From contig JACZVU010000004.1 in NCBI GenBank assembly GCA_022572485.1, forward strand, positions 1 through 43,429: DNA of 43,429 nt. Direction: 5' to 3'. A model generated the notes under the pieces. That model saw nothing but the letters and a program-made list of their open reading frames with translations, was not told the origin of the DNA and made no database searches. Source of the stretch: Myxococcales bacterium. GTDB lineage: Bacteria > Myxococcota_A > UBA9160 > SMWR01. The translations under genes were made by a program, and so were the position numbers. Below are positions 1 through 43,429 of this stretch, one piece after another (within the stretch, counting starts at the first letter, position 1; the number at the start of each line of letters is the position of its first letter).

Positions 1-433
1 CGCGCCCGAAGGGCCCGTCTACCAGGCGGGCACGCTTTCGGGCAACCCGCTCGCGATGGCGGCTGGGCTCGCCACGCTTCGCGAGCTCGCCAAACCCGGA
101 ACCTACGAACGCCTCGGGGCGACTTCTCAGCGGATGGCGGATGGCTTGACCGAGGTCGCCCGCGAAGTTGGGGTCGAATTTACCGCGGTCGCGGTCGGGG
201 GAGCGTTCGGTTTCTTCTTTCACCCGGGCCCGGTTCGAAACTTTGCAGACGCCCAGAAGGCCCACGCGGAGCGTTTCAAGCGCTTTTTCCAGAGCATGCT
301 CGAGCAGGGGGTCTATTTCGCGCCGTCTCCATTCGAGTGCGGATTCGCCTCTCTGGCCCACAAATCTCGGGACATCGAGGCCACTTTGGTAGCCGCGCGG
401 GTCGCGATGCAGAAAGCCGCGAGGGTGCGTTGA
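1..433 (+). CDS. hemL: Glutamate-1-semialdehyde 2,1-aminomutase, C-terminal part
   Basis: This is the 3' end of a gene that begins before the window; the open frame runs in from base 2. The product is a PLP-dependent class-III aminotransferase that converts glutamate-1-semialdehyde to 5-aminolevulinate in C5-pathway tetrapyrrole synthesis. The visible part starts at the conserved segment GPVYQAGTLSGNPLAMAAG, typical of GSA aminomutases near the second half of the PLP domain. It continues through the small C-terminal domain with GVYFAPSPFECGFASLAH, also characteristic of HemL. About 143 residues are present, so roughly the first two thirds of the protein lie upstream. The pyridoxal lysine is outside the window. 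The next gene, atpZ, starts about 100 bp downstream on the same strand, and no functional link is implied. Confidence 0.93.
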   Translation, partial: APEGPVYQAGTLSGNPLAMAAGLATLRELAKPGTYERLGATSQRMADGLTEVAREVGVEFTAVAVGGAFGFFFHPGPVRNFADAQKAHAERFKRFFQSMLEQGVYFAPSPFECGFASLAHKSRDIEATLVAARVAMQKAARVR

Positions 434-532
434 GCCCCTCCCGGGTGTTGGCTAGGATGCGCGCCGTCCTCCGGGGTCGTGATTTGCAGCGATTGCCGGG
501 GGATACCGCGTTACTGTGGTGACCGATTTACT

Positions 533-796
533 GTGACGGACCGGCAACATGAGAAGGAGTCTCAAGCCGGTCAGAACCGGCGACAGGGTGCCGTCTACCA
601 GGGCGCATTCGAGGCCGTCATCGCGCTGTTGATCGCGGTCGGTCTCGGATACTGGCTGGACGGATATTTCGGCACCACACCCGTGCTTCTTCTGATTGGA
701 ACCGCGATCGGGTTTGCATCTTTCACCGTTCGGCTGCTTCGCCTGGGTCGTTGGATGAGGGATGAGAATTCGGGCGACACCGACGAGAGCGAATGA
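533..796 (+). CDS. atpZ: AtpZ/ATPase gene1-like F0 accessory protein
   Basis: This is a small membrane protein of about 87 residues at the head of the F0 gene set. It has two predicted membrane helices, around GAFEAVIALLIAVGLGYWL and PVLLLIGTAIGFASFTV, separated by a short DGYFGTT turn and followed by a charged tail. That layout fits the AtpZ/AtpI 'ATPase gene1' family found ahead of atpB, which assists assembly or ion supply of the F0 rotor. The start is uncertain. I chose GTG at 533 because the family begins shortly before the first helix; an in-frame GTG at 479 would add 18 residues. The stop overlaps the next start in an ATGA arrangement (793-796), so translation is probably coupled. Confidence 0.75.
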   Translation: MTDRQHEKESQAGQNRRQGAVYQGAFEAVIALLIAVGLGYWLDGYFGTTPVLLLIGTAIGFASFTVRLLRLGRWMRDENSGDTDESE

Positions 797-1251
797 TGAG
801 CATCGACCCCATAGAGCGCTGGAACATCGCGATTTCCGCCGGCGCGGTTGTGACTTCGCTCGCGGTTGCGACGCCCGCGTTCACTACGAGCCTTGCAGTC
901 GGGGCCGCGCTCGAAGCCGCCAATTTCCGGGCGTTGCGACGCTCTGCACAATTTCTCTTCTGGGGCGTGATGCCCGGACAGCGCGCCTGGGCGGCCGTCT
1001 TCGGGTTGCGGTTTGGCTTGCTCGCGATCGGCATCTGTGCGGCGCTCTATTTCGGTGCCGACGCCGCCGGTTTGTTGATCGGTCTGTCGCTCATCATGCC
1101 CGCGACGATCATCGAAACTTGGCGGTCGCGACCGCTGATCGACCCGAATGCGCCGCGACTTGCCGACGACGATCAGAGCTGGGACCGCTGGAATCCCTGG
1201 TTGGCGCGCGAGACCGAAGCGCCTGACGAGCCGGAGGAAGAGAGTTGGTGA
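793..1251 (+). CDS. atpI: ATP synthase subunit I-like membrane protein
   Basis: This 152-residue protein has about four hydrophobic segments: residues 14-30, a second around 33-48, and two more around 73-90 and 92-108. A hydrophilic acidic C-terminus ends in DEPEEESW. Size, topology and position between atpZ and atpB match the ATP synthase I chain, a poorly conserved assembly factor for the c-ring. The sequence itself has no strong diagnostic motif, so the call rests mainly on context. The start ATG overlaps the atpZ stop by 4 bp, and another ATG follows immediately. The end overlaps the beginning of atpB, so the F0 genes form one tightly packed transcription unit. Confidence 0.7.
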   Translation: MMSIDPIERWNIAISAGAVVTSLAVATPAFTTSLAVGAALEAANFRALRRSAQFLFWGVMPGQRAWAAVFGLRFGLLAIGICAALYFGADAAGLLIGLSLIMPATIIETWRSRPLIDPNAPRLADDDQSWDRWNPWLARETEAPDEPEEESW

Positions 1252-1961
1252 ACATCTACACCCCGCTTGAACCCGCGGTTCCGTGGGTCATCCAGGCGGC
1301 GATTCTCGCCGGCATTTTGATGTTCGCCACGGGAATCTTGATTCGCCGCAGAATCACCGCGGAAAACGGCGGACTGCTTCCCGACGATGGCGTGACGCTT
1401 CGCAACTGTTTCGAGGTGGCCGTCGAGGCGCTCGCCAACCTGGCCCGCGACCGGATCGGAGACGACTGGCGCAAATATTTTCCGATCATCGGCACGATGT
1501 TCGTTTTCATCTTGTTTTCGAATCTGATCGGACTCCTCCCCGGAGTCGAGGGTGCGACTTCGGATGCGAACACCACCTGGGCCTGGGCGGTGATTTCCTG
1601 GGTCGTCTACACCTGGGTGGGCGTCGCGAAGCACAAGCAGAAATACCTGGCCAAGTTCATGGGGCCGAGTTTTTTCGAGAAACAATGGTTCGGGCGAACC
1701 GTGCACTTCCGTTTGTTGGCCCCTCTGATCTTCGTTATCGAGGTTCCATTGGACCTGGCGCGGATCGGTACCCTGGCGGTACGGCTATTGGCCAATATGT
1801 TCGCGGACCACACGGTCATCGCTGTGTGGTTGACGCTGGTTCCGATCGGCGTGCCCGCCATCTTCATGGGGCTCGGGTTGATCGTCTCGTTCCTGCAGGC
1901 CTTCATCTTTTCTCTGCTCACCATGATCTACATCGGCTTGGCGCTCGACGAACCCCATTAA
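1248..1961 (+). CDS. atpB: F0F1 ATP synthase subunit a
   Basis: Subunit a is the membrane stator that forms the two ion half-channels beside the rotating c-ring. The protein is about 237 residues with five to six predicted membrane helices. It carries the family hallmark VRLLANMFADH near residues 178-188, where R179 corresponds to the essential stator arginine. The usual SNLIGLLPG (about residues 91-99) follows the first long helix. A strong Shine-Dalgarno sequence, GGAGGAAG (about 1233-1240), precedes two in-frame starts, TTG 1245 and GTG 1248. I prefer GTG 1248 on spacing. The start lies inside the end of the atpI-like gene. The c-subunit gene follows after 44 bp. Confidence 0.95.
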   Translation: MNIYTPLEPAVPWVIQAAILAGILMFATGILIRRRITAENGGLLPDDGVTLRNCFEVAVEALANLARDRIGDDWRKYFPIIGTMFVFILFSNLIGLLPGVEGATSDANTTWAWAVISWVVYTWVGVAKHKQKYLAKFMGPSFFEKQWFGRTVHFRLLAPLIFVIEVPLDLARIGTLAVRLLANMFADHTVIAVWLTLVPIGVPAIFMGLGLIVSFLQAFIFSLLTMIYIGLALDEPH

Positions 1962-2005
1962 GGGGAGCTTCGAGTACCAGGCTCTCGTTCACCAAGGAGA
2001 AAATC

Positions 2006-2332
2006 GTGATTTGGAATTTCAGGAGGGCCATACTTTGGAGTTTGTTTCTCGTGGCGCTGCCCATGGTGGCCGGTGCCGAGGACGGCAGCGGTAGCAGTCC
2101 CGAAGGGAGCTGGGGATACGCGCTTGGCGCTGGCCTCGCCATCGGACTCGCGGGCTTTGGCTGCGCCATTGGCCAGGGAATGACCGCAGGAAATACGACC
2201 GCGGGTATCGCGCGAAACCCCGGTGCAGCTGGGTCGATGTTTACCACCTTCATTCTCGGTATGGTCTTGATCGAGTCGATCGCAATCTACGCATTCGTGA
2301 TTGCCATTCTGTTGGTGCTGGCGATTACCTGA
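2006..2332 (+). CDS. atpE: F0F1 ATP synthase subunit c with N-terminal signal-like extension
   Basis: This is the rotor-ring proteolipid. The mature hairpin is seen from GSWGYALGAGLAIG (about residue 34) to the C-terminus, with the polar-loop segment ARNPGA at residues 69-74. The ion site is E90 in LIESIAIYAF, with Q57 in AIGQG on helix 1, S91 next to the glutamate and Y95. The first about 25 residues form a signal-peptide-like sequence (two arginines, a hydrophobic stretch, then AGAED) not found in short c-subunits. The total is 108 residues, against about 70-90 usually. The GTG start at 2006 follows AAGGAGA (1994-2000) at good spacing. No F1 genes follow, so they must lie elsewhere. The Q/E/S/Y set leaves open proton or sodium coupling. 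Confidence 0.93.
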   Translation: MIWNFRRAILWSLFLVALPMVAGAEDGSGSSPEGSWGYALGAGLAIGLAGFGCAIGQGMTAGNTTAGIARNPGAAGSMFTTFILGMVLIESIAIYAFVIAILLVLAIT

Positions 2333-2412
2333 TCATCGATGCGTGCTTTGTTTGAACGGAGCTGAAGCAGCCATGTGTGTTTTTGCACCGACCCATTTAC
2401 GATTGCGGAGCC

Positions 2413-2560
2413 GCCGGGCGGGAACTCGACGTGGAACTCACCCCTGTAGTATTCCACGTCGAACTCAGTGCCCCCGCCCGACGACTCCAGTCCCGCCGGG
2501 CCCCCGGTCCCTTGAAGGGGCGTTGGCGGGTGTGCTCGAAGGCACACTGCTCCTAGAGCA
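2413..2560. other. Hairpin-rich non-coding stretch between atpE and tmk
   Basis: No convincing gene lies in 2333-2681. Within it, several inverted repeats follow one another: an 11-bp perfect repeat TCGACGTGGAA (2426-2436) with TTCCACGTCGA (2452-2462), flanked by CGGGCGGG (2415-2422) and CCCGCCCG (2473-2480). Next come CCCGCC (2492-2497) with GGCGGG (2525-2530) enclosing CCCTTGAAGGG, then GTGTGC/GCACAC (2530-2547), and TGCTC/GAGCA (2548-2560). There is no T-run after any of them, so this is not a classic intrinsic terminator. It could be a structured leader of tmk, a Rho-type termination region after the atp genes, or a small RNA. GC-rich DNA makes chance stems common, but the 11-bp arm pair is unlikely to be chance. 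Confidence 0.4.
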
Positions 2561-2681
2561 AGCACCGTGCCGACGGGCGAGCCACTCGCTGCGGTTGGGT
2601 TTTCGCAGCAGCGTCGAGGACTTCCATGTGCATAGCCGGCTCGGGTTCTGCGTGGCGTGAACGGTTGAGAGCCGCATCCCC

Positions 2682-3287
2682 GTGAACGGCGGGCGGCTGA
2701 TCGCGTTCGAGGGCCTCGACGGCTGCGGGAAGAGCACGCAGCTCGAACGCTTGGCGACACGCTTGCGCGCGGCTGGCTGCGACGTCGTTACTACCCGTGA
2801 GCCCACCGAATTTCCGAGCGGTCAGCGCATTCGCGAGATGGCGCGCTCGGGCAAGGAGCTCGATCCCGAGGAAGAACTGCGCTGGTTCGTCGAGGACCGG
2901 CGGGTGCACGTCGCCGAGATCATCGCGCCCGCGCTGCGCGCCGACCAGATCCTATTGACCGACCGCTACTATCTGTCGACCGTCGCCTATCAGGGCGCGC
3001 GCGGCTTGGATTACCAGCAAATTCTCGCGGACAGCGAGGCCGAGTTTCCGACTCCCGACCTCGTCGTGCTGCTGGAGCTCGATCCCCAGAAAGCGATCGA
3101 GCGCGTGCGCGTGCGAGGCTCCGAGATCGAGGGCGTCTTCGAACGGCGCGCGTTTCTCGCGCGGGTCGCTTTGATCTTCGACGCCCTCGACTGCTCCTAT
3201 CTGAAGCGCGTGTCTGGAGATGGAGAGCAGAGTCAGGTCGAAGCCACCATCGCCGAGCGTGTGCGCGAACAGCTCGGTCTCGGCTAA
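2682..3287 (+). CDS. tmk: Thymidylate kinase
   Basis: The enzyme phosphorylates dTMP to dTDP with ATP, an essential step of dTTP synthesis in the cytoplasm. The protein has 201 residues, the normal length. The P-loop FEGLDGCGKST lies at about residues 9-19. The DR(Y/H) segment TDRYYLSTVAYQGA follows near residue 90, and TREP near residue 39 matches the dTMP-binding region. The frame opens with GTG at 2682; no strong Shine-Dalgarno sequence is seen, but the P-loop sits at the usual distance from this start. The lid region near VRGSEIEGVFERRAFL lacks an obvious arginine cluster, so I cannot assign type I or II. It stands alone and converges on the SurA-like gene. Confidence 0.95.
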   Translation: MNGGRLIAFEGLDGCGKSTQLERLATRLRAAGCDVVTTREPTEFPSGQRIREMARSGKELDPEEELRWFVEDRRVHVAEIIAPALRADQILLTDRYYLSTVAYQGARGLDYQQILADSEAEFPTPDLVVLLELDPQKAIERVRVRGSEIEGVFERRAFLARVALIFDALDCSYLKRVSGDGEQSQVEATIAERVREQLGLG

Positions 3288-3350
3288 AACGAACCAGGCG
3301 GAGAGGTTCCTTCCCTCCCTTTTCTCTCACCGTCTCGCGATCCGCTCTCC

Positions 3351-4376
3351 TTACTGAAATAGCGCGCCCGGCTCCGTATCAGCGGGATCGACGGTGGTGG
3401 TGTCGAGTTTGGCGGCGTCTGCGAAGTATCCATAGCGCTGGATGTAGGTGTGCTTTCGGAGTTCCTCCATCCAGATCATGAATTCCGACTCCATCATCCC
3501 CTGCTGGATTTCCCGGTAGAGCCCTGGCTTCGCCGTTTCGTAGCTGACCCGTTCAAAGGCTTTCCTCTCGACGAGTTGGAGCAGGTTGCACCCGAAGGGT
3601 TGTCTATTGACCGGGCTGACTCCACCCGGTTCGAGTTTCGCTACAAGTTCGGCCATCCACGCCGCCAGCGATGATTCGTGTAACCAGCCGATGTCCCCGC
3701 CCTGCTCCGGTGCGACCACCGAAATTTCGGATGCTGCCGCTTCGAACGTTTCTCCAGCGGCGATTCGCTCGGCGGCGGCGCTCACCTCGGTACAGGCTGC
3801 ATCGGCGTCCTTGCCCGGGCCGACCGGGACCAACAGCTGGCGCAAATGAACCAGATCTCCTCCGTCGGGTTGGTCTTTGAACCGTTGATCGTAGAGCCTG
3901 CGGAGGGCCGTCTCCTCGATTTCGATTTTCGGCATCAGCACTATCTGAAGGACTCTCTGGTATTCGATCTTTTCCTTGAGCTGCTCGCGGTAATCCTCGA
4001 AATCCATGTTGTTTGTGCGCACGCTCTTCTCAAGCTGTTCGAGAGTAAGTCCGTTGTCGCCTGCGATCATTGCGATCGTTTCATCGATCTCTTCGTCGGA
4101 GGCGTACAGCTCCATCCGCTTCACTTCGTTGCGAATCAGTTGGTTTTCGATCATTCGCTCGAGCCCCTGAGCGCGCAGTTTCGCGATCTGATCGTCTCCA
4201 CTGCCGGCAGCGCGCATCTGTTGCTCCCTCTCGGCGACCATCGCGATCACTTCAGAGAAGAGGACGACGTCCTCACCGACCTGGGCGGCGACGCCGTCGA
4301 CGAGGATCTCATCGGGCGAGGCCGGCGAGACGGAGAGGAGAACTCCCGCGGCAATCCACGGGAACATGCGTCGCAC
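3351..4376 (-). CDS. surA: SurA-like periplasmic peptidyl-prolyl isomerase
   Basis: This is a parvulin-type chaperone that would assist folding of outer-membrane proteins in the periplasm. The N-terminus has a signal peptide (two arginines, then MFPWIAAGVLLSV). The SurA N-domain follows with VDGVAAQVGEDVVLFSEV, and one parvulin domain is seen at about residues 173-274 (from VHLRQLLVPVG to GDIGWLHESSL and on to LQLVERK). Canonical SurA has two parvulin domains and about 430 residues; this one has one domain and about 341. The frame stays open upstream to 4619, but AGGAGG (4382-4387) sits 5 nt before GTG 4376, so I place the start there. The upstream 81 codons look non-coding. ATG 4367 is an alternative. 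It may also be named PpiC/PrsA-like. Confidence 0.82.
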   Translation of the reverse strand: MRRMFPWIAAGVLLSVSPASPDEILVDGVAAQVGEDVVLFSEVIAMVAEREQQMRAAGSGDDQIAKLRAQGLERMIENQLIRNEVKRMELYASDEEIDETIAMIAGDNGLTLEQLEKSVRTNNMDFEDYREQLKEKIEYQRVLQIVLMPKIEIEETALRRLYDQRFKDQPDGGDLVHLRQLLVPVGPGKDADAACTEVSAAAERIAAGETFEAAASEISVVAPEQGGDIGWLHESSLAAWMAELVAKLEPGGVSPVNRQPFGCNLLQLVERKAFERVSYETAKPGLYREIQQGMMESEFMIWMEELRKHTYIQRYGYFADAAKLDTTTVDPADTEPGALFQ

Positions 4377-4827
4377 CGAGGCCTCCTGCGGAATGTCGGG
4401 CAGTGCCCGAAAGGCGGTCGATCCAAAAACCATTTCCGATGGTAGCGTCGATCCGCGAGCGGTTTTCCCAGCACCTACCTCAATGCCGATCGGATCCAAG
4501 CGCTGCACGTGGTAGCCTGCGGAGGGCTGGGAGCTGCGCGGAGAGCGCCAACCGGCTGCCTCTGTTGAGTCCGGCCTGTTAAGTTGTTGATTATTCAAAT
4601 CGTTTGGGGAATCTTCCATGGTAGATCAAGGTGTTGGCGGCCTTTCCCAAACATAGATATTTACTTAACAAAAACAAAATGTTAGAAATGTAGACCTGCG
4701 GAAATGAGGACGCTGGGAAGCAACGTGCTCAACGCGATGTAAAACATCCGAAACGCGCGAAGGCGCACCCGCCCATCCGGCTCGACGAGCCACTCCAGAA
4801 CGCAACCCGCACCCGAGAGTTCCCCCG
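4377..4827. promoter_or_regulatory. Divergent intergenic region with an AT-rich block
   Basis: This 451-bp spacer separates the divergent surA-like and acyl-CoA synthetase genes and should hold promoters for both. Its centre (about 4650-4692) is strikingly AT-rich against the GC-rich background and contains TAACA (4666-4670) and TGTTA (4680-4684) as an inverted repeat with a 9-bp spacer. AT-rich DNA of this kind often marks promoters or sites for regulators and nucleoid proteins. I cannot assign -35/-10 boxes with confidence. The surA frame is open through 4377-4619, but no recognisable protein domain appears there. Confidence 0.4.
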
Positions 4828-6918
4828 ATGATCAGCAAACGACTGGACTCATTTTTCAACCCGAAGGCGATTGCGATCGTTGGTGCGAGCGATCGCGGCA
4901 GTTCCTGGTTGAAGGAGATCTACTCCAACCTCAAGGCACTGGATTTTCCGGGGCCGATTTTTCCGATCAACCCGCGCCGCTCCACGGTGTGGGATCAACC
5001 CGCCTACCCGAACCTCCGCGAAACGCCCATTCCAGCCGAGCTCGCAATCATCGCGATTCCCGCTGAGGCCGCGATCGAGGCCGTCAAGGCGTGCGGCGAA
5101 GCCGGAGTGCCCGGAGCCATGGTGGTCTCGAGCGGCTTTCGCGATGCAGGTCCCGCAGGCGCCGAGCTCCAGATCCAACTCGCCGCGGCTGCAATCGAAG
5201 GCGACGTCACGCTCATCGGGCCCAACGTCGAGGGCTTCATCAACTATCTCGGCCGGGTCGCCGCCTACGGCGCCGAGATGCCTCCGACTGCGACAGCCGG
5301 TTCGATCTCAATGTTTTCCCAGAGCGGTACAGCGGCCTGGGCGTTCACCCATATGGCTGGAGATCGCGGCGTCGGTATCCGCGTCGTGACCGGCGTCGGT
5401 GTCGAAGCCACTCTCGGAATCGGTGAGCTTCTCGAGTGGGCAGCGAGCGATCCCGGGACGACCGTTGCAGCTTGCTATATCGAGACCATCCGCGACATTG
5501 GCGTTCTCGTGAAGGGGCTCGAAGCGATGGATCGCGCAGGCAAGCGGGTCGTCGTCTGTTGCCCGCGTGTCACGGGCGAAGCCGCGAAGGCTTCGGTGAT
5601 CGCCCACACTGGGGAGCTCCTCGGGGACACCACGTTGCGCGATGCGAAGCTTCGCCGACTTGGCGCCGCTGTCGTTCATGATCCGATCGCGTTGTTCGAA
5701 ACCGCCCTGCTGCTGGAGAAAGCGCCGGAGTATTGCTTGGGAAAACTCGCGGTGGCCATGCAATCCGGCGGCAACTGCACCCTTTTTGCCGATGCGCTCA
5801 ACGATGCTCGGGTGCCGCTCGAAAAATTCAGTGCCGCAACCATGAATACACTTTCCGGGATTCTTCCCGATTTCAGCGAGCCGCGTAATCCGCTCGACGT
5901 GACCGGCCAGGCGATCTTCGACAACCAGATCTACTGCGAGGCGATCAATGTGCTGGCCGCCGACCCCGAAGTGGGCATGATCGTGATCGACGTCGCGCCG
6001 AGCCGGAAGCGCCCCGACGACTCCGATCTCACGACGATCCTCGCCCACGCGGGTAAGGTTCAGCGCGAGAGCGGCAAGCCCGTAATTTCCGTGCTGGCGA
6101 CGCCCCTGTCCTATACCGGACGAACCGCAGAGCCGATCATCGAACATTCCGTGGTGGTATTGCACGGTCACGCACCCGCTGCGGCTGCGATTGCGGGCCT
6201 CTACGAAATTTCTCGGGAACGCTTGCCCGTTGCTGAGCGACATGCCGCCAAGCCGCGCGTCTCGATCGCGCCGGGGATTCTGGACGAGGCCCAGGCCGCC
6301 GAGATCTTCACCCAGTACGGGATCGAGAGACCGCGCGAAGCGGTCGTCAACGGCCCCGAGCAAGCGGCGGAGGTCGCCCGTGATCTCGACTGTCGCATCG
6401 TCGTCAAACTCGTCTGCGCCGAAGTGCCCCACAAGGCACACGAGGGTCTCGTGAAATTGAGCCTCGATTCACCCGATGAAGTGAAGATCGCCACACAAGA
6501 AGTGCAAGACCGCGCGCGCGAAATGGGTGTCGACGCGACTCGCTTGTTGGTGCAGGAGCAGCTCGCGGCCGGGCCGGAGTTCCTGATCGGCGTGACGGTG
6601 GACCCGATCTACGGGCCCGCGATGACGGTGTGTGCCGGCGGCGGGGGCGTGTCCGGTGAAACGGCATTCAATCTGCTTCCACTGCGACAGGGCGAGGCGA
6701 CGGAGATCGCGTCTGGTGCTGCAGTGGGCGCATCCGTCGAATTGTCCGATTCCGAATTGAAAGAACTCGCCGATGTAGTGGAGCGTTTCGCGTGGCTCGC
6801 TGAAGATCTGTCCGACCGAATTCTCGAAATTGAAGCAAATCCCATCATCATTACCGGTGGTCGTGCGGTTGCTGTGGATGCACTCGCGGTCGCTAAAGAT
6901 GAAATAGGAGAGAGCTGA
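4828..6918 (+). CDS. Acyl-CoA synthetase (NDP-forming), fused alpha and beta domains
   Basis: This enzyme family interconverts acyl-CoA plus ADP and phosphate with free acid plus CoA and ATP. The 696-residue protein has the full fused order. A CoA-binding Rossmann domain comes first ([16 protein letters not shown], residues 12-27). Succinyl-CoA-ligase-like domains follow, with the conserved histidine in AHTGELLGD (about residue 259), the expected phosphohistidine position. A C-terminal ATP-grasp domain begins near residue 480 ([18 protein letters not shown]) and includes [16 protein letters not shown]. The ATG at 4828 gives the usual N-terminus; GAGAG lies upstream. The stop overlaps the start of the Kal-like gene by one base (TGATG), indicating one transcript and a shared pathway. 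The acyl substrate cannot be read from sequence. Confidence 0.9.
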
Positions 6919-7304
6919 TGTCCAAAGAAGCGACAATCCGTGTTCGCATGTCTGCCCGCGACGCTCACTACGGCGGCAATCTGGTTCCCGGTGCCAAAAT
7001 GCTCGAGATCTTCGGCGACCTCATCACCGACCTCGCCATCCAGCAAGATGGTGATGAAGGCCTGTTTCGCGCCTATCACGAAGTGGAATTTCTAGCTCCC
7101 GTCTACAGCGGTGACTTCATCGAAGCGAAAGGCAGCATCGTGAAATTGGGGAACACGTCGCGCCGCTGCGAGTTCGAAGCCTACAAGGTCATTGCGGTAC
7201 GACCCGACGTCAATGACTCGGCGGCGGACGTGCTCAAAGATCCGATTCTCGTCTGCCGCGCGATCGGCACCACGGTCGTTCCCAAGGATATGAAGCGAAC
7301 CTGA
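6918..7304 (+). CDS. kal: Hotdog-fold 3-aminobutyryl-CoA ammonia-lyase-like protein
   Basis: This 128-residue hotdog-fold protein closely resembles, from memory, Kal, the 3-aminobutyryl-CoA ammonia-lyase of lysine fermentation, which removes ammonia from L-3-aminobutyryl-CoA to give crotonyl-CoA. Matching segments include [19 protein letters not shown] near the N-terminus, [19 protein letters not shown] in the centre, and [14 protein letters not shown] then [17 protein letters not shown]. The length is that of Kal and of small thioesterases. None of the other lysine-fermentation genes (kamA, kamDE, kdd, kce) is present in this window. It may therefore act in a different beta-amino acid or acyl-CoA route with the overlapping acyl-CoA synthetase, which could conserve energy as ATP. 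A related hotdog thioesterase role is the main alternative. Confidence 0.78.
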
Positions 7305-7329
7305 GCCCGGCTTCGATGGGAAATAGCCG

Positions 7330-10300
7330 TCACGCAGCTCCGAGATTTTCGAGCAAATTTCGGGCCGCGGCGAAGAGTCGTGCGGGATCCCCTTTGGGTG
7401 CGCGCGCGTAGATCTTGCGGTCGGGCGCGACGCGCATCCCGGCCCCGGCTTGATGGAGCAGGTCGAGAAGCCGCTGCGGATCGACCTTGCTCTGATCCGC
7501 CGCGGTAAGCACGATTTCGCCGTTTGCGAGATCGATGGCCGCGATGCCAAGCCGGCGCGCGAGCGTCTTCAATCGGATTACCTCGAAGAGGTTCTCGGCC
7601 TCGTCGGGCAGTGATCCGTAGCGGTCGAGCAGCTCGTCTCGAATGCGGTCGATCTCGCCGTCGTCGCGGCAACTCGCGAGGCGCTTGTAGAGAACCAGGC
7701 GCTGGCTGACGGTGCTCACGTAGGACTCCGGCAGGCGCGCGGTCACGGGCAGCCGAATCTCTGGGTCGATCTCGGTCTCGTGGGGTTTTCCGCGCAGCTC
7801 GTCCATGATTTCTTCGAGCATCGCAAGGTAGGTCTCGTAGCCGACCGCCGCGAGACAGCCGCTTTGTTCAGGCCCGAGGAGATTCCCGGCACCGCGAATC
7901 TCGAGGTCCATGTTCGCAAGGCGGAAGCCGCTGCCGAGTTCACTGAGATCTTGGATTGTCTCGAGCCGCCGCCTCGCGTCGGAGGTGAGCGTGTCCTCTG
8001 AACCCGGGATCATCAGGTACGCGTAGGCGCGTTGCTTGCTTCGGCCTACACGCCCGCGCAGCTGGTAGATCTGCGCGAGACCGAGCACATCTGCTCGATT
8101 GATCAAGATGGTATTCGCCCGCGGATTGTCGATGCCGCTCTCGATGATCGTCGTACAGAGCAGCACATCCGCCTCGCCGTGCATGAAGCGAAGCATTCGA
8201 TCTTCTAGTTCGCGCTCTTTCATCTGTCCGTGCGCGACGATGATCTTGGCCTCGGGAACGACGCGGGCGAGCCGACTCTGCATTGCGCCGATCGTCTGCA
8301 CCCGGTTGTGGACGAAGAAAATTTGCCCACCCCGGCGCAGCTCTCGCAGGATGACCTCGCGAATCAGGGAATCCGACAAACGACATACCTGGGTGCGGAT
8401 GGCCAGGCGATCCGCGGGCGGCGTGTTGATCACCGACAGGTCGCGAATTCCGTTGAACGCCATCTGGAGGGTTCGCGGAATCGGTGTTGCGGTCAGCGTC
8501 AAGACGTCGATGTTCTTCTTGAGCTGTTTGATTCGCTCCTTGTGGGTGACGCCGAATCGGTGTTCTTCATCGATAACGAGCAGTCCGAGGTCTCGAAAGC
8601 GGACGTTCTTTTGCAGCAGGCGGTGGGTTCCAATCACGATGTCGATGGTCCCGTTCGCCAACCGCTCGATGACCGACCGGGCGTCCTTTGCGCTGCGAAA
8701 TCGGGAAAGCGATTCGATCTCTATCGGATGGCCCGCAAATCGCTCCTTGAAGGTTTCTTCGTGTTGTTGACAGAGAATCGTCGTTGGAACCAGGACGGCG
8801 ACCTGCTTGCCGTCCATCGCAACCCGGAAGGCCGCCCGCACGGCGACCTCGGTCTTGCCATAACCGACGTCTCCGCAGATGATCCGGTCCGTCGGCTTGG
8901 GACGCTGTAGATCGCTGAGCACGTCTTCGATTGCGGCGGCTTGGTCGGCAGTTTCTTCGAACGGAAAGGTCGCTTCGAATTCTTCGAGGTGACGATCACG
9001 CCCCGAAAACACGTGGCCCGGCGCGAGTTCTCGGGCCGCGTGAATCGAGAGTAGTTCGTGGGCCATGGCCCGCAGGCTCTTCTTGATGGAGTTTTTCGCC
9101 TTTTCCCAGCTGACACCGCCGAGTTTGTCGATGCGTGGGGTGTGGCCGTCCGATCCACCGTAGCGCTGGATCAGGCTCAGGCGATGCACGGGAACGAAGA
9201 GCCGGTCACCGTCGCGGTATTCGAGCCGAAGAAATTCTCCCCGGGTGACCCCAAGGTCGAGTTCGACCAGTCCACGATAGATGCCGATTCCGTGTTCGAC
9301 GTGGACGAGGTAGTCACCTTTCTCGAGTTGCGCGAGGTCTTCGATGCTCGCGCCATCGGGCCAATGCGTCCGCACCCTGCGGTGCTGGCGCGGGCCGAAG
9401 ATCTCCTCTTCTGTCAGAACGACCAGGAGTTCTGCCGGGAAGACGAATCCCTCCGAGAAATTGCACACGCGGATTTCGACGCGGCCTGGCGATGACCAGC
9501 GCGACGCGGTCCGGGGATTCTCGGCGATTCGAACTTCGAGTCCGTATTCGCTTAACAAATGGCGCAGGCGTTCCGCGCCGGAAAGAGAAGAGACGCAGAG
9601 CGTCGTCCGCCAAGCTGCATCACACCATTTTGCGAGCGCGTCGACGAGCGGCTGGAGCGCGCGATCGCTGCTGCGCGCTTTGATCAGCTCGCGGTGGAGG
9701 ATGTCGTGGCCGATGCAGCGAAGCGAAAGGTGCTCGCCTTCGGCCTCGGCGTCGACCACGTCGAGCCGCTCCAAGAAGATCGGCTTGCGCGCGAGCATCT
9801 CGCGCTCGAGTTCTTCGGGGGAGAGTGCCAGTGCGTTTGGTTCCGAGACGACCCGGCCGTTTTCTCTTGCGATTTGGTAATTCTCCTCCGCGTCCGACGC
9901 ATATCGCCGCATGCGGTCGCGGCCGGCTTCCGGGTCGTCGATGAGGATCAGCGTGTCGGCGGGAAGAAAGTCGAACACCGTCTCGACGGTGCGCTGGAGG
10001 AGCGGTGCGAGGGCTTCGGTGCCTGGCGGTATGTGGCCGCGCAGCAAAGAGTCGAGCAGCGCGTCGACCGCACGGTTTGAAACACCCTGTTCGGCGGCCA
10101 ATTCGCGAATTCGCCCGGACTGGTCGACGATCAGCGAACGGTTGATGAGCAGCTCGCGGGGGGGTGGCGCGACCAGGTGTGAGAGGGCATCTCGCGATCG
10201 CTGCGTGACTTCGTCGAATTCGCGAATCGACTCGATCTCGTCGCCCAACAGATCGATTCGAATCGGATGTGTGCGATGGGGTGGAAAGATGTCGAGAATG

Positions 10301-10875
10301 CCGCCTCGCACGGCGATCTCGCCCCGCTCTTCGACGAGAGGCATCCGCGAGTAGCCCGCGGCAACCAGGGTCGCGACAAGCGCGTCTCGGTCGATGGTCT
10401 GGCCGACTTCGAGGTGAACCGAACGGCTGCGCACGACTTCGCGCGCAGGCACCCGCAGCGCGAGCGCCGTCCAGGGCGCCACCGCGATGGGTGCGGGTTC
10501 GATCCGCGCATCCGGCTGCGCGCTCGCCAACCAGCGATAAAGGACGTCCATCCGCTGTGCGACCAGAAATGGTTGAGGGGAGAAGCGCTCGTAGGGATGC
10601 GTGTCGTGATCTGGATACGCGCGTACGCGCCCGCCCTCGGCGGGCTCTCCGAGCGCGGCGCAGAGATTTTGGACGAGCGCATCGCAGGCCTTGGCGTTCG
10701 GGGTGACAAAGAGCGCCGGCGCATCACCAAGCTGCGCAATGAGCTTCGCGCCAACGACGGCCGCTGCGCCGCCGCGCAAGCCCGCCAGGCGTACCGCACC
10801 ACTTCGCTCGGCGATGCGCCGAGCAACGCTGTCTAGATCTTCGTAGCGGGACTTGCTTCCCGCCGTCTCTGCCAT
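7330..10875 (-). CDS. mfd: Transcription-repair coupling factor
   Basis: Mfd removes RNA polymerase stalled at DNA lesions and recruits UvrA. The protein has about 1181 residues from ATG 10875, the normal size. In order it shows the UvrB-like N-terminal region and the RNA-polymerase-interacting module (YLVHVEHGIGIYRGL). Then come the superfamily-2 translocase motifs: Walker A GDVGYGKTE, Walker B DEEHRFG, TATPIPRTL, and motif VI GRVGRSKQRAYAYL. The C-terminal TRCF domain follows. The frame remains open to a TTG at 10944 (23 extra residues), but ATG 10875 gives the usual N-terminal length; neither has a strong ribosome site. It converges on the Kal-like gene with only 25 bp between them. Copy A of the 77-nt repeat lies in the upstream spacer. 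Confidence 0.97.
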   Translation of the reverse strand: MAETAGSKSRYEDLDSVARRIAERSGAVRLAGLRGGAAAVVGAKLIAQLGDAPALFVTPNAKACDALVQNLCAALGEPAEGGRVRAYPDHDTHPYERFSPQPFLVAQRMDVLYRWLASAQPDARIEPAPIAVAPWTALALRVPAREVVRSRSVHLEVGQTIDRDALVATLVAAGYSRMPLVEERGEIAVRGGILDIFPPHRTHPIRIDLLGDEIESIREFDEVTQRSRDALSHLVAPPPRELLINRSLIVDQSGRIRELAAEQGVSNRAVDALLDSLLRGHIPPGTEALAPLLQRTVETVFDFLPADTLILIDDPEAGRDRMRRYASDAEENYQIARENGRVVSEPNALALSPEELEREMLARKPIFLERLDVVDAEAEGEHLSLRCIGHDILHRELIKARSSDRALQPLVDALAKWCDAAWRTTLCVSSLSGAERLRHLLSEYGLEVRIAENPRTASRWSSPGRVEIRVCNFSEGFVFPAELLVVLTEEEIFGPRQHRRVRTHWPDGASIEDLAQLEKGDYLVHVEHGIGIYRGLVELDLGVTRGEFLRLEYRDGDRLFVPVHRLSLIQRYGGSDGHTPRIDKLGGVSWEKAKNSIKKSLRAMAHELLSIHAARELAPGHVFSGRDRHLEEFEATFPFEETADQAAAIEDVLSDLQRPKPTDRIICGDVGYGKTEVAVRAAFRVAMDGKQVAVLVPTTILCQQHEETFKERFAGHPIEIESLSRFRSAKDARSVIERLANGTIDIVIGTHRLLQKNVRFRDLGLLVIDEEHRFGVTHKERIKQLKKNIDVLTLTATPIPRTLQMAFNGIRDLSVINTPPADRLAIRTQVCRLSDSLIREVILRELRRGGQIFFVHNRVQTIGAMQSRLARVVPEAKIIVAHGQMKERELEDRMLRFMHGEADVLLCTTIIESGIDNPRANTILINRADVLGLAQIYQLRGRVGRSKQRAYAYLMIPGSEDTLTSDARRRLETIQDLSELGSGFRLANMDLEIRGAGNLLGPEQSGCLAAVGYETYLAMLEEIMDELRGKPHETEIDPEIRLPVTARLPESYVSTVSQRLVLYKRLASCRDDGEIDRIRDELLDRYGSLPDEAENLFEVIRLKTLARRLGIAAIDLANGEIVLTAADQSKVDPQRLLDLLHQAGAGMRVAPDRKIYARAPKGDPARLFAAARNLLENLGAA

Positions 10876-11001
10876 ACGGGTCGCGGGGCCCTCCGAGCGC
10901 TCCAGGCGTGCGCTGCACGCAGAAATCCCCGCCGCCCCAATCAAACGGACGGGGGGTGCGAGACCTCGCGGAGAGTGTAGCGGGTCGTCGGTCCGGCTCG
11001 G

Positions 11002-11078
11002 CTAGAGGGTCCCGCAGAATACCGTGACACCCGTTCCCGGCGGGGATCGTTGTAACCCTATTCCGCGATCCCCTCTAG
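11002..11078 (+). repeat. 77-nt dispersed structured repeat, copy A
   Basis: This element begins CTAGAGGG and ends CCCTCTAG, an 8-bp perfect terminal inverted repeat. It matches 29644-29720 over exactly 77 nt without gaps at 67 positions, in the same orientation. The interior is partly self-complementary: positions 12-19 pair with 59-66 with one mismatch, and 23-29 pair with 49-55 imperfectly, so the whole element can fold into one long hairpin. A competing hairpin pairs GGGGATCG (positions 41-48) with CGATCCCC (65-72). Copy A lies between the divergent mfd and DUF2059-like genes, 46 nt before the latter's start. I do not recognise it as a known riboswitch, REP element or MITE. Confidence 0.85.
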
Positions 11079-11124
11079 TCTTGGGGTTTGCGGTATCCAG
11101 TGCCCGAGAAGAGCGGAGGTGACT

Positions 11125-11394
11125 GTGCGAATCCGAAAAATCGGTGCAGTGATCTTGGCGGCCGGCGTATTGATTCAGTCTGCGAAGAGCGGCGCGGAGC
11201 TCACCGAGTCGAAACAGGAACTGATCCGGGAGATGCTCGCCTTCTACCGCACGCCGGTCGGGCGCAAGAGCATCGAGGTGATGCCATCGTTGGTGCAAGA
11301 GGCGGGGCGGGGCGTCGACGAGGCGGTGCAGCCCCTTGCGGTCGGCCTCATCCAGGAGATTGTCGCTGAGGAGCGCGCGAAGCTGGCCGATTGA
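11125..11394 (+). CDS. Small secreted DUF2059-like protein
   Basis: This 89-residue protein has an N-terminal signal sequence (RIRK, then IGAVILAAGVLIQSAKSG). The short domain has the pattern MLAFYRTPVGRKSIEVMPSLVQEA. That pattern of FYxTPxGRKxxExxP is typical of DUF2059 proteins, whose function is unknown; most are longer, at about 150 residues or more, so this is a minimal or shortened member. I start it at GTG 11125 because CGGAGG (11113-11118) lies 6 nt upstream; a GTG at 11119 is too close. It is alone between repeat copy A and rplC and is probably exported to the periplasm. Confidence 0.7.
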   Translation: MRIRKIGAVILAAGVLIQSAKSGAELTESKQELIREMLAFYRTPVGRKSIEVMPSLVQEAGRGVDEAVQPLAVGLIQEIVAEERAKLAD

Positions 11395-11520
11395 ATCCGG
11401 CCGAGCTCGCCCGGGCAGCCCGGTCGCGGGGTGCTCCGAGAGTCGACAGACCGCTCAGATCCTCTATCTTTCCGCGCTCTTTCCCGAATTTCGCCCGATG
11501 GGCGCTCTGGAGACAATCTC

Positions 11521-12171
11521 GTGGCGGTTGAATTGCTGTGCCGGAAGATCGGCATGACCCAGATCTTTGAAGAGTCTGGTAAGGCGATACCGGTGACGGT
11601 ACTCGAAGCGTCGTCGAACTTCGTGATCCAGAAGAAGTCCGCGGAGAAGGACGGCTACACGGCGCTCCAGCTTGGTTTCGGCGACCGCCGCCCGTCCAGC
11701 GCCGACAAGGCCCAGCAGGGGCACTTCCAGAAGGCCGGCGTAGCCCCCAAGCGGTATCTCGCGGAGTCTAGAATGAGCGCTAAAGACGCAGAGGGTTACG
11801 AGGTCGGCCAGGAGATCAAGATCGAGATCTTCGAGAAGGGCCAGCGCGTCGACGTGACCGGGATCTCGAAGGGCCGCGGGACGGCCGGAGTCGTCAAGCG
11901 CCACGGGTTTGCGGTCATGCGGCGCACCCACGGTACCCACGAAGCTTTTCGTCACGGAGGGTCGATTGGCGCGGGCAGCTATCCGGGCCGCGTCTTCAAG
12001 GGCATGAAGATGCCCGGGCGCCTCGGCAACGCCCGGACCACGAGCATCAACCTGGAAGTCGCGCGCGTCGACGCCGAGCGGGGCCTGCTGTTCGTGAACG
12101 GCGCGGTCCCGGGTCACAACAACGCGATCGTCCGGGTCCGAGCGAGCGTCAAGGCCAACCGCGGATCCTGA
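11521..12171 (+). CDS. rplC: Ribosomal protein L3 (uL3), isolated gene
   Basis: L3 is a primary 23S rRNA-binding protein near the peptidyl-transferase centre. The 216-residue product has clear L3 landmarks: CRKIGMTQIFEESGKAIPVT at the start, GYTALQLGFGDRR, KAGVAPKRYL, VDVTGISKGRGTAGVVKRHG and SYPGRVFKGMKMPGRLGN. The central extension reads RRTHGTHEAFRHGGSIGAG, the less common THGTHExFRH variant rather than GGPxSHGSxFHRxPGSIG. GTG 11521 is taken as start because the conserved domain begins six residues later, with GGAGA some 9 nt upstream; the frame remains open for 30 codons before it. The gene is not in an S10 operon: L4, L23 and L2 do not follow, and rlmE does. It is either a relocated single copy or a paralogue. 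Confidence 0.92.
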   Translation: MAVELLCRKIGMTQIFEESGKAIPVTVLEASSNFVIQKKSAEKDGYTALQLGFGDRRPSSADKAQQGHFQKAGVAPKRYLAESRMSAKDAEGYEVGQEIKIEIFEKGQRVDVTGISKGRGTAGVVKRHGFAVMRRTHGTHEAFRHGGSIGAGSYPGRVFKGMKMPGRLGNARTTSINLEVARVDAERGLLFVNGAVPGHNNAIVRVRASVKANRGS

Positions 12172-12209
12172 TCCGACCCGCGGCGCCGCCACCGGATCGA
12201 GCGATCACC

Positions 12210-12860
12210 GTGACGGTCTACGACCGCAAAGACCACTTCTATCGGCGCGCCAAACGCGAGGGCTACCGATCTCGCGCAGCTTTCAAGCTGCTCGAAATCC
12301 AGCAATCCCAGCACCTGCTGCGGTCGGGTCAACGGGTGATCGATCTCGGTTGTTGGCCGGGCGGTTGGCTACAGGTCGCCGCCGACGCGGTGGGTCCGAA
12401 AGGGCGCGTCGTGGGAGTCGATCTGGCCGCGATCGATCCTCCGTTTAAAAATGAGAACGTGATCGCGTTTTGTGCGGACTTCACGCAACAGGCAGTTGCG
12501 AAAGAACTTATTGAACGGCTGGGAGGCCCCGCCGACGTCGTGTTGAGCGACGCAGCCCCCAAGCTGACCGGGATTCGCGCAACCGACCAGGCCCGGGAGG
12601 GTGCGTTGCTCGAGGGCGTCGAGGCCCTGCTCGGCGGCCTTTTGTGCGCTGGCGGAACGCTTCTGATCAAGATCCTGGAGGGGCCGGAGGCCGTGCTCGT
12701 CGACCGCCGACTGAGGCGGGAATTCGAGACTGCCAAGACCGTCAAACCGAGTGCCTCACGCCGCGGAAGTAGCGAGCGCTATCTGCTCGGAAGGGGTTAT
12801 AAAGGGTGCTCTGGATCTTCCGAGGATCCGAGCCAGCGAACCCCCAGGAGGCAATCGTGA
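12210..12860 (+). CDS. rlmE: 23S rRNA (uridine-2'-O-)-methyltransferase RlmE
   Basis: RlmE (FtsJ/RrmJ) methylates the ribose of U2552 in the A-loop of 23S rRNA using S-adenosylmethionine. The protein has 216 residues. The catalytic K-D-K-E tetrad is visible: K26 in [10 protein letters not shown]114 in VLSDAAPK, K154 in LLIKIL and E189 in SSERYLLG. The SAM-binding motif DLGCWPGGW is at residues 45-53. The start is GTG 12210. About 20 residues after GRGYKG are extra and unlike the family. The stop overlaps the next gene's GTG by 4 bp (GTGA, 12857-12860). Adjacency to the lone L3 gene places two large-subunit assembly functions together. Confidence 0.93.
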
Positions 12861-13333
12861 GCGAGCGACCGTTTCGCGTATTGGGCATTCAGCAGATCGC
12901 AGTCGGAGCGACCGACAAGGCCGTTCTGCGCAAGATCTGGGTCGATATGCTCGGATTGAAGATCACCGGAAATTTCACAAGCGAGTCCGAAAACGTCGAC
13001 GAAGACATCGCGGTTACGGGTTCGGGGCCCCTCAAGATCGAGGTCGATCTCATGCAGCCGATCGACCCTGACAAGAAACCGAAGGTCCATGAGCCCGCGC
13101 TGAATCACGTCGGGCTCTGGATTGACGATCTCGCAGCCGCGGTCGCGTGGCTCGGCCAAAATGGCGTCCGCTTTACGCCCGGCGGTATCCGCAAGGGAGC
13201 CGCGGGGTTCGATATTTGTTTCATCCACCCCAAAGGAAACGAGGCTTCCCCGGTCGGTGGTGGCGGCGTTTTGATCGAGCTCGTTCAGGCTCCCCCGGAG
13301 GTTCGAGAGGCCTTCGAGAAGCACGCCGGATGA
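12857..13333 (+). CDS. VOC/glyoxalase-superfamily protein, methylmalonyl-CoA-epimerase-like
   Basis: This 158-residue protein has two vicinal-oxygen-chelate beta-alpha modules: the first from [16 protein letters not shown], the second from [19 protein letters not shown] to [13 protein letters not shown]. The overall arrangement resembles methylmalonyl-CoA epimerase and lactoylglutathione lyase. The expected first metal-ligand histidine (usually DHIGIAV) is replaced by glutamine in GIQQIAVGA. The second-module histidine (LNHVGLW) and the terminal glutamate (LIELVQ) are kept. The substrate is therefore uncertain. AGGAGG (12846-12851) is placed 5 nt before GTG 12857, giving a clear start inside the rlmE end. 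Its stop overlaps the following ATG. Confidence 0.7.
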
Positions 13334-13953
13334 AGTTCGGAGGGCTACTCGTACTTGTTTCGATAGCGCTCTTCGCCGAGCCGGCGACCTCGGAGATTTT
13401 CAAGTGCGTCGATGCCTCCGGAAACGTGACTTTCGTAAATGATCGCAGCGCCTGCCCGGATGCGAAGTCACACATCTTAGAGGGTCGCGTCGAGAGAGTG
13501 TCTTCGTCGCTTTCGCTCGCCGAAGAGGCGGTGCCCGATCGAAGCGAGATTTCGTCGTTCGAGCAGCGCCTCGAGTGGGCGTTGCTCGATGAGGGCGATG
13601 TGCGCTTCGGTTGGGAGATCGTGAACGAAACACCCAGCGATCCGAGAAAAGATGCGGATCTCGTCGAATGGGGCGTCGTCGCACAGAGAACGCGCCACTA
13701 TACACGTACTTTGGACGGTGATTCACAAGTCTGTAGCATCGAGCTCTGGGCGTTTGAGAACGACGCGCGCGCACTTCTCGCGCAACAGAACTTCGAATTT
13801 CCGAATTGGAGGATCGATCGCAGAGGGGATACGCTCGTCATGCTCCGGGCGGTTACGCTCCGAGGCGGTGTAGCCGAGCGCATGATCTATCCCGATTGCG
13901 CGAAACTCGGCAAGATCGTACGAGCGCGATCCGAGAAGTTCGCCGGCGAATGA
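13330..13953 (+). CDS. Secreted DUF4124-like protein of unknown function
   Basis: This 207-residue protein starts with a clear signal peptide ([18 protein letters not shown], cleavage probably after ATS). It is followed by [20 protein letters not shown], a DUF4124-type motif (xYKCVDxxGxVxFxDxxC) found in many periplasmic proteins. The remaining about 150 residues contain a globular region with [15 protein letters not shown] and a terminal cysteine-containing segment, [12 protein letters not shown] do not recognise that part. The ATG overlaps the stop of the VOC gene (ATGA), suggesting the same transcript as rlmE and the VOC gene. The role is unknown. Confidence 0.65.
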
Positions 13954-14084
13954 GGCTGGCTGTTTGCAGTGCTAGCTGTGGGACCTACGCAGCTTGTTGA
14001 CGCGCTTTTCTGAGCCGAGCCATCGGAGGTTCCTTTCCGATCTCTCGGTGGGGTCGCTCCCCCGATTTTACAGAGGAAAGCAGC

Positions 14085-14513
14085 ATGGCCCGCGCCCATT
14101 GGCTCGTGAAGTCCGAACCCTTTCAATATTCGTGGGACGATCTCGTGAAGGACGGATCCACATACTGGGATGGAGTGCGCAACTACCAAGCGCGAAACAA
14201 CCTGCGCGAGATGAAGGTCGGAGACTACGCGCTCTATTATCACTCTAACGAGGGAAAAGAAGTCGTCGGAATCGCGAAGGTGACCCGAAGTGCCTACCCC
14301 GATCCGACCACCGATGACGATCGCTGGGTGGTGGTCGACGTCGCGCCCGTGAAACCGTTGAAGGTGCCGGTGCCGCTCACGCAGATCAAGGCGGATCCGC
14401 AGCTTCGGAAGATTCCGCTCGTCACCCACTCTCGACTGTCGGTGATGCCGCTCAAGAAATCGGACTTCGAGCGGATCCTCAAACTCGGCAAGACCGCACC
14501 CGCCCGCCACTGA
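14085..14513 (+). CDS. EVE domain-containing protein
   Basis: This 142-residue single-domain protein belongs to the EVE family, structurally related to the YTH and PUA folds. It begins MARAHWLVKSEPFQYSWDDL and continues with YWDGVRNYQARNNLREMKVG, DYALYYHSNEGKEVVGIAKV and a C-terminal HSRLSVMPLKKSDFERIL. These segments, and the W and Y residues of the aromatic cage region, are typical of the thymocyte nuclear protein 1-like branch. EVE domains are thought to bind modified bases in nucleic acids; the ligand here is unknown. The ATG at 14085 follows GAGGAAAG (about 14072-14079). The gene converges on rnhA with 15 bp between stops. Confidence 0.85.
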   Translation: MARAHWLVKSEPFQYSWDDLVKDGSTYWDGVRNYQARNNLREMKVGDYALYYHSNEGKEVVGIAKVTRSAYPDPTTDDDRWVVVDVAPVKPLKVPVPLTQIKADPQLRKIPLVTHSRLSVMPLKKSDFERILKLGKTAPARH

Positions 14514-14528
14514 GCGCGAAGCGCGCGA

Positions 14529-15032
14529 TCAGTGGCCCAAGTGCGCGGACGCCAGCGCGTCTGCGTATTCGTTCCAGCGCGAACCGTCGTGGGCCTTGAT
14601 CCACTGGAGGGTGACGCCCGTGTGGGCGTTGGCGAGCGTGTAGAGTTCCCGAACCCATTCGAGATTCGCGATCGGGCCAGACTTGCGGCGCCAACCGCGC
14701 CTCTCCCAACCGGCTGCCCACTCGTTGACGGTCTTCACGCAGAGCTGACTGTCTGAGTAGACGGTGATTCGACTGTTTTTGGGCAACATTCTGTAAGCGG
14801 CGATCAACGCCGCGAGTTCCATCCGGTTGTTGGTCGTCGAGGGATCCGTGCCACTCTTTGCTTCGACGATTCGATCGTCGTTGACCCATACGACCCCCCA
14901 GCCGCCGGGGCCCGGGTTTCCCTCACAGGAGCCGTCCGTGAAAACGCCCGTCTTCGGCCCCTCTTTGTAGCGGCGGAGCACTTCGTCGGGCGTCAAAAGG
15001 CCATTTGTGGTGCGGTTTCCCATGGACTCCAT
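14529..15032 (-). CDS. rnhA: Ribonuclease HI
   Basis: RNase HI cuts RNA in RNA-DNA hybrids, removing primers and R-loops. From ATG 15032 the protein has 167 residues, close to the usual 155. The DEDD active site is seen as D33 in VFTDGSCEGNPG, E72 in NNRMELAALIAAY, D94 in VYSDSQLCVK and the final aspartate in WNEYADALAS. The basic segment WERRGWRRKSGPIANLEW corresponds to the substrate-binding handle. Start choice is open: ATG 15032 has GAGGAAG almost adjacent, ATG 15023 has GGAG 4 nt upstream, and an in-frame GTG at 15068 would add 12 residues. It is transcribed after tgt with only about 60 bp between. Confidence 0.93.
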   Translation of the reverse strand: MESMGNRTTNGLLTPDEVLRRYKEGPKTGVFTDGSCEGNPGPGGWGVVWVNDDRIVEAKSGTDPSTTNNRMELAALIAAYRMLPKNSRITVYSDSQLCVKTVNEWAAGWERRGWRRKSGPIANLEWVRELYTLANAHTGVTLQWIKAHDGSRWNEYADALASAHLGH

Positions 15033-15091
15033 CTTCCTCGATCGACGCCGGTCTCCGCACGGGACCATAGCGACGCCTCAGCGTATCCGGT

Positions 15092-16252
15092 TCAGGATTT
15101 TGACGTTTCTGCGGAATTCGACCCTTCTCCCGAATAGGAAGCGAGAAATTCACGGCGATGTTCGTCGAAGTGTCCTGCGAGGATCGCCTCGCGGGCTTCG
15201 CGGACGATGCGCTGGTAGAAGTGAACGTTGTGGATCGAAGTCAATATTGCGGACAAGACTTCGTTGGCGGCGAAGAGGTGGTGAAGGTAAGCGCGCGAAA
15301 AACCCTGCGCGCAGGCCGCGCAATCGCAGGAGGTGTCGATTGGGTAGGCGTCTCGCCGGAAGCGGCGGTTGGTGAGGCGAATGCGCCCCCGCTTCGTGAA
15401 TGCGGTCGCACTGCGCGCGTAGCGGGTTGGAATTACGCAATCGAACAGGTCCATCCCGTAGCCGATCGCCGCGAGCAGGTCTTCGGGAAGACCAACCCCC
15501 ATCAGATAACGTATCTTGGTGTCTGGAAGCAGTGGAGCAGTGTGCTCGGCCACCTTGCAAAGCAACTCGTGCCCTTCGCCGACCGAAACGCCGCCAATTG
15601 CATAACCGGGGAGGTCCAACGCCACCAGCGCCTCCGCGCAGGAGGTGCGCAGGCCGAGGTCGACGCCGCCCTGCACGATTCCGAACAACGCCTGTTGGGT
15701 CTCGCCGCCCTGGTGGATTTTGAGGCAGCGGTCGATCCACGCGAGCGTTCGCCGCACGCCGTCGCGCAGCGTCGCCGCGTCGGCCGGAAACGGAGAGCAC
15801 TCGTCGAAAGCCATGATGATGTCTGCGCCGAGCGCGTGCTGGATTTCGATCGACCGCTCCGGCGTGAGCTTCATCGAAGAACCGTCAACGGCGTTCTTGA
15901 ATCGCACCCCCCCGTCGTCGATTTCGACGCCGGGGAGTGAGAAGACCTGGAACCCCCCACTGTCCGTGAGGATCGGTCCGTCCCAACCCATGAAGCGATG
16001 CAAGCCGCCGAGTTTTTCGACGATCTTCTCGCCTGGGCGCAGTGCGAGGTGGTAGGTGTTGGCGAGCACGACCTCGGTGGAGGTCGCGTGCACTTGGTCG
16101 GCGGTGAGCGCCTTGATGGCGCCATGGGTTCCGACGGGCATGAAGGCCGGCGTGTGGAAGGAGCCGTGGGGGGTGGAGAACGAGCCTGCGCGCGCCGCTC
16201 CACTGCGGGCTTCGAGTTTGAACGAAAAAGGGTTCAGGGGCGCCGCGGCCAC
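15092..16252 (-). CDS. tgt: tRNA-guanine transglycosylase
   Basis: Tgt exchanges guanine 34 of GUN-anticodon tRNAs for the queuosine precursor preQ1. The 386-residue protein has the full TIM-barrel set. The general-base aspartate is in ILTDSGGFQVFSL, the nucleophilic aspartate in GMDLFDCVIPTRYAR, and substrate loops in DECSPFP and GIVQGGV. The zinc site CDCAAC is followed by HHLF about 25 residues later. GTG 16252 is the most upstream plausible start and gives a short MAAAPLNPFSF leader. It follows the 42-residue basic protein gene (stop 16269) by 16 bp on the same strand, so they are probably cotranscribed. No other queuosine gene is in the window. Confidence 0.96.
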   Translation of the reverse strand: MAAAPLNPFSFKLEARSGAARAGSFSTPHGSFHTPAFMPVGTHGAIKALTADQVHATSTEVVLANTYHLALRPGEKIVEKLGGLHRFMGWDGPILTDSGGFQVFSLPGVEIDDGGVRFKNAVDGSSMKLTPERSIEIQHALGADIIMAFDECSPFPADAATLRDGVRRTLAWIDRCLKIHQGGETQQALFGIVQGGVDLGLRTSCAEALVALDLPGYAIGGVSVGEGHELLCKVAEHTAPLLPDTKIRYLMGVGLPEDLLAAIGYGMDLFDCVIPTRYARSATAFTKRGRIRLTNRRFRRDAYPIDTSCDCAACAQGFSRAYLHHLFAANEVLSAILTSIHNVHFYQRIVREAREAILAGHFDEHRREFLASYSGEGSNSAETSKS

Positions 16253-16268
16253 CGCCGACGGCCTCCGG

Positions 16269-16397
16269 TCAGCGGTAGGTCTTGCGCTCGCCTGAACTCT
16301 TGCGCAGGCGTACCCGTTGGTGCTTGCTCTTCAGCTTTGCTCGGTGACGCGCGGATTTGCCGCGATTGCGGTGCGGCAAGGCTTTGGCTTTCTTCAC
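16269..16397 (-). CDS. Very basic 42-residue protein of unknown function
   Basis: This short gene ahead of tgt encodes 42 residues, about 45% of them K, R or H. It reads VKKAKALPHRNRGKSARHRA and continues KLKSKHQRVRLRKSSGE to its end RKTYR. It has no hydrophobic segment. The composition and size resemble small ribosomal or rRNA-binding proteins, but I cannot match it to bL34, bL36, bTHX or the AURKAIP1/COX24 type. GTG 16397 has GGAG about 7 nt upstream; the frame extends 21 codons further without a better start. Its 16-bp spacing to tgt supports a real, cotranscribed gene. Expression as a nucleic-acid-binding protein is inference. Confidence 0.6.
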   Translation of the reverse strand: MKKAKALPHRNRGKSARHRAKLKSKHQRVRLRKSSGERKTYR

Positions 16398-16521
16398 GCT
16401 GAACTCCAAACACGGGTTGGCGGAGGGGCGGATCCTAGCAATGCGCGCCGGAGTGTCCATCCCGGGCGCCGGACTCGCCCCCGGGGGCTATGCTGGGTCT
16501 GTATCGAAATTGGAGGGAACT

Positions 16522-17079
16522 GTGGGGACGACTGAAATGCGCGACGAACTGCTCGAGTTGATTCTCGACGTCTCGTTCCGCCGGCAGAAGGTGACGCTCG
16601 CGAGCGGCGCTGAAAGCGACTTCTACCTCGATCTGCGCCAGACGTTGATGCGGCCGCGCGGCCTCGCGCTGGCCGGCGCGCTGGCGCTCGACCGGCTCCT
16701 CGCAGGGCCTCCGGTTCACGCCGTCGGCGGCATGGCCGTCGGTGCCGTGCCGCTCGTATCTGCGGTGCTGGCCGCCGCGGCCGCTCGCGACCCCGCCACC
16801 GCGTTGCTTGGCTTCTTCGTCCGCAAAGAAACCAAGAAGCACGGCCTCGCGAAGCGGATTGAGGGCGGATTCGAGCCAGGCCAGACGGTGGCGCTGCTCG
16901 AAGACACCGTGACCACCGGTGGCTCGACGCTCGAAGCTCTCGACGTTGTCGAGGCCGAGGGTGGTAAGGTGATTCGGGTCCTTTGCGTCGTGGACCGCGG
17001 TGAGGGGGCCGCGGAGGCCTTTGCGGCCCGGGGCATCGAACTCGAGGCACTCTTCGGACGGGCGGATCTCCCCGTCTGA
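16522..17079 (+). CDS. pyrE: Orotate phosphoribosyltransferase
   Basis: PyrE joins orotate and PRPP to make OMP in pyrimidine synthesis. The 185-residue protein shows the PRPP-binding signature VALLEDTVTTGGSTLEALDV at about residues 122-141, the catalytic-loop lysines in FFVRKETKKHGLAKRIEGG, and GAESDFYLDLRQTLMRP near the N-terminus, all typical of OPRT. The start is GTG 16522, since GGAGGG (16512-16517) lies 4 nt upstream; ATG 16537 is also possible. It is divergent from the basic-protein/tgt unit, with about 120 bp between. The following acyl-CoA synthetase starts 33 bp after its stop. Confidence 0.94.
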   Translation: MGTTEMRDELLELILDVSFRRQKVTLASGAESDFYLDLRQTLMRPRGLALAGALALDRLLAGPPVHAVGGMAVGAVPLVSAVLAAAAARDPATALLGFFVRKETKKHGLAKRIEGGFEPGQTVALLEDTVTTGGSTLEALDVVEAEGGKVIRVLCVVDRGEGAAEAFAARGIELEALFGRADLPV

Positions 17080-17112
17080 AGCTGCGCGGTGTCGTTCAGG
17101 AGGAGGAAGACC

Positions 17113-18603
17113 ATGCAGCTCAACCTCGGAGTGATCTTGCGCGAGAGCGCGTCTGCGCGACCCGATCACATTGCGATTCGCTTGAACGAACGAGCGCTCA
17201 GCTATGTGGAAGTCGATCGCGAGGCTCGGGGCATCGCGACGGCGCTGCTGGAGCGCGGAATGGTTCCGGGACAGACCGTGGCGGTGTTGATTCCGAACGT
17301 TCCGGAATTTACGATGGTGTATTTCGGCATTCTCTATGCGGGCTGTACGGTGGTTCCAATCAACGTGCTGCTCGCCGCGCCTGAAATCACCTACCACCTC
17401 GAAGACTCCGATGCGCAGCTGCTGATCGCACATCCATTCTTCGCGGAATCGGTCCGAGTGGGTGCGGCTGCCGCCGGAGTTTCGGTTGTCTGGAGCAGTG
17501 GGGAAGGCGACGACACGCTCGAAGCGATGGCCGCGCATTCGCCGTTGGCGGATCTCCATCCGACCCTACCGACCGACACGGCTGTGATCCTCTATACCTC
17601 GGGCACGACGGGAAAACCCAAGGGCGCCGAGCTCACCCACTCGAATCTCTTCCTCAATTGTTCGGTGGTGGTCCCGCGCCTGTTGCCCGTCACGTCTGAT
17701 GTCGTGATGATCGCGGCGCTTCCGTTGTTCCATTCGTTTGGGCAGACCTCCGTCCAGAACGCGTCGATTTCGGTTGGCGGAACCATCACGATGCTGCCGC
17801 GATTTACACCGGAGGATGCGTTGCAGATCATGGAGCGGGACCGCGTGACGGTCTTCGCCGGCGTACCGACCATGTATTTTGCACTCCTCTATCACGAATC
17901 CGAGCGCGATTATGATCTGTCCGCGCTCAAGCACTGCATGTCTGGCGGCGCGCCGATGCCCGTGGAGATCATGAAGGCCTTCGAGAAAAAGTACCCGGTC
18001 AAGATTTTGGAGGGGTACGGGCTCTCCGAGACGTCTCCGATCGCGAGCTTCAACACGATCGACCACCCGAGGCAGCCCGGTTCGATCGGCTACCCGGTAT
18101 GGGGGACCGAGATGCGGATCGTCGACGACGAAGATCGCCCGCTCCCCGACGGAGAGCGCGGTGAGATCTGCATCCGCGGCCACCACATCATGAAGGGCTA
18201 CCTGAAGCGACCCGACGCCACCAAAGAAGCACTGCGCGGCGGGTGGTTTCACTCCGGCGACATCGGCACGCGCAGTCCGGAGGGCTATTTCACGGTTGTC
18301 GACCGCAAGAAGGACATGATCCTGCGCGGCGGCTTCAACGTGTATCCGCGGGAAGTCGAGGAAGTCCTCTACACCCACGAGGCGATTGCCGAAGTCGCCG
18401 TAATCGGCATCCCGGATCCAGAGAAGGGAGAGGAAATCAAAGCTGTGATCGCACTTGCGCCGGGTGCCGAGCTCAGCGCGGAAGACGTGATCGCCTTCTG
18501 CAAAGAGCGGCTGGCCGCCTACAAATACCCGCGCATCGTCGAGTTCATGGATACGCTACCCAAGGGATCGACGGGAAAGATCCTGAAGCGAGAACTCTCT
18601 TAG
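17113..18603 (+). CDS. AMP-forming long-chain-type acyl-CoA synthetase
   Basis: This ANL-superfamily ligase activates a carboxylic acid with ATP to an acyl-adenylate, then transfers it to CoA. The protein has 496 residues. Motifs in order are the P-loop YTSGTTGKPKGAELTHSNL (about 164-182), the A5 motif GYGLSETSP, the A7 segment HSGDIGTRSPEGYFTVVDRK with hinge DRKKDMI, and the A10 lysine in PKGSTGKILKREL at the C-terminus. This fits FadD/medium- to long-chain acyl-CoA ligases; the chain specificity is not readable. AGGAGGAAG (17099-17107) lies 5 nt before ATG 17113, which makes this start secure over an upstream in-frame codon. A terminator-like hairpin follows at 18651. Confidence 0.92.
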   Translation: MQLNLGVILRESASARPDHIAIRLNERALSYVEVDREARGIATALLERGMVPGQTVAVLIPNVPEFTMVYFGILYAGCTVVPINVLLAAPEITYHLEDSDAQLLIAHPFFAESVRVGAAAAGVSVVWSSGEGDDTLEAMAAHSPLADLHPTLPTDTAVILYTSGTTGKPKGAELTHSNLFLNCSVVVPRLLPVTSDVVMIAALPLFHSFGQTSVQNASISVGGTITMLPRFTPEDALQIMERDRVTVFAGVPTMYFALLYHESERDYDLSALKHCMSGGAPMPVEIMKAFEKKYPVKILEGYGLSETSPIASFNTIDHPRQPGSIGYPVWGTEMRIVDDEDRPLPDGERGEICIRGHHIMKGYLKRPDATKEALRGGWFHSGDIGTRSPEGYFTVVDRKKDMILRGGFNVYPREVEEVLYTHEAIAEVAVIGIPDPEKGEEIKAVIALAPGAELSAEDVIAFCKERLAAYKYPRIVEFMDTLPKGSTGKILKRELS

Positions 18604-18650
18604 CTCAAAGTTCGCCCGGCCTGCGACGTGGCGAATTTCGGATCCTGTCG

Positions 18651-18680
18651 GTGCCGGCCGATTGCGAAGTCGGCGCTTTT
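18651..18680 (+). terminator. Candidate intrinsic terminator after the acyl-CoA synthetase gene
   Basis: GTGCCGG (18651-18657) can pair with TCGGCGC (18670-18676), with two G-T wobbles, around a 12-nt loop, directly followed by TTTT (18677-18680). It lies 48 bp after the acyl-CoA synthetase stop and 26 bp before the convergent glnII stop, a sensible place. The short T-run makes it a modest candidate. Confidence 0.4.
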
Positions 18681-18705
18681 CAATCTCCGCTGGTCGATCC
18701 ACTTC

Positions 18706-19740
18706 TCATCGCTCTGTGGATTCAGGCTCCTCGCCGCAGATCGTTTCGAGCAAGAGCCGAGTCACCACATAAGGATCCATGTTCGCACACGGTCGACGGT
18801 CTTCGAGGTAGCCGCAGCCGGCTTGTGCGACGTGGAGCGGAATGCGGATCGACGCGCCTCGGTGTCCGACACCTGAGAGAAACTCCGAGTAGGAACACGT
18901 CTCGTGAAGGCCGGTGAGTCTGCGCTCGATCCCTTCGCCGTAGTTCGCAATGTGGAGATCATGCCGCGCTTCGAGCTTTCTGCAGGCGGCTTCGATGACG
19001 GCCATCCCGCCCTCTTCGCGCATTTCCTTGGTGGAAAAATTGGTGTGTGCTCCAGCACCGTTCCAGTCTCCGCGCACGGGTTTGGGGTCGAGCGACAGGC
19101 TCACGCCGTGGTCCTCGCCGATCCGGTACAGCAACCAGCGAGCGATCAGGAGTTGATCGCAGACGTTGAGCGGGTCTTCGGGTCCGATCTGGAACTCCCA
19201 CTGGCCCGGCATCACCTCTGCGTTTACCCCCGAGATCGTGAGGCCCGCGGTCAGGCAGGCTTCGAGATGTTGCTCGACGATCTCTCGGCCGAAAACCTCA
19301 TCGGCACCGACGCCGCAATAAAAGGGGCCCTGCGGGGCCGGGTATCCGCCCTCCGGCCAGCCGAGCGGACGCATGCCCCGGAACATCGTGTACTCCTGCT
19401 CGATGCCGAAGAGGGGATCGTGCATCGCGTAGTGCTTCAGTTCCTCACGAAGCCGCGCGCGCGTGTTGGTCGCATCGGGCTGGTCGTTGAAATCGTAGAC
19501 TTCGCAGAGCACGAGGAGGTGGTCCCCACCACGAACGGGATCGGGGCAGCGATAGACCGGTTGGAGCAGGCAATCCGATTGGTGTCCGCTGGCCTGATTG
19601 GTACTCGAGCCGTCAAATCCCCACTTGGGAAGCTCCACGTTGCGCTCGAGCCACGAGGCCTTTTCGAGAATCTTCGTCTTGGAGCGAAGTTTCTTGGTCG
19701 GTTGGGTTCCGTCCATCCAGATGTACTCGGCCTTGATCAC
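18706..19740 (-). CDS. glnII: Glutamine synthetase type II (eukaryotic-like)
   Basis: The enzyme condenses ammonia with glutamate using ATP. At 344 residues it is far shorter than the bacterial GSI (about 470) and matches GSII. It has the GSII N-terminal segment WGFDGSSTNQASGHQSD, the GIEQEYTMF glutamate region, ISGVNAEVMPGQWEFQIGP, NGAGAHTNFSTKEMREEGG and the C-terminal DRRPCANMDPYVVT. GSI features such as the adenylylated-tyrosine loop are absent, so control by adenylylation is not expected. GTG 19740 follows AGGAGGAAG (about 19747-19755). GSII is known in Rhizobiales, Frankia, streptomycetes and scattered other bacteria, often beside a GSI. A hairpin sits in the leader (19763-19783). Confidence 0.93.
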   Translation of the reverse strand: MIKAEYIWMDGTQPTKKLRSKTKILEKASWLERNVELPKWGFDGSSTNQASGHQSDCLLQPVYRCPDPVRGGDHLLVLCEVYDFNDQPDATNTRARLREELKHYAMHDPLFGIEQEYTMFRGMRPLGWPEGGYPAPQGPFYCGVGADEVFGREIVEQHLEACLTAGLTISGVNAEVMPGQWEFQIGPEDPLNVCDQLLIARWLLYRIGEDHGVSLSLDPKPVRGDWNGAGAHTNFSTKEMREEGGMAVIEAACRKLEARHDLHIANYGEGIERRLTGLHETCSYSEFLSGVGHRGASIRIPLHVAQAGCGYLEDRRPCANMDPYVVTRLLLETICGEEPESTER

Positions 19741-19762
19741 GGGCGCTTCCTCCTATCCTGAT

Positions 19763-19783
19763 CCGGGGCCGCGATGACCCCGG
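19763..19783 (-). promoter_or_regulatory. Hairpin in the glnII leader
   Basis: CCGGGG (19763-19768) and CCCCGG (19778-19783) form a 6-bp perfect inverted repeat with a 9-nt loop. It lies just upstream of the glnII ribosome-binding site on the minus strand. It could affect translation or early termination; there is no T-run. The rest of 19741-19952 shows nothing I can name. Confidence 0.3.
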
Positions 19784-19952
19784 GGTTGCCACGGCCCGTA
19801 GAGTAAAGCCCATGTCAGCCACAAAAAAAGCGAGTCGTGAGGTTAGCCCGCGAGCCGCTCAGCACGCGCACATCTTTGGTCAAACCGAGCTTCTACTTAC
19901 GCTTCCCCAAGCTCGAAGATGAGCAGGGAAACTGGGGAGTTCGTGGTGTTCG

Positions 19953-20531
19953 TTATCGGACCTCAGTGGCCGCGCGCGACCAAGCTTCGAGGGCGGGAGC
20001 GATGCGGCGAAGGGTGGTGAGGGCGCGCAGGCTGTCGGGTATCGCACCGAGGCGGAAGAGTTCTTGGCGCGGGGTATCGATGACGACGCGCAAAACCGCG
20101 AACGGGCGGTCACCGGCGGCTTCGGCGAGCCAGCGGCTCTCCATGTCGACTGCGATGGCGCCGTTTGTGCGGAGCTGCTCGCGCTCGGCTCCGCGGACGA
20201 TGTGGTCTTCGGAGCGGATTGGGCCGAAGTGGGCTTTGATGCCGAGGTTGTGGAGCGCGTCTACGAGTGCTTCTGCGTGTGTGAGCTTGCGCGTGCCCGC
20301 GCCACCCTGAAGCTCCGAGGCGACCACCACGTCGCCGGGTTCGAGTTTCGCGTCGACGCCACCACAAACTCCTGCGACGGCGAGCGCGCGGTCCGCCGAT
20401 CGCGAGAGCCGTTTCGCGGCGAATTGCGAGCGCCTCGGCCCGGCACCGGTCCGGATGACGCGCGCTTCGCGCAGGCCGCAGCGCAGTGCCAGCGCCTCGA
20501 TGGAAAGCGGCGCCAGGACGGCCAATCTCAC
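19953..20531 (-). CDS. hpnG: Hopanoid-associated phosphorylase HpnG
   Basis: This 192-residue protein is a nucleoside phosphorylase-like enzyme. HpnG removes adenine from adenosylhopane to give (phospho)ribosylhopane, a step in making extended hopanoids. Visible are the short N-terminal strand LAVLAPLSIEALAL, the glycine-rich AVAGVCGGVDAKLEPGDVVV and the active-site-type AIAVDMESRWLAEAAG, with PFAVLRVVIDTP behind it. GTG 20531 is 16 bp beyond the shc stop, so it is the last gene of the hopanoid cluster. The radical-SAM partner HpnH, which makes adenosylhopane, is not in the window and must be elsewhere if the pathway is complete. Confidence 0.85.
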   Translation of the reverse strand: MRLAVLAPLSIEALALRCGLREARVIRTGAGPRRSQFAAKRLSRSADRALAVAGVCGGVDAKLEPGDVVVASELQGGAGTRKLTHAEALVDALHNLGIKAHFGPIRSEDHIVRGAEREQLRTNGAIAVDMESRWLAEAAGDRPFAVLRVVIDTPRQELFRLGAIPDSLRALTTLRRIAPALEAWSRAATEVR

Positions 20532-20547
20532 GGCTACGTGCTCGGAT

Positions 20548-22425
20548 TCACGACTTGCCGCTCGCGTAGCGGCCCAGCGCGGTCAGCGGAAATACGATTC
20601 GGTAGATGTGGTAGTTGATGTAGAAGTCACCCGGGAAACCGGTTCCGGTGTATTGCTCTTCGTCCCAGCTGCCGTCTTCGCGCTGGTTGTCGATGAGCCA
20701 CGCGATGCCGCACTGCACGGCGGGCGAGCGCTGCTTGGCGGCCAGCAGCGCCATCAGCGCCCAAGCCGTCTGCGACGCGGTGGATTTGCCGCGCCCGGCA
20801 AGCGCGGGGTTGTCGTAGGAGCGCAGGTCTTCGCCCCAACCGCCGTCGGCGTTTTGATGATCTTCGAGCCACTTCACGGCGCGCCGCATCGCGAACCCTT
20901 CGGGCGCTTCGCCGAGCGCGGCGAGCGCCGGCAATGCGGCACCGGTGCCGTAGATGTAATTCGCCCCCCAGCGTCCGAACCACGAACCATCGGCTTGCTG
21001 CTCGGCGAGCAGCCGTTGGCGCCCACGTTCGGTTCGCATGTCGTTGCCGTACCCCTCGTGGGCGAGCATTTCGAGCACATGAGCGGTGACGTCCGCGCTC
21101 GGCGGGTCAATGACCTCGCCAAAGTCGCAGAAGGGGATCTTGCCGCATAGCGTCTGTGTGTTGTCGGCGTCGAAAGCCGCCCAGTCGCCGGTCTTGCTCT
21201 GCATCCCGAGCGTCCAGGCCGTTGCGCGTGCGATTACGTCGTTGACGCGCGCGAGGTCCGGATGCGCGACCTTGCGCAGCGCAAGGATGACTTCGGCGTT
21301 GTCGTCGATGTCCGGGTAGTTGTCGTTTTCAAACTCGAACGCCCAGCCGCTTGGCTCGAGATCCGGGCGCTGCACCGCCCAGTCGCCGACCGTGCGCACT
21401 TCCTGACCGATCAACCAGTCCGCGGCGCGAATCATCGCGGAGGAGTCGGGCGCGAGCCCCGAGTCGCCGAGCGCGATGATCGCTAGCGCAGTGTCCCAGA
21501 TGGGTGACTGGCAGGCCTCGATGCGGCGCGCGCCGTCCTCGATGATCGTAAAGCCCTCCAAGCCCGCAAGCGCCTTTGCGATCACGGGGTGGTCCATCGC
21601 GTAACCCAACACGTGGAGCGCCATCACCGAGTACACCCAGGGCGGTTGGATCCCACCCCAGCAGCCGTCGGCCTCCTGGCGCCGCACGATCCACTCGACG
21701 GCGCGCCGGTAGGCATGTTGGCGCAGTCGCCGATTGGGTCGGCGCTCGTAGAGCTTGAGCACGCGGTCGAGCTGATGGAAGCCTCCCTGCCAGGTCGCGA
21801 TCGGATGTCGCGGCGGCGACGTGTAGGTGCGCAGCTCGTTGATCCCGAAACCAATCGATCGGACTGGCTTGTGGGCCGCGACGACCGTGAGCGGTACGAT
21901 GGTCTGTCGTGCCCAACAGCCGAAGTCGTAGATGTTCAGCGGGAACCAGCTCGGGAGCAGGATCATCTCGGGCGGCATCGTGGGCAGATCGTCCCACGAC
22001 CAGAGTCCGAACAGCGACATCCACAGCCGCGTGAAGACGCGCGTGTGCTCGAGGCCGCCGAGATCGCGGATCAACTCCGAGGCGCGTCGCATGTGGGCGG
22101 CGTCCGCGGGGTCGCCGGCGAGCCGTAGCGCGACGTAGGCCTCGCTGGTGGTCGAGATCTCCGGCGGCCCTTCGAAGTAGTTCGCCCAGGAGCCGTCACT
22201 GCGCTGTTGGCTGCGGATCCATTTCGCGCTCTGCTCGGTCTCTTTTTCGCCGCGGATACCGAGGAACTGGCGCAGCATCAGATCTTCTGCGTCGATTGAG
22301 ACGTTGGTGTCGAGCGCGCCCTTCCACCAGCCGGCTTCGTCCTGAAGTGACAACAGGTGCTGCTGCGCGCGCGCGATGGCTTCGAAGGTCTTTTGTTCCG
22401 TATCGGTGATGACTTGTGAGACCAT
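20548..22425 (-). CDS. shc: Squalene-hopene cyclase
   Basis: Shc (HpnF) cyclises squalene to hopene and hopanol at the inner face of the membrane. The 625-residue protein has the normal length. The catalytic DXDD motif reads DIDD in NYPDIDDNAEVILALRKV at about residue 373. Repeated QW motifs are visible, for example QQRSDGSWANYFEG near the N-terminus, and near the C-terminus QNADGGWGEDLRSYDNP and QREDGSWDEEQYTGTGFPG. The WQGGF and FPLNIYDFGCWARQT segments are typical of the family. The start is ATG 22425. It lies 50 bp after hpnE and just before hpnG. Confidence 0.96.
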   Translation of the reverse strand: MVSQVITDTEQKTFEAIARAQQHLLSLQDEAGWWKGALDTNVSIDAEDLMLRQFLGIRGEKETEQSAKWIRSQQRSDGSWANYFEGPPEISTTSEAYVALRLAGDPADAAHMRRASELIRDLGGLEHTRVFTRLWMSLFGLWSWDDLPTMPPEMILLPSWFPLNIYDFGCWARQTIVPLTVVAAHKPVRSIGFGINELRTYTSPPRHPIATWQGGFHQLDRVLKLYERRPNRRLRQHAYRRAVEWIVRRQEADGCWGGIQPPWVYSVMALHVLGYAMDHPVIAKALAGLEGFTIIEDGARRIEACQSPIWDTALAIIALGDSGLAPDSSAMIRAADWLIGQEVRTVGDWAVQRPDLEPSGWAFEFENDNYPDIDDNAEVILALRKVAHPDLARVNDVIARATAWTLGMQSKTGDWAAFDADNTQTLCGKIPFCDFGEVIDPPSADVTAHVLEMLAHEGYGNDMRTERGRQRLLAEQQADGSWFGRWGANYIYGTGAALPALAALGEAPEGFAMRRAVKWLEDHQNADGGWGEDLRSYDNPALAGRGKSTASQTAWALMALLAAKQRSPAVQCGIAWLIDNQREDGSWDEEQYTGTGFPGDFYINYHIYRIVFPLTALGRYASGKS

Positions 22426-22475
22426 GCTCTACTCCTGATCTGGTAGATTCTATCACGTTGCCCGGCGACACATCG

Positions 22476-23834
22476 TTAGGCAGCTGCTGCTTCGGGGAGC
22501 CCTCTCCGCACTCCCACGGAAAGCAGGGCCGCGCGCGCTGCGTTGTTGCCGCTGCGCACCGCACTCTCCATGGTGGCTGGCCAGCCGGTGTCCGTCCAAG
22601 CACCTGCGAGGCTGATGGTGCGCACGCCGGTTTCGGTTTTGGGCCGCATGGAGGCCGTTCCCGGTGTTCCCCGGAAGGTCGCTGCGCGTTCGCAGGTCAC
22701 GAAGAATTCCACAATCTGCGCATCTTTTGCGGCCGGGAGAAGCTGCTGCAGCGCGGGCTCAAACTGCTCGCGCAGCGTTTCACGCGATGCACCCAAATAC
22801 GCGTCGGCGACAGATAGCGACACCGTCAAGCACTGACCGTTTTTCAAACCCGCCACGGCCGTGTGATCGAAGATCCACTGCATGGGCGTCCCAACGCCCG
22901 CTGCGAACGGCTCGTCCATCACCACGCGGTCGTAGACGATGTGCAAATTCACGATCGGCGACCTCCCGAGCGCGCGAAGCGCCTCGCGGTCTACTTTCGC
23001 CTCGTCCGGCAGGATCTCCGCGGCCACATCGTGGGGTGTCGCAACGATGACCGCATCGAATGGAAAGACGCGGTCGCGCGAACGCAGCCTCGCCTCGCCG
23101 TGCGGTCCGCACTCGACGGCTTCTACGGGTGCGCGGGTCTGTATGGTACCGCCGAGCTTTTCGAGTTCGCGTGCCGCGGGTTCCGCGTGCAGCTGCGAGA
23201 GCGGAACTTTCGAGATCCCGATTTCACCCGCGCGCGGATCCGTGAGCAGGCCGGTCTGGAAGACCTTTACGGCGAGCGCGAGGGATGCGTCGCGAGGCCG
23301 GAGGTTGATGGTCGCTCGCGTGAAGAGGTCCCAGAAGCGCTCAATGGCCGCTTCGCTCTGGCCGTGCTCGCGCAACCAGGCGCCGAAACTCTGCGCGTCG
23401 AGTTTGGGATCGGAGAGGTCGAGGCCGCGAAGCGCGAGCGCCGCGCGGCCCACGCGCAATCGGTCAAGTACACTCAAATGTGAATAGTGCAGCAGGCTGC
23501 CCGTCATGTGAAGCGGCGCGGGAAGTGCGCCGCGCCGCAGTCGGGCCATGCCACGGCCGGGCATCAGCACCGGGATGTCGAGGCGATCCTGGATCGTCAC
23601 GAGGTGCATCACGCCGAGGCGGCGTAAGAATGCGATGTAGCTCTCGCAGCAGCGCAGGAAGACGTGCTGGCCGTTGTCGATCCAGAGTCCGTCGCGCTCG
23701 CTCGACCAGGTTGCGCCGCCGAGTCGCGTGCGCGCTTCGAAGAGTGTAACCTGCGCGCCCGCGTCTCCACACGCGATCGCCGCGCTGAGCCCTGCGAGTC
23801 CGCCACCGACGATGCCGATTTGCGGGCGCGTCAT
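22476..23834 (-). CDS. hpnE: Hydroxysqualene dehydroxylase HpnE
   Basis: HpnE is an FAD-dependent enzyme that reduces hydroxysqualene to squalene. The 452-residue protein opens with a dinucleotide-binding motif, IGIVGGGLAGLSAAIACG, then VTLFEARTRLGGATWS and WIDNGQHVFLRCCESY, as in HpnE and phytoene-desaturase relatives. The C-terminus has the FAD-binding signature LAGAWTDTGWPATMESAVRS. ATG 23834 overlaps the hpnC stop (ATGA, 23831-23834). The frame stays open for 77 arginine-rich codons upstream inside hpnC; those are not part of the protein. Together with HpnD and HpnC it completes the three-step bacterial route from farnesyl diphosphate to squalene. Confidence 0.94.
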   Translation of the reverse strand: MTRPQIGIVGGGLAGLSAAIACGDAGAQVTLFEARTRLGGATWSSERDGLWIDNGQHVFLRCCESYIAFLRRLGVMHLVTIQDRLDIPVLMPGRGMARLRRGALPAPLHMTGSLLHYSHLSVLDRLRVGRAALALRGLDLSDPKLDAQSFGAWLREHGQSEAAIERFWDLFTRATINLRPRDASLALAVKVFQTGLLTDPRAGEIGISKVPLSQLHAEPAARELEKLGGTIQTRAPVEAVECGPHGEARLRSRDRVFPFDAVIVATPHDVAAEILPDEAKVDREALRALGRSPIVNLHIVYDRVVMDEPFAAGVGTPMQWIFDHTAVAGLKNGQCLTVSLSVADAYLGASRETLREQFEPALQQLLPAAKDAQIVEFFVTCERAATFRGTPGTASMRPKTETGVRTISLAGAWTDTGWPATMESAVRSGNNAARAALLSVGVRRGLPEAAAA

Positions 23835-24817
23835 CTGCGCCCGCCTACGCGTCTCGGTGCGCTGAGCATGCCGAAGTAACGCCGCGCGAAGTCGCGGCGG
23901 CGCGCGCGCGGTGTGTCGCGCATCACATCGTAGGAGGCGCGCGCGATCGCGTCGATCGCCGCGCGGCCGCCGGCCACGAAGCCGCTGATTGCGAATCGCG
24001 CGCGTCCGCGCAGCGATCGCACGAGCGGGACGCCCTCGTCGAGCAATCCGTGTGCGCGATCGCACTCGAAGCGCAGAAGTTCACGCAGCGCGCGGCTCGC
24101 AGTAGCTGTGCCGAGTTCTTCTTCGCGACAGCCGAATTTCACGAGGTCTTCGCTCGGTAGGTAGATGCGCCCGGCCGCGTAATCTTCCTTCACATCTTGC
24201 CAGTGCTCGACGAGTTGCAGACCCGTGCAGACCGCGTCGGACTGGCGGATGCGCTCGGGGGTAGCCACGCCGAAGATGTGGAGAACGAGTTCACCGACGG
24301 GGTTCGCGGAGAGGTCGCAGTAGTCGAGCAGCTCCTGGTAATTCTCGCAGCGGTGCTTGCGCTGGTCGAGCCGATTGGCGTCGATCAGTCGGTGGAAGGG
24401 CTCGATCGGCAGCCCACATTCGCGGATCGTAGGCATCAGCGTGGAAATGATCGGATGCCTCACACCCGCGTCCATCGGAGCGTCGACGCCAGTGTTCGCG
24501 TCCATCGGGGTGTCGGCACCAGTGTCCCGGTCTGTTTGAGCGTCGGCACCAGTGTCCCGATCTGTTTGAGCGTCGACACAAGTGTCGACTTGGCGCTGTA
24601 GTTCGTCGAGCATCGCAAGGCGGTTGCCGTGAGCGGCGTCGCCGATCTGGTCGGTGAGCCGCGCGAAGCGGTAGATCGCCATCAGGTGCCGTCTCTGCTC
24701 GGCGGAGAGAATGCGCAGCGCCACGGGGAAGTTCTCCGTGGCGGCGCGCGCGGCGATGACATCCGTCGCGAACTCGAGCCGATCGGCTTCGGGCATGTTG
24801 AGAGAGCCAGTGTGCAC
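23831..24817 (-). CDS. hpnC: Hydroxysqualene synthase HpnC with internal repeat insertion
   Basis: HpnC converts presqualene diphosphate to hydroxysqualene. The 328-residue protein is a trans-isoprenyl-diphosphate synthase of the squalene/phytoene synthase type. ENFPVALRILSAEQRRHLMA and IYRFARLTDQIGD mark helix A and the first aspartate motif (DQIGD rather than the usual DDIGD). The second motif is HWQDVKEDYAAGRIYLP. A low-complexity segment at residues 77-118 is made of about four 10-residue units such as DAQTDRDTGA, coded by a 30-bp tandem repeat, and extends the loop after the first motif. GTG 24817 has AGGGG 5 nt upstream; ATG 24796 is an alternative. It starts 10 bp after the tetR stop. 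Confidence 0.88.
   Translation of the reverse strand: MHTGSLNMPEADRLEFATDVIAARAATENFPVALRILSAEQRRHLMAIYRFARLTDQIGDAAHGNRLAMLDELQRQVDTCVDAQTDRDTGADAQTDRDTGADTPMDANTGVDAPMDAGVRHPIISTLMPTIRECGLPIEPFHRLIDANRLDQRKHRCENYQELLDYCDLSANPVGELVLHIFGVATPERIRQSDAVCTGLQLVEHWQDVKEDYAAGRIYLPSEDLVKFGCREEELGTATASRALRELLRFECDRAHGLLDEGVPLVRSLRGRARFAISGFVAGGRAAIDAIARASYDVMRDTPRARRRDFARRYFGMLSAPRRVGGRR
24468..24590 (-). repeat. 30-bp tandem repeat inside hpnC
   Basis: Four units of 30 bp run at about 24481-24510, 24511-24540, 24541-24570 and 24571-24590 (partial). The middle two differ at only two of 30 positions; the outer units are more diverged. Because 30 is a multiple of three, the frame is kept and the units encode 10-residue repeats rich in D, T, A and Q. 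This is a minisatellite and could vary in copy number. Confidence 0.85.
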
Positions 24818-24827
24818 AGAACCCCTG

Positions 24828-25469
24828 CTAGTGCGGTTCGTCCGGATCGCCGTGGCTCAAGATGAGTTCAGCGACGGCGCGCAATCCTGAACGCTGTCGG
24901 GCGCGCGCCGAAGCGCCCGCGCCGAAGATGCCCAGCATCAAGTTGCCATCCATCAGGGAGATCAGACCGTTTGCGTACTCCGAGGCGTTGTCCGCGTTAC
25001 CGAGAATCACGGTGAGCGCGGCTTCGACCTCGGCCCGGAATGCTTCGTGGAGGCCGAGCAGTTCCTCACGCATTGGACCGGAATGTTCGGGGGATTCCAG
25101 TACCCAATTGACGAACGCGACGATGTTGGGCCGGTTTTGTTCGACGAACTGTTCGTAGTAGGTGATCAATTCGATAATTCGCTTGCGTGGCTCGAGGTGC
25201 CGCAGGTGTCGGGCGAGCCCTTCGCGAAACGGCACGACGAATTGCTTTGCGGCCGCGCGAAACAGCGTGTCTTTGTCCGAGAAGTGCCAGAAGACTGCGG
25301 CGCGACTCACGCCCGCCTTGCTCGCGATCTGGGTCACACTGGTGCGCGCGTAACCGCGGCGCATGAATAGACTCATCGCGGCCTGAAGGATGCGGTCTTG
25401 GGTGGCCGCCTTGCCCTGAGGCGACGCGGCCTTGTCGGGGCTGTCTGCCGCGCCGTGTTCAGCGGTCAC
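24828..25469 (-). CDS. TetR/AcrR-family transcriptional regulator
   Basis: This 213-residue protein has an N-terminal TetR helix-turn-helix: TQDRILQAAMSLFMRRGYAR, then TSVTQIASKAGVSRAAVFWH and FSDKDTLFRAAAKQF. A helical ligand-binding domain with RPNIVAFVNWVLESPEHSG follows. GGAGGG lies 4 nt before GTG 25469; an in-frame open stretch reaches back to 25703 but shows no domain. It sits between the type II idi gene and hpnC on the same strand, so it probably regulates the surrounding isoprenoid/hopanoid genes. Candidate sites are the repeat just upstream (25492-25516) and the palindrome before dxs (29484-29500). The ligand is unknown. Confidence 0.88.
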   Translation of the reverse strand: MTAEHGAADSPDKAASPQGKAATQDRILQAAMSLFMRRGYARTSVTQIASKAGVSRAAVFWHFSDKDTLFRAAAKQFVVPFREGLARHLRHLEPRKRIIELITYYEQFVEQNRPNIVAFVNWVLESPEHSGPMREELLGLHEAFRAEVEAALTVILGNADNASEYANGLISLMDGNLMLGIFGAGASARARQRSGLRAVAELILSHGDPDEPH

Positions 25470-25491
25470 TCTACCCTCCAACGCCCACTCC

Positions 25492-25516
25492 GAATGGTTC
25501 TGCTCGAATGGTTCTG
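25492..25516. promoter_or_regulatory. Direct 11-bp repeat upstream of tetR
   Basis: GAATGGTTCTG occurs twice (25492-25502 and 25506-25516) separated by CTC, a 14-bp period, 23 bp upstream of the tetR start. It could be a pair of regulator half-sites in the 230-bp gap between idi and tetR. Direct rather than inverted order is unusual for a TetR operator. I see nothing else nameable in that gap. Confidence 0.3.
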
Positions 25517-25699
25517 GCTGGCGCTGCCGGTCTTGCCGCTTTGGTACCGGCCGCGGCCGGTGCGCCCGCGATTCCCGCGCGCCGAGGATCGAGCCGAACG
25601 GCGCGGCGCGCAACCCCAACCGCTGTCGCGTGCTCGGGGTTCGGTCAGCCACGAGTGGATGTGCAGCCGAGAGCCGTTGCCCCGCGGGGGCGAAAGCTC

Positions 25700-26740
25700 T
25701 CAATCGAGCCAGGCGCGCAGTTCGGGGCCGAGCACGCGCGGGGCCTCACGCAATGCCGCGACCGAGGGTGCCCCGACGAGCATCGCGATCGATCGCAGCG
25801 ACTCGACGAGCGCGGCTGTCGTGTTGAGGACCTCGGTCACCCCTCCGGCCGCGAATGCGCGCAAGAAGGGCAGCGCGAGTCCGGCCGCATCGGCGCCGAG
25901 CGCGATGGCGCGCGCGGCGTCGAGCCCGGTGCGGATGCCACCCGAGGCGATGATCCGAAAACCCGCGCGCCGCGCGTAGGCGACCGACGCGGCGGTCGGG
26001 ACTCCCCATTCGCGCAGTACTTCTCCGAGCGCTTGCTGGCGCGTCCCGCCGCGCATGCTTTCGATCCCAGTCCAGCTCGTGCCGCCCGCGCCGGCGGTAT
26101 CGACCCACTTGGCGCCGACCGCCGCAAGTCGCTTCAGCGTGGCGGGCGAGAGGCCGCAACCGGTCTCTTTGACGATCGTCGGCACGTGAAGCCCGTTGAC
26201 CAACTCCGCGATTGCGTCGAGGCAGCCGCGGAAATCGCGATCCCCTTCGTCCTGCACGAGTTCCTGGGCGGGATTGAGGTGGATACAGATCGCATCGGCG
26301 CCGATCGATTCGACGAGTTCGGCGACGCGCCCGACGCCCGCGTCGCGCGCCTGTACACAGCCGAGATTCGCGAAGAGCAAGATGTCTGGCGCGACCTCTC
26401 GCACCCGAAAGGTATCGACAGTATCGGGGCGAACGAGCATTGCGCGCTGCGAGCCCACACCCATCGCGAGTCCGAACTTCTGGGCAGCTGTCGCCATTGC
26501 GCGGTTCAGCTCGCGGCCGTTGTCGGTTCCGCCGGTCATCCCCGAGATCACGATCGGCGTCTGCAGCCGCCGACCGAAAAGCTCGACTGAGAGATCAATA
26601 TCCGAAATCGCGAGTTCGGGAAGCGAGTCGTGGAGCAAGTGCACCTGATCGAGCAATGTGCTGCGGCGATGCTCGACGTCGCGCTCCGCGCAGAGCACGA
26701 GGTGTGCGTCTTTCCTCGATCCGATTCCGCTATCGCTCAT
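25700..26740 (-). CDS. fni: Type II isopentenyl-diphosphate delta-isomerase
   Basis: The enzyme interconverts IPP and DMAPP using reduced FMN. The 346-residue TIM-barrel protein shows the family pattern SRKDAHLVLC near the start. It continues with PIVISGMTGGTDNGRELNRA, MGVGSQRAML, the active-site CIHLNPAQELVQDEGDRDF with the expected H, Q and E, then VKETGCGLS, DTAGAGGTSW and the FMN-phosphate site IIASGGIRTGLDAARAIALG. ATG 26740 overlaps the hpnD stop (ATGA, 26737-26740); an upstream in-frame extension of 25 codons is not needed. It would balance IPP and DMAPP from the MEP pathway before farnesyl diphosphate formation. No farnesyl diphosphate synthase gene is in the window. Confidence 0.95.
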   Translation of the reverse strand: MSDSGIGSRKDAHLVLCAERDVEHRRSTLLDQVHLLHDSLPELAISDIDLSVELFGRRLQTPIVISGMTGGTDNGRELNRAMATAAQKFGLAMGVGSQRAMLVRPDTVDTFRVREVAPDILLFANLGCVQARDAGVGRVAELVESIGADAICIHLNPAQELVQDEGDRDFRGCLDAIAELVNGLHVPTIVKETGCGLSPATLKRLAAVGAKWVDTAGAGGTSWTGIESMRGGTRQQALGEVLREWGVPTAASVAYARRAGFRIIASGGIRTGLDAARAIALGADAAGLALPFLRAFAAGGVTEVLNTTAALVESLRSIAMLVGAPSVAALREAPRVLGPELRAWLD

Positions 26741-27618
26741 GCGATTCCCATCCAGACCTTCGCGGCGATCACGACGCGGCGAGGCTTCGAGAGACGCAGC
26801 GGTTGCTCGAAGCACGGGAACTTGCGCTCGATCAGCTCGTCGAGCAGCGCCTGGTAGATGCGGCCCATCGCGGTGGCCGGTCGCAAGGATCGACGGTCCT
26901 CGTTCGGCAGCAATTGCTCGGCGCGCTCGTAATAAGAGGTCGTGCGCTTGGCGTAGAAGCTCAACATCAATTGCAGTTCGTCGGTCCTACGGCCTGCGAG
27001 GAGGCTTTCGGTCGAGACCCCGAAGCGCTCGAGTTCGTCTTTCGGCAAGTAGATGCGGCCGGTGCTCGCGTCATCACCCACGTCGCGAAGCACATTGGTC
27101 AGTTGTACCGCGATGCCGAGTGTCTCGGCAAATTCGAGCGACTGGGGGTTTTTGAAGCCGAGGATGCGCACCACGAGCAGGCCAACGGTGGATGCGACCC
27201 GATAGCAGTACAGTCGCAGGTCGTCGAAGGTCTCGATCGGCTCGTCGCCGAGGTCGAATTCGACACCGGCCAGAAGATCGAGAAAGACGTGTTCTGGGAG
27301 CCGGAAGCGCTCGATGGCGTCGCTCAGAGCGACGCCGACCGCATGCTGCGCCTTGCCGCGGTAGGCGCCGTCGAGTTCTTCGCGCCAACGCGCGAGCAAG
27401 GCCGTCCGATTACCCGCGATTTCCGGGTCGTCCACGATGTCGTCGGCGAGTCGGCAAAACGCGTAGATGGCGTGGAGCGCGTTGCGTTTGGGTTTTGGCA
27501 GCATCCAAAACGCCGAGGCGAACGACGAGCCGCTGCGGCGCGTGATTTCCGCACAATCCCGGTAGGCTTCGGCGATGCTGGGCTCCGGTTCGGACGGCAT
27601 GTCCGGGAGCCGGCTCAC
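26737..27618 (-). CDS. hpnD: Presqualene diphosphate synthase HpnD
   Basis: HpnD condenses two farnesyl diphosphates to presqualene diphosphate. The protein has 293 residues from GTG 27618. It has the squalene/phytoene synthase signatures FASAFWMLPKPKRNALHAIY, the first aspartate-rich motif CRLADDIVDD, YRVASTVGLLVVRILGF, and the second motif QLTNVLRDVGDDASTGRIYL. The start is a choice: GTG 27618 overlaps the dxs stop (GTGA), while ATG 27600 would be six residues shorter; neither has a clear ribosome site, so translational coupling is likely. Another open frame on this strand continues upstream through dxs but is only a shadow. The protein carries both intact aspartate motifs, unlike HpnC in this cluster. 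Confidence 0.93.
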   Translation of the reverse strand: MSRLPDMPSEPEPSIAEAYRDCAEITRRSGSSFASAFWMLPKPKRNALHAIYAFCRLADDIVDDPEIAGNRTALLARWREELDGAYRGKAQHAVGVALSDAIERFRLPEHVFLDLLAGVEFDLGDEPIETFDDLRLYCYRVASTVGLLVVRILGFKNPQSLEFAETLGIAVQLTNVLRDVGDDASTGRIYLPKDELERFGVSTESLLAGRRTDELQLMLSFYAKRTTSYYERAEQLLPNEDRRSLRPATAMGRIYQALLDELIERKFPCFEQPLRLSKPRRVVIAAKVWMGIA

Positions 27619-29423
27619 GACTTCTTGAGCCAGTCCGCCGTTCGAGCCGCGATCGACTCGGGATCGATCCCTCCAGCGGTCCACTGGTCGTCGGTCTCGC
27701 CGTGTTCTACGAAGCGATCGGGGAGCCCGCAGACGAGGACACGCGCCTCGGGGGCCAGCACCGCAAGTCGTTCGAGTACGGCGCTGCCAAAGCCGCCGGC
27801 CGCCATGTGATCTTCGATCGTAACGATTCGCAAACAGCGCTCGGCAGCGGAGACCAGTGCTTGATCGTCTAGAGGCTTGACGAAGCGAGCGTCGACGACC
27901 CGCGCCGATATGCCCTGCTCCGCGAGAAGATCCGCCGCCTGCTCGGCGGCTTGGACCGCTTTGCCGATCGCGAAGAGCGCGACGTCCACGCCATCGCGCA
28001 ACAACTCCGCGCTGCCGATCGGAACGGGCTTTGGCTCGGGGTCGAGTGCGACACCCATCGCGGCTCCACGTGGGAAACGCACCGCGAACGGGCGGCCTGA
28101 TTCGATCGCGGTCGCGAGAAGATGCTGGAGTTGGTTTTCGTCGCGTGGCGCGGCGATGATGAGATTGGGAATCATGCGCAGGTAGCCGAGGTCGAGCACG
28201 CCGTGGTGGGTGGGGCCGTCGGTGCCGATGAGTCCCGCGCGATCGATCGCAAACGTGACCGGCAGATTCTGCAGCGCGACATCGTGGACGATTTGATCGA
28301 AGGCTCGCTGGAGGAAGGTCGAGTAGATCGCGCAGACCGGGCGCATGCCCTCGGTTGCCATGCCCGCCGCGAAGGTCACGGCGTGCTGTTCGGCGATGCC
28401 CGCGTCGTAGACGCGGTCGGGATGCGCGCGCTCGAAACGGTCGAGGCCCGTCCCGTCGGGCATTGCGGCGGTGATCGCCACGACCCGCGGGTCGCGGTCG
28501 GCGATCGCGATCAGCGCATCCGCGAACACCTGGGTCCACGACGGCGGGCTCGATTTGCCCGAAGCCGGCAAGTGCTTGCCGGTTTCGGGATCGAAGGGCT
28601 TGCAGGCGTGCCAGCCGTAGGGGTCCGCCTCGGCGGGCGCGAAGCCGTGGCCCTTCTGGGTAATCGCGTGAACGACCACCGGCCCGGAGGTGTCGCGCAG
28701 CTGCTCGAGCGCGGGCAAGAGTTCGTCGAGGTCGTGGCCATCGATTGGGCCGATATATTGAAAACCAAGTGATTCGAGGTACTTGCGCGCATCGCCGGTC
28801 TTCTTCAGGCCGCCGACACTCGGCGCGATCGACATCCCGTTGTCGTTGTAGACGACGCGCGTGTCGACTCCGAGATGCCCCGCGTGGTTGAAGGCCTCGA
28901 AGGACATGCCCGCGGTCGCCGCGCCGTCTCCGATGATCGCGACGCTGCGGCCCTCCCGGCCCTGTCGGCGCAGCCCCTCGCTGACGCCGAGGCTCGCCGA
29001 GACCGAGGTTCCGGCGTGTCCCGCGCCAAAGACGTCGTATTCGCTCTCGCAGCGGCGCAGGAATCCGCTCGGCCCGTCGGCTTTCTTGACCTTGATGAGC
29101 TGTTCGCGGCGACCTGTCAGCGCCTTGTGGCCGTAGGCTTGGTGGCCGACATCCCACACCAGGCGATCCCTGGGTGTATCAAATATCCAATGAAGTCCAA
29201 CGGTTAGCTCGACAGTTCCGAGGCTGCCGGCGAAGTGTCCGCCGCGCACGGCGCCGAGTTCGATCAATTCCTGGCGCAACTCGTCGCAGACGTCCCGCAG
29301 GGAATCCTTCGGAACCTGTCTGAGATCGGCCGGCTCTCGAATCTTCGCGAGCAGGCCTTCAGGCGGGTCGTGGGTGCCGTCGTTGATCGCGCGCACTTCT
29401 TTGGGACGATCCCCCAGCAGCAT
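27615..29423 (-). CDS. dxs: 1-deoxy-D-xylulose-5-phosphate synthase
   Basis: Dxs is a thiamine-diphosphate enzyme joining pyruvate and glyceraldehyde-3-phosphate in the first step of the MEP isoprenoid pathway. The 602-residue protein is slightly shorter than the usual 620-640. Motifs include GGHFAGSLGTVELTVGLH, WDVGHQAYGHKALTGR, the ThDP motif IIGDGAATAGMSFEAFNHAG and YNDNGMSIAPSVGG. Next are YDAGIAEQHAVTFAAGMA with the active-site glutamate, GTDGPTHHGVLDL and VRFPRG. The start ATG 29423 has no strong ribosome site; GTG 29396 is possible. It heads the hopanoid cluster, with a palindrome about 60 bp upstream, so precursor supply and hopanoid synthesis may be expressed together. Confidence 0.96.
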   Translation of the reverse strand: MLLGDRPKEVRAINDGTHDPPEGLLAKIREPADLRQVPKDSLRDVCDELRQELIELGAVRGGHFAGSLGTVELTVGLHWIFDTPRDRLVWDVGHQAYGHKALTGRREQLIKVKKADGPSGFLRRCESEYDVFGAGHAGTSVSASLGVSEGLRRQGREGRSVAIIGDGAATAGMSFEAFNHAGHLGVDTRVVYNDNGMSIAPSVGGLKKTGDARKYLESLGFQYIGPIDGHDLDELLPALEQLRDTSGPVVVHAITQKGHGFAPAEADPYGWHACKPFDPETGKHLPASGKSSPPSWTQVFADALIAIADRDPRVVAITAAMPDGTGLDRFERAHPDRVYDAGIAEQHAVTFAAGMATEGMRPVCAIYSTFLQRAFDQIVHDVALQNLPVTFAIDRAGLIGTDGPTHHGVLDLGYLRMIPNLIIAAPRDENQLQHLLATAIESGRPFAVRFPRGAAMGVALDPEPKPVPIGSAELLRDGVDVALFAIGKAVQAAEQAADLLAEQGISARVVDARFVKPLDDQALVSAAERCLRIVTIEDHMAAGGFGSAVLERLAVLAPEARVLVCGLPDRFVEHGETDDQWTAGGIDPESIAARTADWLKKS

Positions 29424-29483
29424 TGCACGCGAGGTTTCCCCGTCTCAAGGGCGTCGGCAATGAAAACCGCTGACCGATTGGGC

Positions 29484-29500
29484 TGAAACCGTCAGTTTCA
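29484..29500. promoter_or_regulatory. Palindromic operator candidate upstream of dxs
   Basis: TGAAAC (29484-29489) and GTTTCA (29495-29500) form a perfect inverted repeat with a 5-bp spacer, 60 bp upstream of the dxs start. The 17-bp size and position suit a dimeric repressor such as the TetR-family protein coded in the same cluster. This link is inference. Confidence 0.4.
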
Positions 29501-29583
29501 AAACTGCTCCGTGGGGAATCCCAATCTGCCCAAGCCAGTGGACGATGGATTCTGGGGTGAATGGCAGCTGTTTAGGTGTCCAA

Positions 29584-29630
29584 AACACCGAACCCCTTCC
29601 CGCTGCACCGGCCGGAGAGAATTCGGTGTT
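29584..29630. repeat. 9-bp inverted repeat with 29-nt loop
   Basis: AACACCGAA (29584-29592) and TTCGGTGTT (29622-29630) are perfectly complementary across a 29-nt loop that itself contains the palindrome CCGGCCGG. It ends 13 bp before repeat copy B. No similar structure flanks copy A. It may be part of a dxs leader on the minus strand or a regulatory site. Confidence 0.5.
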
Positions 29631-29643
29631 GGCGATGCGGGCG

Positions 29644-29720
29644 CTAGAGAGCCCCGCAGAATACCGTGACACCGGCTCCCGAAGAGGATCGGTGTAACCC
29701 GATTCCGCGATCCTCTCTAG
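29644..29720 (+). repeat. 77-nt dispersed structured repeat, copy B
   Basis: This copy starts CTAGAGAG and ends CTCTCTAG, again an 8-bp perfect terminal inverted repeat. Compared with copy A (11002-11078) it has 10 substitutions and no indels. Positions 7, 42 and 71 changed together from G, G, C to A, A, T. Position 71 is the possible partner of both 7 (outer stem) and 42 (inner stem), so both foldings stay paired. The inner stem is longer here: AGAGGATCG with CGATCCTCT. The element lies between divergently transcribed dxs and the small zinc-ribbon gene, 267 bp before the latter. Confidence 0.85.
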
Positions 29721-29987
29721 CCCCCTCTCGCCCCGCTAAGGAGCAGGGCGATCAGAAGGTTTGATCGGAGGGTTTTCTCGGTTCGCCAGGGTCATCCTTT
29801 CATCCGACTGTGTCTCGTCCGTCAAGTGACGGGCGTGTTGCGTGTTTTTTCAAAGCCGTGACCGGATCCGTCACGCGCCGACGCTCCAATAGGTCACACC
29901 CAATCAATAGGTCACACTCCATTCGTGACCGTGAGCCGGGCAGACGAACACCCAAACCGAAAGAAATCGAGAGGAGGATCCAATCCT

Positions 29988-30251
29988 ATGAACGCAATCG
30001 CTGCAATCGGAAGCATCCGTGCCAGTTTCAACAGATGGGCGCGTTGCTGCATCTGCGGCTTCAGCGAGGTTCAAACCGACGAGGCCATCGATCAGAGCGT
30101 CCTCTTTCTCGCCGAATGCCCGCGGTGCGAGCACCGCTGGACGTCGCAGGAGGCGATCGCAGTCGGTTCGACGGCAACGCCGCCGCTCGTGACGATTCGC
30201 TTCCAGCGGGTGCCCGCCCGGTTCTCGCGGGAGGTTCAACCGGCGGCATGA
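29988..30251 (+). CDS. Small zinc-ribbon-like protein
   Basis: This 87-residue protein has two cysteine pairs, WARCCICGF and ECPRCEH, spaced about 22 residues apart, consistent with a zinc ribbon. There is no signal peptide or membrane segment. I do not recognise the family. ATG 29988 follows GAGAGGAGGA (about 29966-29975), a strong if slightly distant ribosome site; the frame is open 21 codons further upstream. It ends 12 bp before the first ArsA-like gene and is probably cotranscribed, so it may be an accessory factor of that pair. The zinc-binding role is inferred from the cysteines alone. Confidence 0.6.
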   Translation: MNAIAAIGSIRASFNRWARCCICGFSEVQTDEAIDQSVLFLAECPRCEHRWTSQEAIAVGSTATPPLVTIRFQRVPARFSREVQPAA

Positions 30252-30263
30252 TATCGTCGGGCC

Positions 30264-31454
30264 GTGAGGCTCGTGCTCTATACTGGCAAGGGTGGCGTCG
30301 GAAAGACGACGATCGCTGCGGCCACGGCGGTCTGTGCAGCCGAGCGCGGACGACGGGTGCTCGTTGTTTCCGCCGACGCTGCGCACAGTCTGGGGGATGT
30401 CTTCGAGCGCCGGCTCGGTCCCGACCCGATCGCGATCGCTCCGCGTCTCGACGCGAGTGAGGTGGATCCTCGTGCGGAGATGCACAACCACTGGGGGCGT
30501 ATCCACGATTACCTGGTCGCGATGTTCCACTACCAGGGCATTGAAGAGGTCATCGCCGAGGAGTTGGCGCAGCTCCCGGGGGCCGAAGAGATCACGACGC
30601 TGCTCGCGATCGAAAAGCTCGCGGCCTCGGGCCGCTACGACCTGTTGATTGTCGACTGTGCGCCAACCGATTCTGCACTCCGGCTGGTGACGCTTCCCGA
30701 AGTCGCGCACCGGGCGCTTCGCCTGCTGCTCCCCACCATGCAGGCGATCACCCGCGTCGGAACCCCCATTGCGCAGAAGATCGTGTCGATCCCCCTTCCC
30801 CGTTCGGAGGTATTCCGCGACGCGAAGACGTTGATCTACGACAAGCTCACGACCTTGCGCAAACGCATCACCGATTCACAGACGAGTGTGCGGATCGTCG
30901 TGACGCCCGAGCGCATGGTGATCAACGAGGCGCGGCGTGCCTACACCGAGTTTGCGTTGTTCGAGGTTCCCTGCGATGCCGTCGTGATGAATCGCCTCCT
31001 GCCCGACGAAGCGGTCCACGAGCATTTCTTTCAACATTGGGGCCGCCTGCAGGAAGAGCGCTGTCGTGAAGTGGAGGAAGCATTCGCACCGCTTCCAATG
31101 CTGCGCGCACCGCTGCTCGCGGACCAGGTCACGGGCTGCGAGCGACTCGCGGAACTCGGGCGGCATCTGTTTGAGAAGTCGGAGCCAGGCGACGTGTTCA
31201 GCAAGTCCGCACGCGTGCGCTTCGGGCGCGACGAGACGGGCTACTTCGCGCAGGTTCCGCTCCCCAATGCGAGCGGAGACGACCTCGACGTCGTTGTCGT
31301 CGACGATGAACTGATCATCACTGTGGGTGCGCGCCGCCGCTTGTTGAGGCTCCCGCGTCGGATGACACGCCGCCGCGTGCTGAGTGCGAAACTCGATGCA
31401 GAAAAGTTGACTGTGCATTTCGGTACGACGGCCCACCCAGGGGAGGATCGGTGA
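30264..31454 (+). CDS. ArsA/Get3-family ATPase 1 with C-terminal HSP20-like domain
   Basis: This 396-residue protein is a SIMIBI-class ATPase. It has the deviant P-loop YTGKGGVGKTTIAAATAV (residues 6-23), the switch I segment SADAAHSLGDVF and the switch II segment LLIVDCAPTDSALRLVTLPE. A MNRLLP motif follows near position 249, as in Get3/ArsA relatives. The last about 75 residues, from SKSARVRFGRDETGYFAQVP, form a beta-rich small-heat-shock-like domain, as in ArsA_HSP20 proteins and Get3d-type members. ArsA metal-binding cysteines are not evident and no arsenic genes are nearby, so arsenite export is unlikely; a client-targeting or chaperone role is more plausible. GTG 30264 is the start. Its stop overlaps the second ATPase. 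Confidence 0.88.
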   Translation: MRLVLYTGKGGVGKTTIAAATAVCAAERGRRVLVVSADAAHSLGDVFERRLGPDPIAIAPRLDASEVDPRAEMHNHWGRIHDYLVAMFHYQGIEEVIAEELAQLPGAEEITTLLAIEKLAASGRYDLLIVDCAPTDSALRLVTLPEVAHRALRLLLPTMQAITRVGTPIAQKIVSIPLPRSEVFRDAKTLIYDKLTTLRKRITDSQTSVRIVVTPERMVINEARRAYTEFALFEVPCDAVVMNRLLPDEAVHEHFFQHWGRLQEERCREVEEAFAPLPMLRAPLLADQVTGCERLAELGRHLFEKSEPGDVFSKSARVRFGRDETGYFAQVPLPNASGDDLDVVVVDDELIITVGARRRLLRLPRRMTRRRVLSAKLDAEKLTVHFGTTAHPGEDR

Positions 31455-32611
31455 GGGTCCTGCTCCATACCGGAAAGGGAGGTGTCGGGAAAACAAGTCT
31501 GTCGGCCGCGACTGCGCTGGGTGCCGCGCAGCACGGTCACCGGGTGTTTCTGCTCTCGACGGATTCTGCTCACAGTCTTGGTGATGCGCTCGGCGAAGCG
31601 GTCGGGCCTGCGCCCATCGAGATCACCGAGGGCCTGGTCGCACAAGAAGTGGATGTGCTGGCCGAACTCGACCGCTCCTGGTCGAACATCCAACGTTGGC
31701 TGCGCGAGCTGTTGCGATCGGATACCGATGACATGATCGCCGAAGAACTGTTGGTCTTTCCGGGCATGGAAGAGCTCGTGGCGCTCCGCGCCATCCGCGA
31801 GGTGGAGGCGACCGGCGAGTACGACGTTTGCGTGGTGGACTGCGCGCCGACAGGTTCGATGCTTCGCATGCTGCGCTTTCCCGACGTGCTGCGAATCTTC
31901 ATGGAGAATTTCTTCGACTGGAAGCGCAAGGCCGCCAGAGCAATTCGCCCCGTTGCCGCGACGTTCGGTGTCGATGTCTATGTTCCGGGTGACGATGTCT
32001 TTGCGGATTTCGAGCGCCTCTATCGCGAAGTCGAAGACGTCCGTTCGATCCTGTTCGACACGGACCGTACGAGTGCTCGTCTGGTCGTGAATCCCGCTCG
32101 AGTCGTCATCGATGAGACCCGGCGGTCGTTTGCCTACCTGAGCCTCTACGGGGTTGCAACGGACGCGGTGTTGGTGAATCGGGTGCTGCCACCGGAAGCC
32201 GCGACGGGCTATTTCGCGCGCTGGGCGCAGCGCGAACGCACCGAACTCGAGGAGATCGAGCAGTCGTTTCCCGTGCCACAATTTCGCATCTCGCTGCATC
32301 CCACCGAGCCCATCGGGGTGGAAGCTCTGCGCGAACTTGCAGCCGAAACCTACGGAGATCGGGATCCCGCAGCGCTCTTCACCCGCGCTCGTCCGATTCG
32401 ACTCACCAAACGAGACGGAGCGACCGTGATGGAAATTGATCTCGTTCACGCGTCGACCGACGAACTCGATCTCGCAATTCACGGAGATCAACTCTTCGTG
32501 CGGGTGCGCGATGCACGGCGTCGCATCGCGCTGCCGGATTCCGTCGCCGGCCGGTCGATTGCCGCGGCGAAGCTGAACGAAGGTGTTCTCGAGGTGACCT
32601 TCGAGGCGTAA
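31451..32611 (+). CDS. ArsA/Get3-family ATPase 2 with C-terminal HSP20-like domain
   Basis: This 386-residue paralogue of the preceding gene starts with GTG 31451 inside its stop (GTGA). Motifs are the P-loop HTGKGGVGKTSLSAATAL, switch I STDSAHSLGDAL, switch II VVDCAPTGSMLRMLRFPD (closer to Get3's APTGHTLR) and VNRVLPPEA. The C-terminal HSP20-like segment begins near KRDGATVMEIDLVHASTDEL. The two proteins are clearly diverged, so this is an old tandem duplication rather than a recent copy, and the pair may act as a heterodimer, mimicking the two halves of ArsA. Get3's zinc CxxC is not seen. Partners are unknown. Confidence 0.88.
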   Translation: MRVLLHTGKGGVGKTSLSAATALGAAQHGHRVFLLSTDSAHSLGDALGEAVGPAPIEITEGLVAQEVDVLAELDRSWSNIQRWLRELLRSDTDDMIAEELLVFPGMEELVALRAIREVEATGEYDVCVVDCAPTGSMLRMLRFPDVLRIFMENFFDWKRKAARAIRPVAATFGVDVYVPGDDVFADFERLYREVEDVRSILFDTDRTSARLVVNPARVVIDETRRSFAYLSLYGVATDAVLVNRVLPPEAATGYFARWAQRERTELEEIEQSFPVPQFRISLHPTEPIGVEALRELAAETYGDRDPAALFTRARPIRLTKRDGATVMEIDLVHASTDELDLAIHGDQLFVRVRDARRRIALPDSVAGRSIAAAKLNEGVLEVTFEA

Positions 32612-32834
32612 TGGCCGACCCTCTGGCCCGTGCGACGCGTTCGAACTCGCGATGTGGATGCTTCCCACGGCGCGTGGCGGTCGAATTCATTGGATAGACG
32701 GCACTTTGGTGTCGTGGTACGGTCCGCGGATCGGGCCTGCGATCGCAACCATTCGGACCCTATTCTCCGATGGAGTGCGGCTCGCTCCTGGATCCACATC
32801 CACAAGAGGGTCTTTTTACACACACGTTGAAGCA

Positions 32835-32960
32835 ATGGATTGCGGAACCATCATGAAATTGCTGATCGATGTTCAAGCGCAAGGGCGAACCGCCGAAGAG
32901 AAGCACAGCGAAGCCAGTGGCGACGGGTTCGAGCTGCCGCCGCGTTGGAGAGAGGCGTGA
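32835..32960 (+). CDS. Small 41-residue protein after the ArsA pair
   Basis: This short frame encodes MDCGTIMKLLIDVQAQGRTA and ends GFELPPRWREA. It is hydrophilic with a possible N-terminal amphipathic helix and no signal peptide. It lies in the 358-bp gap between the second ArsA gene and the AMIN-domain gene. The start could be ATG 32835 or ATG 32853; neither has a strong ribosome site, and the frame is open upstream to 32652. I cannot name a family, and it could be spurious. The rest of the gap (32612-32834) shows nothing I recognise. Confidence 0.35.
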   Translation: MDCGTIMKLLIDVQAQGRTAEEKHSEASGDGFELPPRWREA

Positions 32961-32969
32961 CGAAATAAC

Positions 32970-34625
32970 GTGGGCGGCGCGAAGGTGAATTGGATCGATC
33001 AACATGCCGCTGGCATGCGCCGCGTGATCTGGATCGGGCTGTTGCTGCTTCTGGTTGCCGCGCCCGCCCAGGCCAAGCGCATCGTTCAGATTCGTGTAGG
33101 CAATCACCCGACCTTCACCCGCCTCGTCTTCGAGATGGATGTATTTACGGGTTATCAGGTGGAGCGCCGAGTCGGAACCGACGGCACGGAGCAGATCACC
33201 GTGACCCTCGATGCCTCGACGCCCTCGCGTGAGATCAAATCCAAGAGCGTCGGGATCGACTCCGTCAGTGTCGTCGAGCGTGCTGGCCAGGCGATTGCGC
33301 AGATCCGGCTGCGAAAGTCCGGCTTCCCGATGAAAGAGATGATTCTCTCGAATCCACCGCGCATCGTGCTCGACTTCGTGCACTCGGCCGCTGTGGTCAC
33401 GCAAGACTCCCACGCGAAGTCGACTCCGGTCGAGCCTCCCGTTCGCGAAGAGCCAGCGCCCGACGTCGTTCGGCCCGATCCGAAACCCGTGGTCACCAAG
33501 GCCATCGTGCCCGAGCCCGCCGTCGAACCCGAGCCGGTCGTCGCTAAAATCGTTCAGCCGGAGCCCGCCATTGAACCCGAGCCTGAACCAGTCGTCACCG
33601 AAGTCGTTCAGCCGGAGCCCGTCGTTGCCGAAGCTGTCGTGCCCGAATCCGAGTTCGCGGCCGACGAGATCGCGATACTCGATCCGACGATGCCGCCAGA
33701 CGACGCGGAACCTGCGCTCTCCGATGCTGCGGAGCGCCACGCCGCGCTTCGCGCTGCAACTCCCGGCGTCCACAAGCGGGATGATCTGAAACCTTCGAGT
33801 GACCCCACAGCGGAATTGACATCCGAGCCGATCGCCGATGTGGCGGATGCGGATTTTGATGCTCCACAGGGCTCTTCCACGCGAGCTTTGACGCCGTCGA
33901 CCGGTGAGGCGCAGCGCCGGATACCCGCTCCGCCCGACGTTACGCGGCGGATCGAAAAGCCCAAGCCCGCTGATGGGGGCCTGCCCTTCGATAGGGTTAC
34001 GATGGCGGGGATCGCCGTGGGCGTGCTGATCGTCCTCGTCGTGGCCGTCCGACTCTTTCGCAAGAAATCGCTCTCGAACGATCTCGACGACGCGCCCAGC
34101 GATGGCACTGTGGATTTTGACCGCGGAACGCGTGATCGGATTCCCGCCGAGGGACTTGCGATAAACGATTCGTCCACCGGTGGCCCTGCGCCGCAGGTGG
34201 AAGAGCAGAACACCGCAGCCTATTCGCTGAGTGAAGTGGCAGCGAATAGGAGCGAACCGGAAACCGGATTGTACAACGAGGATTCTGAGGGAGAGAAACC
34301 GATGGACATGGAAACCACCAATCTGCCGACTGAACGCAAGGATTTCGTCGCGCCGCCCGCCGCCGCCGTGAGTAGTGGTGGCAGCGACATGTCTCAGCTC
34401 GTTCAGGAACTCGCGAGTCGCATCACAAGCCTCGAAACCCGGTTCGATGAGGTCAACGACAGCCGCGAGCGGCTGGAGCGTCAGGTTGCCGCCCAGAGCG
34501 AGGAGCTTCGCGTGCAGCGCGCCGCAATCGCACGGACGCAGCGAGCGCTCCGGAGCCTGAGCCGATCCGAAGAAGACCAGGCCACCGAGCCCGCTTTGCG
34601 CGAATCCAGCCAACCGACCCGGTAG
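32970..34625 (+). CDS. AMIN-domain membrane protein with proline-rich and coiled-coil regions
   Basis: This protein of up to 551 residues carries a signal sequence at about residues 16-36 (RRVIWIGLLLLLVAAPAQA) and then an AMIN-like beta domain. The AMIN part runs from IVQIRVGNHPTFTRLVFEMD to NPPRIVLDFVHSAAVV. A proline/glutamate-rich stretch with EPEPVV repeats (about 160-225) follows. A single membrane helix is at about 345-364 (AGIAVGVLIVLVVAVRLF), and a C-terminal coiled coil at about 473-530. AMIN domains bind peptidoglycan and occur in AmiC and PilQ. The start is uncertain: GTG 32970, GTG 32985, or ATG 33015, which would begin the signal peptide exactly. With the ExeA- and GspB-like genes downstream it suggests an envelope-spanning assembly. 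Confidence 0.75.
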   Translation: MGGAKVNWIDQHAAGMRRVIWIGLLLLLVAAPAQAKRIVQIRVGNHPTFTRLVFEMDVFTGYQVERRVGTDGTEQITVTLDASTPSREIKSKSVGIDSVSVVERAGQAIAQIRLRKSGFPMKEMILSNPPRIVLDFVHSAAVVTQDSHAKSTPVEPPVREEPAPDVVRPDPKPVVTKAIVPEPAVEPEPVVAKIVQPEPAIEPEPEPVVTEVVQPEPVVAEAVVPESEFAADEIAILDPTMPPDDAEPALSDAAERHAALRAATPGVHKRDDLKPSSDPTAELTSEPIADVADADFDAPQGSSTRALTPSTGEAQRRIPAPPDVTRRIEKPKPADGGLPFDRVTMAGIAVGVLIVLVVAVRLFRKKSLSNDLDDAPSDGTVDFDRGTRDRIPAEGLAINDSSTGGPAPQVEEQNTAAYSLSEVAANRSEPETGLYNEDSEGEKPMDMETTNLPTERKDFVAPPAAAVSSGGSDMSQLVQELASRITSLETRFDEVNDSRERLERQVAAQSEELRVQRAAIARTQRALRSLSRSEEDQATEPALRESSQPTR

Positions 34626-34722
34626 CCCGTGTGGATGTCCGGCAGTGCTGGCCCTGTGCTGGCCTGCCGCTCGCGCGTGGGGTGAACCAGCCTGTTCGCG
34701 CGGTGTCCGATTCCAGCAGATT

Positions 34723-34738
34723 CTCCGCCTGGGCGGAG
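34723..34738. other. Perfect 7-bp hairpin between the AMIN and exeA-like genes
   Basis: CTCCGCC (34723-34729) and GGCGGAG (34732-34738) form a compact hairpin in the 174-bp spacer. There is no following T-run, so it is at most a weak or Rho-aided terminator, or an mRNA stability element. Confidence 0.35.
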
Positions 34739-34799
34739 CGGCGCGAAGGATCCGTTTTCCGATTCCATGGGCTAGACTTCGCCTGGTGGTGATCTGAGC

Positions 34800-35861
34800 A
34801 TGTATACCCGGTTTTACGGGCTGAACGAGAAGCCCTTTTCGCTTACCCCCGACCCTCGCTTCTTGTTTCTCTCAGGGTCCCATCAAGAAGCGCTCGCCCA
34901 TCTGCTCTACGGCATCGAGCAGGGTGAAGGGTTCATCGCCATCACCGGAGAGGTCGGAACCGGAAAGACGACTCTCTGTCGCGCTCTGCTGCAACGCCTT
35001 GGCCCAGGTACGGAGGTTGCGCTCGTCTTCAACCCGATCCTGTTGGGCGAAGAATTGTTGCGCACGGTCAGCATTGAATTCGGTTTGGTCACGGAGGGAT
35101 ACTCGCGCGCGGATCTCAACAACCAGCTCAACCGGTTTCTGCTTCAGACGAGTCGCGAGGGGCGACGGGCACTTTTGATCATAGACGAATCGCAGAACCT
35201 CGATCCCGCTACGCTCGAGGAGATTCGCCTGCTCTCCAATCTCGAGACTTCATCGTCGAAGTTGATCCAGATCGTGTTCTTCGGGCAACCGGAACTCGAC
35301 GAGATGTTGGACTCTCGAGAGCTTCGTCAGCTACGGCAGCGGATTACGGTGCGCTGGACGCTCGCGCCGTTGAACGTCGCTGAAACGCGAGACTACGTTC
35401 GGCATCGACTCAAGGTCGCAGCCGGCAAAGAGTGCGATCTCTTTACCGACAAGGCACTTCGGGAGATTCAGCGTCGAACGGGCGGAATTCCGCGTTTGAT
35501 CAACGTTCTCTGTGATCGCGCGATGCTGGCGGGCTACGCGGCCGGCGTATCGGTGATGAAGCCGAATTTGATCAACCAAGCTGCTCGCGAGATCCTGAGC
35601 GCGCGATCACGTCGCCGCCCATGGCGATCCGTATTTCGCCGCGCGTTTCCAGTCGCGATCTTGCTTACGGTCAGCGTTGGCGTACTCAGCTGGTTCGGTA
35701 TCACGGCCAAAAGCCCCGAGCCGATCGAGCGCGAATCCCCAATGTTGTCCGCTGTCGCAGTCGTACCACCGTCTGAAGTGGTGATCGGAGAATTTTTGCC
35801 GCGAGTCGAAACGCTCGAAGTCGAGGTTGAAGACGCGGTGACGAATCGGGGATTTGAGTGA
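34800..35861 (+). CDS. ExeA/GspA-like AAA ATPase
   Basis: This 353-residue protein begins MYTRFYGLNEKPFSLTPDPR, the diagnostic N-terminus of ExeA/GspA-type ATPases. The Walker A motif is GEVGTGKTT (about 50-58) and the Walker B segment ALLIIDESQNL (about 123-133). The sensor-like GGIPRLINVLCDRAMLAGYA is in its usual position. A membrane helix follows at about 282-300 (FPVAILLTVSVGVLSWFGI), then a short periplasmic tail of about 50 residues. ExeA with ExeB (GspAB) helps place secretins across peptidoglycan in type II secretion; a separate ExeA peptidoglycan-binding domain is not evident here. The stop overlaps the GspB-like gene by 4 bp. Confidence 0.88.
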   Translation: MYTRFYGLNEKPFSLTPDPRFLFLSGSHQEALAHLLYGIEQGEGFIAITGEVGTGKTTLCRALLQRLGPGTEVALVFNPILLGEELLRTVSIEFGLVTEGYSRADLNNQLNRFLLQTSREGRRALLIIDESQNLDPATLEEIRLLSNLETSSSKLIQIVFFGQPELDEMLDSRELRQLRQRITVRWTLAPLNVAETRDYVRHRLKVAAGKECDLFTDKALREIQRRTGGIPRLINVLCDRAMLAGYAAGVSVMKPNLINQAAREILSARSRRRPWRSVFRRAFPVAILLTVSVGVLSWFGITAKSPEPIERESPMLSAVAVVPPSEVVIGEFLPRVETLEVEVEDAVTNRGFE

Positions 35862-36946
35862 GTACGATCCTCAAGGCGCTCCAGCGTTTGGAAGACGAGA
35901 AGAGCGCGAACGTCGAGCACTCCCTCGATGAGCAGATCGTCGCTCAGCGACCACCGCCCGCCCCCGATCGCCGCGGGCTGCGGATCGGAGCCATCGCGAT
36001 CGGCGGACTCGCGGTTGCCGTCGCGGCATTTTTCTTCTGGTTCACCCGAAAGGATCCTGTCGCGGAGGTGGCGATGGAATTGCCGCCTCCCGCGGTGGCG
36101 CCTGTGGTCGCGGCCGTGCAGGAGGTGGCCGCCGAAAAACCCCGTCGCAAACCCTTGGCTCGCCCGGCGCCGGCCGCGCGCGCGCAACAAGATTTGCCTG
36201 AGGTCGAAGTCGCCTCGATTATCGAAGTCGTCAAACGCCTCGACGCGCAGCCCGCCGATACAGGCGAGTCTGCCGCGTCGTCGAAGCACGCTGCACCAAC
36301 GGCCAAAGCCGATGCCGCGCAGCCCGCGCAACGGCCGAGTGCGCGTAAACCCGACACCCAGGTTGCGCACGAGCCCGCACAACCGCGACCTGCACAAAAG
36401 CAGATCGCCAACGCCAAGCTTCCTGCGATCCAGATTTCAGAAAATTCGGTACCCGAGAAGCCGGTTCCGGCACCACCCGCACCTGCCAAGACCGTAGCGG
36501 TTGTCGAGAAGCCGGTTCCGGCACCACCCGCACCTGCCAAGACCGTAGCGGTTGTCGAGAAGCCAGTTCCGGCACCACCCGCACCTGCCAAGACCGTAGC
36601 GGTTGTCGAGAAGCCAGTTCCGGCACCGCTCGCACCTGTCGAAATCGTAGCGGTCGCCGAGAAGCCGGCTCCGACCGCGGCGCCCACGTTGATTCAGGCC
36701 TCGATTCAAGAGCTCGAGAAAAAAGTCGTCCAGCGCGCCAAGCTCCCCGCGCTCAGCGTCGAGAAAACGATCTGGCATCCCGATGCCGATCGGCGCGTTG
36801 CCATCGTGAAGCTGATCGGCGCTGAAGGGGCTCTGCGCCTGAAAGAGGGCGACGCCGTCGGCCCCCTCGTTGTCGAAGTCATCAAACCCGGCAGCGTCCT
36901 CTTCAACCACGATGGCATCGAAATCCAATACAACGTGGGCGGTTGA
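35858..36946 (+). CDS. GspB-like protein with tandem repeats
   Basis: This 362-residue inner-membrane protein begins STILKALQRLEDEK, the usual GspB/ExeB start, with a membrane helix at about residues 43-62 (IGAIAIGGLAVAVAAFFFWF). A long proline/alanine-rich linker contains four 17-residue repeats of the type EKPVPAPPAPAKTVAVV (about 200-267). The C-terminal domain, from LPALSVEKTIWHPD to GSVLFNHDGIEIQYNV, is GspB/HofP-like and periplasmic. GTG 35858 overlaps the ExeA-like stop (GTGA). The pair would help assemble a secretin; the remaining type II secretion genes are not in the window. Confidence 0.87.
   Translation: MSTILKALQRLEDEKSANVEHSLDEQIVAQRPPPAPDRRGLRIGAIAIGGLAVAVAAFFFWFTRKDPVAEVAMELPPPAVAPVVAAVQEVAAEKPRRKPLARPAPAARAQQDLPEVEVASIIEVVKRLDAQPADTGESAASSKHAAPTAKADAAQPAQRPSARKPDTQVAHEPAQPRPAQKQIANAKLPAIQISENSVPEKPVPAPPAPAKTVAVVEKPVPAPPAPAKTVAVVEKPVPAPPAPAKTVAVVEKPVPAPLAPVEIVAVAEKPAPTAAPTLIQASIQELEKKVVQRAKLPALSVEKTIWHPDADRRVAIVKLIGAEGALRLKEGDAVGPLVVEVIKPGSVLFNHDGIEIQYNVGG
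36455..36658 (+). repeat. Four 51-bp tandem repeats in the gspB-like gene
   Basis: Units lie at 36455-36505, 36506-36556, 36557-36607 and 36608-36658. The first two are identical, the third differs by one base and the fourth is diverged. The 51-bp unit keeps frame and encodes a 17-residue proline/alanine-rich repeat in the linker. The near identity points to recent expansion or repeat homogenisation. Confidence 0.92.
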
Positions 36947-37094
36947 CGCGCACCGTCGCAAAGCCAGCTGCCAAGCAGGCCCCTGGGTCCCGGCCAGTGG
37001 GGCGCAACGCATTGCCCATGTGGCATGGCTCGGGCTTGCGGGTGATTCGCGGGCGAAGCGCAATGGGTTTCGCCGAGTTGGCTGCGCGAGCGGG

Positions 37095-37856
37095 TTAGTG
37101 GTAGCGGCGGTCGTTGTTTTTTTTGTGATCGCGGCGTCGCGCTTCGAATTCTTCGTAGCGAACCGCGCGCAATTTCTTGCGCATCCGGTAGCGCTTCCAA
37201 CGCAACTTTAGATGGCTCAGCGTGAAGATCGCGTTGGCGTGGCCCTGTCGGCGCAAGTAGATCCAGCCGACGATCACGCCACCGAGGTGTCCGATGTGGC
37301 TGATGTTCTGCCCGCCCGAGAACATCATCGACATCAAGAAGAGTCCGGGGATCAGCCAGATCGCGCGAAACGCTACCGGTGGGAAGATCAACATGATGGT
37401 GCGATCGGGCCAGGTCAGCGAGTAGCCGAGCAGTACACCGTAGATGGCACCGGACGCGCCGAGGGTGTGCGCGGTCAACCCTGCCGGATGAATGCCCATC
37501 ATCAGGTAGGGGTAGGTCGCGATCATCAAGCCCGCTCCCACACCGCAGATCAGGTAGAAGCGCAGGAAGCGCTTGGGCCCCCAGGCCAGCGCGAGCTGTG
37601 AGCCGAACATCCAGAGCATGAACATGTTCATCGCAATGTGGCCGAAGCCCGCGTGGAGCCACATGTAGGTGAACGGTTGCCAGAGGTAACCGAGTTCCCA
37701 GAATCCCACCGGGATGAGCGATGCGTAGAAGGTTGTCGCAGGGGCGACCTGTTGGGCCAGGAAGACCACCGCGTTCGCGATCATGATCTGCTTGATGACC
37801 GGGGGCGTCATCGAGGGGCCGATGCGCATGCCCGGCTGTTGGCCGCGTCCGTACAC
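37095..37856 (-). CDS. Rhomboid-family intramembrane serine protease
   Basis: This 253-residue protein has about six membrane helices. The catalytic serine lies in LGASGAIYGVLLG (about residue 134) and the catalytic histidine in HIGHLGGVIVGWIYL (about residue 188). The helix-2 pattern FTYMWLHAGFGHIAMNMFML contains the usual HxxxN-type residues. The basic, hydrophilic C-terminus (KLRWKRYRMRKKLRAVRYEE) would be cytoplasmic. Rhomboids cut single membrane helices of client proteins; the client here is unknown. GTG 37856 is the start. It lies 60 bp after the LLM oxidoreductase gene on the same strand and converges on the gspB-like gene. Confidence 0.92.
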   Translation of the reverse strand: MYGRGQQPGMRIGPSMTPPVIKQIMIANAVVFLAQQVAPATTFYASLIPVGFWELGYLWQPFTYMWLHAGFGHIAMNMFMLWMFGSQLALAWGPKRFLRFYLICGVGAGLMIATYPYLMMGIHPAGLTAHTLGASGAIYGVLLGYSLTWPDRTIMLIFPPVAFRAIWLIPGLFLMSMMFSGGQNISHIGHLGGVIVGWIYLRRQGHANAIFTLSHLKLRWKRYRMRKKLRAVRYEEFEARRRDHKKNNDRRYH

Positions 37857-37916
37857 TGTTCAGAGTCTCCTCGTCCTATAGCCTAAGAAGTCTAACTACG
37901 CGCGTCAAATCGGCTT

Positions 37917-38837
37917 TTAGGGGGCCATCCCCTCCAAGGTGACGCGGCTGGCCGCTGCGTCGAGGCCGGAGAGGTCGATTACCGGAAAGTTCAGCTTCAG
38001 TTCATCGGCGAGCGATGCCAGGCGCGTCCGGCACTGCTTGGCGCTGCCCACGACCATCGCGGCAGCGCATTCGTCATTGGAGAGTTCGTCGAACCATGGG
38101 TTCAGGCGGCGGTACTCGTCGAACATGCAGGCGCGATCGTCCGACTTCTGGATCCGCGTGAAGATCCACATCGACCGCTCGATCTCCGATGGATCGCGTC
38201 CGCGCTCCCGGCAAGCGTTTTCGAGCTTTGCGCTCGCCTCGGCGACACGATCGGGCAGTGGCGGAAGGTTGATCTCCCAGGTGTCCGCGTGGGTGGCGAC
38301 GAGCTCGAGCACCTTCGGGCGCCGACCCGCGATCGCAATCGGAATGCGTCCACCGGGGGGCGTGGGTTGGATGCGCGCACCGTCGAGCGCTACGAAGCGC
38401 CCGCTCATGCTGACGGATTCACCCCGCCAGAGGCCGCGCACCGCGGTCAACATCTCGTCGAGCCAGAGCACCCGCTCGGCTGCGCTCGGCCGCTGCAGGC
38501 CGAAGCGCTCGTCGTGCGGGCGGTCGCCGATCGAGATCAGGAATTGCAAGCGGCCGGGTGCGATTTTCTCGGCGGTGGCGGCCGCCTGTGCGAGGTGCGC
38601 GGCGTTCCAATGGTGGACCAACCGCATCGATCCGATCTGGATCCGCTGGGTTCTCGCGAGCAACGCGGTCGTCACCGTCCAGCCGTCGAGTACATCGGTC
38701 TTGCGCGACCCGCCGAGCATCGAGACGTCGCCGTCCACGAACGCGGCCGTGTAGCCGAGCGCTTCTGCGGTTTCGACCAGCTCTGCGAGAGTCTCCCACG
38801 GGTGGGTGTACCAACCGAACGCGACGCCGAGCTTCAC
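37917..38837 (-). CDS. Luciferase-like (LLM) flavin- or F420-dependent oxidoreductase
   Basis: This 306-residue TIM-barrel protein belongs to the bacterial luciferase family. It shows the N-terminal LGVAFGWYTHPWETLAEL, GWTVTTALLARTQRIQIGSM, HHWNAAHLAQAAATAEKIAP with GRLQFLISIG, the ALDGARIQPTPPG segment and PIAIAGRRPKVLELVATHAD, typical of LLM-class oxidoreductases including F420-dependent members. The cofactor (FMN or F420) and substrate cannot be decided from sequence, and no F420-synthesis genes are in the window. ATG 38837 overlaps the Nudix stop by 4 bp (ATGA). Confidence 0.87.
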   Translation of the reverse strand: MKLGVAFGWYTHPWETLAELVETAEALGYTAAFVDGDVSMLGGSRKTDVLDGWTVTTALLARTQRIQIGSMRLVHHWNAAHLAQAAATAEKIAPGRLQFLISIGDRPHDERFGLQRPSAAERVLWLDEMLTAVRGLWRGESVSMSGRFVALDGARIQPTPPGGRIPIAIAGRRPKVLELVATHADTWEINLPPLPDRVAEASAKLENACRERGRDPSEIERSMWIFTRIQKSDDRACMFDEYRRLNPWFDELSNDECAAAMVVGSAKQCRTRLASLADELKLNFPVIDLSGLDAAASRVTLEGMAP

Positions 38838-39364
38838 GCCAGCCTTCCAAAGCGTCGCGCGGCGTGGATCAGCGCCATTGCGCTCTTCGCGTCGGTGAGT
38901 TCACCGCGCCAGATCAGGCCCAGCGCTTCGTCGAGTGAAATGCGAAACGCCTCGATGATCTCGTCGTCTTCGGGCCGTGAGTGGGAGGCCTCAAGATCGA
39001 AGCCCGCGTAGAGATAGATCTTTTCATCGCTGAAGCCCGGTGTCGTCCAGATCCAACCGAGTTCTTCGATGCGGCCGGCTCGCTGACCGATCTCTTCTTC
39101 GAGCTCACGGGTGGCCGTCTCGGACGGGGATTCGCCGGGGTCGATCTTGCCCGCGGGAACCTCGAGAATCGTGTCCCGGGTTGCGTGTCGGTACTGCCGG
39201 ATCAGCAGGACATCGGTGTCCGAGATGAAGGGCACAATTGCGGCCGCTCCCGGATGCTTGACGATGTCGAGTTCGAGTTCGCGTCCGCTCGGGAGTGTAA
39301 ATCGCTCCTTGACGACGATCAGCTGGAATCCGCGCTGCACTTCATCGGGTGGTTGCGCGCTCAC
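38834..39364 (-). CDS. Nudix hydrolase, ADP-ribose pyrophosphatase type
   Basis: This 176-residue protein contains a complete Nudix box, GKIDPGESPSETATRELEEE followed by IG (about residues 72-93), matching GX5EX7REUXEEXGU. VLLIRQYRHATRDTILEVPA before it and GWIWTTPGFSDEKIYLY after it are typical of ADP-ribose pyrophosphatases of the NudF type. It would hydrolyse ADP-ribose or a related nucleoside diphosphate. GTG 39364 overlaps the stop of the histidine kinase gene, and its own stop overlaps the LLM oxidoreductase start, so the three genes form a tightly coupled unit. Confidence 0.9.
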   Translation of the reverse strand: MSAQPPDEVQRGFQLIVVKERFTLPSGRELELDIVKHPGAAAIVPFISDTDVLLIRQYRHATRDTILEVPAGKIDPGESPSETATRELEEEIGQRAGRIEELGWIWTTPGFSDEKIYLYAGFDLEASHSRPEDDEIIEAFRISLDEALGLIWRGELTDAKSAMALIHAARRFGRLA

Positions 39365-40641
39365 CGGTCGCCTTCTCCCGAAGATGTCTGCTGATTTTCG
39401 GACACGGCCAGCCGCACCGCGAATTCCGCTCCTCCCGTGTCCCGATCGCTTACCCGGATTTCTCCGCCCGCGTCCTGAATGATCCGCCGTGTAATCGCCA
39501 ATCCCAACCCGCCCGCGTTGTCGGAACGCGTGGAAAAGAAGGGTTCGAAGATTTCCGACTGCAGCTCGAACGGAACGCCAGGTCCCTCATCGGAAATGAT
39601 GATGTCCACGGAATCGCCCACGCGTTTTGCACTCAGCACGACCCGACCGCCGGGGAAGGTCGCATCGATCGCGTTGAGCAGGAGATTGAGCAGCACCTGT
39701 CTCAAACGGTCTTCGCTGAGCGCAACCGCGGGCAAGTCGCCGGGGACCTTCGATTCGAGCCGCACCTCTCGCTTGCGGGCCCGGTGGTCGAGCAGCGCGA
39801 GATTGGCATCGACCGTGGCAGAGACGTCGGCGGGTCGATGGTCGGCGGTTTCTCCGCTTGGCCGAGCGTGCTCGATGATCACGTCCAGCAGGCGCTCCAT
39901 GCGGCGAAGTTCGTCACCCACCAATGTCAAAAATGAATTGGAGAATTCGGGATCCCCCCAGCGCTCGGGCAGGAGTTGCAAGAAGGTCTTCATCGACACC
40001 AACGGGTTTCGGATCTCATGTGCGATCTCGGTACTGAGCGCTCCGAGCGAAGCGAGGCGATTTAACTGGTGGACGTCGCGATCGAGTCGCTCGACCCGTG
40101 CCACCGCGAGAGCGGTTGCGATGGGAACCTGCAGCCGATGGGCTTCTCGCTTGAGCTGACCGAGAATGCGCGGCCGTGGTGTTTCCGGACCGAGCAGCAG
40201 CACGGCGACGGCTTCGCCGAATTCGCACAGAATCGGAACCGCAACCGAAAAGCGATGGCGCCGACCGATCGCGGTCAGGTCCGCCGAGCCGTCCAGCCGC
40301 GTCACCCCAGGAAGCTTCGCAAGGCTTCGAAAATCCGATGCATCGGGGTTGACGGGTGGGTTTCCGCTGAATGCCGCGGCCGCAACGTAAGGCTCTCCAG
40401 CTTCGCGCAACGTCCAAGCGACGACAGAGGTCGCCTCACTGATCTTCTGCACGCGCTGCACGGCAGCTGACAGCAGAGTCTGCAGATCGCGAGTGGCAAT
40501 ACCACTCGACGCCCTCGGCGTAGCGCGCCGATCGCCGGTGACCCGTCGGTCTACCTGCGGATGAACGATACCTTCCCCCACCGCGCCCCAGTCTAGCCCG
40601 AGCTCATCGAGAAGGGCTCGCCTTCGTGGGAGCGCGGTCAT
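39361..40641 (-). CDS. Cytoplasmic sensor histidine kinase with GAF-like domain
   Basis: This 426-residue protein has no obvious membrane helix. A GAF-like region spans about residues 50-180. The dimerisation domain carries the phospho-accepting histidine in STEIAHEIRNPLVSMKTFLQ (about residue 208). The HATPase domain has the N box RQVLLNLLLNAIDATFPGG, the G1 box SDEGPGVP, the F box FEPFFSTR and the G2 box GGLGLAITR. It resembles NtrB/AtoS-type soluble kinases. No response regulator is adjacent, so it is an orphan in this window. ATG 40641 lies 39 bp after the PBP1a stop, and its end overlaps the Nudix start. Confidence 0.93.
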   Translation of the reverse strand: MTALPRRRALLDELGLDWGAVGEGIVHPQVDRRVTGDRRATPRASSGIATRDLQTLLSAAVQRVQKISEATSVVAWTLREAGEPYVAAAAFSGNPPVNPDASDFRSLAKLPGVTRLDGSADLTAIGRRHRFSVAVPILCEFGEAVAVLLLGPETPRPRILGQLKREAHRLQVPIATALAVARVERLDRDVHQLNRLASLGALSTEIAHEIRNPLVSMKTFLQLLPERWGDPEFSNSFLTLVGDELRRMERLLDVIIEHARPSGETADHRPADVSATVDANLALLDHRARKREVRLESKVPGDLPAVALSEDRLRQVLLNLLLNAIDATFPGGRVVLSAKRVGDSVDIIISDEGPGVPFELQSEIFEPFFSTRSDNAGGLGLAITRRIIQDAGGEIRVSDRDTGGAEFAVRLAVSENQQTSSGEGDR

Positions 40642-40680
40642 GGGTGCGTTTCCGGACGGCCTTCGCGAGATCCTGGGTTG

Positions 40681-43296
40681 TCAGAAAGAATCCAGCCGAA
40701 GCTGGCGGCGAGATTCGGAGTTGATGCGCGCGGAGTCCACCATCTCAGTCGGCACGGTTCCCTGCAGGAATGGCTGGAAGACGGTCGACTCGGTGCTCTC
40801 TCCGGCCAGAAGCCCCGTCTTGCGATCGATGCGCGCGAACTCGATCAATTCCGGAACCGCGAAGTCCCGGGCGGGTCGACCCGCGAGGGCGACGCGCATG
40901 TAATCCACCCAGATCGGGGCCGCGGCCCGCGAACCCGTCTCCCCGTAGCCGAGAAAGCGGCTCTCGTCGTGGCCAACCCAGACGCCCGTGACGATTTCGG
41001 GCGAGAAACCCATGAACCAGGCGTCAGCCTGGTCGTTGGTGGTGCCGGTCTTGCCCGCCACGGGGTGGCGCAGCACCCGCAACCGATGGCCGGTGCCCTG
41101 GGGGTCCTCGACCACCGCGCGGAGCAGGGAAACCGCTAGATACGCCTCTTCGGGCGAAATGATCTGGTCGGGATCCAGCGGGAGTTCTGCGTCGACGGGT
41201 ACGGCCTCGTCCTCCGCGGCCGCTGCCACATCGACAAAGTCTTTTGGTATTTCGCTCGGATCGGTGGTTTCTCCCGAGGCGCCCAGCGGAACGTTTTCCA
41301 GCAACACCAACCCGTCTCGATCGATGACACGTCGGATGAAGATCGGTACAACCCGCCGACCGCCGTAAGCGAACACCGCGTAGGCGCGGGTGAGTTCCAA
41401 CAGCGACAATCCACTCGAGCCGAGGGCGAGAGAAAGATCGCGACTGAGCGGCGACTCGATCCCGAGTCGCCGCACGTATTCGATCACGTAGTCGATCCCG
41501 ACATCGCGGAAGAGGTGAACAGTCGCGTTGTTGATCGAGCGTACGAGTGCTTCGCGAAGCGTGATGGGCCCGTAGAAGCTTCGCTTGTAGTTGCGCGGGC
41601 GCCAGATGAAGCCGGACTCTTCGTCGGTGTAGACGATCGGTCGGTCGAACACGATGCTCGACGGCGTGTATCCGCGGGCCAGAGCAGCCGCGTAGATCAG
41701 CGGTTTGAACGCGGAGCCGGGTTGACGGCGCGCTTGAGTCACGCGGTTGAACTGGCTCTGCTCGAAGTCGAGACCGCCGACCAGCGCGAGCACCTCGTTG
41801 GTTCTGAGTTCGATGGAAAGCAGCGCTCCCTGGACCTCGGGAGGCTGGTCGAGGGTCACGCGAATCTCTGCGGGCCCATCGGTGCCCGACTCGTCTTTTT
41901 CGCCTTCTTGTGGATGTACGGCGGAAAATCGCGCGACGTCGCCCTCTGTGAATACCTCTCCGATCGAGTGCACTTTGTAGGGCAAGCGATTCCGGTCCGG
42001 CTCGCGCGCCCAGTCGACATCCTCGAGTCGCACGATGCCTTCCACATCGGGTGCGAAGGCGACCCGGGCGCTCTTTGACTCTGTGTCGATAGCCGTAATC
42101 ACGCCCAGTAGGGCTCCGTTTTCTTCGCCGAGGATTCTGCGGGCCTCGGCCCGCTCTGCCTCGCCGGGCAGTTCCGAGAACGCCTCCTCGATCGGCTCCG
42201 CGGGCTCGAGCGAATCCAGTGGGACAACAGGATCCAAGATCTGGAGTACGAGTTCGTTTGCTTCCGCCAGCCGATGGATCTCTTCGGGAATGTCGGACGG
42301 CGCGACTCGACGCATCGGGCCCCGATAACCCTGCCGGTGATCGAGGTCGATCAGCCCGCTCCGCACGGCCTGCGTGGCCGCGCGCTGCAGATTCACATCG
42401 AGGGTCGTTTCGATCGTCATCCCGCCCTCCAGAACCAGTGCGCCTCCGAACTGATTGAAGAGGGTGCGACGCACTTCTTCGGTGAAGTAGGCGGCCGCGG
42501 GGTCGTCCTGGTTTGCTGTGCGATCGGCCAGGACGGGCAATTCGGTAATCGCCGTCGAATAACCCGCCGCATCGAGGAAGCCTTCGGCGTGCATCCGCGA
42601 CAACACGTAGCGCCGGCGTTCCTCTGCTTCTGCTGGATTTTGAAAGGGTGAATAGCGCGAGGGCGCCTTGGGCAGGCCGGCGAGAAGCGCGCTTTCCGAC
42701 ACGCTCAGCTCGTGGGTGTCTTTGTCGAAGTAGGTGCGCGTCGCTTCGCGGATCCCGTAGGCGCCGTGTCCGAAATAGATCTGATTCAGATAGAGGTATA
42801 GGATCTCTTGCTTTGAAAAGCGTTTTTCGATCCGGCGGGCGAGGATCATTTCGCGAACCTTGCGTCTGAACTTCCGCTCGGGGCTGAGCAACAGACCCTT
42901 CACCATCTGTTGGGTGATGGTGCTCGCGCCCTGTTTGATCTCGCCGCCAGCGCGGAGGTTCACCCACACCGCTCGAAGGATCGAGCGGTAGTCGATCCCC
43001 GCATGCTCGAAGAACGAGCTGTCCTCGCCCGCCACGAATGCCTGCACGAGGTGTTGGGGTAGCGATTCGATCGGCGCGAGCGAGCGTCGCTCTTTGTAGA
43101 ATAGACCGATCGTCTCGCCGTTGCGATCGACGACGCGGCTTGCGATCGGCGGGCGGTAATCCTCTATGGTACGCAGATCCGGAAGGTTTCGAACGAATGC
43201 GAAATAGAAGGCGATCGAGCCCCCGATGCCTGCCACGACAAGCAGGCCCGACGCAACCAGGAGCAGCTTGAACACCCGAGACCGAAAAAAAGCCAT
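40681..43296 (-). CDS. mrcA: Penicillin-binding protein 1A, bifunctional
   Basis: This 871-residue class A PBP polymerises and cross-links peptidoglycan. A single N-terminal membrane anchor (FKLLLVASGLLVVAGIGGS) comes first. The glycosyltransferase domain follows with VAGEDSSFFEHAGIDY (catalytic glutamate about 92) and GASTITQQMVKGLLLS. An OB-like insert lies around 390-480. The transpeptidase domain has SxxK in GSAFKPLIYAAA (about 526), SxN in RSINNATVHLF and KTG in AGKTGTTNDQADAW (about 747). The start is ATG 43296 after a weak GGAGT-type site. It heads a likely operon with the histidine kinase, Nudix, LLM and rhomboid genes. Confidence 0.97.
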   Translation of the reverse strand: MAFFRSRVFKLLLVASGLLVVAGIGGSIAFYFAFVRNLPDLRTIEDYRPPIASRVVDRNGETIGLFYKERRSLAPIESLPQHLVQAFVAGEDSSFFEHAGIDYRSILRAVWVNLRAGGEIKQGASTITQQMVKGLLLSPERKFRRKVREMILARRIEKRFSKQEILYLYLNQIYFGHGAYGIREATRTYFDKDTHELSVSESALLAGLPKAPSRYSPFQNPAEAEERRRYVLSRMHAEGFLDAAGYSTAITELPVLADRTANQDDPAAAYFTEEVRRTLFNQFGGALVLEGGMTIETTLDVNLQRAATQAVRSGLIDLDHRQGYRGPMRRVAPSDIPEEIHRLAEANELVLQILDPVVPLDSLEPAEPIEEAFSELPGEAERAEARRILGEENGALLGVITAIDTESKSARVAFAPDVEGIVRLEDVDWAREPDRNRLPYKVHSIGEVFTEGDVARFSAVHPQEGEKDESGTDGPAEIRVTLDQPPEVQGALLSIELRTNEVLALVGGLDFEQSQFNRVTQARRQPGSAFKPLIYAAALARGYTPSSIVFDRPIVYTDEESGFIWRPRNYKRSFYGPITLREALVRSINNATVHLFRDVGIDYVIEYVRRLGIESPLSRDLSLALGSSGLSLLELTRAYAVFAYGGRRVVPIFIRRVIDRDGLVLLENVPLGASGETTDPSEIPKDFVDVAAAAEDEAVPVDAELPLDPDQIISPEEAYLAVSLLRAVVEDPQGTGHRLRVLRHPVAGKTGTTNDQADAWFMGFSPEIVTGVWVGHDESRFLGYGETGSRAAAPIWVDYMRVALAGRPARDFAVPELIEFARIDRKTGLLAGESTESTVFQPFLQGTVPTEMVDSARINSESRRQLRLDSF

Positions 43297-43377
43297 CGAA
43301 ACTCCAACGGTTACCCGACCCTAGCCGAGTGTACGCGTTCTGCGCTACCGCTTCGGCTCGCAGGAGGGATCGCTGAA

Positions 43378-43429
43378 ATGTCTTCACCTCGCCGCACCTT
43401 CGCTTTTGTGATGAATCCGCTCGAGGCGA
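43378..43429 (+). CDS. N-terminal fragment, possibly glutathione synthetase
   Basis: Only 17 residues are in the window: MSSPRRTFAFVMNPLEA. AGGAGGG (43361-43367) precedes ATG 43378 with good spacing, so the start is convincing. The pattern FVMNPLEA resembles the GIVMDPI beginning of prokaryotic glutathione synthetase (GshB), but so short a fragment cannot settle it. It is divergent from mrcA; the 81-bp spacer must hold both promoters. Confidence 0.45.
   Translation, partial: MSSPRRTFAFVMNPLEA

Follow-up and report, generated by a model that had tools for sequence, protein, structure and literature searches.

A 77-nucleotide palindromic unit with CTAG ends occurs twice in a Myxococcales contig and has the look of a small mobile repeat

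What is the 77-nt sequence that occurs twice, in two intergenic gaps, in a 43,429-nt stretch of a Myxococcales contig (hereafter the window, meaning the whole of the DNA analysed)? The preliminary description had reported two copies of exactly 77 nt in the same orientation, identical at 67 positions and free of indels. Ungapped alignment reproduces these figures exactly, and a repeat search together with the sequence itself bears out the separation of 18.6 kb and the CTAG at both outer ends of both copies:

11002..11078, plus strand: unit copy 1, the 77-nt palindromic unit
29644..29720, plus strand: unit copy 2, 67/77 identical to copy 1, no indels

The repeat search extends the match by one common G (11001/29643), and when 60-nt flanks on either side of both copies are compared, similarity stops at the CTAG ends, as the earlier claim of a discrete unit had it. 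Given its base composition, the window would be expected to hold about 4e-19 pairs of this kind by chance. Both copies are extragenic (2/2), and all but one or two of the reading frames in each are interrupted by stops. We conclude that the unit is a real, discrete, structured repeat.

That the whole unit folds as one long imperfect hairpin had likewise been proposed, and comparison with shuffled sequences supports it on both strands, for RNA and for DNA. As RNA, the plus strand folds at -32.6 (copy 1) and -33.2 kcal/mol (copy 2), with z scores of -4.2 and -6.0, and the minus strand at -40.6 and -39.6 kcal/mol (z of -5.0 and -4.7); in each of the four tests (two copies by two strands), 0/200 shuffles did as well. 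As DNA, z scores run from -3.1 to -5.1, with 1, 0, 0 and 0 shuffles per 200 as good. Each strand forms one long hairpin with internal loops, the eight outer pairs of which are unbroken in both copies. The minus strand is the stronger folder in both, and two positions that are mismatched on the plus strand become G-U pairs on the minus strand. Within the unit, two conserved arms enclose a variable middle, and the right half can also form a hairpin by itself:

11002..11031, plus strand: left arm of copy 1, with a CTAG end; 28/30 identical to copy 2
11032..11050, plus strand: variable middle of copy 1; 13/19 identical to copy 2
11051..11078, plus strand: right arm of copy 1, with a CTAG end; 26/28 identical to copy 2
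11042..11073, plus strand: right-half hairpin of copy 1; 8-bp stem formed by 11042-11049 and 11066-11073, 16-nt loop
29684..29715, plus strand: right-half hairpin of copy 2; 8 pairs as in copy 1, one of them changed on both sides, and a ninth outer pair possible

The ten differences between the copies cluster in the middle. Left and right arms match at 22/30 positions in each copy, which means that the mismatches between the arms have mostly been kept from copy to copy. The stem of the right half (8 pairs in copy 1, 9 in copy 2) is equalled by 2 and 1 per 1000 shuffles; no significant stem arises within the left half, where shuffles do as well in 871 and 234 cases per 1000.

One pair of the long hairpin, columns 7-71, has changed on both sides between the copies, from G-C to A-T. 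In the half hairpin the partner of column 71 is column 42, and since column 42 has changed too, three positions appear to have changed together, a reading made after looking. Pair counts from two sequences carry no statistical weight, for 243 and 240 per 500 shuffles reach them. A better test of fold retention is the random-change trial, in which ten changes were made with the number of transitions matched. On the minus strand a fold as good was retained in 56 and 44 per 3000 mutants, and on the plus strand in 128 and 163 per 3000. The hairpin has survived its ten differences better than most random sets of ten changes would allow.

These results bear on the idea that a palindromic spacer segment was simply duplicated once and locally, without belonging to an active family. 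Just two copies are known, 18.6 kb apart and alike in orientation, which would suit such an event, but the ends are exact in both places, the flanks are dissimilar and the fold has been kept through the differences, and we regard a duplication of this sort as very unlikely.

The genes on either side of the two copies are as follows:

7330..10944, minus strand: mfd, by its Pfam domains; TTG start at 10944, first in-frame ATG at 10875
11119..11394, plus strand: 91-aa DUF2059 ORF; start 40 nt past copy 1
27615..29423, minus strand: dxs, by its Pfam domains; start 220 nt from copy 2
29925..30251, plus strand: 108-aa ORF without a Pfam match; in-frame ATG at 29988, two ArsA ATPase ORFs next

Both copies do lie between divergent genes, as first described: copy 1 between mfd and the DUF2059 ORF, and copy 2 between dxs and the 108-aa ORF. 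The window otherwise resembles an ordinary bacterial chromosome, with ATP synthase subunits, mfd, squalene-hopene cyclase, dxs and others. The distance to the minus-strand gene start is 57 or 126 nt for copy 1 (mfd) against 220 nt for copy 2 (dxs), and that to the start on the right is 40 nt against at least 204 nt; distances that differ in this way between copies argue against a fixed leader or operator. A scan for sigma-70-like promoters, weak for such organisms, found none in either spacer. A single terminator-like site turned up, on the minus strand at 29930-29910; copy 2 is about 190 nt away, and with 0.7 such sites expected, one does not exceed chance.

The unit might be a small structured RNA, a cis-regulatory leader or an sRNA, that occurs twice and whose hairpin acts when transcribed, for example 5′ of the DUF2059 gene. 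Strong folding on both strands, a structure kept through ten differences and the end of copy 1 at 40 nt ahead of a start codon all speak for such an RNA. However, the position relative to genes differs between the copies, the best-folding minus strand faces mfd and dxs at the unequal distances just given, and the promoter scan was empty. Rfam, which the preliminary description had named as a place to look, gave no match in the window at the gathering threshold, and around copy 1 there was none even at E values as high as 10. A known Rfam family was rejected for want of any match in the window, and a structured RNA of whatever kind seems to us unlikely, if still worth bearing in mind. Alternatively, a protein with a nucleoid, chromosome-organising or regulatory role might bind the unit as a long palindromic DNA site that the mfd and dxs intergenic regions have in common. 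The occurrence of a palindromic unit with conserved arms in two divergent intergenic regions is consistent with a site of this type, but 77 nt with inter-arm mismatches mostly kept is long and odd for an operator, and there is no third site in 43 kb; we consider a binding site decidedly unlikely.

A discrete unit that is present in two unrelated places, has inverted arms and a variable middle, holds no gene and is extragenic has the look of small non-autonomous mobile repeats. Judging from the sequence, we lean toward the view that the unit belongs with the short, non-autonomous mobile repeats, of which REPINs and MITEs are examples, and is confined to a single lineage. Such repeats are known from many bacteria, and the unit is most likely a new lineage-specific member of that known kind; it is probably not a new kind of thing. 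Of the three identities originally offered for it, the REP/MITE-like one fares best by anatomy, whereas the binding site and the structured RNA keep lower odds. We infer from this anatomy that the unit may be mobile, may have reached a high copy number and may be served by an enzyme.

A REPIN or BIME is an inverted pair of REP sequences, thought to be moved by a RAYT (TnpA-REP). According to one report (PMC3116915), REPINs have conserved ends and a less conserved, hairpin-capable spacer with compensatory changes, their doublet spacings peak at 71 and 110 bp, and a hairpin and a 'clover' fold are proposed as alternatives. The unit resembles REPINs and BIMEs in its inverted arms, its variable middle, its long-hairpin and in part its half-hairpin folds and its extragenic position, and its 77 nt is near the two doublet spacings. 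The tag is different. The unit ends in CTAG, and both GTAG and CGTC are absent from both copies on both strands, whereas REP families, according to a second report (PMC3733652), mostly carry GTAG or CGTC, some being degenerate at the second and third positions. Stem-loops in the arms, as REPs and REPINs have them, are found in the right half of the unit (2 and 1 per 1000 shuffles as good) but not in the left (871 and 234 per 1000). A GTAG- or CGTC-tagged REP was rejected, neither tag being present in either copy, and because the tag fails we do not file the unit as a REP. In a third report (PMC8266576), one TnpA-REP still cleaved when the tag was mutated to CTAG, though at a reduced level.

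With MITEs the unit shares its short length, its terminal inverted repeats and its want of coding capacity, but it differs in that nearly all of it is inverted repeat. MITEPsy1, according to PMC3189936, is a MITE shown to move and possibly related to IS5, with a CTAG or YTAA target and a 4-nt duplication. CTAG stands at both borders of the unit as in that target, but the MITEPsy1 ends printed there are, by eye, unlike those of the unit. With regard to target duplication, the CTAG at both ends of the unit is palindromic and may belong to the element, and we do not firmly call the unit a MITE.

We also weighed an integron attC-like recombination site. The attC sites are imperfect single-strand hairpins with strand asymmetry, and their boxes follow the consensus GTTRRRY / RYYYAAC. 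The unit is similar to them in length, in its imperfect hairpin and in its strand asymmetry, but neither GTTRRRY nor RYYYAAC, and so no R-box motif, occurs on either strand of either copy, and the copies are single units amid ordinary chromosomal genes. With both boxes absent an attC site was rejected, and we put its likelihood close to nil.

If the unit is a mobile repeat, we suspect the following. Its two inverted arms of about 30 nt, with CTAG at their outer ends, around a variable middle of about 19 nt would form a long hairpin, or a half hairpin, when a strand is single during replication or transcription, and a transposase encoded elsewhere in the genome would have copied the unit into extragenic sites. 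Two types of enzyme could do this: (i) a RAYT-like HUH enzyme acting on single-stranded hairpins, for which CTAG would be the inverted tag of each arm; or (ii) a DDE enzyme of the IS5/IS630 type acting on double strands at CTAG/TA, for which CTAG would be the duplicated target. Elements of the IS630 type prefer the TA of a CTAG. Because CTAG reads the same on both strands, inverted tags and direct target duplication look alike in the sequence, and we prefer neither enzyme. A bolder proposal, which we hold to be doubtful, is a CTAG-tagged class of palindromic mobile repeat. Its tag would be palindromic and its arms possibly equivalent substrates, both the long and the half hairpin would be kept by coordinated changes at three positions, and a candidate enzyme would move it in a sparsely sampled lineage close to bacteria that bear the label Deltaproteobacteria or Myxococcota.

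Several facts stand against a mobile repeat: just two copies are known, GTAG and CGTC are missing, a Pfam scan (E 0.001) of 37 ORFs of the window showed neither a transposase nor a RAYT, and a strict core pattern of the unit was absent from the genome and viral contigs searched. Within the window, the copies' own reverse complements aside, the next best ungapped match reaches 39/77, and lone arms elsewhere match at best 16/22 (degenerate arm) or 20/30 (full arms). When a covariance model was run on the window without filters, 45 matches passed E 10. Four are the two copies on both strands; the remainder score 18.4 bits or less, and none is convincing. The best of these, at 22054-22119 on the plus strand (18.4 bits, E 0.017), falls in the squalene-hopene cyclase ORF and is probably due to chance.

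Beyond the window, a strict core pattern, validated by its recovery of both window copies, was found 0 times in genome_contigs (84,980 species) and 0 times in the IMG/VR viral contigs; being strict, it would miss diverged relatives or lone arms in genomes. This absence fits restriction to a narrow lineage and says nothing on close relatives; the unit seems not to be widespread. Single-arm, outer-frame and right-arm patterns likewise occurred 0 times in viral contigs, and an 18-mer of the unit turned up in 4 viral stretches with surroundings unlike the unit. Copy 1 had no match among plasmids and phages. Copy 2 had two partial matches among plasmids, at E 0.2 (Croceicoccus and Halorussus): the former was rejected, lying inside an open frame and having neither the unit's ends nor a match to the model, and the latter overlaps an annotated gene. 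A weak test for gene tails running into a copy, with 7 of the 12 frame translations joined as a query, matched none of 589 candidate proteins at E 10.

Relatives were sought through dxs. Among the 120 relatives listed of 7999, 30 are 85-99% identical and mostly jgi-labelled, and the named ones among the same 120, at about 70%, are Deltaproteobacteria (P0037, P0078, P0091) and Myxococcota (P0070) bacteria. A tree was made of the window's dxs, 8 of these 120 and 29 loci out of 80 from genome_contigs. It places the window and its 8 relatives together, and a branch of 0.67 changes per column (support 100/100) separates them from the 29 rows of other bacteria. The genome_contigs scan by dxs had reached at least 80 loci, at 43-50% identity. 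Genome groups from five such loci (G001, G002, G003, G004 and G007), whose listed genomes differ in the centre alone, lacked a close dxs at 1e-150 (0/198, 0/59, 0/59); at 1e-120 dxs was found in 56/99 in each of two scans, with 55% the best identity. Protein scans of viral contigs gave one dxs locus, at 49% identity, and no mfd. With the covariance model at E 0.01 and stricter filters, 0/297 genomes matched in a dxs-reached group and 1/199 in another, both groups outside the window's lineage; the single match (G438, 29 bits) lies in GC-rich sequence, lacks the conserved core and was judged to be chance. Genome samples from outside the window's lineage thus show little.

If the mobile reading is confirmed, the known REPIN/MITE repeats would gain a family with an unusual end, and an uncharacterised transposase would be indicated. 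Among the papers listed in a literature search, none has a title or abstract opening on such repeats in Myxococcota, which is no proof of their absence from print. The matter concerns mainly workers on small bacterial repeats, and its reach is modest unless the genome shows a large CTAG-ended family.

Some other features of the window deserve mention. Upstream of the 108-aa ORF that precedes the ArsA genes there are, by eye, an imperfect palindrome at 29858-29874, GTGACCGGATCCGTCAC, and a direct repeat, CAATAGGTCACAC, at 29887-29899 and 29905-29917; together (29858-29917) they look operator-like. The two adjacent ArsA-type ATPase ORFs span 30264-32611, with an ArsA_HSP20 domain in each. Three tandem degenerate repeats of about 50 nt occupy 33476-33627 within the ORF 32970-34625, and a 51-nt tandem repeat at 36447-36701 (102-nt reference, four overlapping copies in 51-nt steps, 67-100% identity) sits inside a 362-aa ORF without a Pfam match, 35858-36946.
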